46,117 bases of DNA, taken from Clostridiales bacterium (GTDB lineage Bacteria > Bacillota > Clostridia > Lachnospirales > CAG-274). Where the stretch lies: NCBI GenBank assembly GCA_021200955.1, contig JAJQFU010000057.1:1937-48053 (forward strand), written 5' to 3'. A model generated the notes under the pieces. That model did no database searches and had not been told where the DNA came from. It worked only from the letters and a program-made list of their open reading frames with translations. Shown piece by piece: positions 1 through 46,117 of this stretch. A program made the position numbers and the translations under genes. Positions within the stretch are counted from its first letter, which is position 1. Each line of letters begins with the position of its first letter.

Positions 1-3000
1 TTTTACGGCTGTACAGGCTTAACCGATATAACAATCCCCGACGGCTTAGTAAGCATCGGAAGCTATGCCTTTTACAATTGTACAAGCTTAACCGATATTA
101 TAATTCCCGACAGCACAGCAAGTATTAACAACTATGCTTTCTGCGGCTGCACAGGCTTAACAAACGCAGTATTATCCGGCAATTTGGCAAGTATCGGCGA
201 TTACGCATTTTACGGCTGCACAAGCTTAACCGATTTAACCTTATCAGATAATCTGTCAAGCATAGACAGCTATGCTTTCAGCAGATGCAAAAGCTTAAGC
301 AGTATAACTATACCGAAAAGCGTGACAGCCTTCGGCAGCTCTGTTTTTACTTACAGCGGTTTAAAAAAGGTTTATTGCTATGAAGGCTCAGCGGCTGCCG
401 ACACAAGCCTTTACCCTATAGGAACTTCAATATATTATTTATCATCTGACGGCGGAGAACCGGTTTTAGCTGTTGACGGCAGTCTCTATGCTTATACATT
501 TGTGGTTGACAGAGATATGACAGAAGGTATGGCAGAGGGTGAAACACTCAATATTTCAAGCGTAACCATGACGGCTCTACAGGCTCTTTCTCTTGAGGTA
601 ATCGGCGAATCTGCAATCGGCAGCTTCACTTATACCAATGCGCTTAAGTCAAGCAGTGTAAACACATCAGTCAGCGTTGACGGCACTATAGGAAATTACA
701 GAATGCATTCATCTTATACTGCTTCTGAGGACTTCACAATTACAATTGCCACAAAGCTTCCTTCAGGCAAGAAGGTTTCAGCTGCTGTGCTTAACGATGA
801 CGGAACATACACATCTTTGTTCTATTCAAACGGTTCAACAGCAGCCTATACTGACGGAACCTCCTTAGAATTAGGCAATAATGAGCTTACATTTACCCTT
901 GCAGCAGGTCAGACCGTTTACTTAATGGGCGGCGGAACCAACCTTGAGGTTTATGCTGTTAACGTAGCAGACGGCAGCGAAACCACTGCCGAAACCACTA
1001 CTGAATCTACTACAGAAGCCGTAACAGAATCTACTACAGAAACTTCTGACTCCTATACACTTGTTGTTGACAGAGACATAACAGCAGGTATGGCAGAGGG
1101 AGATACGCTTACTGTTTCCGGTGTAACTATGACGGCTTTGCAGGCTCTTCTTCTTAATGTAGGTGCAAGCACATCCGAAATCGGTGACTATACTTATACC
1201 AATTCTCTTAAGTCAAACAGCGTAAACACATCTGTCATCGTTGACGGTGCCGCTGCGGCTAACTACAGAATGCATTCTTCTTATACTGCATCTGAGGACT
1301 GCACAATTACAATTGCCGCAAAGGTTCCTTCAGGCAAGTATGTTTCAGTCGCTGTACTTAATGATGACGGAACATATTCATCCTTGTTCTACTCAGACGG
1401 CACTGCAGCAGCTTATGCCGACGGAACAGAAGGCACAATAGGCAATGCAGAAATTAAAGTTTCACTTGCAGCAGGTGAGACCTTGTATTTAATGGGCAGA
1501 GGAACCAACATTGAGGTTTATGCTGTTAATGTAACATCAGGCATCACCGCCGTAAGCAGCTCATCAATTACTGCAGAAGCAGCAACAGAAACTACTACTG
1601 AAGCTGCATCAGAAACAACAACTGAAACGGAAACAGAATCTGTCTCAGAAGCGTCTAATCACTATTCATATATTGTTGATAATGACACAGCAACATCTTA
1701 TAAAGAAAAAGATGTAATATATTCGGATGATTATATTACATACACAGCGGAACAGTATCTCACAGTCGAAAAAAACAGCATAGACATCGGAGCCCTCTCT
1801 TATAATAAAGCTCTTAAATCAAACAGCTCAAATACAAGCATAACATTAGACGGTGCAAAAGCCAACTACAGAATCCACAGCAGTATTACTGCGCTGCAGG
1901 ATTGTACGATTACTCTCGTAATAAAAAAACCCGGAATAAACAGTTCAGGCTCTGCAAGAACGCTTGTTATTGCAAGTTTAACTCTTACAACAGATAATTA
2001 CGTTACTGTTACAGGTGAAGGCTCAGCTATTGAAACCTTTGATGATGGTCTTGATGATGGTGCAGAGGTTGAGCTTAATCTTGAAGCAGGGAAATCAATT
2101 TATATTTTAGGTCAAGGATTTAACCCTTATGTCTATGCTGTAAATGCAGCGGCAAGCACCGGCTCAACAACTACTACAGAAGCTGCATCGGAAACAACAA
2201 CGGAAACAGAAACAGAATCTGCCTCAGAAGCGTCTAATCACTATTCATATATTGTTTATAATGATACAGCAACATCTTATGAAGAAAAAGATGTAATATA
2301 TTCGGATGATTATATTACATACACAGCGGAACAGTATCTCACAGTCGGAAACAGCAGTATAGAAATAGGAGCCTATTCTTATAATAAAGCTCTTAGATCA
2401 AACAGTTCAAATACAAGCATAACATTAGACGGTACAACTGATATCTACAGAATCCACAGCAGTATTACTGCATTGCAGGATTGTACAGTAACTATTGCAA
2501 CAAGAAATTCCGACAGCATAGGTGAAAGTCTCGTTATTGCAAGCTTAACTCTTACAACAGACAGTGACGGCACTGTTACAGGTGAAGGTTCAGCTATTGA
2601 AGCCTTTGATGACGGTCTTTTTTGCAGTATAGAGGTTGAGCTTAGTCTTAAAGCAGGTGAAACCGTTTATATTTTAGGTCAGGGTTTTAACCCTTGTATT
2701 TATGCTGTTAATGCAGCAGCAGAATCGGCCGCTGAAGAAACCTCCGAAGCCGACAGCCCCTATTCCCTTGTAGTTGACAGAGATTTAGACACAAGCGACA
2801 CATATGCGGCAGGAGACACTGTTTATTCAGACAGCCTAATTACTTATGACGCAGTTCTTAAGCTCAGTGTCGGCGAGGGAACGGAGACAAGTGAAATAGG
2901 CAGTTATTCCTACTCAAACTATCTTGTTTGTTCAAGTACAACTTCAAGCGTAACATTGGACGGAACAACCAAAAACCTACGAATACACAGTTCGATTACC

Positions 3001-3411
3001 GCAAATAAAGACTGCATTGTAACAATTGCAGCAACAGTTCCTTCGGGAAAGGAAATTGCAGCTGCTCAAAAAAACAGCGACGGAACATATACCTCTCTGG
3101 CATATTATGACGGAACTGAATCGTACGGCAATGTTGAAATTGTGCTGAGCCTAACCGAGGGACAAACCGTCTGCATAATGGGACAGGCCGCAAATCCCTG
3201 TATTTATGCAATTGACGCAATTTCAGCAGGAGATGCAAACGGCAATCACACAACAGAGCTTACCGACACAATAAAAATATTACAGTATATAGATAATTCG
3301 GCAGCTCTCACCAAAGCAGAGCTTGCTGCCTGCGACATAAACAATGACGGTGTTGTAGACAAAAAGGATGCGGCGCTGGTTCTCAAACAAATAATTTCAG
3401 AGGCAAACTAA
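1..3411 (+). CDS. Leucine-rich-repeat, five-module surface protein with C-terminal dockerin (5' partial)
   Basis: The frame is open from base 1, so the N-terminus and any signal peptide lie outside the window; a TTG at 184 sits inside the repeats and is not a credible start. Up to about base 420 run BspA-type leucine-rich repeats of 23 residues (pattern LTDxxIPDxxxSIxxYAFxxC). Five related modules of roughly 155 residues follow, starting near 490, 1051, 1660, 2239 and 2758; each opens like YxxVVDRD and closes with a VYAVN-like strand. Thr/Glu/Ser-rich linkers join most of them. The end (3229-3411) resembles a type I dockerin: the second calcium loop DINNDGVVDKKD is canonical, the first (DANGNHTTELTD) is degenerate. 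Dockerins bind cohesins, so attachment to a cell-surface scaffold is likely. The modules look all-beta and may bind sugar or protein, but that is inference. A hairpin terminator follows. Confidence 0.85.
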   Translation, partial: FYGCTGLTDITIPDGLVSIGSYAFYNCTSLTDIIIPDSTASINNYAFCGCTGLTNAVLSGNLASIGDYAFYGCTSLTDLTLSDNLSSIDSYAFSRCKSLSSITIPKSVTAFGSSVFTYSGLKKVYCYEGSAAADTSLYPIGTSIYYLSSDGGEPVLAVDGSLYAYTFVVDRDMTEGMAEGETLNISSVTMTALQALSLEVIGESAIGSFTYTNALKSSSVNTSVSVDGTIGNYRMHSSYTASEDFTITIATKLPSGKKVSAAVLNDDGTYTSLFYSNGSTAAYTDGTSLELGNNELTFTLAAGQTVYLMGGGTNLEVYAVNVADGSETTAETTTESTTEAVTESTTETSDSYTLVVDRDITAGMAEGDTLTVSGVTMTALQALLLNVGASTSEIGDYTYTNSLKSNSVNTSVIVDGAAAANYRMHSSYTASEDCTITIAAKVPSGKYVSVAVLNDDGTYSSLFYSDGTAAAYADGTEGTIGNAEIKVSLAAGETLYLMGRGTNIEVYAVNVTSGITAVSSSSITAEAATETTTEAASETTTETETESVSEASNHYSYIVDNDTATSYKEKDVIYSDDYITYTAEQYLTVEKNSIDIGALSYNKALKSNSSNTSITLDGAKANYRIHSSITALQDCTITLVIKKPGINSSGSARTLVIASLTLTTDNYVTVTGEGSAIETFDDGLDDGAEVELNLEAGKSIYILGQGFNPYVYAVNAAASTGSTTTTEAASETTTETETESASEASNHYSYIVYNDTATSYEEKDVIYSDDYITYTAEQYLTVGNSSIEIGAYSYNKALRSNSSNTSITLDGTTDIYRIHSSITALQDCTVTIATRNSDSIGESLVIASLTLTTDSDGTVTGEGSAIEAFDDGLFCSIEVELSLKAGETVYILGQGFNPCIYAVNAAAESAAEETSEADSPYSLVVDRDLDTSDTYAAGDTVYSDSLITYDAVLKLSVGEGTETSEIGSYSYSNYLVCSSTTSSVTLDGTTKNLRIHSSITANKDCIVTIAATVPSGKEIAAAQKNSDGTYTSLAYYDGTESYGNVEIVLSLTEGQTVCIMGQAANPCIYAIDAISAGDANGNHTTELTDTIKILQYIDNSAALTKAELAACDINNDGVVDKKDAALVLKQIISEAN
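490..3219 (+). repeat. Five tandem protein-module repeats with Thr/Glu-rich linkers
   Basis: Modules lie at about 490-966, 1051-1533, 1660-2148, 2239-2715 and 2758-3219. Modules 1 and 2 are close to each other (shared MTALQAL, NYRMHSSYTASED, AVLNDDGTY), and modules 3 and 4 form a second close pair (shared DVIYSDDYITYTAEQYLTV, RIHSSITALQDC). Module 5 is a hybrid-looking outlier. The linkers at 967-1050, 1534-1659 and 2149-2238 repeat acidic and threonine codons (ETTTE). The pairing suggests stepwise duplication of one ancestral unit. Confidence 0.85.
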
Positions 3412-3446
3412 TCACCGTTTCAGCACACTCAAAAATCATATTTCTT

Positions 3447-3505
3447 AAAACAAACATCAGGTCTGCAGAAGCCTCTTAACCTCTTAAACCTGATGTTTTG
3501 TTTTT
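3447..3505 (+). terminator. Intrinsic terminator after the dockerin protein gene
   Basis: An arm AAAACAAACATCAGGT (3447-3462) pairs with ACCTGATGTTTTGTTTT (3488-3504) with one bulge across a 25-nt loop. The right arm ends in a T run. It lies 36 bases after the stop codon. Confidence 0.75.
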
Positions 3506-3671
3506 AACAGTGTCTTATAAATTTTGCTGACGTATGTCTGAAAGCAAAACCAAAGAACCGATTTAAAAAGGCACCCCTCCCCTAAAAGGCAGCATAATTA
3601 TTAATATATAATAATAACCGTAAATTAAGGCGCCGGCGAAGCATAATTTTTTTATCTAACGGAGGTATTTT

Positions 3672-5870
3672 ATGACATACAACTCACTTAATGAATTATT
3701 TGAAGAAGCAAAAAAAGCCGAAAAAGAAGGCAGCTTTGAAAAAGCCTATGAATTATATTTGAATGTGGCTGAACAGGGGAACGCTGATGCTCAAACCAAA
3801 TTAGGCAATTGCTTTTACGAAGGCAAAGGCACAGAACAGAATTTTATAAAGGCTGCGGAATGGTATAGAAAGGCAGCTGAACAAGGGAACAGCAGGGGTC
3901 AGGTGAGCTTAGGCAGATGCTATTATTACGGCTTAGGCGTTTCCGTTTTTAACATTAAGCATAATTTCGAAGAAGCCTTTAAGTGGTTTAAGAAAGCTGC
4001 CGAACAGGGAAATGACGAGGGTCAGATGTATTTGGGAAGATGTTATTATTACGGAAACGGCATCTCTCAAGATTATGCCGAAGCTCTTAAGTGGACGGAA
4101 AAAGCGGCTGACCGGGGAAATGCCGCTGCATGGGATGACTTAGGCGATTATTTTTATAAGGGAAGCGGCGTACCTCAGAATTTTGAAAAAGCTGCTCAAT
4201 GCTACAAAATATCCGCCGAAAAAGGCGACGGCATGGGTCAGTTTAACTTAGGCAAATGCTATTATTACGGCGAGGGTGTAAAGCAAAATTTTTCGGAAGC
4301 TGTTAAGCGGCTTATAAAATCAGCTGAACAAGAAATTTCCGAAGCTCAAATTCTACTGGGTTATTGCTTTTATACCGGAACAGGTGTAAAAAAGAATTAT
4401 GATGAAGCGGTAAAGCTCTATAAAAAGGCTTATGAACAGGGAGATCCTTATGTTTGCCCCTATTTGGGAGACTGCTATTATTTCGGCAGCGGTGTAAGGG
4501 AGGATAAAGCCGAAGCCTTTAAATTATATTCGGAAGCAGCTGAAATCGGCAATGCTTACGGTACAGCCCGTTTGGGAGACTGCTTTCTTTACGGTTACGG
4601 CACAAAACCGGACGAGTATAAAGCCGCCGAATTATATTCACAGGCGGCTGAAATGGGAAATCCCTACGGTCAAGCCCGTTTGGGACACTGCTGTTATTGC
4701 GGAAAGGGGGTTGAAGAAAATTTTGAAGAAGCCCTTAGGTGGTTTAGAAAAGCTGCCGAACAGGGAGATTTATCCGCCCAAAACAGCTTAGGCGACAGCT
4801 ATTGTTACGGAAAGGGGGTTGAGGTAAACGACACAGAGGCTGTTAAATGGTATATAAAAGCTGCCGAACAGGGAAACTCTGCTGCTCAGCTTAATCTGGG
4901 CAATTGCTTCTATGAGGGAATAGGTGTTGAAGAGAATTCGGAAAAAGCCTTATATTGGTTTGAAAAAGCTGCCGAACAGGGAAACCTCGATGCTCGGTTA
5001 AAACTGGCATATTGCTTAGACGAGGGAATAGGCGCCCCTCAAAATTTCAAAGAAGCCGCAAAGTGGCTTGAGAAGGCTTCCCTTCAGGGAAATCCTTATG
5101 CTCAAATCATGTTGGGAGATTATTTCTGTTTGGGGCAGGGTGTTGAAAAAAATATTGAAAAAGCAGCCCAATTATATAAAAAAGCAGCCGAAACAGGCGA
5201 TGAATGGGGTCAGCTGAATTTAGGCAGATGCTATTATTCCGGAAAGTGCGTTGAAAAAAATTATGAAGAAGCCTTTAAGTGGTATGAAAAAGCTGCCCTT
5301 CAGGGAAATATTGCGGCGCAAATTGATTTAGGCAATTGTTTTTATAAAGGAGAAGGAACGGAACAGAATTTTGAAAAAGCCGCAATGTGGTACAAAGCTG
5401 CCGCCGAGCAGGATGACAGCGAGGGTCAGCTTTATTTGGGAAACTGCTATTATAACGGCGAAGGAGTACCTCAAAATTATGAAAAAGCCGTAAAGCTTTA
5501 CAAACAGGCGGCGGAACAGAATGACAGCGAGAGTATGCTTAAAGTTGGCAATTGTTATTATTCGGGAAAAGGTGTTCCTCAGAATTTTGAAAAAGCCGCA
5601 ATGTGGTACAGAGCTGCTGCCGAACAGGGCAGCGCATTGGCTCAGCTGAATTTGGGCAATTGTTATTATTTGGGCAAGGGAGCTCCGCAAAATTATGAAG
5701 AAGCCGTAAGGTGGTATAGAAAAGCTGCCGAACAGGGCAATATTTATGCTCAAAGCTGTTTGGGCGACTGCTACTATAACGGTGAAGGGGTAGAGCAGGA
5801 TTTTGAAAAAGCAGATGAGTGGTATAAAAAGGCGGGAGAATGGGCTCAAAACCGGGATTATATGAACTGA
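3672..5870 (+). CDS. Sel1-like repeat protein A (19 repeats)
   Basis: The 732-residue protein is almost wholly 36-residue Sel1/TPR-like repeats (AAEQGNxxAQxxLGxCYYxGxGVxQNFEKAxxWYRK); I count 19 LGxCYYxG cores. Sel1 repeats form alpha-solenoids that scaffold protein-protein contacts. No signal peptide, membrane span or catalytic domain is visible, so a cytoplasmic adaptor role is an inference and partners are unknown. The start is fixed by ACGGAGG seven bases before ATG. The leader, RBS and first residues (NSxNExFEEAK) match the next gene, so the two are paralogs from a local duplication. Sel1 proteins range from beta-lactamase-like HcpA types to signalling regulators; nothing here separates these. 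Confidence 0.85.
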   Translation: MTYNSLNELFEEAKKAEKEGSFEKAYELYLNVAEQGNADAQTKLGNCFYEGKGTEQNFIKAAEWYRKAAEQGNSRGQVSLGRCYYYGLGVSVFNIKHNFEEAFKWFKKAAEQGNDEGQMYLGRCYYYGNGISQDYAEALKWTEKAADRGNAAAWDDLGDYFYKGSGVPQNFEKAAQCYKISAEKGDGMGQFNLGKCYYYGEGVKQNFSEAVKRLIKSAEQEISEAQILLGYCFYTGTGVKKNYDEAVKLYKKAYEQGDPYVCPYLGDCYYFGSGVREDKAEAFKLYSEAAEIGNAYGTARLGDCFLYGYGTKPDEYKAAELYSQAAEMGNPYGQARLGHCCYCGKGVEENFEEALRWFRKAAEQGDLSAQNSLGDSYCYGKGVEVNDTEAVKWYIKAAEQGNSAAQLNLGNCFYEGIGVEENSEKALYWFEKAAEQGNLDARLKLAYCLDEGIGAPQNFKEAAKWLEKASLQGNPYAQIMLGDYFCLGQGVEKNIEKAAQLYKKAAETGDEWGQLNLGRCYYSGKCVEKNYEEAFKWYEKAALQGNIAAQIDLGNCFYKGEGTEQNFEKAAMWYKAAAEQDDSEGQLYLGNCYYNGEGVPQNYEKAVKLYKQAAEQNDSESMLKVGNCYYSGKGVPQNFEKAAMWYRAAAEQGSALAQLNLGNCYYLGKGAPQNYEEAVRWYRKAAEQGNIYAQSCLGDCYYNGEGVEQDFEKADEWYKKAGEWAQNRDYMN

Positions 5871-5873
5871 GAC

Positions 5874-5935
5874 AAATGCAGTGGTAAGATATATCTAAAG
5901 CCTGATATATAACACAGATAATTTGCATTTTATTA
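5874..5935 (+). terminator. Possible weak terminator or hairpin after Sel1 protein A
   Basis: An outer AAATGCA/TGCATTT pairing encloses an inner ATATATC (5889-5895) / GATATAT (5904-5910) hairpin with loop taaagcct. There is only a short T stretch after it, so termination is uncertain. Confidence 0.35.
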
Positions 5936-5980
5936 CCGTTTTACAAAATTTTTGTTAAAACATAAATTTTTTTCATAATT

Positions 5981-6012
5981 GACATTGTAATGTCCATCTA
6001 AAATGTTATAAT
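5981..6012 (+). promoter_or_regulatory. Promoter of Sel1 gene B with overlapping palindrome
   Basis: A TATAAT -10 (6007-6012) preceded by the extended TG motif has a TTGTAA -35 (5985-5990) 16 bases upstream. The -35 lies inside a palindrome, GACATT-gt-AATGTC (5981-5994), which could be an operator. A TTGACA at 5979 is 22 bases from the -10 and is too far to serve it. Confidence 0.55.
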
Positions 6013-6101
6013 ATAATAAGAAGTAAACCTACATCTCTGCTTTACATATCTGTAATTAAGGCAACTGCAACACACTGTATTTTTTTAAACGGAGGTATTT
6101 T

Positions 6102-8357
6102 ATGTCAAACAACTCACCTAACGAAATATTTGAAGAAGCAAAAAACGCAGAATACGATGACAGCTATGAGAAAGCCTTTGATCTGTATTTACAGGCAGCG
6201 GAACAAGGTCATTTGGAAGCAATGTCGGAAGTAGGCGGCTGTTATCTTATTGGAACGGGAGTAAAGAAAAATTATGAACAGGCTGTCAGCTGGTTTAAAA
6301 AAGCCGCTGAGCTTGGTTCCTCTTCTGCCTGTATGTCGCTGGGTAATCTTTATTATAACGAAGAAGAAATAGAACATGATTATGAGCAGGCTGTCAGCTG
6401 GTACAGAAAAGCCGCCGAAACGGGTGAAGGATATGCTTACAGCCGATTGGGAGAATGTTATTTTTACGGAAGGGGCGTCAGTCAAAATTATGACGAAGCT
6501 GAAAACCTCTGTATAAAAGCCGCCGAATGTAATTATCCTTTCGGGCTGGAGTTTTTGGGCGATCATTATTTTGAAGGCGACGGCATTGAAAAAAATATTG
6601 ACAAAGCCCTTCAATATTATAGAAAAGCTGCCGAATATGGAGACACTGACGGCTTAATAACTCTGGGCAATTATTATCTTGAAGGAAGTGAAGTTGAAAA
6701 AGATTTTAATAAGGCTGTTGAATATTTCAGAGAAGCCGCCAAAGGCGGAAATGCAGAAGGGCTTATAACCTTAGGCGATTATTACGGCTTCCGCAATATA
6801 GACGAATTAAATGATGAAGAAGCCTTCAAGTGGTATTTGGAAGCCGCAGCCGATTATGATGATGCAGAAGCACAATACACTGTAGGTAATTATTATTATA
6901 TCGGCAGAGGAACGGAACAAAACTTTGAAGAAGCCGTAAAATGGTTTATGAAGGTTATTAACTGTGAAAACGGCACTTACTGTATGGCGACTTGGGCTAA
7001 TGCAGCCAATGATTTGGGAGACTGTTATTTTAACGGCGAAGGTGTTCCTCAGGATATTGATGAAGCTGTCGAGTGGTATAAAACCGCAGCCGAACAGGGA
7101 AGTGAATGGGGTCAGCTTAACTTAGGAAATTGCTTCTACAGGGGCGAAGGCATAGAACAAAATTATGAAGAAGCCGTAAAGTGGTATAAAGCTGCGGCTG
7201 AACAGGAAAATCCTGTTGCTCAAAATAATTTAGGCGACTGCTTTTATTACGGAAACGGCGTTGAACAGAACTTCAATGAAGCGGCAGAGTACTACAGAGA
7301 CTCCGCAGAGCAGGGCGATGACTGGGGTCAGCTTAACTTAGGCATATGTTATTATTACGGAAACGGTGTCAGACAAAATTTCGAAAGAGCCGCAAAGTGG
7401 TTCAAAAAGGCTGTTGAACGTGATAATCCCGTTGCTCAGGTCAGATTGGGCGATTGTTATTATTACGGTGAAGGCGTTGAACAGTCTTATTATCTGGCAG
7501 CAAGGTATTACAGAGATGCTGCAGAGCAGGGTAATGAATGGGGTCAGCTGAATTTAGGCAGATGTTATTATTACGGCGAGGGTTTTGACCAAAGCTATGA
7601 AAACGCCGTAAACTGGTTTGAAAAATCAGCCGAACAGAATAATCCCGTTGCTCAGGTCAGATTAGGCGACTGCTTCTATGACGGTGAAGGCGTTAATCAA
7701 AATTATGAAAAAGCAGCTGAATATTACAGAAAATCTGCCGAACAGGATAATCCCTCCGCTCAATATAATTTGGGAGACTGCTATTATTACGGTGAAGGTG
7801 TAAATCAAAATTATGAAAAAGCAGCTGAATACTACAGAAAATCTGCCGAACAGGGCGATGACTGGGGTCAGTTGGGTTTAGGCAGGTGTTATTATTTCGG
7901 AAACGGCGTTAAACAAAACTTGGAAAAAGCAGTTAAATGGTATAAAAGAGCATCCGAACAAGAAAACGCCATTGCTCAAGACTGTTTAGGCGACTGCTTC
8001 TATTACGGCAAAGGAACCGAAAAAGATTATAAAGAAGCGGTTAAGTGGTATAAATCGGCAGCCGAACAGGACTTTGACCTGAGCCAGTTAAGCTTAGGCA
8101 GGTGTTATTATTTCGGAAACGGTATTGAGCAAAATTACAGTGAAGCCGCAAAATGGTTCAGAAAGTCGGCTGAACAATATAATGACTCGGCTCAGCTTTA
8201 TTTGGGAGACTGTTATTTCTACGGAAAGGGTGTTGAAGAAGATTTTAAAGAAGCCGTTAAGTGGTATAAAATGTCAGCTGAACAGTATAATGAAGAGGCT
8301 CAAAGAAAATTAGTTTTATTAGCCGAAAACGGTGTTTACTTAGGAAACGATGATTAA
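6102..8357 (+). CDS. Sel1-like repeat protein B (19 repeats)
   Basis: The 751-residue protein has 19 recognisable Sel1 repeat cores and the same N-terminus and AACGGAGGTATTTTATG initiation region as its upstream neighbour, but it has its own promoter. The repeats are more acidic and more diverged at the N-terminal end (for example LGDYYGFRNIDELND) and most regular from about residue 300 onward. No signal peptide or membrane segment is seen. The protein is presumably a cytoplasmic alpha-solenoid adaptor; its partner is unknown. Repeats near 7695 and 7803 are almost identical at DNA level, indicating recent unit duplication. A TTG and an ATG open short frames inside it on the same strand, but these are shadows of the repeat. 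Confidence 0.85.
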   Translation: MSNNSPNEIFEEAKNAEYDDSYEKAFDLYLQAAEQGHLEAMSEVGGCYLIGTGVKKNYEQAVSWFKKAAELGSSSACMSLGNLYYNEEEIEHDYEQAVSWYRKAAETGEGYAYSRLGECYFYGRGVSQNYDEAENLCIKAAECNYPFGLEFLGDHYFEGDGIEKNIDKALQYYRKAAEYGDTDGLITLGNYYLEGSEVEKDFNKAVEYFREAAKGGNAEGLITLGDYYGFRNIDELNDEEAFKWYLEAAADYDDAEAQYTVGNYYYIGRGTEQNFEEAVKWFMKVINCENGTYCMATWANAANDLGDCYFNGEGVPQDIDEAVEWYKTAAEQGSEWGQLNLGNCFYRGEGIEQNYEEAVKWYKAAAEQENPVAQNNLGDCFYYGNGVEQNFNEAAEYYRDSAEQGDDWGQLNLGICYYYGNGVRQNFERAAKWFKKAVERDNPVAQVRLGDCYYYGEGVEQSYYLAARYYRDAAEQGNEWGQLNLGRCYYYGEGFDQSYENAVNWFEKSAEQNNPVAQVRLGDCFYDGEGVNQNYEKAAEYYRKSAEQDNPSAQYNLGDCYYYGEGVNQNYEKAAEYYRKSAEQGDDWGQLGLGRCYYFGNGVKQNLEKAVKWYKRASEQENAIAQDCLGDCFYYGKGTEKDYKEAVKWYKSAAEQDFDLSQLSLGRCYYFGNGIEQNYSEAAKWFRKSAEQYNDSAQLYLGDCYFYGKGVEEDFKEAVKWYKMSAEQYNEEAQRKLVLLAENGVYLGNDD
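7695..7855 (+). repeat. Near-identical 108-bp-offset direct repeat inside Sel1 gene B
   Basis: The stretch 7695-7747 recurs at 7803-7855 with about one change in 52 bases, exactly 36 codons apart. Other repeats in the gene are clearly diverged in DNA, so this unit copied recently and could expand or contract by recombination. Confidence 0.8.
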
Positions 8358-8449
8358 TTAAGCAGTCAGAAAAATCGTGGTTAAAGCTGCAAAGTACTGA
8401 TTAATCAAGTGTTATCTAAAGCCTACTGCATAATCCAAACACATACATT

Positions 8450-8497
8450 AAGGATTGTCATATACCTAAAGCAGATGTATGACAATCCTTTTAATTT
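8450..8497 (+). terminator. Terminator-like hairpin after Sel1 gene B
   Basis: AAGGATTGTCATA (8450-8462) pairs with TATGACAATCCTT (8478-8490) over a 15-base loop. The T tail is interrupted (TTTTAATTT). Confidence 0.6.
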
Positions 8498-8514
8498 CAA
8501 CTGAATATAAAAAA

Positions 8515-8546
8515 TTGTGGAAAACACAGCTTGGCTGTGGTATAAT
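8515..8546 (+). promoter_or_regulatory. Candidate promoter of the M29 aminopeptidase gene
   Basis: A perfect TATAAT (8541-8546) has an extended TG one base upstream. The nearest -35-like TTGTGG (8515-8520) is 20 bases away, so recognition may rest on the extended -10. Confidence 0.45.
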
Positions 8547-8631
8547 AATTTTTAATAAAATATTATCCGAAGGTTATTATAAGTAAAAAGGGTTTTCAGA
8601 TAATTAGGAAATTTTGAAAGGACTGATTTTT

Positions 8632-9741
8632 ATGGACGAAAGAACCTTGAAGCTGGCTCAGAACATTGTGAATTATTCTATTAAGGTTAAAAAGGGCGAA
8701 AGGGTTTTAATAAGCTCAAACGGGTTAACCTGTCTTCCTCTTGTTAAGGCGGTAATAAAAGAAGTTTACAAGGCAGGGGGAGTTCCCTATGCAGACCTTA
8801 CGGATTCTTCCGTAACAAGAGAGCTTGTTTTAAATTCCACAGAGCAGCAGTGGAAATTTTTAGCCGAGGTTGATATGAAAAAAATGGAGGGAATGGACGC
8901 CTACGTAGGCATAGGGGGCAACGCCAACACGGCGGAAATGGCTGACGTTCCTTCTGAAAAAATGGATCTCTACAGCAGATTTTATCAAAAACCCGTTACT
9001 GACGTAAGGCTTAAGAAAAAATGGGTTGTTTTAAGATACCCCAACAATTCCCTTGCGCAAAGCATGGGAACAAGCCTTGAAGGCTTTGAGGACTTCTTCT
9101 ATAAGGTATGCTGCCTTGACTATTCCAAAATGTCAAAGGCTATGGACAGCCTTGTTGACCTTATGAACAAAACCGATAAGGTTCGCCTTGTTGCGCCTAA
9201 CACCGACCTGACATTTTCCATTAAGGGTATTCCCGCCATAAAATGCGCCGGAGAAATGAATATTCCCGACGGAGAGGTTTACACCGCTCCCGTTAAAGAC
9301 AGCGTAAACGGCAGAATAACCTATAATACCCCCAGCCCCAACAGAGGCTTTACATTCGAAAACGTAAGCCTTGTTTTCAAGGACGGAAAAATTATTGAAG
9401 CTACTGCCAACGACAATGAAAAGGTAAACGCAATCTTTTCAACAGACGAAGGCGCAAAATATGTAGGCGAGTTTGCCATAGGCGTAAACCCCTACATCAC
9501 AAAGCCTATGAAAAACATTCTCTTTGACGAAAAAATAAGAGGTTCTATTCACTTTACCCCCGGAAACGCCTATGACGACGCAGACAACGGAAACAGAAGC
9601 GCCCTTCACTGGGATTTGGTTCTCATTATGACAAAGGAATGCGGCGGAGGAGAAATTTATTTCGACAACAGACTTATCCGTAAGGACGGAGTTTTCGTTG
9701 TTCCCGAGCTTCTGTGTCTTAACCCCGAAAATCTGGTTTAA
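8632..9741 (+). CDS. M29-family metalloaminopeptidase (AmpS/AmpT-like)
   Basis: This 369-residue protein resembles M29 aminopeptidases, cytoplasmic dimetal enzymes that remove N-terminal amino acids from peptides. Recognisable blocks are RYPNNSLAQSMG, NIPDGEVYTAPVKDSVNG, GKIIEATA, GEFAIGVNP and the C-terminal HWDL, where the family places metal-binding Glu, His and Asp residues. Length fits the family at about 370-410. The frame also opens at a TTG at 8614, but GAAAGGA sits just before ATG 8632, so that ATG is the start. It appears monocistronic, with an own promoter and a strong terminator. The family is broad-specificity, so the exact substrate is unknown. Confidence 0.88.
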   Translation: MDERTLKLAQNIVNYSIKVKKGERVLISSNGLTCLPLVKAVIKEVYKAGGVPYADLTDSSVTRELVLNSTEQQWKFLAEVDMKKMEGMDAYVGIGGNANTAEMADVPSEKMDLYSRFYQKPVTDVRLKKKWVVLRYPNNSLAQSMGTSLEGFEDFFYKVCCLDYSKMSKAMDSLVDLMNKTDKVRLVAPNTDLTFSIKGIPAIKCAGEMNIPDGEVYTAPVKDSVNGRITYNTPSPNRGFTFENVSLVFKDGKIIEATANDNEKVNAIFSTDEGAKYVGEFAIGVNPYITKPMKNILFDEKIRGSIHFTPGNAYDDADNGNRSALHWDLVLIMTKECGGGEIYFDNRLIRKDGVFVVPELLCLNPENLV

Positions 9742-9766
9742 ACACATTTTTATTTTAAACACATTT

Positions 9767-9820
9767 AAAGAGCCGGAAAACAGGGCAGCTTTAAAGCCTT
9801 GATTTTCGGCTCTTTATTTA
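9767..9820 (+). terminator. Intrinsic terminator of the M29 gene
   Basis: AAAGAGCCG-g-AAAA (9767-9780) pairs with TTTTCGGCTCTTT (9803-9815), and T-rich sequence follows. It lies 25 bases after the stop. Confidence 0.85.
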
Positions 9821-9953
9821 TCCGGCAAAATAAGACTGTTGGATATAAGCCATTTTGCTTAAAAAAACCTGAGACAAATCCTCTTGGGCGAATTAATCAT
9901 TGTTTTCTCAGCTCAGCCGCTGCAATTTTTTTAATATCCTTTTGCATTGATGA

Positions 9954-9982
9954 TTGATTTTTGTTTAAAACTATGATATTAT
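9954..9982 (+). promoter_or_regulatory. Promoter of coaX
   Basis: TTGATT (9954-9959), a 17-base spacer and TATTAT (9977-9982), with TG one base before the -10. The RBS AAGGAG lies at 10018-10023. Confidence 0.7.
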
Positions 9983-10030
9983 TCTTTTATGTGAATACTT
10001 TAAAAAGCAAAACTTAAAAAGGAGTAAAAA

Positions 10031-10837
10031 ATGATTTTAGCTATAGATATAGGAAATTCAAATATAGTTTTCGGCTTTATGGATAATGACGGAAAATCTG
10101 TTTTCAGTTCAAGAATAAAAACAGATATTTCACGAACCTCCGACCAGTACGCCATAGACCTTAAAAACATTTTGGAGCTTTACGGAGCAGACAAAAACGC
10201 CATAAAGGGCAGCATAATTTCAAGCGTTGTTCCCCCTGTTTTAAACGCAGTAAAGCACGCTGTGAAAACAGTAACGGGAATTGAACCTCTTGTTGTGGGC
10301 CCCGGTATAAAAACAGGGCTTAACATTCTTATGGACGATCCGGCTCAGGTAGGCAGCGACAGAATTGTTACGTCAGTGGCGGCTTTAAGCCTTTATAAGC
10401 CCCCGATTATTATAATCGATATGGGAACAGCCACCACAATAGAAGTTGTGGACAAAAACAAAAACTATATAGGCGGCTGTATCTGCCCCGGTGTTAAAAC
10501 GTCTCTTGATGCACTTTCGGGAAAGACGGCTCAGCTGCCCTACATCAGCCTTTCAGACCCCAAAAACCCAATAGGCAAAAACACCGTTGACTGTATGCGC
10601 AGCGGCATAATTTACGGCTCGGCGGCTATGATTGACGGGCTTATAGATTATTTTGAAGAGGAGTTAGGCTCAAAGACACAGCACGTAGCCACAGGGGGCA
10701 TATCCTCTAAAATAATACCTTACTGCAAAAACAAAATTGACGTGTGTGAAAATCTTCTTATGCAGGGACTTTTTACAATATACTATAAAAATGTTCTCAA
10801 TGAACAATCATATAGGCAAGCTTGCTTGCGTAGATGA
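10031..10837 (+). CDS. coaX: Type III pantothenate kinase
   Basis: CoaX phosphorylates pantothenate, the first committed step of coenzyme A synthesis, in the cytoplasm. The ASKHA fold is shown by DIGNSNIVFGF at the N-terminus, DPAQVGSDRIVTSVAA, DMGTATTIEVVD (about residues 130-141) and the GGCICPGVKTSLDALS block. At 268 residues it is about ten longer than typical. The expected family end is near FTIYYKN; the last dozen residues (NEQSYRQACLRR) and the stop codon are encoded inside a palindromic repeat element, so the native tail appears to have been replaced. The catalytic core is untouched and activity is likely retained. Strong RBS; no overlap with neighbours. Confidence 0.93.
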   Translation: MILAIDIGNSNIVFGFMDNDGKSVFSSRIKTDISRTSDQYAIDLKNILELYGADKNAIKGSIISSVVPPVLNAVKHAVKTVTGIEPLVVGPGIKTGLNILMDDPAQVGSDRIVTSVAALSLYKPPIIIIDMGTATTIEVVDKNKNYIGGCICPGVKTSLDALSGKTAQLPYISLSDPKNPIGKNTVDCMRSGIIYGSAAMIDGLIDYFEEELGSKTQHVATGGISSKIIPYCKNKIDVCENLLMQGLFTIYYKNVLNEQSYRQACLRR

Positions 10838-10980
10838 TTGGACATTAGAGAACTTAACCCGTATGAGCAACGTAGGGCGATAGCCCGAAGTGCGAATATC
10901 GGGTCGATTGCGGGAATGCAAAGCATGAAGCAATCGATTTTTATAGTATGTGGTATCTGCAAAGCAGAGATGTAAATTTA
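10798..10980. repeat. Multi-hairpin palindromic repeat element at the 3' end of coaX
   Basis: Several nested inverted repeats are packed here. An outer hairpin pairs CAATCAT with ATGATTG (about 10806-10840) and contains the palindrome GCAAGCTTGC. GGGC-gata-GCCC and CCCGA/TCGGG (10884-10903) follow. A clean hairpin TCGATTGC (10904-10911) / GCAATCGA (10930-10937) encloses ATGC-aaa-GCAT. TCTGC-aaa-GCAGA lies near 10956. It contains no ORF of note. It looks like a small mobile or dispersed palindromic element rather than a terminator, since no T run follows any stem. Confidence 0.65.
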
Positions 10981-11011
10981 AAGAAAAACAAAAAATGACC
11001 GGAGTATAAAT

Positions 11012-11377
11012 ATGATTTACGGAATAGGCACAGACATAGTTAAGGTGGACAGAATAGAAAAAGCAAAAGAAAGCTTTTTCGAAAGAATTTATACGGAGAG
11101 GGAACGTGAAGAGCTTAAGGAAAACCCTCAGCGTTTGGCAGGAAATTTTGCCGCAAAAGAGGCTGTTGTTAAGGCTTTGGGGACAGGCTTTCGGGAGATA
11201 GCCCCAATAGATGTTGAAATTTTGAGAAATCCCGAGGGAAAGCCCTATGCTGTTTTAAACAACAGTGCCGAAATGTATAGCTTTCTGTCAATTCACGTTT
11301 CCATTACTCACGAAAAGGACTATGCCGCAGCCTTTGCCGTAGCTGAAAGGAGGGAAAAAATTGATTGTTTTAACTAA
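11012..11377 (+). CDS. acpS: Holo-[acyl-carrier-protein] synthase
   Basis: AcpS transfers 4'-phosphopantetheine from CoA to a serine of apo-ACP, activating fatty-acid synthesis. The 121-residue length is typical. GIGTDIVKVDRIE carries the metal-binding Asp, FAAKEAVVKALG carries the second acidic ligand, and HVSITHEKDYAAAFAV closes the fold. The RBS CCGGAG precedes ATG by eight bases. Its 3' end overlaps the next gene by 17 bases, so the two are co-transcribed and possibly translationally coupled. CoaX just upstream makes the CoA precursor, a functional link, though the repeat element separates them. Confidence 0.95.
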   Translation: MIYGIGTDIVKVDRIEKAKESFFERIYTEREREELKENPQRLAGNFAAKEAVVKALGTGFREIAPIDVEILRNPEGKPYAVLNNSAEMYSFLSIHVSITHEKDYAAAFAVAERREKIDCFN

Positions 11378-12872
11378 TTCACAAATGAAGGAAGCGGAGC
11401 AGAAGGCAATGACCGACTTCGGCATAAGCTCCCTTATACTTATGGAAAACGCCGCCCTGAACGTTATTAATTATATTGAAGAAAATTTTAATAAGAAAAC
11501 AAAAATTGTCGCTGTCTGCGGAAAGGGCAACAACGGCGGCGACAGCTTCGCCATAGCCAGAGGACTTTTTTCGAGAGGATTTCAGGTTTCTGTTTTTGTC
11601 TGCGGTGATATGGAAAGGGCAACTCCCGACTGCAAGGCAAATTATGAGACAGTGAAAAAATTGGGGATACCCATTGCCGATAACCTAAAAGAAGCTGTTT
11701 CAAAAGCAAACATAACAATCGACGCCGTTATAGGAACAGGCTTAACAAAGACACTTCGAGCCGATACGGCGGAAATCGTAAGCTGCATTAATGCTTATTC
11801 AAACTATATAATAGCCGTTGACTGCCCAACGGGCATAAACTCCGACAGCGGAGAGGTTTTGGGCTCGGCGGTTAAGGCTGATTTGACCTATACATTTCAT
11901 TCACCTAAAAAGGGTTTGCTTTTTTACCCTGCAAGGGAATATGTGGGCGAGCTTAAGGTTGGGTCAATAGGCACGCCTGTTTTTGAAGCGGAAAATGCCC
12001 CTTATATAAATACTCTGACAGATGAAGAAGCTGCGGAAATGCTTCCCAAAAGACTTTCATCGTCAAACAAAGGCACTTACGGAAGAGTTATAGCCTTTTC
12101 AGGCTGTGACGAAATGACAGGGGCTGCGGTTTTAAACCTTAAAGCGGCTTATAAATCGGGGGCAGGGCTTGCCTGCGGAATTTCCACTGAAAAATGTGTT
12201 GATGTTATTCATACAAGCCTGACAGAAGCGGTGACGAAAATCGCTCCTAATGAAAAGGGCTTTTTGACCCCCGAAGCCTTGAAAAAAGCAAAGCCTCTTT
12301 TGACCGAAAAAGCAGTAATTACAGCCGGCTCGGGCTTGGGTATTACTCCCTCAACAAAGGCTCTTATAAAGGCTCTTGTAAATACTATGGAAACAACTCT
12401 TATAATAGACGCCGACGGAATAAACTGCCTTGGGGATATGAAAGAAGAGCTTAAAAACTCAAAAGCAAATGTTATTTTAACTCCCCATATTAAGGAAATG
12501 AGCCGTTTATGCGGTAAGACAACAGAAGAGATTAAAGCCGACCCTATAGGCACAGCCATTTTGTTCGCGGAGGAATACGGTGTGACGGTTATGCTTAAGG
12601 ACGCTGTGACTGTTATAGCTTCACCGGGAGGAAAGGTGACTGTGAATACCACAGGAACGGCGGCTATGTCTAAGGGCGGAACAGGGGACGTTCTTGCAGG
12701 GCTTACCGCAGGGCTTTCGGCACAGGGCTTAAGCCCACACAACGCCGCAGCTTTGGCAGCATATATAAACGGAAAAGCAGGAGAGCTGGGTGAGAAAGAA
12801 AAAGGCTCTTACGGCTTAAGGGCTTCTGATTTGTGCGAATACATTCCTAAAATAATGGAAAAGCTTAAGTGA
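11361..12872 (+). CDS. nnr: Bifunctional NAD(P)H-hydrate epimerase / ADP-dependent dehydratase
   Basis: This enzyme repairs damaged NAD(P)HX: the N-terminal YjeF_N domain epimerises the R and S hydrates, and the C-terminal carbohydrate-kinase-like domain dehydrates the S form using ADP. The epimerase part (about 1-210) shows GKGNNGGDSFAIARGL and VDCPTGINSDSGEVLG. The dehydratase part (about 215-503) shows GSGLGITP, IIDADGINCL, LTPHIKEMSRL and NTTGTAAMSKGGTGDVLAG. The start is a TTG at 11361, supported by GAAAGGAGGG six bases upstream inside acpS; no ATG fits that site. The acpS-nnr arrangement is common in bacteria. The 503-residue length is standard. Confidence 0.94.
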   Translation: MIVLTNSQMKEAEQKAMTDFGISSLILMENAALNVINYIEENFNKKTKIVAVCGKGNNGGDSFAIARGLFSRGFQVSVFVCGDMERATPDCKANYETVKKLGIPIADNLKEAVSKANITIDAVIGTGLTKTLRADTAEIVSCINAYSNYIIAVDCPTGINSDSGEVLGSAVKADLTYTFHSPKKGLLFYPAREYVGELKVGSIGTPVFEAENAPYINTLTDEEAAEMLPKRLSSSNKGTYGRVIAFSGCDEMTGAAVLNLKAAYKSGAGLACGISTEKCVDVIHTSLTEAVTKIAPNEKGFLTPEALKKAKPLLTEKAVITAGSGLGITPSTKALIKALVNTMETTLIIDADGINCLGDMKEELKNSKANVILTPHIKEMSRLCGKTTEEIKADPIGTAILFAEEYGVTVMLKDAVTVIASPGGKVTVNTTGTAAMSKGGTGDVLAGLTAGLSAQGLSPHNAAALAAYINGKAGELGEKEKGSYGLRASDLCEYIPKIMEKLK

Positions 12873-13006
12873 TGATTTCTAACCTAAATTTAATACAATA
12901 TTAATAGGGATATAAAAAGTTTTTCCTAAAATTAAAATAGTTGAAACAATTTTAAATATTTTTTTACATAATATATACAGAATTTTTTAAGAAAGGAAGA
13001 TAACCT

Positions 13007-13705
13007 ATGGACAGCAAAACAAAAGTTCTTATAGTGGAAGATGAATTAAAGCTTGCACGTTTTGTGGAGCTTGAGCTTAAGCATGAAGGCTATGAGGTGG
13101 CTATTGCCAATGACGGCAGAAGCGCTCTTGACATATTTGAAGAATTTAAGCCCAATATAGTTTTGTTAGACCTTATGCTGCCCGGTTTAAGCGGTATAGA
13201 GGTTTGCCGCCGTATAAGAAAGTCATCTGACGTGCCTATAATTATGATAACCGCCAAAGGCGAGGTTATGGCTAAGGTAATGGGTCTTGACAACGGCGCA
13301 GACGATTATATTACAAAGCCTTTTGCAATCGAAGAGGTTCTGGCAAGAATGAGAGTTGCCCTTAAGCATAAGAGAACCTCTGAGGAACAGGGCGAAAGCA
13401 GCAGGCTTTCAGTCAGAGACTTAACTCTTGATTTGGGAAAGAGAACCGTTAAGCTGGGCGAAAACTCAATCGAGCTTACAAAAAGAGAGTTTGACCTTTT
13501 GGCATACCTTATTAAGAACAAGAACATTGTTATTTCAAGAGAACAAATTCTCAACAAAGTTTGGGGCTATGACTATTTCGGAGAGACTAACGTAGTTGAC
13601 GTTTACGTCCGTTATTTGAGAACAAAAATCGATGACAAATATAACGAAAAATTTATTCATACAATTCGCGGTGTAGGCTATTATGTTAAAGACGATGAAG
13701 AATAA
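13007..13705 (+). CDS. OmpR/PhoB-family response regulator
   Basis: The 232-residue protein has a receiver domain (1-120) with acidic pocket E11/D12, phospho-acceptor D55 in VLLDLMLPG, T82 and K104 in YITKPF. A winged-helix DNA-binding domain follows (about 135-230, ending RGVGYYV). It should bind DNA as a phosphorylated dimer. The RBS GAAAGGA precedes ATG. The gene overlaps the histidine kinase by 23 bases, giving a tight two-gene unit. The 134-base upstream gap is very AT-rich and shows no promoter I would defend. No target genes can be told from sequence alone. Confidence 0.93.
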   Translation: MDSKTKVLIVEDELKLARFVELELKHEGYEVAIANDGRSALDIFEEFKPNIVLLDLMLPGLSGIEVCRRIRKSSDVPIIMITAKGEVMAKVMGLDNGADDYITKPFAIEEVLARMRVALKHKRTSEEQGESSRLSVRDLTLDLGKRTVKLGENSIELTKREFDLLAYLIKNKNIVISREQILNKVWGYDYFGETNVVDVYVRYLRTKIDDKYNEKFIHTIRGVGYYVKDDEE

Positions 13706-15104
13706 AATTTCCAATGCCTTCAGGCGTATGCCCATAGGCAAAAAAATAACATATATATATGCGGGAATTTTTTCGGTTTCTCTTATAATTACCTCTATAT
13801 TTATTTTTACTAATCTTTGGTATTATTACAGAGACAACTCAAAAAAAGAGCTTTTAAACGCCATTGAGGATATTGAAGAGTTTATCGAAAATGACGGAGA
13901 AGTTACCGTTGAAAACATAAACTCCATAATAGGGGATAAAAACATAGAGGCAAGAATTATTATAAACAGCGGTATAACTCCCCCGGCTGCCACAAACCCC
14001 AAAATGAACCCGGATACCACTCACGACGGCAGCAGCCGAAACGGCTTAAGAAGCTATGAATTTATGGGGGAGAAATATCTCTACAGCGAAAAATTTCTTC
14101 ACCATAACGGAAATACCTATATGATTCAGGTGTTCCGTCTTTATGAATATGAGACGAATACCTTAAGCTTCTTTGCGCTGCTTTTTGTGGCAGTAAACCT
14201 TTTGGGAATTGTTGCTGCATATTTAATAGGCGTTTTAATAAGCCGAAAGTTTTTGAAGCCTGTTACGGATATAACCAAAACCGCCGATAAAATAAGCATT
14301 TCGGATCTGAACTTGAGAATACCCGTGCCCGAGGCAGAGGACGAGCTTCGAACCCTGACATTGACCTTTAACGATATGATAGAGCGTCTTGAAGAGTCTT
14401 TTAACAATCAAAAGCAGTTTATTTCAGACGCTTCACACGAGCTGAGAACACCTATCTCCGTTATTCAGGGCTATGCAAACCTTATTTCACGTTGGGGAAA
14501 AAGCGACCCCGATGTTCTTGACGAGTCTATTGCTTCAATAAAGTCGGAAACCGAATATATGTCGGGAATGATTAACCAAATGCTTTATCTCGCAAAGAGC
14601 GAAAAGAAGGAAACAGAGGTTAAAAAGGCTGTTTTCAATTTAAGCGAGCTTGTTTCCGACATTCAAAAGGATTTTTCCGCTATGGAAACTGATGCGGAAA
14701 TGACCTGTCAAATCGAAGGGGAATACAGCTTTTACGGCGACGAAAATCTTATTAAACAGCTTATCTATATTTTTATAGAAAATGCTGTAAAATACGGAAA
14801 GCCCGAAAATAAAAAAATCCGCCTGTCATTGTGGGAGGAAAATTCGGACATTGTTATCGAAATTGCCGATAACGGCATAGGTATTCCCGAAGAGGATCAA
14901 AGCCGTATTTTCGAACGCTTTTACAGGGGAGACAAGTCTCGAAATAAGGAAATCCCCGGAACAGGTCTGGGGCTTTCCATAGGAAAGTGGATAGCCGAGG
15001 CTCATAACGGAAAAATCACCGTAGCTTCAAAGCTGGGCGAGGGCACAGCCTTCAGGGTAATTCTGCCCCAAACCGAGCCTTCAACAGAAGCTTTGCCAGG
15101 CTGA
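13683..15104 (+). CDS. Sensor histidine kinase
   Basis: The 473-residue membrane kinase has a first transmembrane helix at about 22-46, an extracytoplasmic loop of about 110 residues with a Pro/Asn-rich stretch, a second helix at about 162-187, a HAMP domain, and a HisKA domain with H252 in SHELRTPISV. The HATPase domain shows ENAVKYGKPE, ADNGIGIPEEDQSRIFERFYRGD and GTGLGLSIGKWI. It presumably phosphorylates the regulator encoded just upstream. ATG 13683 or 13695 could be the start; neither has a clear RBS, which fits translational coupling. The sensed signal is unknown: the loop matches no sensory domain I recognise. Confidence 0.92.
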   Translation: MLKTMKNKISNAFRRMPIGKKITYIYAGIFSVSLIITSIFIFTNLWYYYRDNSKKELLNAIEDIEEFIENDGEVTVENINSIIGDKNIEARIIINSGITPPAATNPKMNPDTTHDGSSRNGLRSYEFMGEKYLYSEKFLHHNGNTYMIQVFRLYEYETNTLSFFALLFVAVNLLGIVAAYLIGVLISRKFLKPVTDITKTADKISISDLNLRIPVPEAEDELRTLTLTFNDMIERLEESFNNQKQFISDASHELRTPISVIQGYANLISRWGKSDPDVLDESIASIKSETEYMSGMINQMLYLAKSEKKETEVKKAVFNLSELVSDIQKDFSAMETDAEMTCQIEGEYSFYGDENLIKQLIYIFIENAVKYGKPENKKIRLSLWEENSDIVIEIADNGIGIPEEDQSRIFERFYRGDKSRNKEIPGTGLGLSIGKWIAEAHNGKITVASKLGEGTAFRVILPQTEPSTEALPG

Positions 15105-15130
15105 AAACTGTTAAAAATCCATAATATTTA

Positions 15131-15170
15131 TGTTGAAAATTCTTTCAACACTGCTGAAAATTCTTCAGCA
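15131..15170 (+). repeat. Tandem palindromes, candidate operator pair
   Basis: TGTTGAAAATTCTTTCAACA (15131-15150) and TGCTGAAAATTCTTCAGCA (15152-15170) are related palindromes one base apart (arms GTTGAAA/TTTCAAC and GCTGAA/TTCAGC, both around AATTC). They lie directly upstream of a -35-like TTGACT at 15174 and have no T tail, so an operator is more likely than a terminator. Confidence 0.5.
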
Positions 15171-15173
15171 CTA

Positions 15174-15207
15174 TTGACTTTTTTAAAAATATGTGTTAAT
15201 CTATAAT
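15174..15207 (+). promoter_or_regulatory. Promoter of the convergent small RNA
   Basis: TTGACT (15174-15179) has, 17 bases on, TAATCT (15197-15202) with an extended TG. A perfect TATAAT sits at 15202-15207 but is 22 bases from TTGACT. Either -10 could serve; transcription should begin about 15209-15214. Confidence 0.5.
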
Positions 15208-15209
15208 CA

Positions 15210-15303
15210 CAAAAGGGAGTGTTTCAGCGATTAACACCCCGTAAAATGACTTAGACTAAAACAGCCGCCGTTACTTTTCCAGAGGTTTAGGCGGTTGTTT
15301 TTA
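15210..15303 (+). ncRNA. Small RNA antisense to the peptide mRNA 3' end (candidate antitoxin RNA)
   Basis: A roughly 90-nt transcript is predicted between a promoter and a strong terminator. Its 5' part folds as GGG-a-GTGTT (15215-15223) / AACACCCC (15233-15240). An unpaired linker and the terminator hairpin follow. It holds only a two-codon ORF. It is complementary to the 3' end of the minus-strand peptide mRNA across about 15260-15303. Its segment 15263-15270 (AGCCGCCG) can also pair over 8 bases, one a G-U, with the leader of that mRNA at 15425-15432. This layout resembles RatA, SR4 and par RNA II, the antitoxin RNAs of known Gram-positive type I systems. The function is inferred. Confidence 0.55.
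15261..15303. terminator. Bidirectional terminator shared by both convergent RNAs
   Basis: ACAGCCGCC (15261-15269) pairs with GGCGGTTGT (15290-15298), one pair being G-U. T runs flank the stem on both strands: TTTTT follows on plus, and TTTAG follows on minus. It ends the plus-strand RNA and overlaps the last codons and stop of the minus-strand peptide. Confidence 0.8.
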
Positions 15304-15358
15304 TGAGAAAAAGTATTATAAGTACCAATGTAAGGTATAATATAGCCTTCCAACTCAT
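15287..15358 (-). CDS. 23-residue hydrophobic peptide, candidate type I toxin
   Basis: The peptide starts MSWKAILYL and ends ILFLIKTTA, with an uninterrupted hydrophobic stretch from about residue 5 to 19 between two lysines, enough for a short membrane helix. ATG is preceded by GAAAGGGGGTGAAATT, a very strong ribosome binding site. A consensus-like promoter (TTGAAA, 17 bases, TATAAT) lies about 110 bases upstream on the same strand, so the mRNA has a long structured leader. Size, hydrophobicity and convergent antisense RNA match type I toxins such as Fst, TxpA and BsrG, but I recognise no family signature; the Fst proline motif is absent. A small regulatory membrane peptide is the main alternative. 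Confidence 0.6.
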   Translation of the reverse strand: MSWKAILYLTLVLIILFLIKTTA

Positions 15359-15364
15359 AATTTC

Positions 15365-15413
15365 ACCCCCTTTCAAAATTGAATTTTGGACTTAACCTCC
15401 TTTCAACTTTGAA
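15365..15413 (-). repeat. Duplicated ribosome-binding-site segment in the peptide mRNA leader
   Basis: On plus, 15365-15383 and 15395-15413 are 19-base direct repeats with 16 matches. Read on minus they are TTCAAxxTTGAAAGGxGGT. The copy near the ATG is the ribosome binding site. The upstream copy (AAAGGAGG) has no usable start codon at proper distance and may be a ribosome standby or decoy site. Confidence 0.7.
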
Positions 15414-15469
15414 GTGTGGGGTGTAACCGCCGAATCTATGAAAATCAAACTCCCTTTTGCTTATACATC

Positions 15470-15498
15470 ATTATAATGTAATATAAATAAAATTTCAA
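15470..15498 (-). promoter_or_regulatory. Promoter of the small hydrophobic peptide mRNA
   Basis: Read on minus: TTGAAA (15498-15493), a 17-base spacer, and TATAAT (15475-15470). This is among the best sigma-A-like promoters in the window. Transcription should start near 15463. Confidence 0.75.
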
Positions 15499-15576
15499 GT
15501 ACTTTTTGCCGAATTTCAATTAGTCTTTTAAAAGCCTTTTAATAGTTTTGGACTGATATAAATTTACAGCTTCTTT

Positions 15577-17457
15577 TTAACCCAAATAAACCAAAAGCAT
15601 ATTTATATCAGCCGGGGAAACCCCGGAAATTCTTGCAGCCTGACCTATATTAACGGGTCTTACATTTTCAAGCTTTTGACGCGCTTCAATTCTTAATGAG
15701 GGAACAAGTGAATAGTCTATATCCTCGGGAATAACCCTTCCCTCAAGCTTTTTAAACTTTTGAACCTGTTCAATCTGTCTTGCAATATAGTCCTCATATT
15801 TAATCTGAATATTGACCTGTTCTCTGACTTCATCGGGAAGTTCCGGTCTTTCCGGGTCGATTTCCTTAAGGGCGTCATAGCTTGCTTCAGGTCTTTTTAT
15901 AAGCTCCGAAAGTTTTGCTCCGTTTGAAAGCTCCCTTGTACCCAGTTCTCTTAAAAGCTTATTAACATTAGATTTCGGACTGATGTTGATTTTTTTAACC
16001 CTTTTTATTTCCTCTTCCGTTAAATGCTTTTTTTCAAGAAAAGCGGCATATCTTTCATCGCTTATAAGACCTAATTTTCTGCCGTATTCCGTCAGACGAA
16101 GGTCGGCGTTGTCCTGTCTTAAAAGCAGTCTGTATTCGGCTCGGCTTGTCATCATTCTGTAGGGTTCTTTGCTTGTTTTGGTAACAACGTCGTCAATCAA
16201 AACACCTATGTACCCCTCGGATCTGTCAAGAAGGAAAGGCTTTTCGCCTTTGACGTAAAGAGCTGCGTTAATGCCTGCCATAATTCCCTGAGCCGCCGCC
16301 TCCTCATAGCCGGAGGTTCCGTTAAACTGACCGGCACAGAAAAGACCGCCTACGTCCTTCATTTCAAGGCTTAATTTAAGCTGGTTCGCCGCAAGACAAT
16401 CATATTCAATAGCATAGGCGTTTCGCATAATCTTAACATTTTCCATTCCGGGAACGGTTCTGTACATTTTGATTTGAACATCGGCGGGCAGAGACGAGCT
16501 CATACCCTGAACATACATTTCGTTTGTGTCTTCGCCCTCCGGCTCAATGAAAAGCTGGTGTCTGTCTCTGTCTTCAAAACGAACAACCTTGTCCTCAATT
16601 GAGGGGCAGTACCTCGGGCCTGTGCCCTTAATAACTCCGCCGTATAAGGGTGAGCGGTCAAGATTTTCTCTTATAATTTTGTGAGTTTCATTGTTCGTAT
16701 ATGTTAAATAACAGGGAATCTGTTTCCGTGAAATATCCTTGTGTTCATTTTCAAATGAAAAAGGAACGGTTTTTTCGTCCCCCTCCTGAATTTTCATTTT
16801 CGAAAAGTCAAGGCTTCTCTTGTCAACTCTTGCGGGAGTACCTGTTTTAAATCTCTGAAGCTTTATGCCCAAAGACATAAGGCTTTGGCTCAGCTGAATG
16901 GAATTTCTCATACCGTTGGGGCCGCTTTCGATTATTGTGTCGCCGTAAAGACATCTTGCTTTGAGATATGTTCCTGTGCATAAAACTGCGGCTTTACATT
17001 CGTAAATGTTTCCGCTTTCAATTCTTACTCCCGTTACCTTTTTGTTTTCGTCGGTTAAAATTTCAGCCACCTCGCCCTGTTTAATGTCCAGGTTGGGAGT
17101 GTTCTCCATAGTTCTCTTCATTTCAGTATGATATTTTGACTTGTCCGCCTGAGCCCTTAAAGAATACACCGCAGGGCCTTTGCCTGTGTTTAACATTCGG
17201 CTCTGAAGATAGGTTTTGTCTATGTTTTTGCCCATTTCGCCGCCTAAGGCGTCAATCTCTCTAACCAAATGACCCTTTGAAGTACCTCCGATTGAAGGGT
17301 TGCATGGCATCATAGCTATGCTGTCAAGGTTAAGGGCAAAAATTATTGTTTTAAGCCCCATTCTGGCAGAAGCCAAAGCCGCCTCACAGCCTGCATGACC
17401 AGCCCCTATAACAACCACGTCGCAGATGTCTGCCGTATAATAATTACTGTTTTCCAT
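15577..17457 (-). CDS. mnmG: tRNA uridine-5-carboxymethylaminomethyl modification enzyme MnmG (GidA)
   Basis: MnmG and MnmE together install the cmnm5/nm5 group on U34 of certain tRNAs, using FAD and methylenetetrahydrofolate-derived carbon. The FAD-binding [17 protein letters not shown] lies near residues 18-34. The blocks [30 protein letters not shown]-like [10 protein letters not shown] and [20 protein letters not shown] are diagnostic. A C-terminal helical domain ends [18 protein letters not shown]. At 626 residues it is full length. It is the last gene of a four-gene minus-strand run, 22 bases after mnmE. Only a weak AT-rich inverted repeat follows, so its terminator is uncertain. Confidence 0.97.
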
Positions 17458-17479
17458 AACCGCACCTCAAATTACTTTA

Positions 17480-18871
17480 TTACTTACCCAAACAGAACTC
17501 CGAAAATATCTTATCAATTACGTATTCTTCAAGGCTTTCGCCTAAAATTTCACCCAAAGAGGAATAAGCGTCTGTTAAATCCATAGACAAAAAGTCCTGA
17601 GGGAAGCCCCCTTCGGCTGTGGCAATTACGTTTTCAAGAGATTTTTCCGCTGCTCTCAGGGAGCTTAAGTTTCTCTCGCTTAAAACAGCCGCTTCGCCGC
17701 TTATATTGACCTCTCCCCCCAAAAACATAACCTTAAGCCTTTCGAAAACATCGTCAAGCCCCATATCCTCTTTAACCGAAGCGTTAATCGTGTTTTCTTC
17801 ACCTATATAGCTTATAACCTCGTTTTCAATTCCGGCGCTGCCCAAATCGCTTTTATTTATGATTGCAATAGCCTTTCTTCCTTTGGCATATTCCAAAATC
17901 TTAATATCCGTTTCGTCAAGTGCCTTTGAGCCGTCAAGCATAATAAAAATAACATCTGCACTGTCGGCATATTCAAATGACTTGTCAACGCCTATTTTTT
18001 CAATAACGTCTCCTGTCTGCCTAATTCCGGCAGTATCTGTTATATTAACGGGTATGCCCTTTATGTTTACGCTTTCTCTTAAGGCGTCTCTTGTGGTTCC
18101 GGCAATGTCGGTTACGATAGCCCTGTCCTCATCTAAAATATAGTTTAAAAATGAGCTTTTGCCTACGTTAGGCTTTCCCAAAATAACGGCGTTTATACCT
18201 GCTGTTATTATTTTGCCGTAGGCTGCGCCTTCAATAAGCCCTCTGACTTCCGAAAGAGCCTTTTTCGCAGCTTCCTTTGCGGCGGCGGTTGTGATCTCTT
18301 CTTCATCGTGTTCGGGATATTCTATAGCCGCTTCAATGGTCGCTTCCGTCAGCAAAATACTTTCTCTTATTTTACGGATTTTTTCCGAAAGCCTGCCCCC
18401 TAATTTTGACAAAGCCGCTTTTTTTGAAGCGTCTGTCTTAGCGGAAATTATATCCGCCACAGCTTCAGCTTGGGCAAGGTCTATTCTTCCGTTTAAAAAT
18501 GCCCTTTTTGTAAATTCTCCCCCTTCGGCAAGCCTTGCCCCTGATTTAAGACAGGCCCTTAAAACCCCCGAAACAGCCGCAGTTCCTCCGTGGCAGTTTA
18601 TCTCCACAACGTCCTCTTTCGTGTAGGTTTTGGGGGCTTTCATAAGGCTCACCAAAACCTCGTCAACTACAGAGCCGTCAAGAACAATGTTTCCGTAGGT
18701 GATTGTGTGAGACTTTATTTCTTCAACGGGCTTTCCGCTTTTGGGTATGAAAATTTTTTTGAGTATAGTAAGGGCTTCAGAGCCGCTTAATCTGACAATT
18801 CCGATACCGCCGCTGCCTATGGGGGTAGAAATTGCCGCTATGGTATCGTCTAAATTAACCTTTAAATTCAT
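17480..18871 (-). CDS. mnmE: tRNA modification GTPase MnmE (TrmE)
   Basis: This is the GTPase partner of MnmG for wobble-uridine modification. The N-terminal folate-binding domain opens DTIAAISTPIGSGGIGIVRLSG. The central helical domain holds an inserted G domain with GKPNVGKSS (G1, about residue 225), GTTRD, DTAGIRQ (G3) and NKSD (G4). The C-terminal FCLGK matches the family's FC[IL]GK end with its catalytic Cys. At 463 residues the length is standard. It lies 7 bases after murI and immediately precedes mnmG, so both partners are made together. Confidence 0.97.
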   Translation of the reverse strand: MNLKVNLDDTIAAISTPIGSGGIGIVRLSGSEALTILKKIFIPKSGKPVEEIKSHTITYGNIVLDGSVVDEVLVSLMKAPKTYTKEDVVEINCHGGTAAVSGVLRACLKSGARLAEGGEFTKRAFLNGRIDLAQAEAVADIISAKTDASKKAALSKLGGRLSEKIRKIRESILLTEATIEAAIEYPEHDEEEITTAAAKEAAKKALSEVRGLIEGAAYGKIITAGINAVILGKPNVGKSSFLNYILDEDRAIVTDIAGTTRDALRESVNIKGIPVNITDTAGIRQTGDVIEKIGVDKSFEYADSADVIFIMLDGSKALDETDIKILEYAKGRKAIAIINKSDLGSAGIENEVISYIGEENTINASVKEDMGLDDVFERLKVMFLGGEVNISGEAAVLSERNLSSLRAAEKSLENVIATAEGGFPQDFLSMDLTDAYSSLGEILGESLEEYVIDKIFSEFCLGK

Positions 18872-18878
18872 ATCTACC

Positions 18879-19679
18879 TCAGTACTTCTCTACATTCACC
18901 TTATGAACTCTGCATTCAAGTCCCAAATTCTTCTTACAAATAGCGTTAAACTGCTTACAGTTATCACTGCAGTAGAAAATATGACTGCCTTCGGTTTCTT
19001 CACCTGTCATAGAAAGCTTTTCAAGACAGCTTTTCATACTTCGGGCTGTTTCCATAGCCGGGTCTACAATATGAACCTCGTCACCCATAAATTCCCCTAT
19101 TGTCTTTTTAAGCATAGGGTAGTGGGTACAGCCCAAAATCAGTGTATCTATGTTCTTTTCCTTAAGCTCCTGTAAATATGTTTTTACCGTAAGCTTTGCA
19201 ATATCGTTTTCGGTAAAGCCCTCTTCCGCCAAGGGAACAAACAGAGGGCACGCCTTTTGAAAAACCTTAATACTGCTGTCTTTGGCTTTAATTCCGTTTT
19301 CATAGGCTCCGCTGTTTATAGTAGCCTGAGTGCCTATTACACCTACTCTGCCGTTTTTCGTGGCGGCAAGACAGCTTTCAACCCCGGGCCCTACAACTTC
19401 GGTTATAGGCAGGTCAAACTCAGCCCTTAAGGCTTCAAAGCAGTTTGAACTGACGGTGTTGCAGGCGATTATAACGGCTTTAACATTGTTTTTAATCAAA
19501 AATCTCATTATCTGTCGGGAAAACTCCGTAACCGTCTCTTTAGACTTAGACCCGTAGGGAACTCTTGCGGTGTCTCCGAAATAAATTGTGTCTTCATTGG
19601 GCAGTTCTTTTATAACCTGCTTAACAACGGTCAGTCCCCCCACTCCCGAATCAAAAATCCCTATGGGGCGCTTATCCAT
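18879..19679 (-). CDS. murI: Glutamate racemase
   Basis: MurI makes D-glutamate from L-glutamate for peptidoglycan stem peptides. The two catalytic cysteines are seen in ACNTVSS (about residue 73) and LGCTHYPML (about residue 184). DSGVGGLTVV marks the N-terminus and YFGDTARVPYG the substrate region. Its 266 residues match the family. It lies 2 bases after ddl and 7 before mnmE in one operon, coupling D-Glu and D-Ala-D-Ala supply. Confidence 0.96.
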   Translation of the reverse strand: MDKRPIGIFDSGVGGLTVVKQVIKELPNEDTIYFGDTARVPYGSKSKETVTEFSRQIMRFLIKNNVKAVIIACNTVSSNCFEALRAEFDLPITEVVGPGVESCLAATKNGRVGVIGTQATINSGAYENGIKAKDSSIKVFQKACPLFVPLAEEGFTENDIAKLTVKTYLQELKEKNIDTLILGCTHYPMLKKTIGEFMGDEVHIVDPAMETARSMKSCLEKLSMTGEETEGSHIFYCSDNCKQFNAICKKNLGLECRVHKVNVEKY

Positions 19680-19681
19680 AA

Positions 19682-20740
19682 TTATCTCTCCTTACCGCAA
19701 AGAGCTGTTTCAATAAGCCTGTCAATAAGCTCCGGTGTATCTATGCCCCTGTCTTTAAAAAGCATGGGGTACATACTTATAGATGTAAAGCCCGGCAGTG
19801 TGTTAATCTCGTTGAAAATAACCTCTCCGCCTTCCTTAACGAAAAAGTCCACCCTTGAAATACCCTTGCAGTCAAGGGCTTTATAGATTATACCCGCATA
19901 TTCTCTTATTTTTTCTCTTGTTTCTTTGGGCAAGTCAGCCGGAATAACTGTTTTGGACTCGGCGTTGTTATACTTAGCGTCATATGAATAAAACTCTTCA
20001 GCCGCCAAAACTTCACCTACGCCGCTTATTTGAATTTCGTCATTTCCCAAAACGGCGGTTTCAACCTCACGTCCCGAAATAAATTCTTCTATAATAATAG
20101 TCTTGTCGTTTTCAGCCGCAAGTAAAATTCCGTCCCTGGCTTCCTCTCTGTTGTGAGCCTTGCTGACACCTACGGAAGAGCCTGCTCTTGAAGGCTTTAT
20201 AAAACAGGGAAAGCCCAGTTTTTCTTCTATGACCGAAAGAGCCTGTTCCATATCGAAATTATTTTTGTGAAGGGCAATATGCTTTGCCTGAGGAACTCCG
20301 GCTTTTTCAACAATTATTTTTGTGTATTCCTTATCCATTGAAACAGCGGAGCTCAAAACGCCGCAGCCCACGTAGGGTATGCCTGACATTTCAAACAGCC
20401 CCTGAATTGTTCCGTCCTCGCCGCCTTTTCCGTGCAATACAGGGAAAATCACGTCAACGGGTATACTTTTAAGCTTGTCGCCTACAATTCTGAACAGCCC
20501 TCTGTGTTCTGTGCTGGGGCTTAAAATACAGGTGGCGGCGTAGCTTTCCCAATTGCCCTCCGTAATATTGTCTATAGAGCCGTCATAAAGCTTCCATTCG
20601 CCTTTTTTTGTTATATAAACGGGAATATATCTGTATTTATCCTGCGGCATATTCCTCATAATCGCAGCAGCAGAAATTTTAGAGACCTCATGCTCGGAGC
20701 TTATACCTCCGAAAATGACAGCCACAACCTTCTTGCTCAT
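19682..20740 (-). CDS. ddl: D-alanine--D-alanine ligase
   Basis: Ddl joins two D-alanines with ATP to give the D-Ala-D-Ala end of the peptidoglycan pentapeptide. The N-terminus has FGGISSEHEVSKISA. The ATP-grasp part shows KPSRAGSSVGVSKA, EEFISGREVE and FNEINTLPGFTSISMYPML, in which the Glu and Asn ligands bind magnesium. Its 352 residues are typical. The loop that separates D-Ala and D-lactate ligases reads YDAKY, the D-Ala-type Tyr/Lys form, so vancomycin-resistance-type activity is unlikely. It heads the ddl-murI-mnmE-mnmG run behind a good promoter. Confidence 0.95.
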   Translation of the reverse strand: MSKKVVAVIFGGISSEHEVSKISAAAIMRNMPQDKYRYIPVYITKKGEWKLYDGSIDNITEGNWESYAATCILSPSTEHRGLFRIVGDKLKSIPVDVIFPVLHGKGGEDGTIQGLFEMSGIPYVGCGVLSSAVSMDKEYTKIIVEKAGVPQAKHIALHKNNFDMEQALSVIEEKLGFPCFIKPSRAGSSVGVSKAHNREEARDGILLAAENDKTIIIEEFISGREVETAVLGNDEIQISGVGEVLAAEEFYSYDAKYNNAESKTVIPADLPKETREKIREYAGIIYKALDCKGISRVDFFVKEGGEVIFNEINTLPGFTSISMYPMLFKDRGIDTPELIDRLIETALCGKER

Positions 20741-20765
20741 TAAACATCCCTCTTTTCTTTTCTAT

Positions 20766-20794
20766 ATAATAACCGCTTTAACTGACATTGTCAA
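20766..20794 (-). promoter_or_regulatory. Promoter of the ddl-murI-mnmE-mnmG operon
   Basis: On minus: TTGACA (20794-20789), a 17-base spacer, TATTAT (20771-20766), then GAGGGATG just before ddl. Confidence 0.75.
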
Positions 20795-20856
20795 TAAAAA
20801 TTCGCAACAGTTCAATAATTCAGTATATGCGGATAACTGTCTTTCTTCTAATTTTT

Positions 20857-22776
20857 TTATACAATTATTTTCTCAAGACTTGAAATCCAAAGCTTAACAC
20901 AGGCGTCGCTTGGCATTCTCCAGTCACCTCTGGGGCTTAAGGAGACAGAACCTACCTTAGGCCCGTCGGGAACAGCCGAACGCTTATACTGCTGAGCGAA
21001 AAATCTGTAATAGAACTTTTTAAGCCACTTAAGGATAGTTTTTTCGTCATACTTACCCTTAAAAGCAACATTAGCCAAATAAAATATTTTTTCGGGAGGA
21101 AAGCCCGTTCTCATCATACAGTAAAGGAAGAAATCATGAAGCTCGTAAGGCCCTACAATGTCCTCTGTTACCTGTGAAATTGCTCCGGCTTCGTCGGGAG
21201 GAAGAAGCTCCGGGGAAACAGGGGTATCCAAAATATCATAGAGGATTTCCTTAAGTCTGCCGCCGCCGAAATCAGCAAAATATTTTATAAGGTATCTTAT
21301 AAGGGTTTTGGGTATGGAGCAGTTTACGTTATACATTGACATATGGTCGCCGTTATATGTGGCAAAGCCCAAAGCAAGCTCCGACAAGTCCCCCGTTCCT
21401 ATAACAAATCCGCCGTATCTTGAAGCCAAATCCATTAAAACCTGTGTTCTCTCTCTTGCCTGTGAGTTTTCATAGGTTAAGTCGTGAACCGCTTCATTGT
21501 GACCTATATCCTTAAAATGCTGTCTTACGGCATCGGCTATTTTTATTTCTTCAAAGCTTGTGCCTAAAACCTCACAAAGCCCCGCTGCGTTGTTTCTGGT
21601 TCTTTCGGATGTGCCGAAGCAGGGCATACTTACGGTATGAATACCCTTTACGTCAAGTCCTGCAAGGCGGAAGGCTTCAGCCGCAATAAGCAAGGCGTGG
21701 GTTGAATCGAGCCCCCCTGAAACCCCTATAACAACGTCCTTAACACCAACGTGAAGAAGTCTCTTTTTAAGCCCTGCCGCCTGAACGGCTATAATTTCAC
21801 GGCATCTTTCCTCTCGCTTGTCCTCGTCGCTCGGTACGAAGGGAGCAGGGTCGATTTCTCTTAAAAGGTCGTTATTTTCAGCCCAAATATAGGGAAAGGT
21901 TATATATTCATAGCCCTCCGCAGAGGTTCTGAAGCTTGTGTTTCTGCGTCTTTCACAGTCTATAAGACCTAAATCAAGGTCGCAGACTGTCATATTATTC
22001 TCGTCAAAAAGCTTGCTTTCGGCTAAAAGTCTGCCGTTTTCGCAGATAAGCCTGTGGCCTGAATAAACCACGTCTGTTGTTGACTCCCCTTCACCGGCAC
22101 AGCTGTAAACATAGCCGGCAATAAGTCTTGCGGACTGGTTCTTCACAAGGTCGCGTCTGTAGGCGGCTTTGCCTGTGATTTCGTTTCCGGCAGAGGGGTT
22201 GAAAATAACAGCCGCTCCGGCAAGAGCGTGATAAGACGAGGGGGGAACACAAGCCCACAAATCCTCGCAGATTTCCACTGCAAAAGCTCCTTCTTCAAAG
22301 CCTTCAGGCATAAAAACAAGCCTTGTGCCGAAAGGCACCTTTTCACCTCTCAGGTCTATTACAGTGTTTTCCTTAGGCGCAGTCTCAAAATATCTCTTTT
22401 CGTAAAATTCGTTATAATTGGGTATGAAGGTTTTGGGGACTATGCCCAAAATTTCACCGTCATAAATAACAGCCGCTGTGTTATAGAGCTTTCCCAAAAC
22501 TGAAAGGGGCAGACCCACCACGAAAACAGGGGTCATTCCTCTGCTTTTCTCCTTTATTTCAAAAAGACCGTCCACAGCGCCCTCAAGCAGTGTTTTCTGT
22601 AGGAATAAATCTCCGCAGCTGTAGCCCGTTATGCACATTTCCGGAAAAACCGCACCGAAAACGCCTTTTCTGTCTGCTTCTTCCATTAATTCAGTTATTT
22701 TTTCTACATTATAATAAACCTCTGCTACCTTTACCTCGGGGCAAAGGGCAGCGCACCTAACATATCCGAATTTCAT
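20857..22776 (-). CDS. nadE: Glutamine-dependent NAD+ synthetase
   Basis: NadE amidates nicotinic acid adenine dinucleotide to NAD+ with ATP and ammonia from glutamine. The N-terminal nitrilase-type glutaminase carries the Glu-Lys-Cys triad: E46 in PEMCITGYS, Lys in VPKTFIPNY and Cys in VEICEDLW. The C-terminal synthetase has the P-loop GVSGGLDSTHAL and TGDLSELALGFATYNGDHM. The frame opens at a TTG at 22791, but AGAGG sits seven bases before ATG 22776, giving 639 residues, the usual two-domain length. It is transcribed alone. Together with the Nnr repair enzyme it serves the NAD pool. Confidence 0.96.
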   Translation of the reverse strand: MKFGYVRCAALCPEVKVAEVYYNVEKITELMEEADRKGVFGAVFPEMCITGYSCGDLFLQKTLLEGAVDGLFEIKEKSRGMTPVFVVGLPLSVLGKLYNTAAVIYDGEILGIVPKTFIPNYNEFYEKRYFETAPKENTVIDLRGEKVPFGTRLVFMPEGFEEGAFAVEICEDLWACVPPSSYHALAGAAVIFNPSAGNEITGKAAYRRDLVKNQSARLIAGYVYSCAGEGESTTDVVYSGHRLICENGRLLAESKLFDENNMTVCDLDLGLIDCERRRNTSFRTSAEGYEYITFPYIWAENNDLLREIDPAPFVPSDEDKREERCREIIAVQAAGLKKRLLHVGVKDVVIGVSGGLDSTHALLIAAEAFRLAGLDVKGIHTVSMPCFGTSERTRNNAAGLCEVLGTSFEEIKIADAVRQHFKDIGHNEAVHDLTYENSQARERTQVLMDLASRYGGFVIGTGDLSELALGFATYNGDHMSMYNVNCSIPKTLIRYLIKYFADFGGGRLKEILYDILDTPVSPELLPPDEAGAISQVTEDIVGPYELHDFFLYCMMRTGFPPEKIFYLANVAFKGKYDEKTILKWLKKFYYRFFAQQYKRSAVPDGPKVGSVSLSPRGDWRMPSDACVKLWISSLEKIIV

Positions 22777-22824
22777 ATAGATACCTCTCAAAGCTTGATT
22801 TCAAAATTTAATAGTATTAAAGGC

Positions 22825-22855
22825 ATTATACCACAAAAGTTACATTATAAAAACG
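22825..22855 (-). promoter_or_regulatory. Candidate promoter of nadE
   Basis: On minus, TATAAT (22830-22825) is preceded by an extended TG. The -35 position is only TTTTTA-like. The 309-base gap between nadE and the Lrp gene holds this, a stray copy of a repeat 12-mer at 22885, and the Lrp promoter; I see no ORF or structured RNA in it. Confidence 0.45.
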
Positions 22856-23020
22856 GTTTTTTTAAAAAATTTATTAAAATTTATAACAGTTCAGCCGGTT
22901 GATTTTCAAAACGTCTGCTTTTTATCGGGCTGCCGCTTTGGGGCTTATAATTTAGAAGCTTTCACATAAACAATATCTTAGCTGCTGCTCAAAAAAAGTG
23001 ATTTTATCATTATTTTATCA

Positions 23021-23049
23021 TTGTAAAAAATTCTTCGGTGTGATACAAT
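23021..23049 (+). promoter_or_regulatory. Promoter of the Lrp-aminotransferase pair
   Basis: TTGTAA (23021-23026), 17 bases, TACAAT (23044-23049) with an extended TG before the -10. Confidence 0.7.
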
Positions 23050-23085
23050 AAAACTAACTATAAGATGAACGGGAGGTTTTTCGTT

Positions 23086-23571
23086 ATGGAAAAGGATATT
23101 TTGGAAATTTTGGAAAAAGACAGCCGTATTACGGCGGAGGATATAGCGGTAATGCTGGGGAAGCCCGTTGAAGAGGTAAACGCCTGTATTAAAAAAATGG
23201 AAGACGAAAGACTTATCTGCGGCTATACTATTTTAGCAGACTGGGACAAGGTCGAAAAGGAATATGTTATAGCTATGATAGAGGTTAAGGTTACACCTCA
23301 AAGAGACGCAGGCTATGAGGCTATTGCAAAGAGAATTTATAAATTCGACGAGGTTAAAAGCGTTTATTTAATGTCGGGGGCTTATGACTTTATGGTTCTT
23401 ATGGAAGGCAAAAACATAAAGGAAATTTCCCACTTTATTTCTTCAAAGCTTTCAACTTTAGATTCCGTAACAAGCACAGCCACACACTTCGTTCTTAAGA
23501 AATATAAGGACTACGGAATTGTTATGGATGATGACAAGCTTGCAGATGAAAGGATGATTGTTTCACCATGA
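23086..23571 (+). CDS. Lrp/AsnC-family transcriptional regulator
   Basis: The 161-residue protein has an N-terminal winged helix (ILEILEKDSRITAEDIAVMLG) and a C-terminal RAM/ACT-like effector domain with the VYLMSGAYDFMVLMEG strand-turn typical of Lrp/AsnC proteins, which bind amino acids and form octamers or discs. An ATG at 23065 is in frame, but GGGAGG lies within that stretch, correctly spaced for ATG 23086. The stop overlaps the next start (ATGA), so it is coupled to an aminotransferase and probably controls that gene in response to an amino acid. The effector is unknown. Confidence 0.92.
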   Translation: MEKDILEILEKDSRITAEDIAVMLGKPVEEVNACIKKMEDERLICGYTILADWDKVEKEYVIAMIEVKVTPQRDAGYEAIAKRIYKFDEVKSVYLMSGAYDFMVLMEGKNIKEISHFISSKLSTLDSVTSTATHFVLKKYKDYGIVMDDDKLADERMIVSP

Positions 23572-24740
23572 GTTTTGTTGCCAAGCACATAGAAGAAATG
23601 CCTCCGTCGGGCATAAGAAAATTTTTTGACGTTGCAAACGAAATAGAAGGCGTAATTTCTCTGGGCGTAGGCGAGCCTGATTTTGAAACCCCCTGGGCTA
23701 TTAAAGAAAGAGGAATTTATACCATTGAAAACAAAAGGCTTGTTTATTCTTCAAATGCCGGTCTTTTGGAGCTTAGAGAAGAAATAAGCAATTATTTAAA
23801 GAACACCATAGGCGTTAAATATACCCCTAAGGGTGAAATTCTCGTTACGGTCGGCGCAAGCGAGGGTATAGACGCAGCCTTAAGAGCCGTAATTAACCCC
23901 GGCGACGAGGTTTTGGTTGTTGAGCCTTCTTATGTTTCCTATAAGCCCTGTGTAGTTATGGCAGGGGGCTTTCCCGTTGTTATAGAAACCACAGAGGAAA
24001 ATGACTTCAGACTTAAGCCCAAGGATCTCCTTGAAAAAATAACTCCCAAAACAAAGGCTTTAATTTTGCCTTATCCCAATAACCCCACAGGGGCTGTTAT
24101 GGAAAGAAGCGACCTTGCCGCAATCGAAAAGGTGCTTAAATATCGTGACATTGTGGTTATTTCGGACGAAATTTATTCAGAGCTTACCTACGGAGAGGAT
24201 AAGCACGTTTCTATAGCTTCCTTTGAAAGTATGAGAGACAAAACAATCGTTTTAAACGGCTTTTCAAAGGCTTTCGCTATGACGGGCTGGAGACTGGGCT
24301 ATGCCGCAGGACCTAAAGACATTATTGCCGCAATGACCAAAATCCACCAGTACATAATTATGTGTGCGCCTACTGTCAGTCAGTACGCAGGCATAGAAGC
24401 CCTTACAAGCTGCCGCAGCTCAGTGGAAAAAATGAAAAAGGAATATGACGCAAGACGAAGAGTTATGAGAAAGGGCTTTTTGGATATGGGGCTTGAATGC
24501 TTTGAAGCTTTGGGAGCTTTCTATCTCTTTCCAAGTATTAAGTCAACGGGACTTTCAAGCGATGAGTTTGCGGAAAGACTTCTTTTTGAAGAAAAGGTTG
24601 CTGTTGTTCCCGGTACTGCTTTCGGAAAATGCGGCGAGGGCAATATAAGATGCTCCTATGCATATTCCATTGATGAAATAAAGACAGCTTTGGAACGTAT
24701 TGCAAGATTTGTAAAAAAGGTAAAAGCAGAGAAAGACTGA
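23568..24740 (+). CDS. Class I/II PLP-dependent aminotransferase
   Basis: The 390-residue fold-type I enzyme has K234 in NGFSKAFAMTGWRLGYAAGP as the likely PLP Schiff-base lysine, PYPNNPTG for PLP and substrate contacts, SDEIYSELTY with the pyridine-binding Asp, and RCSYA near the C-terminus for the carboxylate-binding Arg. The sequence is close to the PatA/AspC-type group that acts on aspartate, alanine or aromatic amino acids. Specificity cannot be read directly. The 4-base overlap with the Lrp regulator supports amino-acid-responsive control. No RBS of its own is needed if coupled. Confidence 0.92.
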   Translation: MSFVAKHIEEMPPSGIRKFFDVANEIEGVISLGVGEPDFETPWAIKERGIYTIENKRLVYSSNAGLLELREEISNYLKNTIGVKYTPKGEILVTVGASEGIDAALRAVINPGDEVLVVEPSYVSYKPCVVMAGGFPVVIETTEENDFRLKPKDLLEKITPKTKALILPYPNNPTGAVMERSDLAAIEKVLKYRDIVVISDEIYSELTYGEDKHVSIASFESMRDKTIVLNGFSKAFAMTGWRLGYAAGPKDIIAAMTKIHQYIIMCAPTVSQYAGIEALTSCRSSVEKMKKEYDARRRVMRKGFLDMGLECFEALGAFYLFPSIKSTGLSSDEFAERLLFEEKVAVVPGTAFGKCGEGNIRCSYAYSIDEIKTALERIARFVKKVKAEKD

Positions 24741-24770
24741 TTTAATGAGTAGGATGTAAATCTGAGACAA

Positions 24771-24952
24771 GGCGGCGAAGCCGCCAATCGCAAAAAGTTG
24801 ACAGACTTTTTGCGAAAGAGGAGCAGCAGCTTAATAAGTCTTATTTTCGTACTTGTACGGAAATAAACGAATGAAGCTTGCTGCGACGAGCCTCCCCTTG
24901 GAGGGGAGCTGCTGAACGAAGTGAAGCTGAGAGGTGGAGCGGCTTCCATTTT
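24771..24952. repeat. Composite palindromic repeat region
   Basis: Consecutive hairpins fill the gap: GGCGGC-gaa-GCCGCC (24771-24785); TCGCAAAAAGT/ACTTTTTGCGA (24788-24815, 11 bp perfect); a long cruciform around TTATTT-t-CGTAC-tt-GTACG-g-AAATAA; then CTCCCC-ttgga-GGGGAG followed by a CTGAGAGGTGG end. The last part matches, in the opposite orientation, the element at 29865-29919. The second hairpin could end the aminotransferase mRNA, but it lacks a T run after the stem. Confidence 0.7.
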
Positions 24953-24993
24953 TATTAAACTGATTTTTATCTAAAGTTAGGGGTGAATCTATT

Positions 24994-25731
24994 ATGGCAT
25001 ATGAAGAACTTAAAAAAATTATAGACGAAAGCGACAACATTGTTTTTTTAGGGGGAGCAGGCGTCTCCACAGAAAGCGGCATACCCGATTTCAGAAGCGA
25101 AACAGGGCTTTATTCCGCAAAGAAGAAATACGGCTACCCTCCTGAAACACTTTTAAGCCACAGTCTTTTTATGAAAAAACCTGAGCTTTTTTATAAGTAT
25201 TACAAGGAAAACCTTATTTGTACGGAAGCTAAGCCAAACAACGCCCACTATGCTCTTGCTAAGCTTGAAGAAATGGGCAAGCTCAGAGCCATAGCCACAC
25301 AAAACATAGACAATCTTCACCAAATGGCAGGCAGCAAAAACGTTTACGAGCTTCATGGCTCAGTTTATCGAAACAACTGTATGCGCTGCGGAAAATATTT
25401 TGACCTTGAAGCTATGTTAGACTTAGGGGAGGGCGTTCCCAAATGTCCCGAATGCGGAGGTCTTATTAAGCCCGATGTCGTTCTCTATGAGGAAGGTCTT
25501 AACGATTACGTTTGGGGAAACGCCGTAAAGTATATTTCCAGAGCCGATGTTCTTATTGTGGGGGGAACATCCTTGGTTGTTTATCCTGCCGCAGGCTTGG
25601 TTAATTATTACAGAGGAGACAAGCTTGTTCTTATAAACAAAAGTGAAACAGCCTTTGACTCCCATGCGGATTTGGTTATCCATGATGCAATAGGAAAGGT
25701 GCTGAAAGAGGTTGTTTTAGACAGATACTGA
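24994..25731 (+). CDS. cobB: NAD-dependent protein deacylase (sirtuin)
   Basis: The 245-residue sirtuin removes acyl groups from lysines using NAD+. GAGVSTESGIPDFRSE is the NAD-binding signature, TQNIDNLH follows, and catalytic H121 is in ELHGS. A structural zinc site has C129, C132, C151 and C154. GGTSLVVYPAAGL and INKSETAFD complete the Rossmann part. The human SIRT5-type Tyr-x-x-Arg signature is not evident, so deacetylation is the default assumption. The RBS GGGGTGA precedes ATG by six bases. It stands alone between a repeat region and an orphan gene. Confidence 0.94.
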   Translation: MAYEELKKIIDESDNIVFLGGAGVSTESGIPDFRSETGLYSAKKKYGYPPETLLSHSLFMKKPELFYKYYKENLICTEAKPNNAHYALAKLEEMGKLRAIATQNIDNLHQMAGSKNVYELHGSVYRNNCMRCGKYFDLEAMLDLGEGVPKCPECGGLIKPDVVLYEEGLNDYVWGNAVKYISRADVLIVGGTSLVVYPAAGLVNYYRGDKLVLINKSETAFDSHADLVIHDAIGKVLKEVVLDRY

Positions 25732-25753
25732 CAAGAGGGGAATCGGCTGCAAT

Positions 25754-26284
25754 ATGATTAACAGCAATAATTTTTCAGACAACTGTCTGCACGGAAGAAA
25801 AATTAAATTTAAATATAATAATAAATTTTATGTTATAAACAAGCCGGTTGAAAATCTTAAAGATATAGATAACAACAAATATTATTTTTTGGATGTCGAA
25901 AACAATTCATACCTATATTTTGATAATTATGTCAGTTTGTCAAACAATGCAGCTTTAGAAGGAAAAGCCTTAAGAGAATTAAAGGACGCAATTGAAATTA
26001 TATCAGTTGAATATGATAAGAAAAAAGAATTTCTTTATGCGCTCAAGTTTAATAATGAGATTGAGTTTTTCTGCGGCAATTCAGAATGCTTTAAAACCAA
26101 TTATTCTGTTGACGGAGTTCTGAAGCACGCTGTGGATATACTACCGCCTTTTGCTAAATGGGGTGAAAACAAAGAAACAACACAGTATTTTGATACTATA
26201 GAAGATTTGGAAAAGGATTTTCATTTTGACGGCAAGCCTTTAAATAAATTGTGGGATATAATTGAAATAAAATGTATACTTTAA
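25754..26284 (+). CDS. Hypothetical protein, 176 residues
   Basis: I do not recognise this family. The predicted protein is soluble, rich in Asn, Lys, Asp and aromatic residues, with no signal peptide or transmembrane span. It has repeated short beta-like stretches (KIKFKYNNKFYVINKP, YYFLDVENNSYLYFDN) and an acidic, aromatic C-terminus. The DNA is noticeably more AT-rich than its neighbours, hinting at recent acquisition. It starts 22 bases after the sirtuin; the nearest RBS-like AGAGGGG is about 13 bases from ATG, longer than ideal. The stop codon lies inside a 23-base tandem repeat, so the C-terminus may have been reshaped. Confidence 0.65.
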   Translation: MINSNNFSDNCLHGRKIKFKYNNKFYVINKPVENLKDIDNNKYYFLDVENNSYLYFDNYVSLSNNAALEGKALRELKDAIEIISVEYDKKKEFLYALKFNNEIEFFCGNSECFKTNYSVDGVLKHAVDILPPFAKWGENKETTQYFDTIEDLEKDFHFDGKPLNKLWDIIEIKCIL

Positions 26285-26323
26285 AATATTACTTTTTCAT
26301 ACTTTAAAATATTACTTTTTCAA
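26278..26323 (+). repeat. 23-bp tandem duplication spanning the hypothetical gene stop
   Basis: ACTTTAAAATATTACTTTTT plus three bases at 26278-26300 recurs at 26301-26323 with one final-base difference. The TAA stop lies in the first copy. Confidence 0.9.
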
Positions 26324-26328
26324 GCCGC

Positions 26329-26357
26329 TTGACAAGAGCAGGGTTCTTTGATAATAT
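26329..26357 (+). promoter_or_regulatory. Promoter of ftsZ
   Basis: TTGACA (26329-26334), 17 bases, TAATAT (26352-26357). The predicted start lies just before a long hairpin. Confidence 0.75.
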
Positions 26358-26368
26358 TATTGATGTAT

Positions 26369-26414
26369 GGCATATCTGAAAGCCACTTTCGGGGGTATGG
26401 TTTTCAGATATGCC
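26369..26414 (+). promoter_or_regulatory. 5' leader hairpin of the ftsZ mRNA
   Basis: GGCATATCTGAAAGCCA (26369-26385) pairs with TGGTTTTCAGATATGCC (26398-26414), about 17 pairs including one G-U, around a 12-base loop. It would sit at the very 5' end of the transcript and has no T run. It could protect the mRNA from 5' decay or be a protein- or RNA-binding site. Confidence 0.65.
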
Positions 26415-26460
26415 TTAAGAAGATTAGAATTTTTTTACAGCGCTTTTAGGAGGTGCGATG

Positions 26461-27630
26461 ATGACAGAAATGTATGATGAAGGTCTCGCCAATATTTTGG
26501 TTGTAGGCGTAGGCGGAGCAGGGGGAAACGCCGTAAACCGTATGATAGAAAACGAAATCGGCGGAGTTAATTATTTGGCGGTAAATACCGATGTTATGGC
26601 TTTGGATCAGAGCCTAACCCCTGAGGACAACAGAATTGTTATAGGCAAAAAGGTAACAAGAGGCTTAGGCGCAGGAGGCAGACCTGCAGTAGGCTATGAC
26701 GCCGCTAAGGAAAGCAAGGACGAAATCAGTGCAAGACTTGAGGGAGCAGATATGGTGTTTATCACTGCCGGAATGGGCGGCGGAACAGGCACAGGGGCAG
26801 CGCCCTTAATTGCCGACCTTTCAAAGAGTATGGGCGCCCTTACAGTTGGGGTTGTTACAAAGCCCTTTACATTTGAAGGCAGAAAAAGAGCAAGATTTGC
26901 TGAAGAGGGTATAAACAGTATTAAAGACGCTGTTGACACTCTTATTGTTATTCCCAATGAAAACCTTATAGGCGTTTCCAACAAAAATACTACCTTAAAC
27001 GACGCCTTTAAAATGGCTGACGAGGTTCTTATGCAGGGTGTTTCCGGCATTTCAAACCTTATTTCAAACACAGGTATCATTAATGTAGACTTTGCGGACG
27101 TAAAAACAATTATGAGCAATAAGGGCATTGCCCATATGGGCATAGGCACAGCGGACAACGTAGCGGAGGCTATGCTCGAAGCAATAAATTCACCCTTGCT
27201 TGAAACATCTATAAACGGAGCAAAATATGTTTTGGTAAACATTACCGGAGACGAAAACTTAAGCCTTTACGATGTAAACGAGGCTATGACACCTGTTGAG
27301 GAAATTGTTGACCCCGACGCGGAGATTATTTTCGGTACTTCCGTAAACAACAACCTTAAGGGCGACGTAATCGTTACTCTTGTGGTAACAGGTCTTTCAG
27401 GTTCAGGGGCTGTTCAGCCGGAGCAGACCTATACCGCTCCCGTTCCCGCTGAGAGAACAATTCAGCCAGCGGTTCAAAGAGAGCCTGTTCAGCCTGTGTC
27501 AAATACTCCTCACAGAGACAATTCTTCCTTTGTTCTTGAAAGAGAGGAAAGACAGCCCGGTGAGGAAAACACAGAAAGATTTAAAAATGCGGAAATAAAT
27601 ATTCCCGACTTTTTAAGAAGAAGATCTTAA
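26461..27630 (+). CDS. ftsZ: Cell division protein FtsZ
   Basis: This tubulin-like GTPase forms the division Z-ring. Visible features are VGVGGAGGNAVNRM at the N-terminus, the GTP signature GGGTGTGAAP, TKPFTFEGRKR, the T7-type NVDFADV loop, a variable Pro/Gln/Glu-rich linker (about 318-372) and the conserved C-terminal tail INIPDFLRRR that binds FtsA or SepF. At 389 residues it is full length. Two ATGs are adjacent; AGGAGG ends seven bases before 26461 but only four before 26458, so the second is preferred. ftsZ is separate from the division-wall cluster where it often lies and has its own promoter and structured leader. Confidence 0.97.
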   Translation: MTEMYDEGLANILVVGVGGAGGNAVNRMIENEIGGVNYLAVNTDVMALDQSLTPEDNRIVIGKKVTRGLGAGGRPAVGYDAAKESKDEISARLEGADMVFITAGMGGGTGTGAAPLIADLSKSMGALTVGVVTKPFTFEGRKRARFAEEGINSIKDAVDTLIVIPNENLIGVSNKNTTLNDAFKMADEVLMQGVSGISNLISNTGIINVDFADVKTIMSNKGIAHMGIGTADNVAEAMLEAINSPLLETSINGAKYVLVNITGDENLSLYDVNEAMTPVEEIVDPDAEIIFGTSVNNNLKGDVIVTLVVTGLSGSGAVQPEQTYTAPVPAERTIQPAVQREPVQPVSNTPHRDNSSFVLEREERQPGEENTERFKNAEINIPDFLRRRS

Positions 27631-27658
27631 AACAAATATAATTTTTTAACTTTAACTG

Positions 27659-27680
27659 CGCCCGTAAATTTTTACGGGCG
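27659..27680 (+). other. Perfect hairpin between ftsZ and the glycosyltransferase gene
   Basis: CGCCCGTAAA-tt-TTTACGGGCG, ten perfect pairs, 28 bases after ftsZ. No T run follows on either strand, so a processing site or weak attenuator fits better than a standard terminator. Confidence 0.6.
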
Positions 27681-27706
27681 TAAAAAGTATTAGGAGAAAT
27701 GTTTTT

Positions 27707-29857
27707 ATGGTACAAAATTTAAAGGCTTTTTATAACAGGGGACTGACTGCCCTTGAAAGATACGGCTTTTCCGCCTTGATTTGTATGTCCTTTTACAGAC
27801 TTAAAAGACTTCTGTTTGAAAGCTCATATAACAGCCTTGCCTTAAAAAGAGATAAATTTGTATTTAAAACAACGGAGCTTAAGCTTAAGCCCCTTATTTC
27901 CTTTGTTGTGCCTATTTATGATGCCGAAGAAAATTATCTGAAAGAATGCATTGACTCGGTTTTAAACCAAACATACAATAATTTTGAGCTTGTTTTGGAT
28001 TGCGATGCTTCAAGCAGTGAAGATATTCAAAAGGTTTTAAAGGAATATGAGGGCAGAAACAAAATTAAAGTCATTTACCAAAACGAAAGAAATAGCCTTT
28101 CATTCTGCACTAACATAGGCATAGAAGCAGCAGAAGGGGAGTTTATTGCCATTTTAAACTGCAATGATATTTTAGCCCCCAATGCCTTATATGAAATTAC
28201 AAAGCTTTTAAATGAAAATCCTTCTCTTGACTTTATTTACACAGACGAATACCAAATTGACGGAAGAAGCAAAAAAAGAAGTCTACCTCTTTTTAAGCCC
28301 GACTATTCACCGGACACTCTTTTAAGCTTTATGTATACCGGCAGCTTAAACCTTTACAGACGAAGCATTATAAAGGAAACAGGGGGCTTAAGAGAATACT
28401 TTGAAGGCAGTGAACTTTATGACCTTGTTTTGAGATTTTGCGAAAAAACAGATAATATAGGGCATATTTCAAAGGCTTTATATCACAGAAGAAAAAAATC
28501 TAAGCTAAATTCTTCTAATTCACAAAATAACTTTACTTCATCGCCGGTTTACAGACTTAAAGATGAAGCCTTAAAAAGAAGAGGAATAAAGGGCAAACTT
28601 GAAGCCGTGGAGGGAACAGATCAGTTCAGAGTTGTTTATGACGTACCCAAAAATGCTCTTGTCAGCGTAATCATACCCTCAAAGGATAATTTCGAGGTTT
28701 TAAAAAGATGCGTTTTAAGCATTATTCAAAAGACAGAGTATAAGGAATATGAAATTATTGTTGTTGACAACGGCAGCAGTGAAGAAAACAAAAAAGCAAT
28801 TTCTAAGCTTTGCAGTGAAAACAACATTATTTATCACTATGAAAAAGAGGATTTTAATTTTTCAAGAATGTGCAATAAGGGTGCGGAGCTTTCAAAAGGG
28901 GACTTTCTTCTTTTCTTAAATGACGATACTGAAATTATCGAGGTCAAATGGCTTGAAAGAATGGCAGGGCAGGCAGCTCAGCCGCATACGGGTGCAGTGG
29001 GGGCAAAGCTTCTCTACCCCAATTCAACACTTATTCAGCACGACGGCGTTATAAATCTGCCTGTAGGCCCCGGGCACGCTCTTCTGCACGCCAACGACAA
29101 TTCAGCCTTGGATTTAGACAGAAACAAATTCGATTTTAATTATCTTTCCATAACTGCTGCCTGTCTGTGTGTAGACAGAAACAAATTTTACGAAGCAGGG
29201 GGCTTTTTTGAAGGGCTTAAGGTAGGCTATAATGACGTTGACCTTTGCTTTAAGCTTTATGAAAAGGGTTATTTAAACATTGTCAGAAACGATGTGGTTT
29301 TATATCACTATGAGTCCCTCAGCAGGGGAGACGACCAAAGAAGTCTTGAAAAGCTGAAAAGACTTGACGCCGAAAAAGAAATTCTTTTTAACAGACATCC
29401 TGATTTACAGGGAAAAGACCCTTATCATAATATTAACTTGGCAAAAAACAGACTTGACTTTGCTGTTGACTGCTACAGACCTGTGGGCTGCAGCAGTATT
29501 TTCGAAAGAGACAGTCTTATTGAAACAGATAAAATTAAAGGCAAAGTATACAACATTTTTGACGGCGACATTTATGATATAAGGTGTCAGGCATATTTGG
29601 AAAATGTTCCTTTAAAAGGCTTTTGGAAAAAGTATATGATTTTATTATCTTCTGAAGGAAAAGCCTATGCCTTCAACACCGAAATTTATATAGACCCCGA
29701 AAGCTGTCTGAAGGGCAAAATCGATAAGGGCGGATTTTGCTGTTATATAGAAAAGGACTTTTTGAAAAAGGGTGTTTATGAAATAGGAGCTGTTTTTGAA
29801 AGCCCTGTATTTAATAAAAAGTATGTAATTTTCTTTGGTAAAAATATAAATTTTTAA
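27707..29857 (+). CDS. Tandem-domain family 2 glycosyltransferase
   Basis: The 716-residue protein has two GT-A (GT2) domains, at about 60-270 and 320-590, then an unassigned C-terminal region (about 600-716). Domain 1 starts LISFVVPIYDAEENYLKECIDSVLNQT; domain 2 starts VSVIIPSKDNFEVLKRC and has a clear FLNDDTEI metal motif. In domain 1 the equivalent reads ILNCNDILAPN, so the first Asp of DxDD is Asn and catalysis may be weakened. Such two-domain enzymes usually add sugars to surface rhamnan, teichoic-like or O-antigen polymers. No transmembrane span is seen. The RBS TAGGAGA precedes ATG. Acceptor and sugar are unknown. Confidence 0.88.
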   Translation: MVQNLKAFYNRGLTALERYGFSALICMSFYRLKRLLFESSYNSLALKRDKFVFKTTELKLKPLISFVVPIYDAEENYLKECIDSVLNQTYNNFELVLDCDASSSEDIQKVLKEYEGRNKIKVIYQNERNSLSFCTNIGIEAAEGEFIAILNCNDILAPNALYEITKLLNENPSLDFIYTDEYQIDGRSKKRSLPLFKPDYSPDTLLSFMYTGSLNLYRRSIIKETGGLREYFEGSELYDLVLRFCEKTDNIGHISKALYHRRKKSKLNSSNSQNNFTSSPVYRLKDEALKRRGIKGKLEAVEGTDQFRVVYDVPKNALVSVIIPSKDNFEVLKRCVLSIIQKTEYKEYEIIVVDNGSSEENKKAISKLCSENNIIYHYEKEDFNFSRMCNKGAELSKGDFLLFLNDDTEIIEVKWLERMAGQAAQPHTGAVGAKLLYPNSTLIQHDGVINLPVGPGHALLHANDNSALDLDRNKFDFNYLSITAACLCVDRNKFYEAGGFFEGLKVGYNDVDLCFKLYEKGYLNIVRNDVVLYHYESLSRGDDQRSLEKLKRLDAEKEILFNRHPDLQGKDPYHNINLAKNRLDFAVDCYRPVGCSSIFERDSLIETDKIKGKVYNIFDGDIYDIRCQAYLENVPLKGFWKKYMILLSSEGKAYAFNTEIYIDPESCLKGKIDKGGFCCYIEKDFLKKGVYEIGAVFESPVFNKKYVIFFGKNINF

Positions 29858-29864
29858 CAAAATA

Positions 29865-29919
29865 AAGGCTTTCACCTCTCAGTCAGCTTCGCTGACAACT
29901 CCCCTCAAGGGGAGCCTTG
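29865..29919. repeat. Palindromic dispersed repeat (CTCCCCT/AGGGGAG type)
   Basis: Outer AAGGCT/AGCCTT arms enclose GTCAGC-ttc-GCTGAC and CTCCCCT-ca-AGGGGAG hairpins, with a CACCTCTCAG end. It is the same family as the right part of the element near 24890-24952, inverted. Related CACCTCTCAG/CTCCCC elements are scattered in many Firmicutes genomes, as I recall. Confidence 0.75.
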
Positions 29920-29981
29920 AAGAATACTTCATCTGAAAGCATTTCTACTTAATAAAAATTTGAAATTTAAGCAAAAATAGT

Positions 29982-30010
29982 TTGATTATAGAAGATTGTT
30001 GTGCTAAAAT
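29982..30010 (+). promoter_or_regulatory. Promoter of the kinase-like / asd-dapA-dapB run
   Basis: TTGATT (29982-29987), 17 bases, TAAAAT (30005-30010) with extended TG. It lies after the glycosyltransferase gene and repeat. Confidence 0.65.
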
Positions 30011-30094
30011 AGATGTTAAGATAATATGTCTGTTTTATAATAGAAAAAATCTACAGACATATACCAAAAACTATTGAAAGGGGCTGTTATAATT

Positions 30095-30751
30095 ATGGCT
30101 GTTGACCTTAAAGACAAAAAAATAATTCTTACAATAGGCAGAGAATTCGGCAGCGGCGGCAGAAAAATCGGCTCGCTCATCTCCGCAAAATTAGGTATAC
30201 CCTTTTATGATAAAGACCTGCTTAACAGAGCAGCGGCAGACAGCGGAATTGACGCCGAAACCTTTGACAAAATGGACGAAAAACGCTGTACATCTCTCTT
30301 GTTTTCATTTGTAAGAAGGCTTGAAAAATCAGGCAGCAGACCGGAACACGATGACACCGGTATTTTAAGTATGAATGAACGTCTTTATCTCATTCAAAAG
30401 CAGATTATAAAGAACATTGCCAAAGAAGGCTCCTGTATAATTATGGGAAGATGTTCAAATATTACCTTAAAAAAAGATCCCGACGCTGTTCATATTTTTA
30501 TTAAGGCTAACCACGATTTTAAGGTTCAAAATCTTAATAAGCTTAAAAAGCTTGAAAAAAATGCGGCTGAAAAGCTTATTAAAGATACGGATAAGGAAAG
30601 AGCCGCATATTTTAAATATTATACAGGCGGCTTAAAGTGGGGTCAAAGCGAAAACTATAACTATATTATAGACAGCTCCGTTTTAGGTCTTGAAGGTACG
30701 GCTGATCTTATATGCGATATGGTTTTAAAAAAGCTTAATATACATAACTAA
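30095..30751 (+). CDS. Cytidylate-kinase-like P-loop protein
   Basis: The 218-residue protein resembles the cytidylate-kinase-like family (AAK6 type) rather than true Cmk. The N-terminus ILTIGREFGSGGRKIGSLIS carries a G-x-x-G-S-G-G-x-x-I/G nucleotide-binding loop in place of the classical GxxGxGK[ST]. GIPFYDKDLLNRAA, IIMGRCSN and a C-terminal YNYIIDSS pattern follow. The reaction is not established for most members; nucleotide or other small-molecule phosphorylation is plausible. The frame opens at TTG 30074, but GAAAGGGG begins there, so ATG 30095 is used, with a slightly long 11-base spacing. It precedes asd by 30 bases and may share its transcript. Confidence 0.82.
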   Translation: MAVDLKDKKIILTIGREFGSGGRKIGSLISAKLGIPFYDKDLLNRAAADSGIDAETFDKMDEKRCTSLLFSFVRRLEKSGSRPEHDDTGILSMNERLYLIQKQIIKNIAKEGSCIIMGRCSNITLKKDPDAVHIFIKANHDFKVQNLNKLKKLEKNAAEKLIKDTDKERAAYFKYYTGGLKWGQSENYNYIIDSSVLGLEGTADLICDMVLKKLNIHN

Positions 30752-30781
30752 AATATTAATACAATATAAGAGGTGTTTTAT

Positions 30782-31780
30782 ATGAAAAAGGTAAATTTGG
30801 CGGTAGTAGGCGCAACAGGTATGGTAGGAAGAACCTTTGTTAAGGTTTTGGAGGAAAAGGATCTTCCAATCGAAAATATTTGGTTCTTTGCTTCAAAGCG
30901 TTCCGCAGGCAGTACTATAACATTTAAGGGCAAGGAATATACTGTTGAAGAGCTGACAGAAGAGAGCTTCGACAGAGGCATTGACATTGCTCTCTTCTCG
31001 GCAGGGGGAAGCACAAGCGAAAAGTTTTCACCTATTGCGGCTGAAAAAGGCTGTGTAGTTATCGACAACTCCTCCGCTTGGAGAATGGACCCCGAAGTTC
31101 CCCTTGTTGTTCCCGAAGTAAACCCCGAGGACGTAAAGTGGAACAAGGGCATTATTGCAAACCCCAACTGCTCCACAATTCAGGCTGTAGTGGCTTTAAA
31201 GCCCCTTGACGACGCTTTCGGAATTAAAAGAGTTGTTTATTCAACATATCAGGCAGTTTCCGGCGCAGGCAGAGCCGGCTGGGAGGATTTGGAAAACGGT
31301 CTTAAGGGCGAAGAGCCTAAGAAGTTTCAGCATCCCATTGCCAACAACTGCTTACCCCATATAGATGTATTCACTCCCGGCGGATACACAAAAGAAGAAA
31401 TCAAAATGATCAACGAAACAAGAAAGATTTTGCATAAGCCCGATCTTCGTGTAACGGCAACCTGTGTAAGAGTTCCCGTATTCAACTCACACAGCGAATC
31501 TATTAACGTTGAGCTTGAAAAACCCATTTCCGTTAAAGAGGTTGTTGATACACTTGCTCAGTCCGACGGCATTATAATCGAAAACGACTTTATGCACGAC
31601 GAATATCCTCTTGCTATTCAGGCAACAGGCACTGACGAGGTTTATGTAGGAAGAATAAGACGTGACAACTCAGTTGAAAACGGCATCAACATCTGGGTTG
31701 TTGCAGACAACATCAGAAAAGGCGCTGCTTCAAACGCAGTTCAAATCGCAGAATATATGATTAAAAACGATTTGGTTTAA
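30782..31780 (+). CDS. asd: Aspartate-semialdehyde dehydrogenase
   Basis: Asd reduces aspartyl phosphate to aspartate semialdehyde with NADPH, the branch point for lysine/diaminopimelate, threonine and methionine. GATGMVGRTF is the cofactor site, NPNCSTIQ carries catalytic C130, and the C-terminal HSESINVELE and RRDNSVENGINIWVVADNIRKG are typical of the Gram-positive group. At 332 residues the length is normal. The start is ATG 30782, seven bases after AAGAGGTG; an upstream GTG at 30773 is part of that site. dapA follows 12 bases later. Confidence 0.97.
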   Translation: MKKVNLAVVGATGMVGRTFVKVLEEKDLPIENIWFFASKRSAGSTITFKGKEYTVEELTEESFDRGIDIALFSAGGSTSEKFSPIAAEKGCVVIDNSSAWRMDPEVPLVVPEVNPEDVKWNKGIIANPNCSTIQAVVALKPLDDAFGIKRVVYSTYQAVSGAGRAGWEDLENGLKGEEPKKFQHPIANNCLPHIDVFTPGGYTKEEIKMINETRKILHKPDLRVTATCVRVPVFNSHSESINVELEKPISVKEVVDTLAQSDGIIIENDFMHDEYPLAIQATGTDEVYVGRIRRDNSVENGINIWVVADNIRKGAASNAVQIAEYMIKNDLV

Positions 31781-31792
31781 GGAGGGATTTAT

Positions 31793-32674
31793 ATGTCGCT
31801 TTTTACCGGTGCAGGGGTTGCAATAGTTACCCCCTTTAAAGAGGACGGTTCAGTTAATTATGACGCTCTTGAAAGAATGATTGAATTTCAGATTAAAAAT
31901 GAAACAGACGCTATTATTATCTGCGGAACAACAGGCGAGGCTTCTACTCTGACGGATGATGAGCAAATCGACACTATTTCATGTGCCGTTAAGGCTTCAG
32001 CTAAGAGAGTTCCCGTAATTGCCGGGGCAGGGTCAAACGATACGAAGCATGGCTGCGAGCTTTGCAAGAGAAGCGAAAAGGTGGGTGCAGACGGTCTTTT
32101 GATTGTTACACCCTATTACAACAAAACCACACAGAAGGGTCTTGTGGAATATTACAAGTCAATGGCAGGCAGTGTAAATATTCCCGTAATTATGTACAGC
32201 GTAGCAGGCAGAACAGGGCTTAACATTAATCCCGAAACAGTTTATAAGCTTTGCGATGTTGAAAACGTTGTAGCTATTAAAGAAGCTTCGGGAAATATCG
32301 GTCAGGTTGCGGAAATCGCAGCTCTCTGCGGTGACAGAATTGACATTTACTCAGGCAATGACGATCAAATTCTTCCTCTTCTGTCCTTAGGCGGAAAGGG
32401 TGTTATTTCCGTTTTGTCAAATGTTGCTCCCAAAAATACACATGATATGGTTATGAAATTCCTGTCGGGAGACATTGAAGGGGCTAAGAAACTTCAGCTT
32501 GAAGCAATTAATCTTATTAAAGCCCTGTTTATAGAGGTAAACCCCATTCCCGTTAAGGCAGCCCTTAATATGATGGGTATGGAAGCCGGAGGCTACAGAG
32601 CGCCTCTTGTTGAAATGACAGACGAACACTTAAAGGTTCTCGAAAATGCAATGAAGAATTACGGTCTGATTTAA
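31793..32674 (+). CDS. dapA: 4-hydroxy-tetrahydrodipicolinate synthase
   Basis: DapA condenses pyruvate with aspartate semialdehyde, the first committed step to diaminopimelate and lysine. The TIM-barrel shows GTTGEASTLTDDE, TPYYNKTTQKGLVEYY and K163 in VVAIKEASG, the Schiff-base lysine. GNDDQILPLLSLGGKGVISV near residue 188 is the family block. At 293 residues it is full length. AAGGAGGGA precedes ATG. It sits between asd and a GNAT gene, with dapB beyond, so the pathway genes are clustered. Confidence 0.97.
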   Translation: MSLFTGAGVAIVTPFKEDGSVNYDALERMIEFQIKNETDAIIICGTTGEASTLTDDEQIDTISCAVKASAKRVPVIAGAGSNDTKHGCELCKRSEKVGADGLLIVTPYYNKTTQKGLVEYYKSMAGSVNIPVIMYSVAGRTGLNINPETVYKLCDVENVVAIKEASGNIGQVAEIAALCGDRIDIYSGNDDQILPLLSLGGKGVISVLSNVAPKNTHDMVMKFLSGDIEGAKKLQLEAINLIKALFIEVNPIPVKAALNMMGMEAGGYRAPLVEMTDEHLKVLENAMKNYGLI

Positions 32675-32724
32675 GTAATAATTACTTTAAAGGGCTTTTT
32701 CTCTAAGAAAGGAGATTGTTTTTT

Positions 32725-33285
32725 ATGATGAAGGATATTGGCATGAGACGCCTTGAAACAGACAGACTTATTCTCAGAAAAATTACCCTTGACGACGGCT
32801 CCGCCATGCTTTCAAACTGGGCGTCTGACGAAAAAACAACCGCTTATTTGTCATGGTCTACTCACAAAAACCTTAAGGAGACAAGAGCCGTTATTCACAA
32901 ATGGGTAGAAGGCTATTCAAGACCCCTGGGCTATAACTGGGGAATTGAAATTAAGGAAACAGGGGAGCTTATAGGCAACATTGAGGTTGTTTCCAAAAAC
33001 GCCGGTCAGCAGCTGTGTCAGGTTGCCTTCTGTATAGGTTCAAAATGGTGGAACAACGGCTACGCCACAGAAGCCCTTAAAGAGGTTTTAAACTTTCTTC
33101 TTAACAAAGTAGGCTTTTATGTGGTTGAAGCCCAGTATCTGGCTGAAAACCCCGCCGCCGGAAAGGTTCTTATGAAAGCCGGAATGATTAAAGACGGAGT
33201 TATGAGAAAAAGATATATGGGCAAAAGCGAGCCTATGGAGCTTGTTATGATAAGATACAGCATTATTAAATCGGAGCTTTTCTAA
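32725..33285 (+). CDS. GNAT-family N-acetyltransferase (RimJ/RimL-like)
   Basis: The 186-residue protein fits the acetyltransferase_3 (RimJ/RimL) subfamily: it opens RLETDRLILRKITLDD, and AFCIGSKWWNNGYATEAL supplies the acetyl-CoA-binding turn, followed by NPAAGKVLMKAGM. Substrates range from ribosomal protein N-termini to small amines and antibiotics; nothing here picks one. TTG 32716 opens the frame, but AAAGGAG precedes ATG 32725. It is inserted between dapA and dapB, with 50- and 16-base gaps, which hints at co-expression rather than a shared pathway role. Confidence 0.9.
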   Translation: MMKDIGMRRLETDRLILRKITLDDGSAMLSNWASDEKTTAYLSWSTHKNLKETRAVIHKWVEGYSRPLGYNWGIEIKETGELIGNIEVVSKNAGQQLCQVAFCIGSKWWNNGYATEALKEVLNFLLNKVGFYVVEAQYLAENPAAGKVLMKAGMIKDGVMRKRYMGKSEPMELVMIRYSIIKSELF

Positions 33286-33301
33286 AAAGAGGTAATTACT
33301 T

Positions 33302-34066
33302 ATGACAAAAATTATAATGCACGGATATAACGGACATATGGGCAGAGTTATCTGCGATATAGTTTCCAAAGATAAGGACTGTGAAATTGCAGCCGGAATT
33401 GACGTTGTGGAAAGCAATGCGCCTTTTCCAACTTTTACCGACATTAACCTTTGTAATGTTGACTCCGATGTTATAATCGACTTTTCCACTGCCTCGGCTG
33501 TAGACAGCGTTGTTAAATATGCGGTTAAGAAAAATATCGCCGCTGTTATTTGCACAACAGGCTTAAGTTGCGGTACGCTTTCCCTTATAAAAGAAGCTTC
33601 GACTAAAATACCTCTTTTCAGATCCGCAAATATGAGCATAGGCATTAATTTAATTTGCTCTATCTTAAAGAAATATGCTCCTATTTTGGACGAAGCGGGC
33701 TTTGATATTGAAATTTTGGAAAAGCATCATAATCTTAAGCTTGACGCCCCCAGCGGAACGGCAATTTTGCTTGCCGACAGCATAAATGAAAGTATGTCGG
33801 GCAAATTCGACTATGTCTATGACAGAAGCACTGTAAGAAAACAGAGAGACAGAAGTGAAATAGGCATTTCGGCTATGAGAGGCGGAACTATTGTAGGTGA
33901 ACACTCGGTTATGTTTGCCGGAAGAAATGAAGTTATTGAGATAAACCATTCCGCACAGTCTAAAGAGGTTTTTGCCGTAGGAGCAGTTAAAGCGGCTAAA
34001 TTTTCCGCAGGAAAAGCACCCGGTCTTTATGATATGCAGGACGTTATGAAAGAGAGCTTACAATAA
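33302..34066 (+). CDS. dapB: 4-hydroxy-tetrahydrodipicolinate reductase
   Basis: DapB reduces the DapA product with NAD(P)H toward tetrahydrodipicolinate. MHGYNGHMGRVI is the cofactor loop, IDFSTASA follows, and EKHHNLKLDAPSGTAILLADS carries the catalytic His and Lys and the substrate-binding DAPSGTA block. The last part, RGGTIVGEHSVMFAG, is conserved. At 254 residues it is slightly shorter than the E. coli enzyme (about 273) but complete. AGAGG lies nine bases before ATG. It is the last gene of the lysine cluster; the next gene has its own promoter. Confidence 0.96.
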   Translation: MTKIIMHGYNGHMGRVICDIVSKDKDCEIAAGIDVVESNAPFPTFTDINLCNVDSDVIIDFSTASAVDSVVKYAVKKNIAAVICTTGLSCGTLSLIKEASTKIPLFRSANMSIGINLICSILKKYAPILDEAGFDIEILEKHHNLKLDAPSGTAILLADSINESMSGKFDYVYDRSTVRKQRDRSEIGISAMRGGTIVGEHSVMFAGRNEVIEINHSAQSKEVFAVGAVKAAKFSAGKAPGLYDMQDVMKESLQ

Positions 34067-34077
34067 AGTTTTACCAC

Positions 34078-34106
34078 TTTACAATCGGGCAAAAAAGCTT
34101 TATACT
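34078..34106 (+). promoter_or_regulatory. Promoter of mecA
   Basis: TTTACA (34078-34083), 17 bases, TATACT (34101-34106), followed by AAGGATG before the start codon. Confidence 0.7.
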
Positions 34107-34129
34107 GTTTATAAAGGATGTGAATTTTT

Positions 34130-34786
34130 ATGAAGATGGAAAAAATCAGCGATACCCAAATTAAATTTATACTCACAAAATCCGATTTAATAAGCAGAAA
34201 TCTGAACTTAAGTGACTTGACACAACAAAACGAAAAAACGTCTCAGCTTTTTAAGGAAATGTTAGACAAGGCTGTTAAAAACTTTAATCTAAATCCCGAA
34301 GCTAACCCCTTTATGATAGAAGCTATGCCTATGAATGACGGAATAATGATCTTGATTTCAAAGGTTGAAAGTGACAAGTCCTTAAACAGCGGTTTTGACT
34401 TTTTGCCCGAAACATTAAAGTCAGGCAGATACAGGCAGGGTTCTTTTTTGGATTTAAGAGAAGAAGCTGCTCCTCACATAAGCCGGAAAGACGCAAAATA
34501 CAGCGTTTTTGTTTTTAATTCTATGGACGAAGCTTCACTTGCTTCCAAAAGAATTAACGGCGGCTTTGAAGGCGAAAGCTCACTTCTTAAGCTTAAAGAC
34601 AGCTTTTATCTGCTGCTTAAAAGAAGAAAAGCCGAAAATGAGCTTATAGCGGATTATTTGGAAACTGCCCTTTCAGAATACGGCAGAAAACATATTTCAA
34701 ATTCAGTTTCATCAGCCTACATAAGAGAACACGGCGAGGTTATTATAGCAGACAGAGCAATTAACATACTTTCAGATATTTTTTAA
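34130..34786 (+). CDS. mecA: MecA-family adaptor protein
   Basis: MecA proteins bind substrates and activate the ClpC unfoldase for ClpP degradation. The N-terminal part MEKISDTQIKFILTKSDLISRNLNLSDL is the conserved family start. An acidic/Lys-rich linker follows, and the C-terminal half (about 120-218) has the beta-alpha pattern YSVFVFNSMDEASLASKRI and LKDSFYLLLKRR that binds ClpC. Its 218 residues equal the B. subtilis protein in length. A second ATG two codons on is also possible; AAGGATGTG favours the first. It shares a transcript with the membrane protein downstream, as the gap is only 27 bases. Confidence 0.9.
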   Translation: MKMEKISDTQIKFILTKSDLISRNLNLSDLTQQNEKTSQLFKEMLDKAVKNFNLNPEANPFMIEAMPMNDGIMILISKVESDKSLNSGFDFLPETLKSGRYRQGSFLDLREEAAPHISRKDAKYSVFVFNSMDEASLASKRINGGFEGESSLLKLKDSFYLLLKRRKAENELIADYLETALSEYGRKHISNSVSSAYIREHGEVIIADRAINILSDIF

Positions 34787-34813
34787 TACGCACTAAACGA
34801 AGGAGAAAAAAGA

Positions 34814-35392
34814 ATGACAAATTTATTTTATTTTTTGAACGGAAGCCTTTCCGATGCTGCGGAAGCTGTAAGCGAAGCAACAACGGCAGCTGAAAGCAGC
34901 GGCGGTTTTCACCTTTCGGGAACAGACATAACCTTAATTTTGGTTGTGGTATTGGTTGCTGCAATTGCGGCGCTGTTTTTCTTAAGCCGCTGGGCTTCAA
35001 ACAAATATGACACCCAGCAGACCCAAATCAATAAAATGAAGCAGCAGGTAACAATCTATGTTATAAGCAAGAAGCACGACAAGCCTTCTAATGTTAATTT
35101 ACCGAAGGTAGTTATGGAACAGATTCCTAAACTGGGCAAACAAATGAAAATGTATTTTGTTCAGGCAAAAATCGGTCCTCAGATTGTTACTCTTATTACG
35201 GAAAAGAATGTTTATAACGCTATCCCAGTAAAGAAAAACGTTAAGGCTGAAATTGCAGGGCTTTATATAGTTTCAATAGCCGGTCTTAAATCCGCTGCTG
35301 AAGTAAAGCAGGAGCAAAAAGCCAAAAAACAGGCTGCCAAGGCAAGAGAAAAGGCAGAAAAAGCCGCTGATAAGAGCAAGAAAAAGAAATAA
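34814..35392 (+). CDS. Single-span membrane protein with a cytoplasmic domain
   Basis: This family is not recognised. The 192-residue protein has a short Ser/Ala/Glu-rich N-terminus, one strong transmembrane helix at about 38-60 (ITLILVVVLVAAIAALFFL), a roughly 100-residue domain of alternating strands (QQVTIYVISKKHDKP, MKMYFVQAKIGPQIVTLITEK), and a C-terminal Lys/Ala/Glu coiled stretch from about 165. The short N-terminus is likely outside and the long basic C-terminus inside. It follows mecA closely and ends at a strong terminator, so a link to ClpC-mediated turnover is possible but unproven. The RBS is GAAGGAG. Confidence 0.8.
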   Translation: MTNLFYFLNGSLSDAAEAVSEATTAAESSGGFHLSGTDITLILVVVLVAAIAALFFLSRWASNKYDTQQTQINKMKQQVTIYVISKKHDKPSNVNLPKVVMEQIPKLGKQMKMYFVQAKIGPQIVTLITEKNVYNAIPVKKNVKAEIAGLYIVSIAGLKSAAEVKQEQKAKKQAAKAREKAEKAADKSKKKK

Positions 35393-35400
35393 ACACATAG

Positions 35401-35443
35401 AAAAACACCGTCAGAAAATTTTCTTTCGGTGTTTTTATTTTTT
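35401..35443 (+). terminator. Intrinsic terminator after the mecA operon
   Basis: AAAAACACCG (35401-35410) pairs with CGGTGTTTTT (35427-35436) around a loop holding the palindrome GAAAATTTTC; a T-rich tail follows. Confidence 0.9.
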
Positions 35444-35521
35444 ATGTATATTTTTTACTTTAGTGTTAATAATATTATTATAAGTGAGTTGAAAAAATTA
35501 TTTTTCGGTTTGCTTATAATT

Positions 35522-35552
35522 AAACCGGCAGCTTCCCCCGGTATGCCGGTTT
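35522..35552 (-). terminator. Terminator-like hairpin after the HAD phosphatase gene
   Basis: AAACCGGCA (35522-35530) pairs with TGCCGGTTT (35544-35552). On minus, a TTTAATT tail follows, giving modest support for termination of the par operon. Confidence 0.55.
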
Positions 35553-35569
35553 TGGGAAACGGTGAATAA

Positions 35570-36385
35570 TCAGCGTTTCCTTATTACATATCTTAATCCC
35601 TCCGCAAAGCCTCCGTTGTCGCAGTCAAGCTCTGTGACATAGCCGGCTTTTTCTTTGCATCCGTCTATTGCGTTGGCTACGGCAATGCCGAAACCGGCAG
35701 CTTCTATCATTTCAATATCGTTTTCATTGTCGCCTATTGCCGCAAAGGCAGACAGCGGCTCGCCTAATATATCAGCCAGCTCTTTTATTGCCGTACCCTT
35801 GCTTTTACCCTTAGCCGCAAATTCAAATAAGTCTACAGATGAAAAATAGGTTTCCGCATTTATGTCCTTGCCAAGCTTTTCAATAACCTCTTCATATGCC
35901 TTATAAAGGTCATTGTGATCACCTATCATAATTATTTTTTGAATATCCCCTGTCATAACGTCTCTTAAATCGTCAACCTGATTTAAGATAAGTGAGGAAT
36001 TAAAAGCATAACGTTTTGTGACAGGTGTTATGTTTTGAGTATAAAGCTTACTGTCCGCATAGCAAAGTGTATTGGGCACTCTTTTGCAGACTATTTCCGC
36101 TACTTTCCTCGCAGTTTCACCGTCTAATAAATTTTCCGTAAGAACCCTTTTACTTTTTGCTTCATAAATTCGGCAGCCGTTATATGCAATTATGTAGTTG
36201 CCCTCATAGTCAAGCCCTAAATTTTTTGCAAATATATCAAGAGACATATTTGACCTTCCGCTTGATATAATCACGTTTATTCCTGCTTCTCTTGCTTCTT
36301 TAATTGCTTCTATATTTTCCTCGGGAATGCTTTTATCCACTCTTAAAAATGTGCTGTCTAAATCGGTAACAAAATATTTAATCAT
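35570..36385 (-). CDS. HAD-superfamily Cof-type phosphatase
   Basis: The 271-residue HAD-IIB (Cof) hydrolase carries motif I VTDLDSTFL (nucleophile Asp and general acid Asp), motif II ISSGR, a Lys in the GKSKGTAIKEL region (motif III) and motif IV AIGDNENDIEMIEAAG. The cap between motifs II and III is of the Cof type. These are small-molecule phosphatases, for example of sugar phosphates or FMN/PLP; the substrate is unknown. It follows DUF4446 by 14 bases as the last gene of the parA-parB-DUF4446 run, so expression is tied to chromosome segregation genes, perhaps incidentally. Confidence 0.9.
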   Translation of the reverse strand: MIKYFVTDLDSTFLRVDKSIPEENIEAIKEAREAGINVIISSGRSNMSLDIFAKNLGLDYEGNYIIAYNGCRIYEAKSKRVLTENLLDGETARKVAEIVCKRVPNTLCYADSKLYTQNITPVTKRYAFNSSLILNQVDDLRDVMTGDIQKIIMIGDHNDLYKAYEEVIEKLGKDINAETYFSSVDLFEFAAKGKSKGTAIKELADILGEPLSAFAAIGDNENDIEMIEAAGFGIAVANAIDGCKEKAGYVTELDCDNGGFAEGLRYVIRKR

Positions 36386-36399
36386 ATTGCCCCTCTCTT

Positions 36400-36927
36400 T
36401 CAGTGTGAAGCAATCGCTCTGTCCACTGCGTCCATTTCTTCCTTTGAAAGTCTGTATCTTGAGTCTTTTTCGTCTCCCTTGCCTTTTCTCACAGGCTTAA
36501 GATATGTAAAGCTGCCCTGTCTTGTATAAATTCCCGTAATTACAAAGCCGCTGAAGGTGTTGTCCAACAGAGCTATTGAAAAGGACATATCTCCGCCTAC
36601 TTCCGGAAATGGATTGTATCTTACAACTCCCACTCTCTGAATTATGTAGGTGAGTCTTTCTTCAACCTCACTCATTTTTGCCAGTATTTCCTGTTCCTGT
36701 TTGTCAACAGTTCTGCTCTGCTTAATAAAGTCAACAAACATTTTTTCCAAATTAAGTCCCGCAAAGTCCGAGCCCATAAATTCTTCTACTTCATCGGCTA
36801 TTTTACCCTGTCTTGATGTCAGGCAGATATTCCAAATAAACAAGATAAGACACACTGCCCCTAAAACCCCGAAAGCAATTAAAACTGCCAAAGGGTTTTC
36901 AACAAGACTTAAAACATATTCTTCCAT
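36400..36927 (-). CDS. DUF4446 membrane-anchored protein
   Basis: The 175-residue protein has one N-terminal transmembrane helix at about 12-34 (PLAVLIAFGVLGAVCLILFIW), a coiled-coil-prone segment (about 60-95), then RVGVVRYNPFPEVGGDMSFSIALLDNTFSGFVITGIY, the block by which DUF4446 is recognised, and SKEEMDAVDRAI near the end. DUF4446 genes usually sit directly after parB in Clostridia, as here: start and stop overlap by one base. Function is unknown; a membrane-linked segregation or division role is only suggested by context. Confidence 0.85.
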   Translation of the reverse strand: MEEYVLSLVENPLAVLIAFGVLGAVCLILFIWNICLTSRQGKIADEVEEFMGSDFAGLNLEKMFVDFIKQSRTVDKQEQEILAKMSEVEERLTYIIQRVGVVRYNPFPEVGGDMSFSIALLDNTFSGFVITGIYTRQGSFTYLKPVRKGKGDEKDSRYRLSKEEMDAVDRAIASH

Positions 36928-37847
36928 CAGTTATTATCCTCCGTATCAGCGGCATTTTTAATAAGCCCCAAAAAGCCGTCAATTTCATCATCTGAATAAA
37001 ATTCAAAAACAACCTTTTTAATTTTTCCACTGTCCTTAACCTTTACCTTTGAGCCTACGATTGCGGAAATCTGCTTTTCAAAATAATCGTAGCGGTGAAT
37101 ATCGGGCTTATCGGCTTTTTCTTCTTTGTTTTCAACCCCTTCATCCGGGTTTTGCAATGCCTTGTTTACAAGCTTTTCAGTTTGTCTGACCGACAAGTCT
37201 TCTTTAACCACCATTTCCGCAAGCTTTCTTTGAACCTCGTTATTTTCTATGCCCAAAAGAGCCTTACAGTGACCGACAGTAAGAATTCCTTCCTTAAGCA
37301 TATTCAAAACGGCCTCATCAAGCTTTAACAGACGCATTGAATTTGCAACAGACGATCTGCTTTTGCCTACCTTTTTGGCTATATCCTCCTGTGAAAGCGA
37401 AAACTCCTCATTAAATCTTTTGTATGTAGCCGCTTCGTCAACGGGGTTTAAGTCCTCTCTCTGAATATTTTCGATAAGCGCAGTCTGAAGTGCTTCCAAC
37501 TCACTGTATTCTCTCACAATAACAGGCACTTTCTGAAGCCCTGCAAGCCTTGCGGCTCTATATCTTCTTTCACCGGCAACAATTTCATAGAACTCGCCAA
37601 TTTTGGTCACTATCAGTGGCTGAATAATGCCCACCTCTTTAATGCTCACCGAAAGCTCTTCTATGCTTTCATTGTAAAACTTTTTTCTGGGCTGTGTTCT
37701 GTTAGGCTGAATTTTCATTATATCAACCTCCACAACACTGCCCTTCGGTCTGTTTATTTGCTCTTCGTCTTCGCTTCCCGTATCTATTAATGCACTTAAG
37801 CCTCTTGGGTTAAATCCTCTGCCTAAGCCGTGCTTAAATTCCGCCAT
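36927..37847 (-). CDS. parB: Chromosome partitioning protein ParB (Spo0J)
   Basis: ParB binds parS sites and spreads as a CTP-dependent clamp, loading SMC and regulating ParA. The N-terminus has GRGFNPRGLSALI. The CTP-binding domain shows QPRKKFYNESIEELSVSI, GERRYRAARLAG and ENIQREDLNPVDEA. The helix-turn-helix reads EFSLSQEDIAKKVGKSRSSVANSMRLL, and the C-terminal dimer domain follows an acidic linker. Its 306 residues are typical. It is 2 bases after parA and overlaps DUF4446. Two matching parS sites lie in this window. Only one parB-like gene (no separate noc) is present here. Confidence 0.96.
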   Translation of the reverse strand: MAEFKHGLGRGFNPRGLSALIDTGSEDEEQINRPKGSVVEVDIMKIQPNRTQPRKKFYNESIEELSVSIKEVGIIQPLIVTKIGEFYEIVAGERRYRAARLAGLQKVPVIVREYSELEALQTALIENIQREDLNPVDEAATYKRFNEEFSLSQEDIAKKVGKSRSSVANSMRLLKLDEAVLNMLKEGILTVGHCKALLGIENNEVQRKLAEMVVKEDLSVRQTEKLVNKALQNPDEGVENKEEKADKPDIHRYDYFEKQISAIVGSKVKVKDSGKIKKVVFEFYSDDEIDGFLGLIKNAADTEDNN

Positions 37848-37849
37848 TA

Positions 37850-38617
37850 TTAAACACCCCTTTTCAAAATTTCTTCAGCAAGTCTTTCATATGCCAATGC
37901 ACCCTTTGAATTTTTGTCATATATGTTTATGGGAACTCCGTGGCTTGGTGCTTCACTGAGCCTTATGTTTCTGGGAATTATAGTCTTAAGTGATTCCTTA
38001 TCCAAAACATTTTTAACCTCGTCTACAACCTGAGCCGAAAGATTTGTTCTGGAATCATACATAGTGAAAATAACCCCTTCAACCTTAAGCTCTTTGTTAA
38101 GCTTTTTCTTAACAAGACTTATTGTATATAACAGGTCCGTCAAGCCCTCCATAGCATAATATTCACACTGCAAAGGCACCAAAACACCGTCAGCCGCTGT
38201 TAAGGCATTAAGTGTCAATATATTAAGAGACGGCGGACAGTCAATAATTATGTAGTCATAATTGCTTTTAAGAACGTCAAGAATATCCTTAAGAAGATAT
38301 TCCTTTCTTGAAAAGTTTATAAGCTCAATTTCAGCTCCCGCAAGTTCTCTGTTTGCCGGAAGAATATCTATGTTGTCTATACATTCTGCTTTTATAACTG
38401 TCTCTTCAAAGCTTGACTCCCCTGTCAAAAGAGTATAATAAGAGTTTTTTATATCTGTCTTTTCTATTCCGTAGCCGCTGGTGGAATTTCCCTGTGGATC
38501 TGAGTCTATTATCAGAACCTTCTTGCCTGCTTCGGCTAAATATGCAGCTAAGTTTATAACAGTGGTGGTTTTGCCTACGCCGCCCTTTTGATTTGCCAAA
38601 GCATAAATCTTTGCCAT
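37850..38617 (-). CDS. parA: Chromosome partitioning ATPase ParA (Soj)
   Basis: This MinD/ParA-type ATPase works with ParB in origin segregation and can influence DnaA. The deviant Walker A motif is KGGVGKTTTVINLA (K11-A24), with DSDPQGNSTSGYG (A' motif) and IIDCPPSLNILTLNAL (Walker B). At 255 residues it is the small chromosomal type without an N-terminal DNA-binding extension. The RBS AAAGGAATG lies just upstream. It heads the parA-parB-DUF4446-HAD run, and a parS site sits 215 bases upstream of its start. Confidence 0.96.
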   Translation of the reverse strand: MAKIYALANQKGGVGKTTTVINLAAYLAEAGKKVLIIDSDPQGNSTSGYGIEKTDIKNSYYTLLTGESSFEETVIKAECIDNIDILPANRELAGAEIELINFSRKEYLLKDILDVLKSNYDYIIIDCPPSLNILTLNALTAADGVLVPLQCEYYAMEGLTDLLYTISLVKKKLNKELKVEGVIFTMYDSRTNLSAQVVDEVKNVLDKESLKTIIPRNIRLSEAPSHGVPINIYDKNSKGALAYERLAEEILKRGV

Positions 38618-38682
38618 AAAAATTACATTCCTTTCTTTTAACTGCCAATTAATCTTTTATAATCTTTTTCTTTAGTCCTCGA

Positions 38683-38827
38683 AACAGTTCAGCCACAAAT
38701 CCGCCAAATATCTGCTACGCATATATTTGACGGATTATTGGCGTTCCGCCCGTGTCATATTCAAAAGCTAATCATTTGTATGCAAGCATACAATGCTCAG
38801 CTTTTGCTATTCCACGGCTGAACTGTT
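38683..38827. repeat. Palindromic element with 12-bp terminal inverted repeats between parA and pyrE
   Basis: The ends are AACAGTTCAGCC (38683-38694) and its exact complement GGCTGAACTGTT (38816-38827). Inside are AATCCG-c-CAAATAT (38698-38711) / ATATTTG-a-CGGATT (38723-38736) and a second hairpin with AAAAGCT/AGCTTTT and TTGTATG/CATACAA arms. No ORF is present. It looks like a MITE-like or structured repeat. A lone AACAGTTCAGCC also occurs at 22885-22896. Confidence 0.7.
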
Positions 38828-38831
38828 GCTG

Positions 38832-38851
38832 AATGTTCCACGTGGAACATT
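38832..38851. other. parS: parS site 1
   Basis: The 20-base perfect palindrome AATGTTCCACGTGGAACATT contains TGTTCCACGTGGAACA, a fully symmetric form of the ParB site consensus TGTTNCACGTGAAACA. It overlaps the pyrE stop codon (38850-38852) and lies upstream of parA. Confidence 0.93.
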
Positions 38852-39503
38852 ATTCCACACCGTAAAGCTTTCTGTATTTAATCATTTTATCAAGATATTC
38901 ACTGTCTACAGGCAGCTTTCCCTCTTTAATAGCTTCGATTATATCCACAACAGAGGCAATATTATAAACATTAATTCCGAATTCATCCTTAACCTCTTGA
39001 ATTGCAGACTTATCTCCGACCTTGCCCTTTTCCATTCTGTCTATGGAAATAACAACACCCATAATATCAACCTTTGCTATGTCATTAATAATAGAAAGAC
39101 TTTCTCTGACAGCAGTTCCGGCAGTAATAACGTCCTCTATAATAAGAACCTTGTCTCCGTCCGTAAGCTGATGACCTACAATAACTCCCCCTTCGCCGTG
39201 ATCCTTGGCTTCTTTTCTGTTAAAGCAGTAATCTACATTAATGCCCTTCTTAGCAAGTGCAATAGAAGTAGCAACACAAAGAGGAATACCCTTGTAAGCC
39301 GGTCCGTAAAGTACATCGGGCTTAACTCCTGCTTCAATAATACAGTCGGCATAAAACTCGCCCAGCTTTGCAATCTGCTCACCTGTTTTATAGTTGCCCG
39401 TATTCACAAAATACGGTGCTTTTCTTCCGCTTTTAAGTGTAAAGTCTCCGAAAGTCAAAACTCCCGCTCCGTACATAAAGTTTATAAAATCATGCTTGTT
39501 CAT
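38850..39503 (-). CDS. pyrE: Orotate phosphoribosyltransferase
   Basis: PyrE joins orotate to PRPP to make OMP in pyrimidine synthesis. The PRPP-binding signature VLIIEDVITAGTAVRES is clear, and LKSGRKAPYFVNTGNYKTG near the N-terminus contacts orotate and the other subunit. YGPAYKGIPL is a further PRPP contact. At 217 residues it is complete. RBS AGGAGG is well placed. It stands alone between pepF and the par genes with its own promoter; its stop codon is part of the parS palindrome. Confidence 0.96.
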   Translation of the reverse strand: MNKHDFINFMYGAGVLTFGDFTLKSGRKAPYFVNTGNYKTGEQIAKLGEFYADCIIEAGVKPDVLYGPAYKGIPLCVATSIALAKKGINVDYCFNRKEAKDHGEGGVIVGHQLTDGDKVLIIEDVITAGTAVRESLSIINDIAKVDIMGVVISIDRMEKGKVGDKSAIQEVKDEFGINVYNIASVVDIIEAIKEGKLPVDSEYLDKMIKYRKLYGVE

Positions 39504-39535
39504 TTCTTTTCCTCCTGAGAATATTTATTAAATCT

Positions 39536-39564
39536 ATTATATAATTTTTTTGAGACAATTACAA
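39536..39564 (-). promoter_or_regulatory. Promoter of pyrE
   Basis: On minus: TTGTAA (39564-39559), 17 bases, TATAAT (39541-39536). It lies between the pepF stop and the pyrE RBS. Confidence 0.75.
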
Positions 39565-39568
39565 GTCA

Positions 39569-41341
39569 TTATTCCAAAGATTCAATTAGTTTTAATAAAT
39601 CTTCGAAAACTTTTAATGCGTCAGCCACAGGCTCGGGCTTGCTTATATCAACTCCGGCTATCCTAAGCAAGTCAATAGAAAATTCAGAGCTTCCGCCCTT
39701 CAAAAACTTAATATAGTTTTCAGCACCGTTTTCATTGAGTATTTTCTCAGACAATGCCATTGCGCATGAAAATCCCGTTGCGTACTGATATACATAAAAA
39801 GCAGTATAAAAATGAGGTATTCTCATCCACTCATAGCAAATTTCATCGTCCAAAACTATTCCGTCGCCGAAATATTTAATATTAAGCTGTTTGTAAACCT
39901 CTGTAAGGCTTTCGAATGTAAGAGCTTCTCCCCTTTCTGCCATTTCGTGGGCTATAAGTTCAAATTCAGCAAACATTGTCTGTCTGAAAAGAGTTCCTCT
40001 AAACTGCTCTAAGAAATAATTTATAAGATAGGCTCTCTTTGTTTTATCTGTCTCCTTAGAAAGAAGATATTTCATAAGCAGCGCTTCGTTTACGGTAGAA
40101 GCCACCTCAGCTACAAATATAGTATAGTTTCCGTAAACGTAGGGCTGATTATTCCATGTGTAGTAGCTGTGCATAGAATGACCCATTTCGTGTGCAAGGG
40201 TAAACATCGAATTATAGTTTCCGTCATAATTCATAAGAATGTAGGGATGAGTTCCGTAAGTACCCCAGCTGTATGCTCCTCTTCTCTTACCCTTGTTTTC
40301 ATACTTGTCAATCCAGCCGCTCTCAAGACCGTCTTTAAAAATGCTTATATATTCTTCACCTAAAGGCTTCAGGGCTTCAACAACTGTTTTCTTTGCCTCT
40401 TCAAAATCAATCTTTAAATCCACATTTTCCACAATAGGTGTGTAAAGGTCGTAAAAATGAAGTTCATCAACACCGAGCCTGTCCTTTCTTATATTAACAT
40501 ATCTCTGAAGCAAAGGCAGATATTCATTTACGGTCTTAACTAAATTATAGTAAACCTCAAGAGGAATATTATCGCCGTAAAGACAGCTTTCAAGGGAGTT
40601 TTTATAATTTCTCACATTGCTTAAATAAATGTCCTTCTTTACACTGGCACTGTAGGTGGAAGCTATTGTATTTTTCAGATTATAAAAGCTTTTATAATAG
40701 CTCTTAAATGCATTCCTTCTCAAAACCCTGTCGCTGCTTTCAAGATAAGACTGATATTTGCCGTGGGTCAGACTAAGAGTATTGCCCTTTTCATCCTTAA
40801 TATTCTCAAAGCGAATATCAGCATTATTTATCATAGAGAAAATATCATCCGGTGCAGAAGCAAGCTCATAAATTCCGGCAAGCATTTCTTCTTTCTCCGT
40901 ATCTAAAATGTGTCCTTTGTTTCTCAGAAGATTCAAAAGATAATGCTTATAAACTGAGCCCTCTGACGCTGCTTTTACATCATCTTCATTCAAAGCCAAA
41001 ATTTCAGGCTCAATAAAGGCACAGGCTGAACTGTATTTAACTATTAGTGTATTAGCCTTACCGCATAAGCCCTGATAAAAATTATTTTCGGTGTCCTCGT
41101 GACTTCTTAAATTGACATAAACATAAAGCCTGTCAACAAGTCTGCTTACCTTTTCGTCTGCTTCGAAAATTTCAAACATATTGTTGACTGTCAATTTACC
41201 CTTATAGGCAGCAAGCTGAGGAATTAGTTTTTCACACTGTTTAAACTCCTCTTCCCAAACTTCATCAGATTTAAATAAATCACAGATTTTCCATTTATCC
41301 TCTTCTTTAACGTCTTTTCTTAAAATAACCTTATTGCTCAT
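39569..41341 (-). CDS. pepF: Oligoendopeptidase F (M3 family)
   Basis: PepF is a cytoplasmic zinc metallopeptidase that cuts medium-length peptides. The zinc site HEMGHSMHSYY lies near residue 385, with the third ligand Glu expected in the VAEVASTVNEALL block. The N-terminal PepF domain (VRRL-like region with LYVYVNLRSHEDT) precedes the M3 domain, and GTLFRQTMFAEFE and PHFYTAFYVYQYATGFSCA are typical. The frame opens at TTG 41356, but GGAGG precedes ATG 41341, giving 590 residues. It is divergent from glgA and has its own promoter. Confidence 0.95.
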   Translation of the reverse strand: MSNKVILRKDVKEEDKWKICDLFKSDEVWEEEFKQCEKLIPQLAAYKGKLTVNNMFEIFEADEKVSRLVDRLYVYVNLRSHEDTENNFYQGLCGKANTLIVKYSSACAFIEPEILALNEDDVKAASEGSVYKHYLLNLLRNKGHILDTEKEEMLAGIYELASAPDDIFSMINNADIRFENIKDEKGNTLSLTHGKYQSYLESSDRVLRRNAFKSYYKSFYNLKNTIASTYSASVKKDIYLSNVRNYKNSLESCLYGDNIPLEVYYNLVKTVNEYLPLLQRYVNIRKDRLGVDELHFYDLYTPIVENVDLKIDFEEAKKTVVEALKPLGEEYISIFKDGLESGWIDKYENKGKRRGAYSWGTYGTHPYILMNYDGNYNSMFTLAHEMGHSMHSYYTWNNQPYVYGNYTIFVAEVASTVNEALLMKYLLSKETDKTKRAYLINYFLEQFRGTLFRQTMFAEFELIAHEMAERGEALTFESLTEVYKQLNIKYFGDGIVLDDEICYEWMRIPHFYTAFYVYQYATGFSCAMALSEKILNENGAENYIKFLKGGSSEFSIDLLRIAGVDISKPEPVADALKVFEDLLKLIESLE

Positions 41342-41389
41342 AAAAAAAACCTCCAAAAATTTAAAAATATGTCTTTCATTTTTATATAT

Positions 41390-41418
41390 ATTGTAGTATA
41401 ATATAAATAAGAATGCAA
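41390..41418 (-). promoter_or_regulatory. Promoter of pepF
   Basis: On minus: TTGCAT (41418-41413), 17 bases, TACAAT (41395-41390). Confidence 0.65.
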
Positions 41419-41439
41419 GGATAAAATCAAAATATTATT

Positions 41440-41459
41440 TCACAAATTTGTGATAATAT
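41440..41459 (+). promoter_or_regulatory. glgA promoter with an overlapping perfect palindrome
   Basis: TCACAAATTTGTGA (41440-41453) is a perfect 14-base palindrome abutting an extended -10, TGATAATAT (41451-41459). The -35 position is poor. A regulator binding the palindrome would block or position RNA polymerase. Confidence 0.55.
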
Positions 41460-41484
41460 ATTCTTACACAAAGGAGGTATTTTT

Positions 41485-42924
41485 ATGTCATTGAAGGTTT
41501 TAATGGTAGCGTCTGAGGTATCGCCCTTTGCTAAAAGCGGCGGTCTCGGCGATGTAACAGGTTCACTTCCGAAGGCATTACAAAATGCGGGGGTTGAGGT
41601 TTGCGTAGTATTTCCTAAATATAAGTCTGTAAAGCAGGAATATGTAGATTCCGCTGAATATATAACAGGCTATGACGTAACTCTTGACTGGAGAGTTCAG
41701 CACGCCGACATTTTCAAGCTTAAGGCAGACGTTCCTACCTATATGATAGGCAATGATTTTTATTTCGGCAACAGAGACGGTTATTACGGCTACGGCGATG
41801 ACTGCGAGAGATTTACTTTCTTCTCAAAGGCAGCTTTGGAAATGATTAACTACATCGATTTTATTCCCGATGTAATTCACACAAACGACTGGCAGACAGG
41901 TCTTGTAATCCTTTATCTTAAAGACAAATATTCAAAGATAAGCTTCTATCAGAATATTAAGTCTCTTTATACTATCCACAACTTACAGTATCAGGGCGTA
42001 TTCCCCTCAAGCTGTCTTTCACTTATGGAGCTTGACTACGGCTATTTGACCTCTGACAAGCTTGAATTTTACGGCGCAGTAAACCTTATGAAGGGCGGAC
42101 TTGTTTATGCCGACGCTATAAACACTGTTTCAAACACATACGCAGAAGAGGTTAAGCGTCCCGAATACGGCTATCAGCTTGACGGTGTTATGAGAAGCAG
42201 ATACAATGTTCTTTACGGAATTGTAAACGGTATCGATTATGAAGAAAATAATCCTGCCACAAGCAAAAAGATTTTCGTAAATTATGACGTAAACTCAATT
42301 GAAAAGAAGAAGGAAAACAAGTTTAAGCTTCAGGAAGAATTAGGTCTGCCTGTATGCGACGTACCTATGATTTCAATTATTTCACGTCTTGCCGATCAGA
42401 AGGGTATAAACCTTCTTTTGGATATTGCAGGCGAGCTTCTTTCAAAGGACGTTCAGCTTGTAATTTTGGGAACAGGCAACAGCTATTTCGAATACCGCTT
42501 CAGAGAGCTTCAGTCATGGTATCCCAAGAAGGTTTCCGCAAACATTACCTTTAACGATACACTTGCTCAGAAGATTTATGCAGGCTCTGATATTTTCCTT
42601 ATGCCTTCGCTTTTCGAACCCTGCGGCTTAGGTCAGCTTTTCGCTATGAGCTACGGAACTATTCCCGTTGTAAGAACAACCGGCGGTTTGGTAGACACAG
42701 TTGAACACTATAACCCCGAAACTGGCAAGGGCAACGGCTTCAAGTTCCAGGATTTCTTAGGCAGCGGTCTTATGTGGGGCATAAACGAAGCTCTCAGACT
42801 TTATGAAAACAAAGAGCAGTGGACACAGATTATGAAGAACGCTATTAACACACGTTTCTCATGGGATGTTTCCGCACAGGAATATATTAAGCTTTATAAA
42901 ATGCTCTGCAATAAAGAAGATTAA
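41485..42924 (+). CDS. glgA: Glycogen synthase (ADP-glucose dependent)
   Basis: GlgA extends alpha-1,4-glucan from ADP-glucose. It is a GT-B, family 5 glycosyltransferase: KSGGLGDV (K17-V24) binds ADP-glucose, HTNDWQTGL and YTIHNLQYQG lie in the N-terminal domain, and MPSLFEPCGLGQLFAMSYGT is the C-terminal E-x7-E-type nucleotide-sugar site. Its 479 residues are typical. AAAGGAGG precedes ATG. It stands alone without glgC, glgD or glgB next to it, which is unusual, as glycogen genes are often clustered. A strong terminator follows. Confidence 0.95.
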   Translation: MSLKVLMVASEVSPFAKSGGLGDVTGSLPKALQNAGVEVCVVFPKYKSVKQEYVDSAEYITGYDVTLDWRVQHADIFKLKADVPTYMIGNDFYFGNRDGYYGYGDDCERFTFFSKAALEMINYIDFIPDVIHTNDWQTGLVILYLKDKYSKISFYQNIKSLYTIHNLQYQGVFPSSCLSLMELDYGYLTSDKLEFYGAVNLMKGGLVYADAINTVSNTYAEEVKRPEYGYQLDGVMRSRYNVLYGIVNGIDYEENNPATSKKIFVNYDVNSIEKKKENKFKLQEELGLPVCDVPMISIISRLADQKGINLLLDIAGELLSKDVQLVILGTGNSYFEYRFRELQSWYPKKVSANITFNDTLAQKIYAGSDIFLMPSLFEPCGLGQLFAMSYGTIPVVRTTGGLVDTVEHYNPETGKGNGFKFQDFLGSGLMWGINEALRLYENKEQWTQIMKNAINTRFSWDVSAQEYIKLYKMLCNKED

Positions 42925-42936
42925 AACATAATATTT

Positions 42937-42972
42937 CGGGAGCTGTTAAAAATAAAAACAGCTCCCGTTTTT
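42937..42972 (+). terminator. Intrinsic terminator of glgA
   Basis: CGGGAGCTGTT (42937-42947) pairs perfectly with AACAGCTCCCG (42957-42967), followed by TTTTT. Confidence 0.95.
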
Positions 42973-43005
42973 AAATAAAGAAACTATAAACAGGTGAAAA
43001 TTATT

Positions 43006-44283
43006 ATGGAAAATAAACTTTATGACAACAATGAAAAAGCCGAAAAAGTGGTTTTAATTGCCGTTGATTTTGAAAACGGATATCAAAGCGTTGATGAATG
43101 TCTTGACGAGCTTCAGGATTTGGCTGAAACAGCCGGAGCAGAGGTTGTGGGCAGAATGGTTCAGAAGAGAGAAGCCCCAAGCCGTTCGATGTATTTCGGT
43201 AAGGGCAAAACAGAGGAGTTAAAGTATTACTGCGAGACTTTGGAAGCTGATGCGGTAATCTGTGACGACGAGCTGAACCCTTCTCAGACAGACTATCTCG
43301 AAAAAAACACAGGGCTTAAAATAATGGACAGAACCCTTTTGATTTTGGATATATTTGCAAAGCACGCTGTTTCCGCAGAGGGTAAGGTTCAGGTGGAGTT
43401 AGCTCAGCTCAGATATAAGTCGTCACACTTAACAGGCAGAGGCAGGGAGATGTCACGTCTGGGCGGCGGCATAGGAACAAGGGGACCGGGCGAGAAAAAG
43501 CTTGAAACGGACAGAAGAAGAATCGCCGACAGAATAAGCGAGCTTAACAAAAGCCTTAAGGAAATTGAGGAGCACAGAAGCGTCATAAGGGAGAAAAGGC
43601 TTAAGTCTCAGACGCCTATAATTGCTTTGATAGGCTATACAAATGCGGGAAAATCTACTCTTATGAATGCATTGACAGGGTCTGATGTTCTCTGTGAAAA
43701 CAAGCTTTTTGCTACTCTTGACACAACCACCAGAAAAATTAAGCCCACAGAGGAATCAAGACTTGAATATATGTTTACTGACACAGTAGGCTTTATAAAT
43801 AAGCTTCCCCACGGACTTATAAAGGCTTTTAGGTCAACACTTGAAGAGGTTAAGTACGCCGACATTTTGATACACGTTGCGGACGCTTCAAACCCTAACT
43901 GCGGTGAGCAAATGAAGGTGGTTTACAGCCTGCTTGATGAGCTTAAGATTAAGGACGTGCCTGTAATTACGGTATTTAATAAGACGGATAAGGAAATTGT
44001 TACTCCCCTGCCCTCAGACCATAACGCAGAATATATTTTGCAGATTTCCGCCAAATATAAAAAAGGCATTGATACTCTTCTTGACACAGTTGAAAAAATA
44101 GTTAAGTCATTTAAAACAGAGGTTAAAGCCCTTATACCCTATAATGAAGGAAATCTTTTAAACAATGTATATAAAAACTGTGAGATTGTGGAAAGCAGCC
44201 ACAGACAGGACGGAACATTTATAAAGGCTTATGTAAATGAGGAGTATAAACAGAGACTTCAAAAATTTGAGGTTAAGGAGTAA
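43006..44283 (+). CDS. hflX: Ribosome-associated GTPase HflX
   Basis: HflX is an Obg-like GTPase that binds the 50S subunit and splits stalled ribosomes. The N-terminal domain carries REAPSRSMYFGKGKTEEL and DDELNPSQTDYLE; the Gly-rich linker RLGGGIGTRGPGEKKLETDRR is diagnostic. The G domain has GYTNAGKST (about 208-216), DTVGFINKLP and NKTD. The frame opens at GTG 42994, part of the AGGTGA RBS, so ATG 43006 is the start (425 residues). The ACT-domain gene begins four bases after its stop and is surely co-transcribed. Confidence 0.95.
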   Translation: MENKLYDNNEKAEKVVLIAVDFENGYQSVDECLDELQDLAETAGAEVVGRMVQKREAPSRSMYFGKGKTEELKYYCETLEADAVICDDELNPSQTDYLEKNTGLKIMDRTLLILDIFAKHAVSAEGKVQVELAQLRYKSSHLTGRGREMSRLGGGIGTRGPGEKKLETDRRRIADRISELNKSLKEIEEHRSVIREKRLKSQTPIIALIGYTNAGKSTLMNALTGSDVLCENKLFATLDTTTRKIKPTEESRLEYMFTDTVGFINKLPHGLIKAFRSTLEEVKYADILIHVADASNPNCGEQMKVVYSLLDELKIKDVPVITVFNKTDKEIVTPLPSDHNAEYILQISAKYKKGIDTLLDTVEKIVKSFKTEVKALIPYNEGNLLNNVYKNCEIVESSHRQDGTFIKAYVNEEYKQRLQKFEVKE

Positions 44284-44287
44284 GCTT

Positions 44288-44665
44288 ATGAATTTAAAAT
44301 TGAAAGTTATAGAGGGCAGCTTTTCAATCTGCAAGGTTAATAATATAAATGATATTGACTTAAAGAATGAATTTACTTTTGTTTCCGTTACAGATGAAGA
44401 AATATCCCTTGTTTGCAAAACAGAGTGTATAGAAGAAAATGATATAGAGACAGCTGAAAGAGACGACGGCTGGAAAGCCTTCAGAATTGAGGGTGTTTTG
44501 GATTTTTCTCTTTTGGGTATAATAGCTCATATTTCTAAAATTTTGGCTGAAAATAAAATAGGTATTTTCGTTGTTTCAACATATAATACGGACTATATTT
44601 TTGTTAAGGAAAATAATTTTGATAAGGCTATAAAGGTTCTTAAAGACAATAAATATATAATATAA
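44288..44665 (+). CDS. ACT-domain protein (CASTOR/ACT_7-like)
   Basis: The 125-residue protein looks like the paired-ACT family also seen in CASTOR-type amino-acid sensors: an N-terminal half with EFTFVSVTDEEISLVCKTE, then GWKAFRIEGVLDFSLLGIIAHISKILAENKIGIFVVSTYNTDYIFVKE, the best-conserved block. Small-ligand (amino-acid) binding is inferred; no enzyme domain is attached. An upstream ATG at 44237 lies within hflX and lacks an RBS; AAGGAG seven bases before ATG 44288 sets the start. It forms a two-gene operon with hflX. Confidence 0.88.
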   Translation: MNLKLKVIEGSFSICKVNNINDIDLKNEFTFVSVTDEEISLVCKTECIEENDIETAERDDGWKAFRIEGVLDFSLLGIIAHISKILAENKIGIFVVSTYNTDYIFVKENNFDKAIKVLKDNKYII

Positions 44666-44668
44666 AAT

Positions 44669-44707
44669 AACGCTTGTACGTCTACCTTTGGCAGACGTAC
44701 AAGCGTT
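44669..44707. other. Perfect 15-bp hairpin between convergent genes, running into parS
   Basis: AACGCTTGTACGTCT (44669-44683) pairs perfectly with AGACGTACAAGCGTT (44693-44707) around a 9-base loop. The right arm shares its last bases with parS site 2. There is no T run, so it may be a factor-dependent terminator or a structural element rather than a standard intrinsic one. Confidence 0.7.
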
Positions 44708-44719
44708 CCACGTGGAACA
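44704..44719. other. parS: parS site 2
   Basis: CGTTCCACGTGGAACA contains the perfect palindrome GTTCCACGTGGAAC (44705-44718), the same core as site 1 about 5.9 kb away. It abuts the DUF2334 gene stop codon. Confidence 0.88.
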
Positions 44720-44720
44720 A

Positions 44721-45986
44721 TTAATTAAAAGCCCTGAAGTTATAACCATAGTTTCTGATGTAATTTAATATAGCAGGCAGAGCCGCTTCATTTTCATAAC
44801 ACCAATATCTCACATTATTATATTCCGAAATAAATATATTATCTTCATCTATAACAGGATGAAAATACATACTCAAAACATAGCCGTTATTAACGCAGTT
44901 ATCGATATTTCCGTATATAGAAGTATCTCTCTTAAACCTCACATATTCTGCCGGAGTGGTCACATATAAAACATTTTTTCCGGATCTTACAGTTGTTATA
45001 ATCTGATATAACATTGAAGCATCGGGATAACTTTGATAAACTACATCAAAATAATTTTCAGCCATTTTAAGCTGACTGTCAGTAGCTCCGTAATGAGGAA
45101 ACTCGAAAAACTCAGGCTCATAACCCAGCTTTGCCGCAGTCTGCTTAGCCAAAATCATTCTTTGCTGCTGTTCTTCCTCACTGTAGGGAGTTGACGCTCC
45201 CCATTCATAGCCATCCCCGCTTTCATCGCTTCCATATTGATGGGTATAGCCGTGCAGCCCCAAATGTCCGTTATGATCTGTCATATAATCCAAAACATAG
45301 AGAAAATATGAATTATAAAGATTATAATAAACAGAAACATCATTGGTATAATTAAGGCTCGGGCAGGTATAAACGGGAATCCAGCCAAAATAATATTCCT
45401 GACCGTTTAAATAGAGATATTCGGCAGTGTACTTAAGCTTTTCAAGCATTGAAACAGAATATTTTGCTGTTCCGTCGGGCTTCATTCCGTCAGCAGATAT
45501 ATCCTCAAGACGAATGTAAGCGTTGTTTTCTCCTCCGGCTGCGGCATTTGCCAAAACACTTGAATTATATTTCATAACCCTGACATATGTACAGCTTGAA
45601 TCCACAAGCATCTCATAGCCGAATGGGGTTATAAGCTCATAAAGTGAAATATAAGGCTCATTGTTATACAAAACCAAGCCGGGGCGGTTGCTTGCGGCTT
45701 CGTTACTTAAAAAGACAGAACCGCTGTCGGTAGTAATTCTGTAGGCATATTCAAGCTGTGTTATTTCAGCCCCCATAAACTCTATACCCTCGTCAAGGTC
45801 AACGCAAAGTCTGCCGTTGCAGTAAACAGTGTTTGTTGTTACTCCGTTCGGAAACTGAACGCTTACCCCGGCATACTGCGTATTATAGCTTATTCCCGGG
45901 TCGGTATATTGAAGATATTCCTCAGCACTGACCGGTACACATACCATTAAACAAAACAAAACACTAAAAAAAATTTTTTTCATCAT
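44721..45986 (-). CDS. Secreted DUF2334 / polysaccharide-deacetylase-like protein
   Basis: The 421-residue protein has a signal peptide (MMKKIFFSVLFCLMVCVPVSA, written here as positions 1-21 with a likely AEE cleavage). An N-terminal part to about residue 140 resembles copper-amine-oxidase-N/stalk-type domains (CNGRLCVDLDE, PYISLYELITPFGYEML). The DUF2334 domain follows: AYIRLEDISADG (acidic pair), FGWIPVYTCP, HLGLHGYTHQYG with paired His, and FEFPHYGATDSQL. DUF2334 is related to NodB-type deacetylases, so metal-dependent removal of acetyl groups from a surface glycan is plausible but unproven. AGAGGG is seven bases before the first ATG. Confidence 0.82.
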   Translation of the reverse strand: MMKKIFFSVLFCLMVCVPVSAEEYLQYTDPGISYNTQYAGVSVQFPNGVTTNTVYCNGRLCVDLDEGIEFMGAEITQLEYAYRITTDSGSVFLSNEAASNRPGLVLYNNEPYISLYELITPFGYEMLVDSSCTYVRVMKYNSSVLANAAAGGENNAYIRLEDISADGMKPDGTAKYSVSMLEKLKYTAEYLYLNGQEYYFGWIPVYTCPSLNYTNDVSVYYNLYNSYFLYVLDYMTDHNGHLGLHGYTHQYGSDESGDGYEWGASTPYSEEEQQQRMILAKQTAAKLGYEPEFFEFPHYGATDSQLKMAENYFDVVYQSYPDASMLYQIITTVRSGKNVLYVTTPAEYVRFKRDTSIYGNIDNCVNNGYVLSMYFHPVIDEDNIFISEYNNVRYWCYENEAALPAILNYIRNYGYNFRAFN

Positions 45987-46021
45987 ATTAAAACCCTCTT
46001 ATCTTTCTTTTCTCACAAACT

Positions 46022-46049
46022 ATTATATATTAAAATTATTAAAATGCAA
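46022..46049 (-). promoter_or_regulatory. Promoter of the DUF2334 gene
   Basis: On minus: TTGCAT (46049-46044), 16 bases, TATAAT (46027-46022). Confidence 0.65.
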
Positions 46050-46056
46050 TAAAAAA

Positions 46057-46117
46057 ATGTAAGTTGAACCCACCCCTGTCAAGTAGACAGAGCAAATAAC
46101 AAAAGAATTATGTATAG
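46057..46117. mobile_element. Possible insertion-sequence end at the window edge
   Basis: TGTAAGTTGAACCCACCCCT followed by GTCAAGTAGACAG resembles, from memory, the outer ends of IS3-like elements in Firmicutes; CTGTC-aagta-GACAG is a short inverted repeat. No transposase is in the window, so the rest would lie beyond 46117. Confidence 0.3.

Follow-up and report, generated by a model that had tools for sequence, protein, structure and literature searches.

What is encoded in the short spacer on which a histidine kinase gene and mnmG converge with their 3' ends in this Clostridiales genome? The window, meaning the whole stretch of 46,117 nucleotides that was analysed, carries at this position a hydrophobic 23-codon ORF and a small RNA that appear to be transcribed towards each other, an arrangement that the preliminary description had put forward as a candidate new type I toxin-antitoxin module. 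The reading favoured here, to which a probability of about 0.77 can be attached, is that a chromosomal module resembling type I toxin-antitoxin systems lies here, with the architecture of par and TxpA and a peptide family of its own, both transcription and toxicity being predictions. The features on which this reading is built are listed below, with positions in the window and the type of evidence in brackets.

15470 to 15498, minus strand: promoter of the toxin mRNA, TTGAAA-17-TATAAT (consensus scan, 11 of 12 bases).
15359 to 15463, minus strand: leader of the toxin mRNA, about 105 nt (alignment, repeats, fold z -3.1).
15362 to 15389 and 15392 to 15419, minus strand: two 28-nt direct repeats, each with an SD (repeat search).
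15287 to 15358, minus strand: 23-codon ORF, MSWKAILYLTLVLIILFLIKTTA, a single hydrophobic helix (ORF scan, pN/pS 0.35).
15257 to 15303, both strands: shared bidirectional terminator and RNA-RNA overlap of about 47 nt (folds, conserved in copies).
15209 to 15303, plus strand: candidate antitoxin sRNA of about 95 nt with no ORF (fold z -5.3, homologous sRNAs in 60 parsed loci).
15174 to 15202, plus strand: promoter of the sRNA, TTGACT-17-TAATCT, with an extended -10 TG (sequence, promoter scores).
15215 to 15240, plus strand: 5' hairpin of the sRNA, GGGAGTGTT..AACACCCC, whose 3' arm is anti-SD-like (covariation, arm-swap tests).
15210 to 15220, plus strand, at the sRNA 5' end, with a partner at 15449 to 15459 at the mRNA 5' end: 11-bp perfect inverted repeat, CAAAAGGGAGT (repeat search).

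On the minus strand, a consensus scan places the promoter boxes TTGAAA at 15498-15493 and TATAAT at 15475-15470 with a 17-nt spacer, and the TATAAT box is kept in every aligned copy of the locus that reaches that far, except in L027. With a predicted mRNA start near 15463 and the ATG at 15358, the leader is 105 nt long, and the predicted mRNA extends from approximately 15463 to 15257 (207 nt). The leader carries, in order from its 5' end, GCAAAAGGGAGT, GGCGGTTA, a CACCCC anti-SD and the two SD-bearing repeats, the second of which provides the strong SD of the peptide ORF, GAAAGGGGGTG. The promoter, the leader of about 105 nt and the very strong RBS are all present where the preliminary description had placed them. 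The first SD (GAAAGGAGG, 15392-15419, minus strand) lies within its direct repeat 30 nt ahead of the real SD, has no ORF of its own and is kept in other copies, and is possibly a stand-by site for the ribosome or a decoy.

The predicted mRNA of the window folds at -56 kcal/mol (z -3.1), with the SD sequence GGGGUG paired with CACCCC of the leader, and with GGCGGUU of the leader paired with AACCGCC at the end of the ORF and its stop codon. The mean z over 39 loci is -3.7, and SD accessibility in silico is 0.20 as compared to 0.32 with shuffled flanks, being lower in 32 of the 39. Pairing between leader and stop codon takes the form GGCGGUUGUU:AAUAACCGCC, and GGUGGUU:AACCACC in loci that encode Hol_Tox peptides. 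Overall, this pairing is no better than swapped controls (p 0.2), and it beats the swaps in one of the five subfamilies tested (13 loci, p 0.002) and fails in the others. The motif is common to nearly all loci, so that swapping partners does not weaken the pairing and support from covariation is limited. A hok-like switch, in which trimming of the 3' end activates the mRNA, was considered and rejected, as in silico removal of the 3' end leaves SD accessibility at 0.20-0.21 and does not open the SD.

The ORF at 15358-15287 (minus strand) is, as first described, 23 residues long and almost entirely hydrophobic, with a hydropathy of 3.2 over its best 15 residues, and thereby has the short hydrophobic peptide that is a general feature of type I systems. 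When ORFs of 18-35 amino acids with a strong SD and a best 15-residue hydropathy of at least 2.5 are counted, it is the only one of its kind on either strand of the 46 kb, with 0.03 such ORFs expected per window in simulated sequence. The peptide is under purifying selection, as judged by a pooled pN/pS of 0.35 for ten intact copies, which include relatives such as MSNKDIVYLTILLIILYLIKTTA and MNNKDIIYLKILLIILYLIKTTA. The value is 0.34 without the codons that lie inside the terminator arm, and neutral simulation gave 0.94-0.96 (+/- 0.15, minimum 0.61). In other words, the DNA has drifted and the peptide has been conserved (0.35 versus a neutral 0.96), a check that the preliminary description had proposed.

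On the plus strand, the boxes TTGACT (15174-15179) and TAATCT (15197-15202) are 17 nt apart and constitute a weaker promoter than the TTGACA-17-TGnTATTAT of other copies. The GTCAA of the -35 box is invariant in ten aligned copies, and in the family as a whole the sRNA promoter is nearer to consensus than the toxin promoter, with mean scores of 10.9 versus 8.3. A plus-strand promoter and a short RNA with no real ORF had been noted previously, and both are found, but the RNA is not featureless, having a conserved hairpin at its 5' end. Folding of the 5'-terminal 40 nt of the sRNA gives this hairpin a mean z of -3.1 (z < -1 in 56 of 60 parsed loci). Cognate arms pair at -13.1 kcal/mol, as opposed to -10.0 +/- 0.3 kcal/mol for swapped arms, with none of 5000 permutations as good, and the preference for the cognate arm is seen within four of five subfamilies. 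In an alignment of 24 sRNAs, seven of the nine consensus hairpin pairs have two-sided changes, and on this pattern the hairpin is maintained by compensatory changes.

The promoter, hairpin and terminator of the predicted convergent sRNA are all conserved among copies. The terminator stem (approximately 15258-15301) is stable on both strands, at -12.9 and -19.1 kcal/mol, and the folds uphold the proposal of convergent RNAs with one shared terminator, the overlap now being about 47 nt rather than about 40 nt. Convergent genes with a common bidirectional terminator, a feature of the par and Fst-Ldr systems, are accordingly present here.

How might the two RNAs interact? The minus transcript would fold closed by placing the leader anti-SD on the SD, and could also pair its leader with the stop codon region. 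Translation of the mRNA would yield the 23-residue peptide, which would insert in the inner membrane and is presumed to be toxic in excess. The plus transcript would be an sRNA with a stable 5' hairpin that meets the mRNA tail to tail over the terminator region, a 3' overlap that follows from the convergent layout, and the 5' domain of the window sRNA may base-pair across the SD and start codon as well. Such pairing would prevent translation or make the duplex a target of RNase III, the antitoxin now providing in trans the anti-SD element that the leader has in cis.

For the window copy, the sRNA 5' domain is predicted to pair with positions -37 to +15 of the mRNA, over the SD and AUG, at -27.1 kcal/mol (z -3.5). 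Over the 60 loci, cognate sRNA-leader pairing is stronger than swapped pairing (-21.9 versus -20.3 kcal/mol, 0 of 5000 permutations). When pairing outside the terminator is compared with that of shuffled sRNAs, it is little better (mean z -0.3). Its best site includes the SD in no more than 24 of the 60 loci, and SD blocking by the sRNA is unsupported as a family-wide mechanism. Given that the SD is the site in some loci and not in others, and that on average shuffled sRNAs perform almost equally, pairing at the terminator is likely to be the general interaction, and pairing at the SD and AUG is well supported by these models in the window copy alone.

The nearest likeness among known systems is to par of the Enterococcus plasmid pAD1, where the Fst mRNA and RNAII are convergent, have a common bidirectional terminator and encode a one-helix membrane peptide, and where pairing at the terminator is combined with pairing near the initiation site and with a leader structure that hides the SD (PMC7472228, PMC8167048). 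In par, direct repeats (DRa/DRb) at the 5' ends form the sites of RNA-RNA interaction (PMC8167048). Such direct repeats give complementary RNA segments, whereas the inverted repeats of the window give 5' domains of the same sense, and a site in the initiation region comparable to DRa/DRb is predicted for the window sRNA (SD/AUG, z -3.5) but is not general in the family. In addition, the window peptide differs from Fst/Ldr: PXXXG is absent, as is the Trp that precedes the charged tail, and neither the Fst nor the Ldr profile of Pfam matches it. The layout also resembles TxpA-RatA, BsrG-SR4 and Hol_Tox (PF16935), in that the convergent RNAs overlap by their 3' ends and a strong SD precedes a short hydrophobic peptide, and the architecture suggested at the outset, that of Fst/par, TxpA-RatA and BsrG-SR4, is borne out by the convergent layout and shared terminator. 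Convergent chromosomal modules are likewise found within Clostridia, where C. difficile has CD2517.1-RCd8, CD2907.1-RCd9 and CD0956.2-RCd10 (PMC6563280). The toxins of C. difficile are 34-59 amino acids long with Lys-rich tails and many are in prophages, whereas the window peptide has 23 residues, no tail and no phage or plasmid match. According to the same review, which also describes the C. difficile modules as having longer, Lys-tailed toxins, most Clostridia are without homologues of known type I toxins, and TxpA-like or Fst-like sequences occur in two species (PMC6563280).

The statement that the peptide matches no recognised family holds for Pfam and NCBIfam, where peptide searches found no match, including to Fst, Ldr, Hol_Tox and Hok; a match to DUF6366 (E 0.21) was discarded as chance. 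For this reason the peptide is placed in a new family, and the locus would be new at the level of the peptide family and of a kind already known as a system. Rfam covariance models (BsrG, RatA and others) gave nothing above gathering score at the locus; only in L007, which carries related loci, was there a BsrG match, and its 16 bits fall short of the threshold of 55. A PF16935 search with four peptides of the window subfamily also found no match, and the genus has no Hol_Tox above cut-off. In contrast, an independent profile identified Hol_Tox PF16935 in five loci found by the model described below (G010 C44 and C49, G009 C275, G065 C521 and C154), one of these peptides scoring 7e-9, above the curated cut-off; in the control set PF16935 also matches Bacillus subtilis. 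The Hol_Tox loci that were inspected have the same design, with the leader and sRNA sharing the 5' domain GGCAGTCA..CTTCCAC. The window peptide connects this set of loci with Hol_Tox and brings clostridial peptides that have no annotation into the company of an established type I toxin family.

Copies of the locus are not confined to the window. The window genome has at least four intact copies (the window copy, L002, L003 and L004), together with L008, which is probably a fifth copy broken by a contig end, and the remnant L006, and the search of related Clostridia that had been proposed recovered six further intact copies in three congeners, at 71-78% identity. A DNA pattern for the window subfamily had five matches, all in uncultured Clostridiales/Eubacterium MAGs, with none in viral contigs, and no similar DNA was found in phage and plasmid records, leaving an origin in prophage or plasmid addiction without support. 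The mnmG flank is found without the locus in eight congeners (for G002, in 130 bases of flank only) and the kinase flank without it in G001; since neither flank carries the locus elsewhere, the copies are dispersed rather than syntenic. The congeners without the locus do have mnmG (98% identical) and the histidine kinase gene (98%), with altered flanks, such that no clean empty site can be read.

Every one of the ten intact peptide ORFs of the window subfamily has its sRNA unit intact as well. Where copies have decayed, the sRNA survives in L006, L020, L021 and L025 next to a toxin that is truncated or severed from its SD, L022 has an ORF without the sRNA but with an insertion separating the ORF from its SD, and L030 has lost both. 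A translatable toxin without the sRNA is found in no copy of the subfamily, and this asymmetry of decay, although from small numbers, is that expected if the peptide were harmful. Copies are broken by small hairpin-forming insertions at L004:1425-1510, at L006:1390-1455, and in L020 and L022, most often in the stretch from one SD to the other or from the SD to the start codon (for instance, GAAGTTTTGCC..GGCAAAAC..CGGGTT), and these are probably non-autonomous mobile repeats (MITEs) that disable the toxin.

A sequence-only model built from the ten copies was used for a census of the family. Matches occur in all nine genomes of the genus, with 2-36 each and E-values down to 1e-71, and in 36 of 48 genomes representing all 11 genera of the family. 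In a phylum sample that doubled as a negative control, and in which fewer candidates were scored per genome, 8 of 298 other genomes had a match at E<=1e-4. The weaker matches encode other hydrophobic peptides of 20-32 amino acids in the same layout, with an mRNA 5' end of GCAARAGGGA, a strong SD, a bidirectional terminator that the stop codon adjoins or lies within, and, from the opposing promoter, an RNA that starts with CACAARAGGGA. The number of loci per genome is uncertain, as weak matches were inspected in part, with about ten parsing cleanly in the window genome. These loci represent a large family of suspected toxin-antitoxin modules, numbering up to dozens in a genome, whose two RNAs begin with copies of one hairpin and which as a group has apparently not been described. 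If the function holds, a genome of this Clostridia family would have up to dozens of type I modules, more than the 13-14 on record for either C. difficile or B. subtilis (PMC6563280). Their toxins would be 20-30 residues long and go unseen by gene callers and family databases. At L007:1440-1900 (G000 contig 137), two related loci lie in tandem, encoding MSDLELILILILLIIVISKN and MSDIQLILILILLIIIISKN behind nearly identical leaders.

Is the peptide a toxin at all? A small membrane peptide that is not toxic, such as a regulator of a membrane protein, could be controlled by a convergent sRNA, and architecture and selection would agree with this no less well. The charged C-terminal tail usual in type I toxins is missing from the peptide, which counts against a toxin, and the persistence of copies at non-syntenic sites would also be in keeping with a non-toxic peptide. 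This alternative is nevertheless unlikely, as the many divergent peptides share only hydrophobicity and RNA control, which is better suited to toxins, decayed copies drop the toxin and keep the sRNA, and Hol_Tox members occupy the same design. The type I toxin-antitoxin reading proposed at the outset is supported because the peptide is conserved, the convergent locus recurs, the sRNA covaries and some related loci encode Hol_Tox.

The leader and the sRNA 5' domain are also alike in the same sense, with a local alignment score of 21.6 for cognate pairs and 16.3 (sd 0.5) for swapped pairs (z ~11), and a score of 13.3 in the antisense direction. An excess of cognate likeness is seen within each of five subfamilies (p 0.048 to <0.0002). 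On these scores, the leader of the toxin and the 5' domain of the antitoxin are copies of one another in the same sense, with more likeness within loci than between them. Either conversion between the inverted arms (concerted evolution) or selection for matched hairpins that can exchange strands would account for this. On the reading favoured here, the antitoxin would have originated when the promoter and leader of the toxin were copied in inverted orientation. It is possible, at somewhat less than even odds, that the loci form a large and unrecognised superfamily of chromosomal type I modules of Clostridia, whose antitoxin RNAs are inverted duplicates of the toxin promoter and leader, carry the same hairpin and anti-SD as the leader, and evolve in concert with it. 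If so, the leader's off-switch would be present a second time in trans, in the form of the antitoxin, and changes made in concert in the two hairpins would give rise to new cognate specificities. The shared domain would offer a testable account of how an antitoxin originates by inverted duplication, and of how many modules in one cell avoid cross-talk. A literature search, with many subscription journals outside its coverage, found no description of the peptide family or of a leader-copy antitoxin.

The same inverted repeats invite a different reading, in which the locus is a MITE with the CAAAAGGGAGT ends as terminal inverted repeats and an incidental ORF. Multiple copies, non-syntenic positions and 11-bp inverted repeats near both ends would fit such an element. 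Similarity extends beyond the inverted repeats and fades at the promoter boxes, the ORF is under purifying selection, the hairpin covaries, and the copies are 71-78% identical rather than near-identical, making a MITE improbable; the reading was dropped on the boundaries at the promoters and the selection on the ORF. That a promoter, a hydrophobic ORF and a terminator came together by chance between two genes, as the short elements and AT-rich spacer might suggest, is ruled out by recurrence of the locus (E down to 1e-71), by selection, and by the 0.03 such ORFs expected per window.

Two further observations concern the surroundings of the toxin-antitoxin-like locus. Tandem perfect palindromes, 21 nt apart (TGTTGAAA-ATTC-TTTCAACA and TGCTGAA-AATTC-TTCAGCA, 15131-15171), stop just upstream of the sRNA -35 box and were not seen in other copies; they could be an operator or the terminator of the kinase gene. 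A Clostridiales-1 RNA (RF01699, E 1e-24) is found at 10784-10945 on the plus strand, overlapping the 3' end of coaX, and looks like a dispersed element, a similar one being present 3' of the kinase gene in G001 (L189), at the position where the window genome has the toxin-antitoxin locus.
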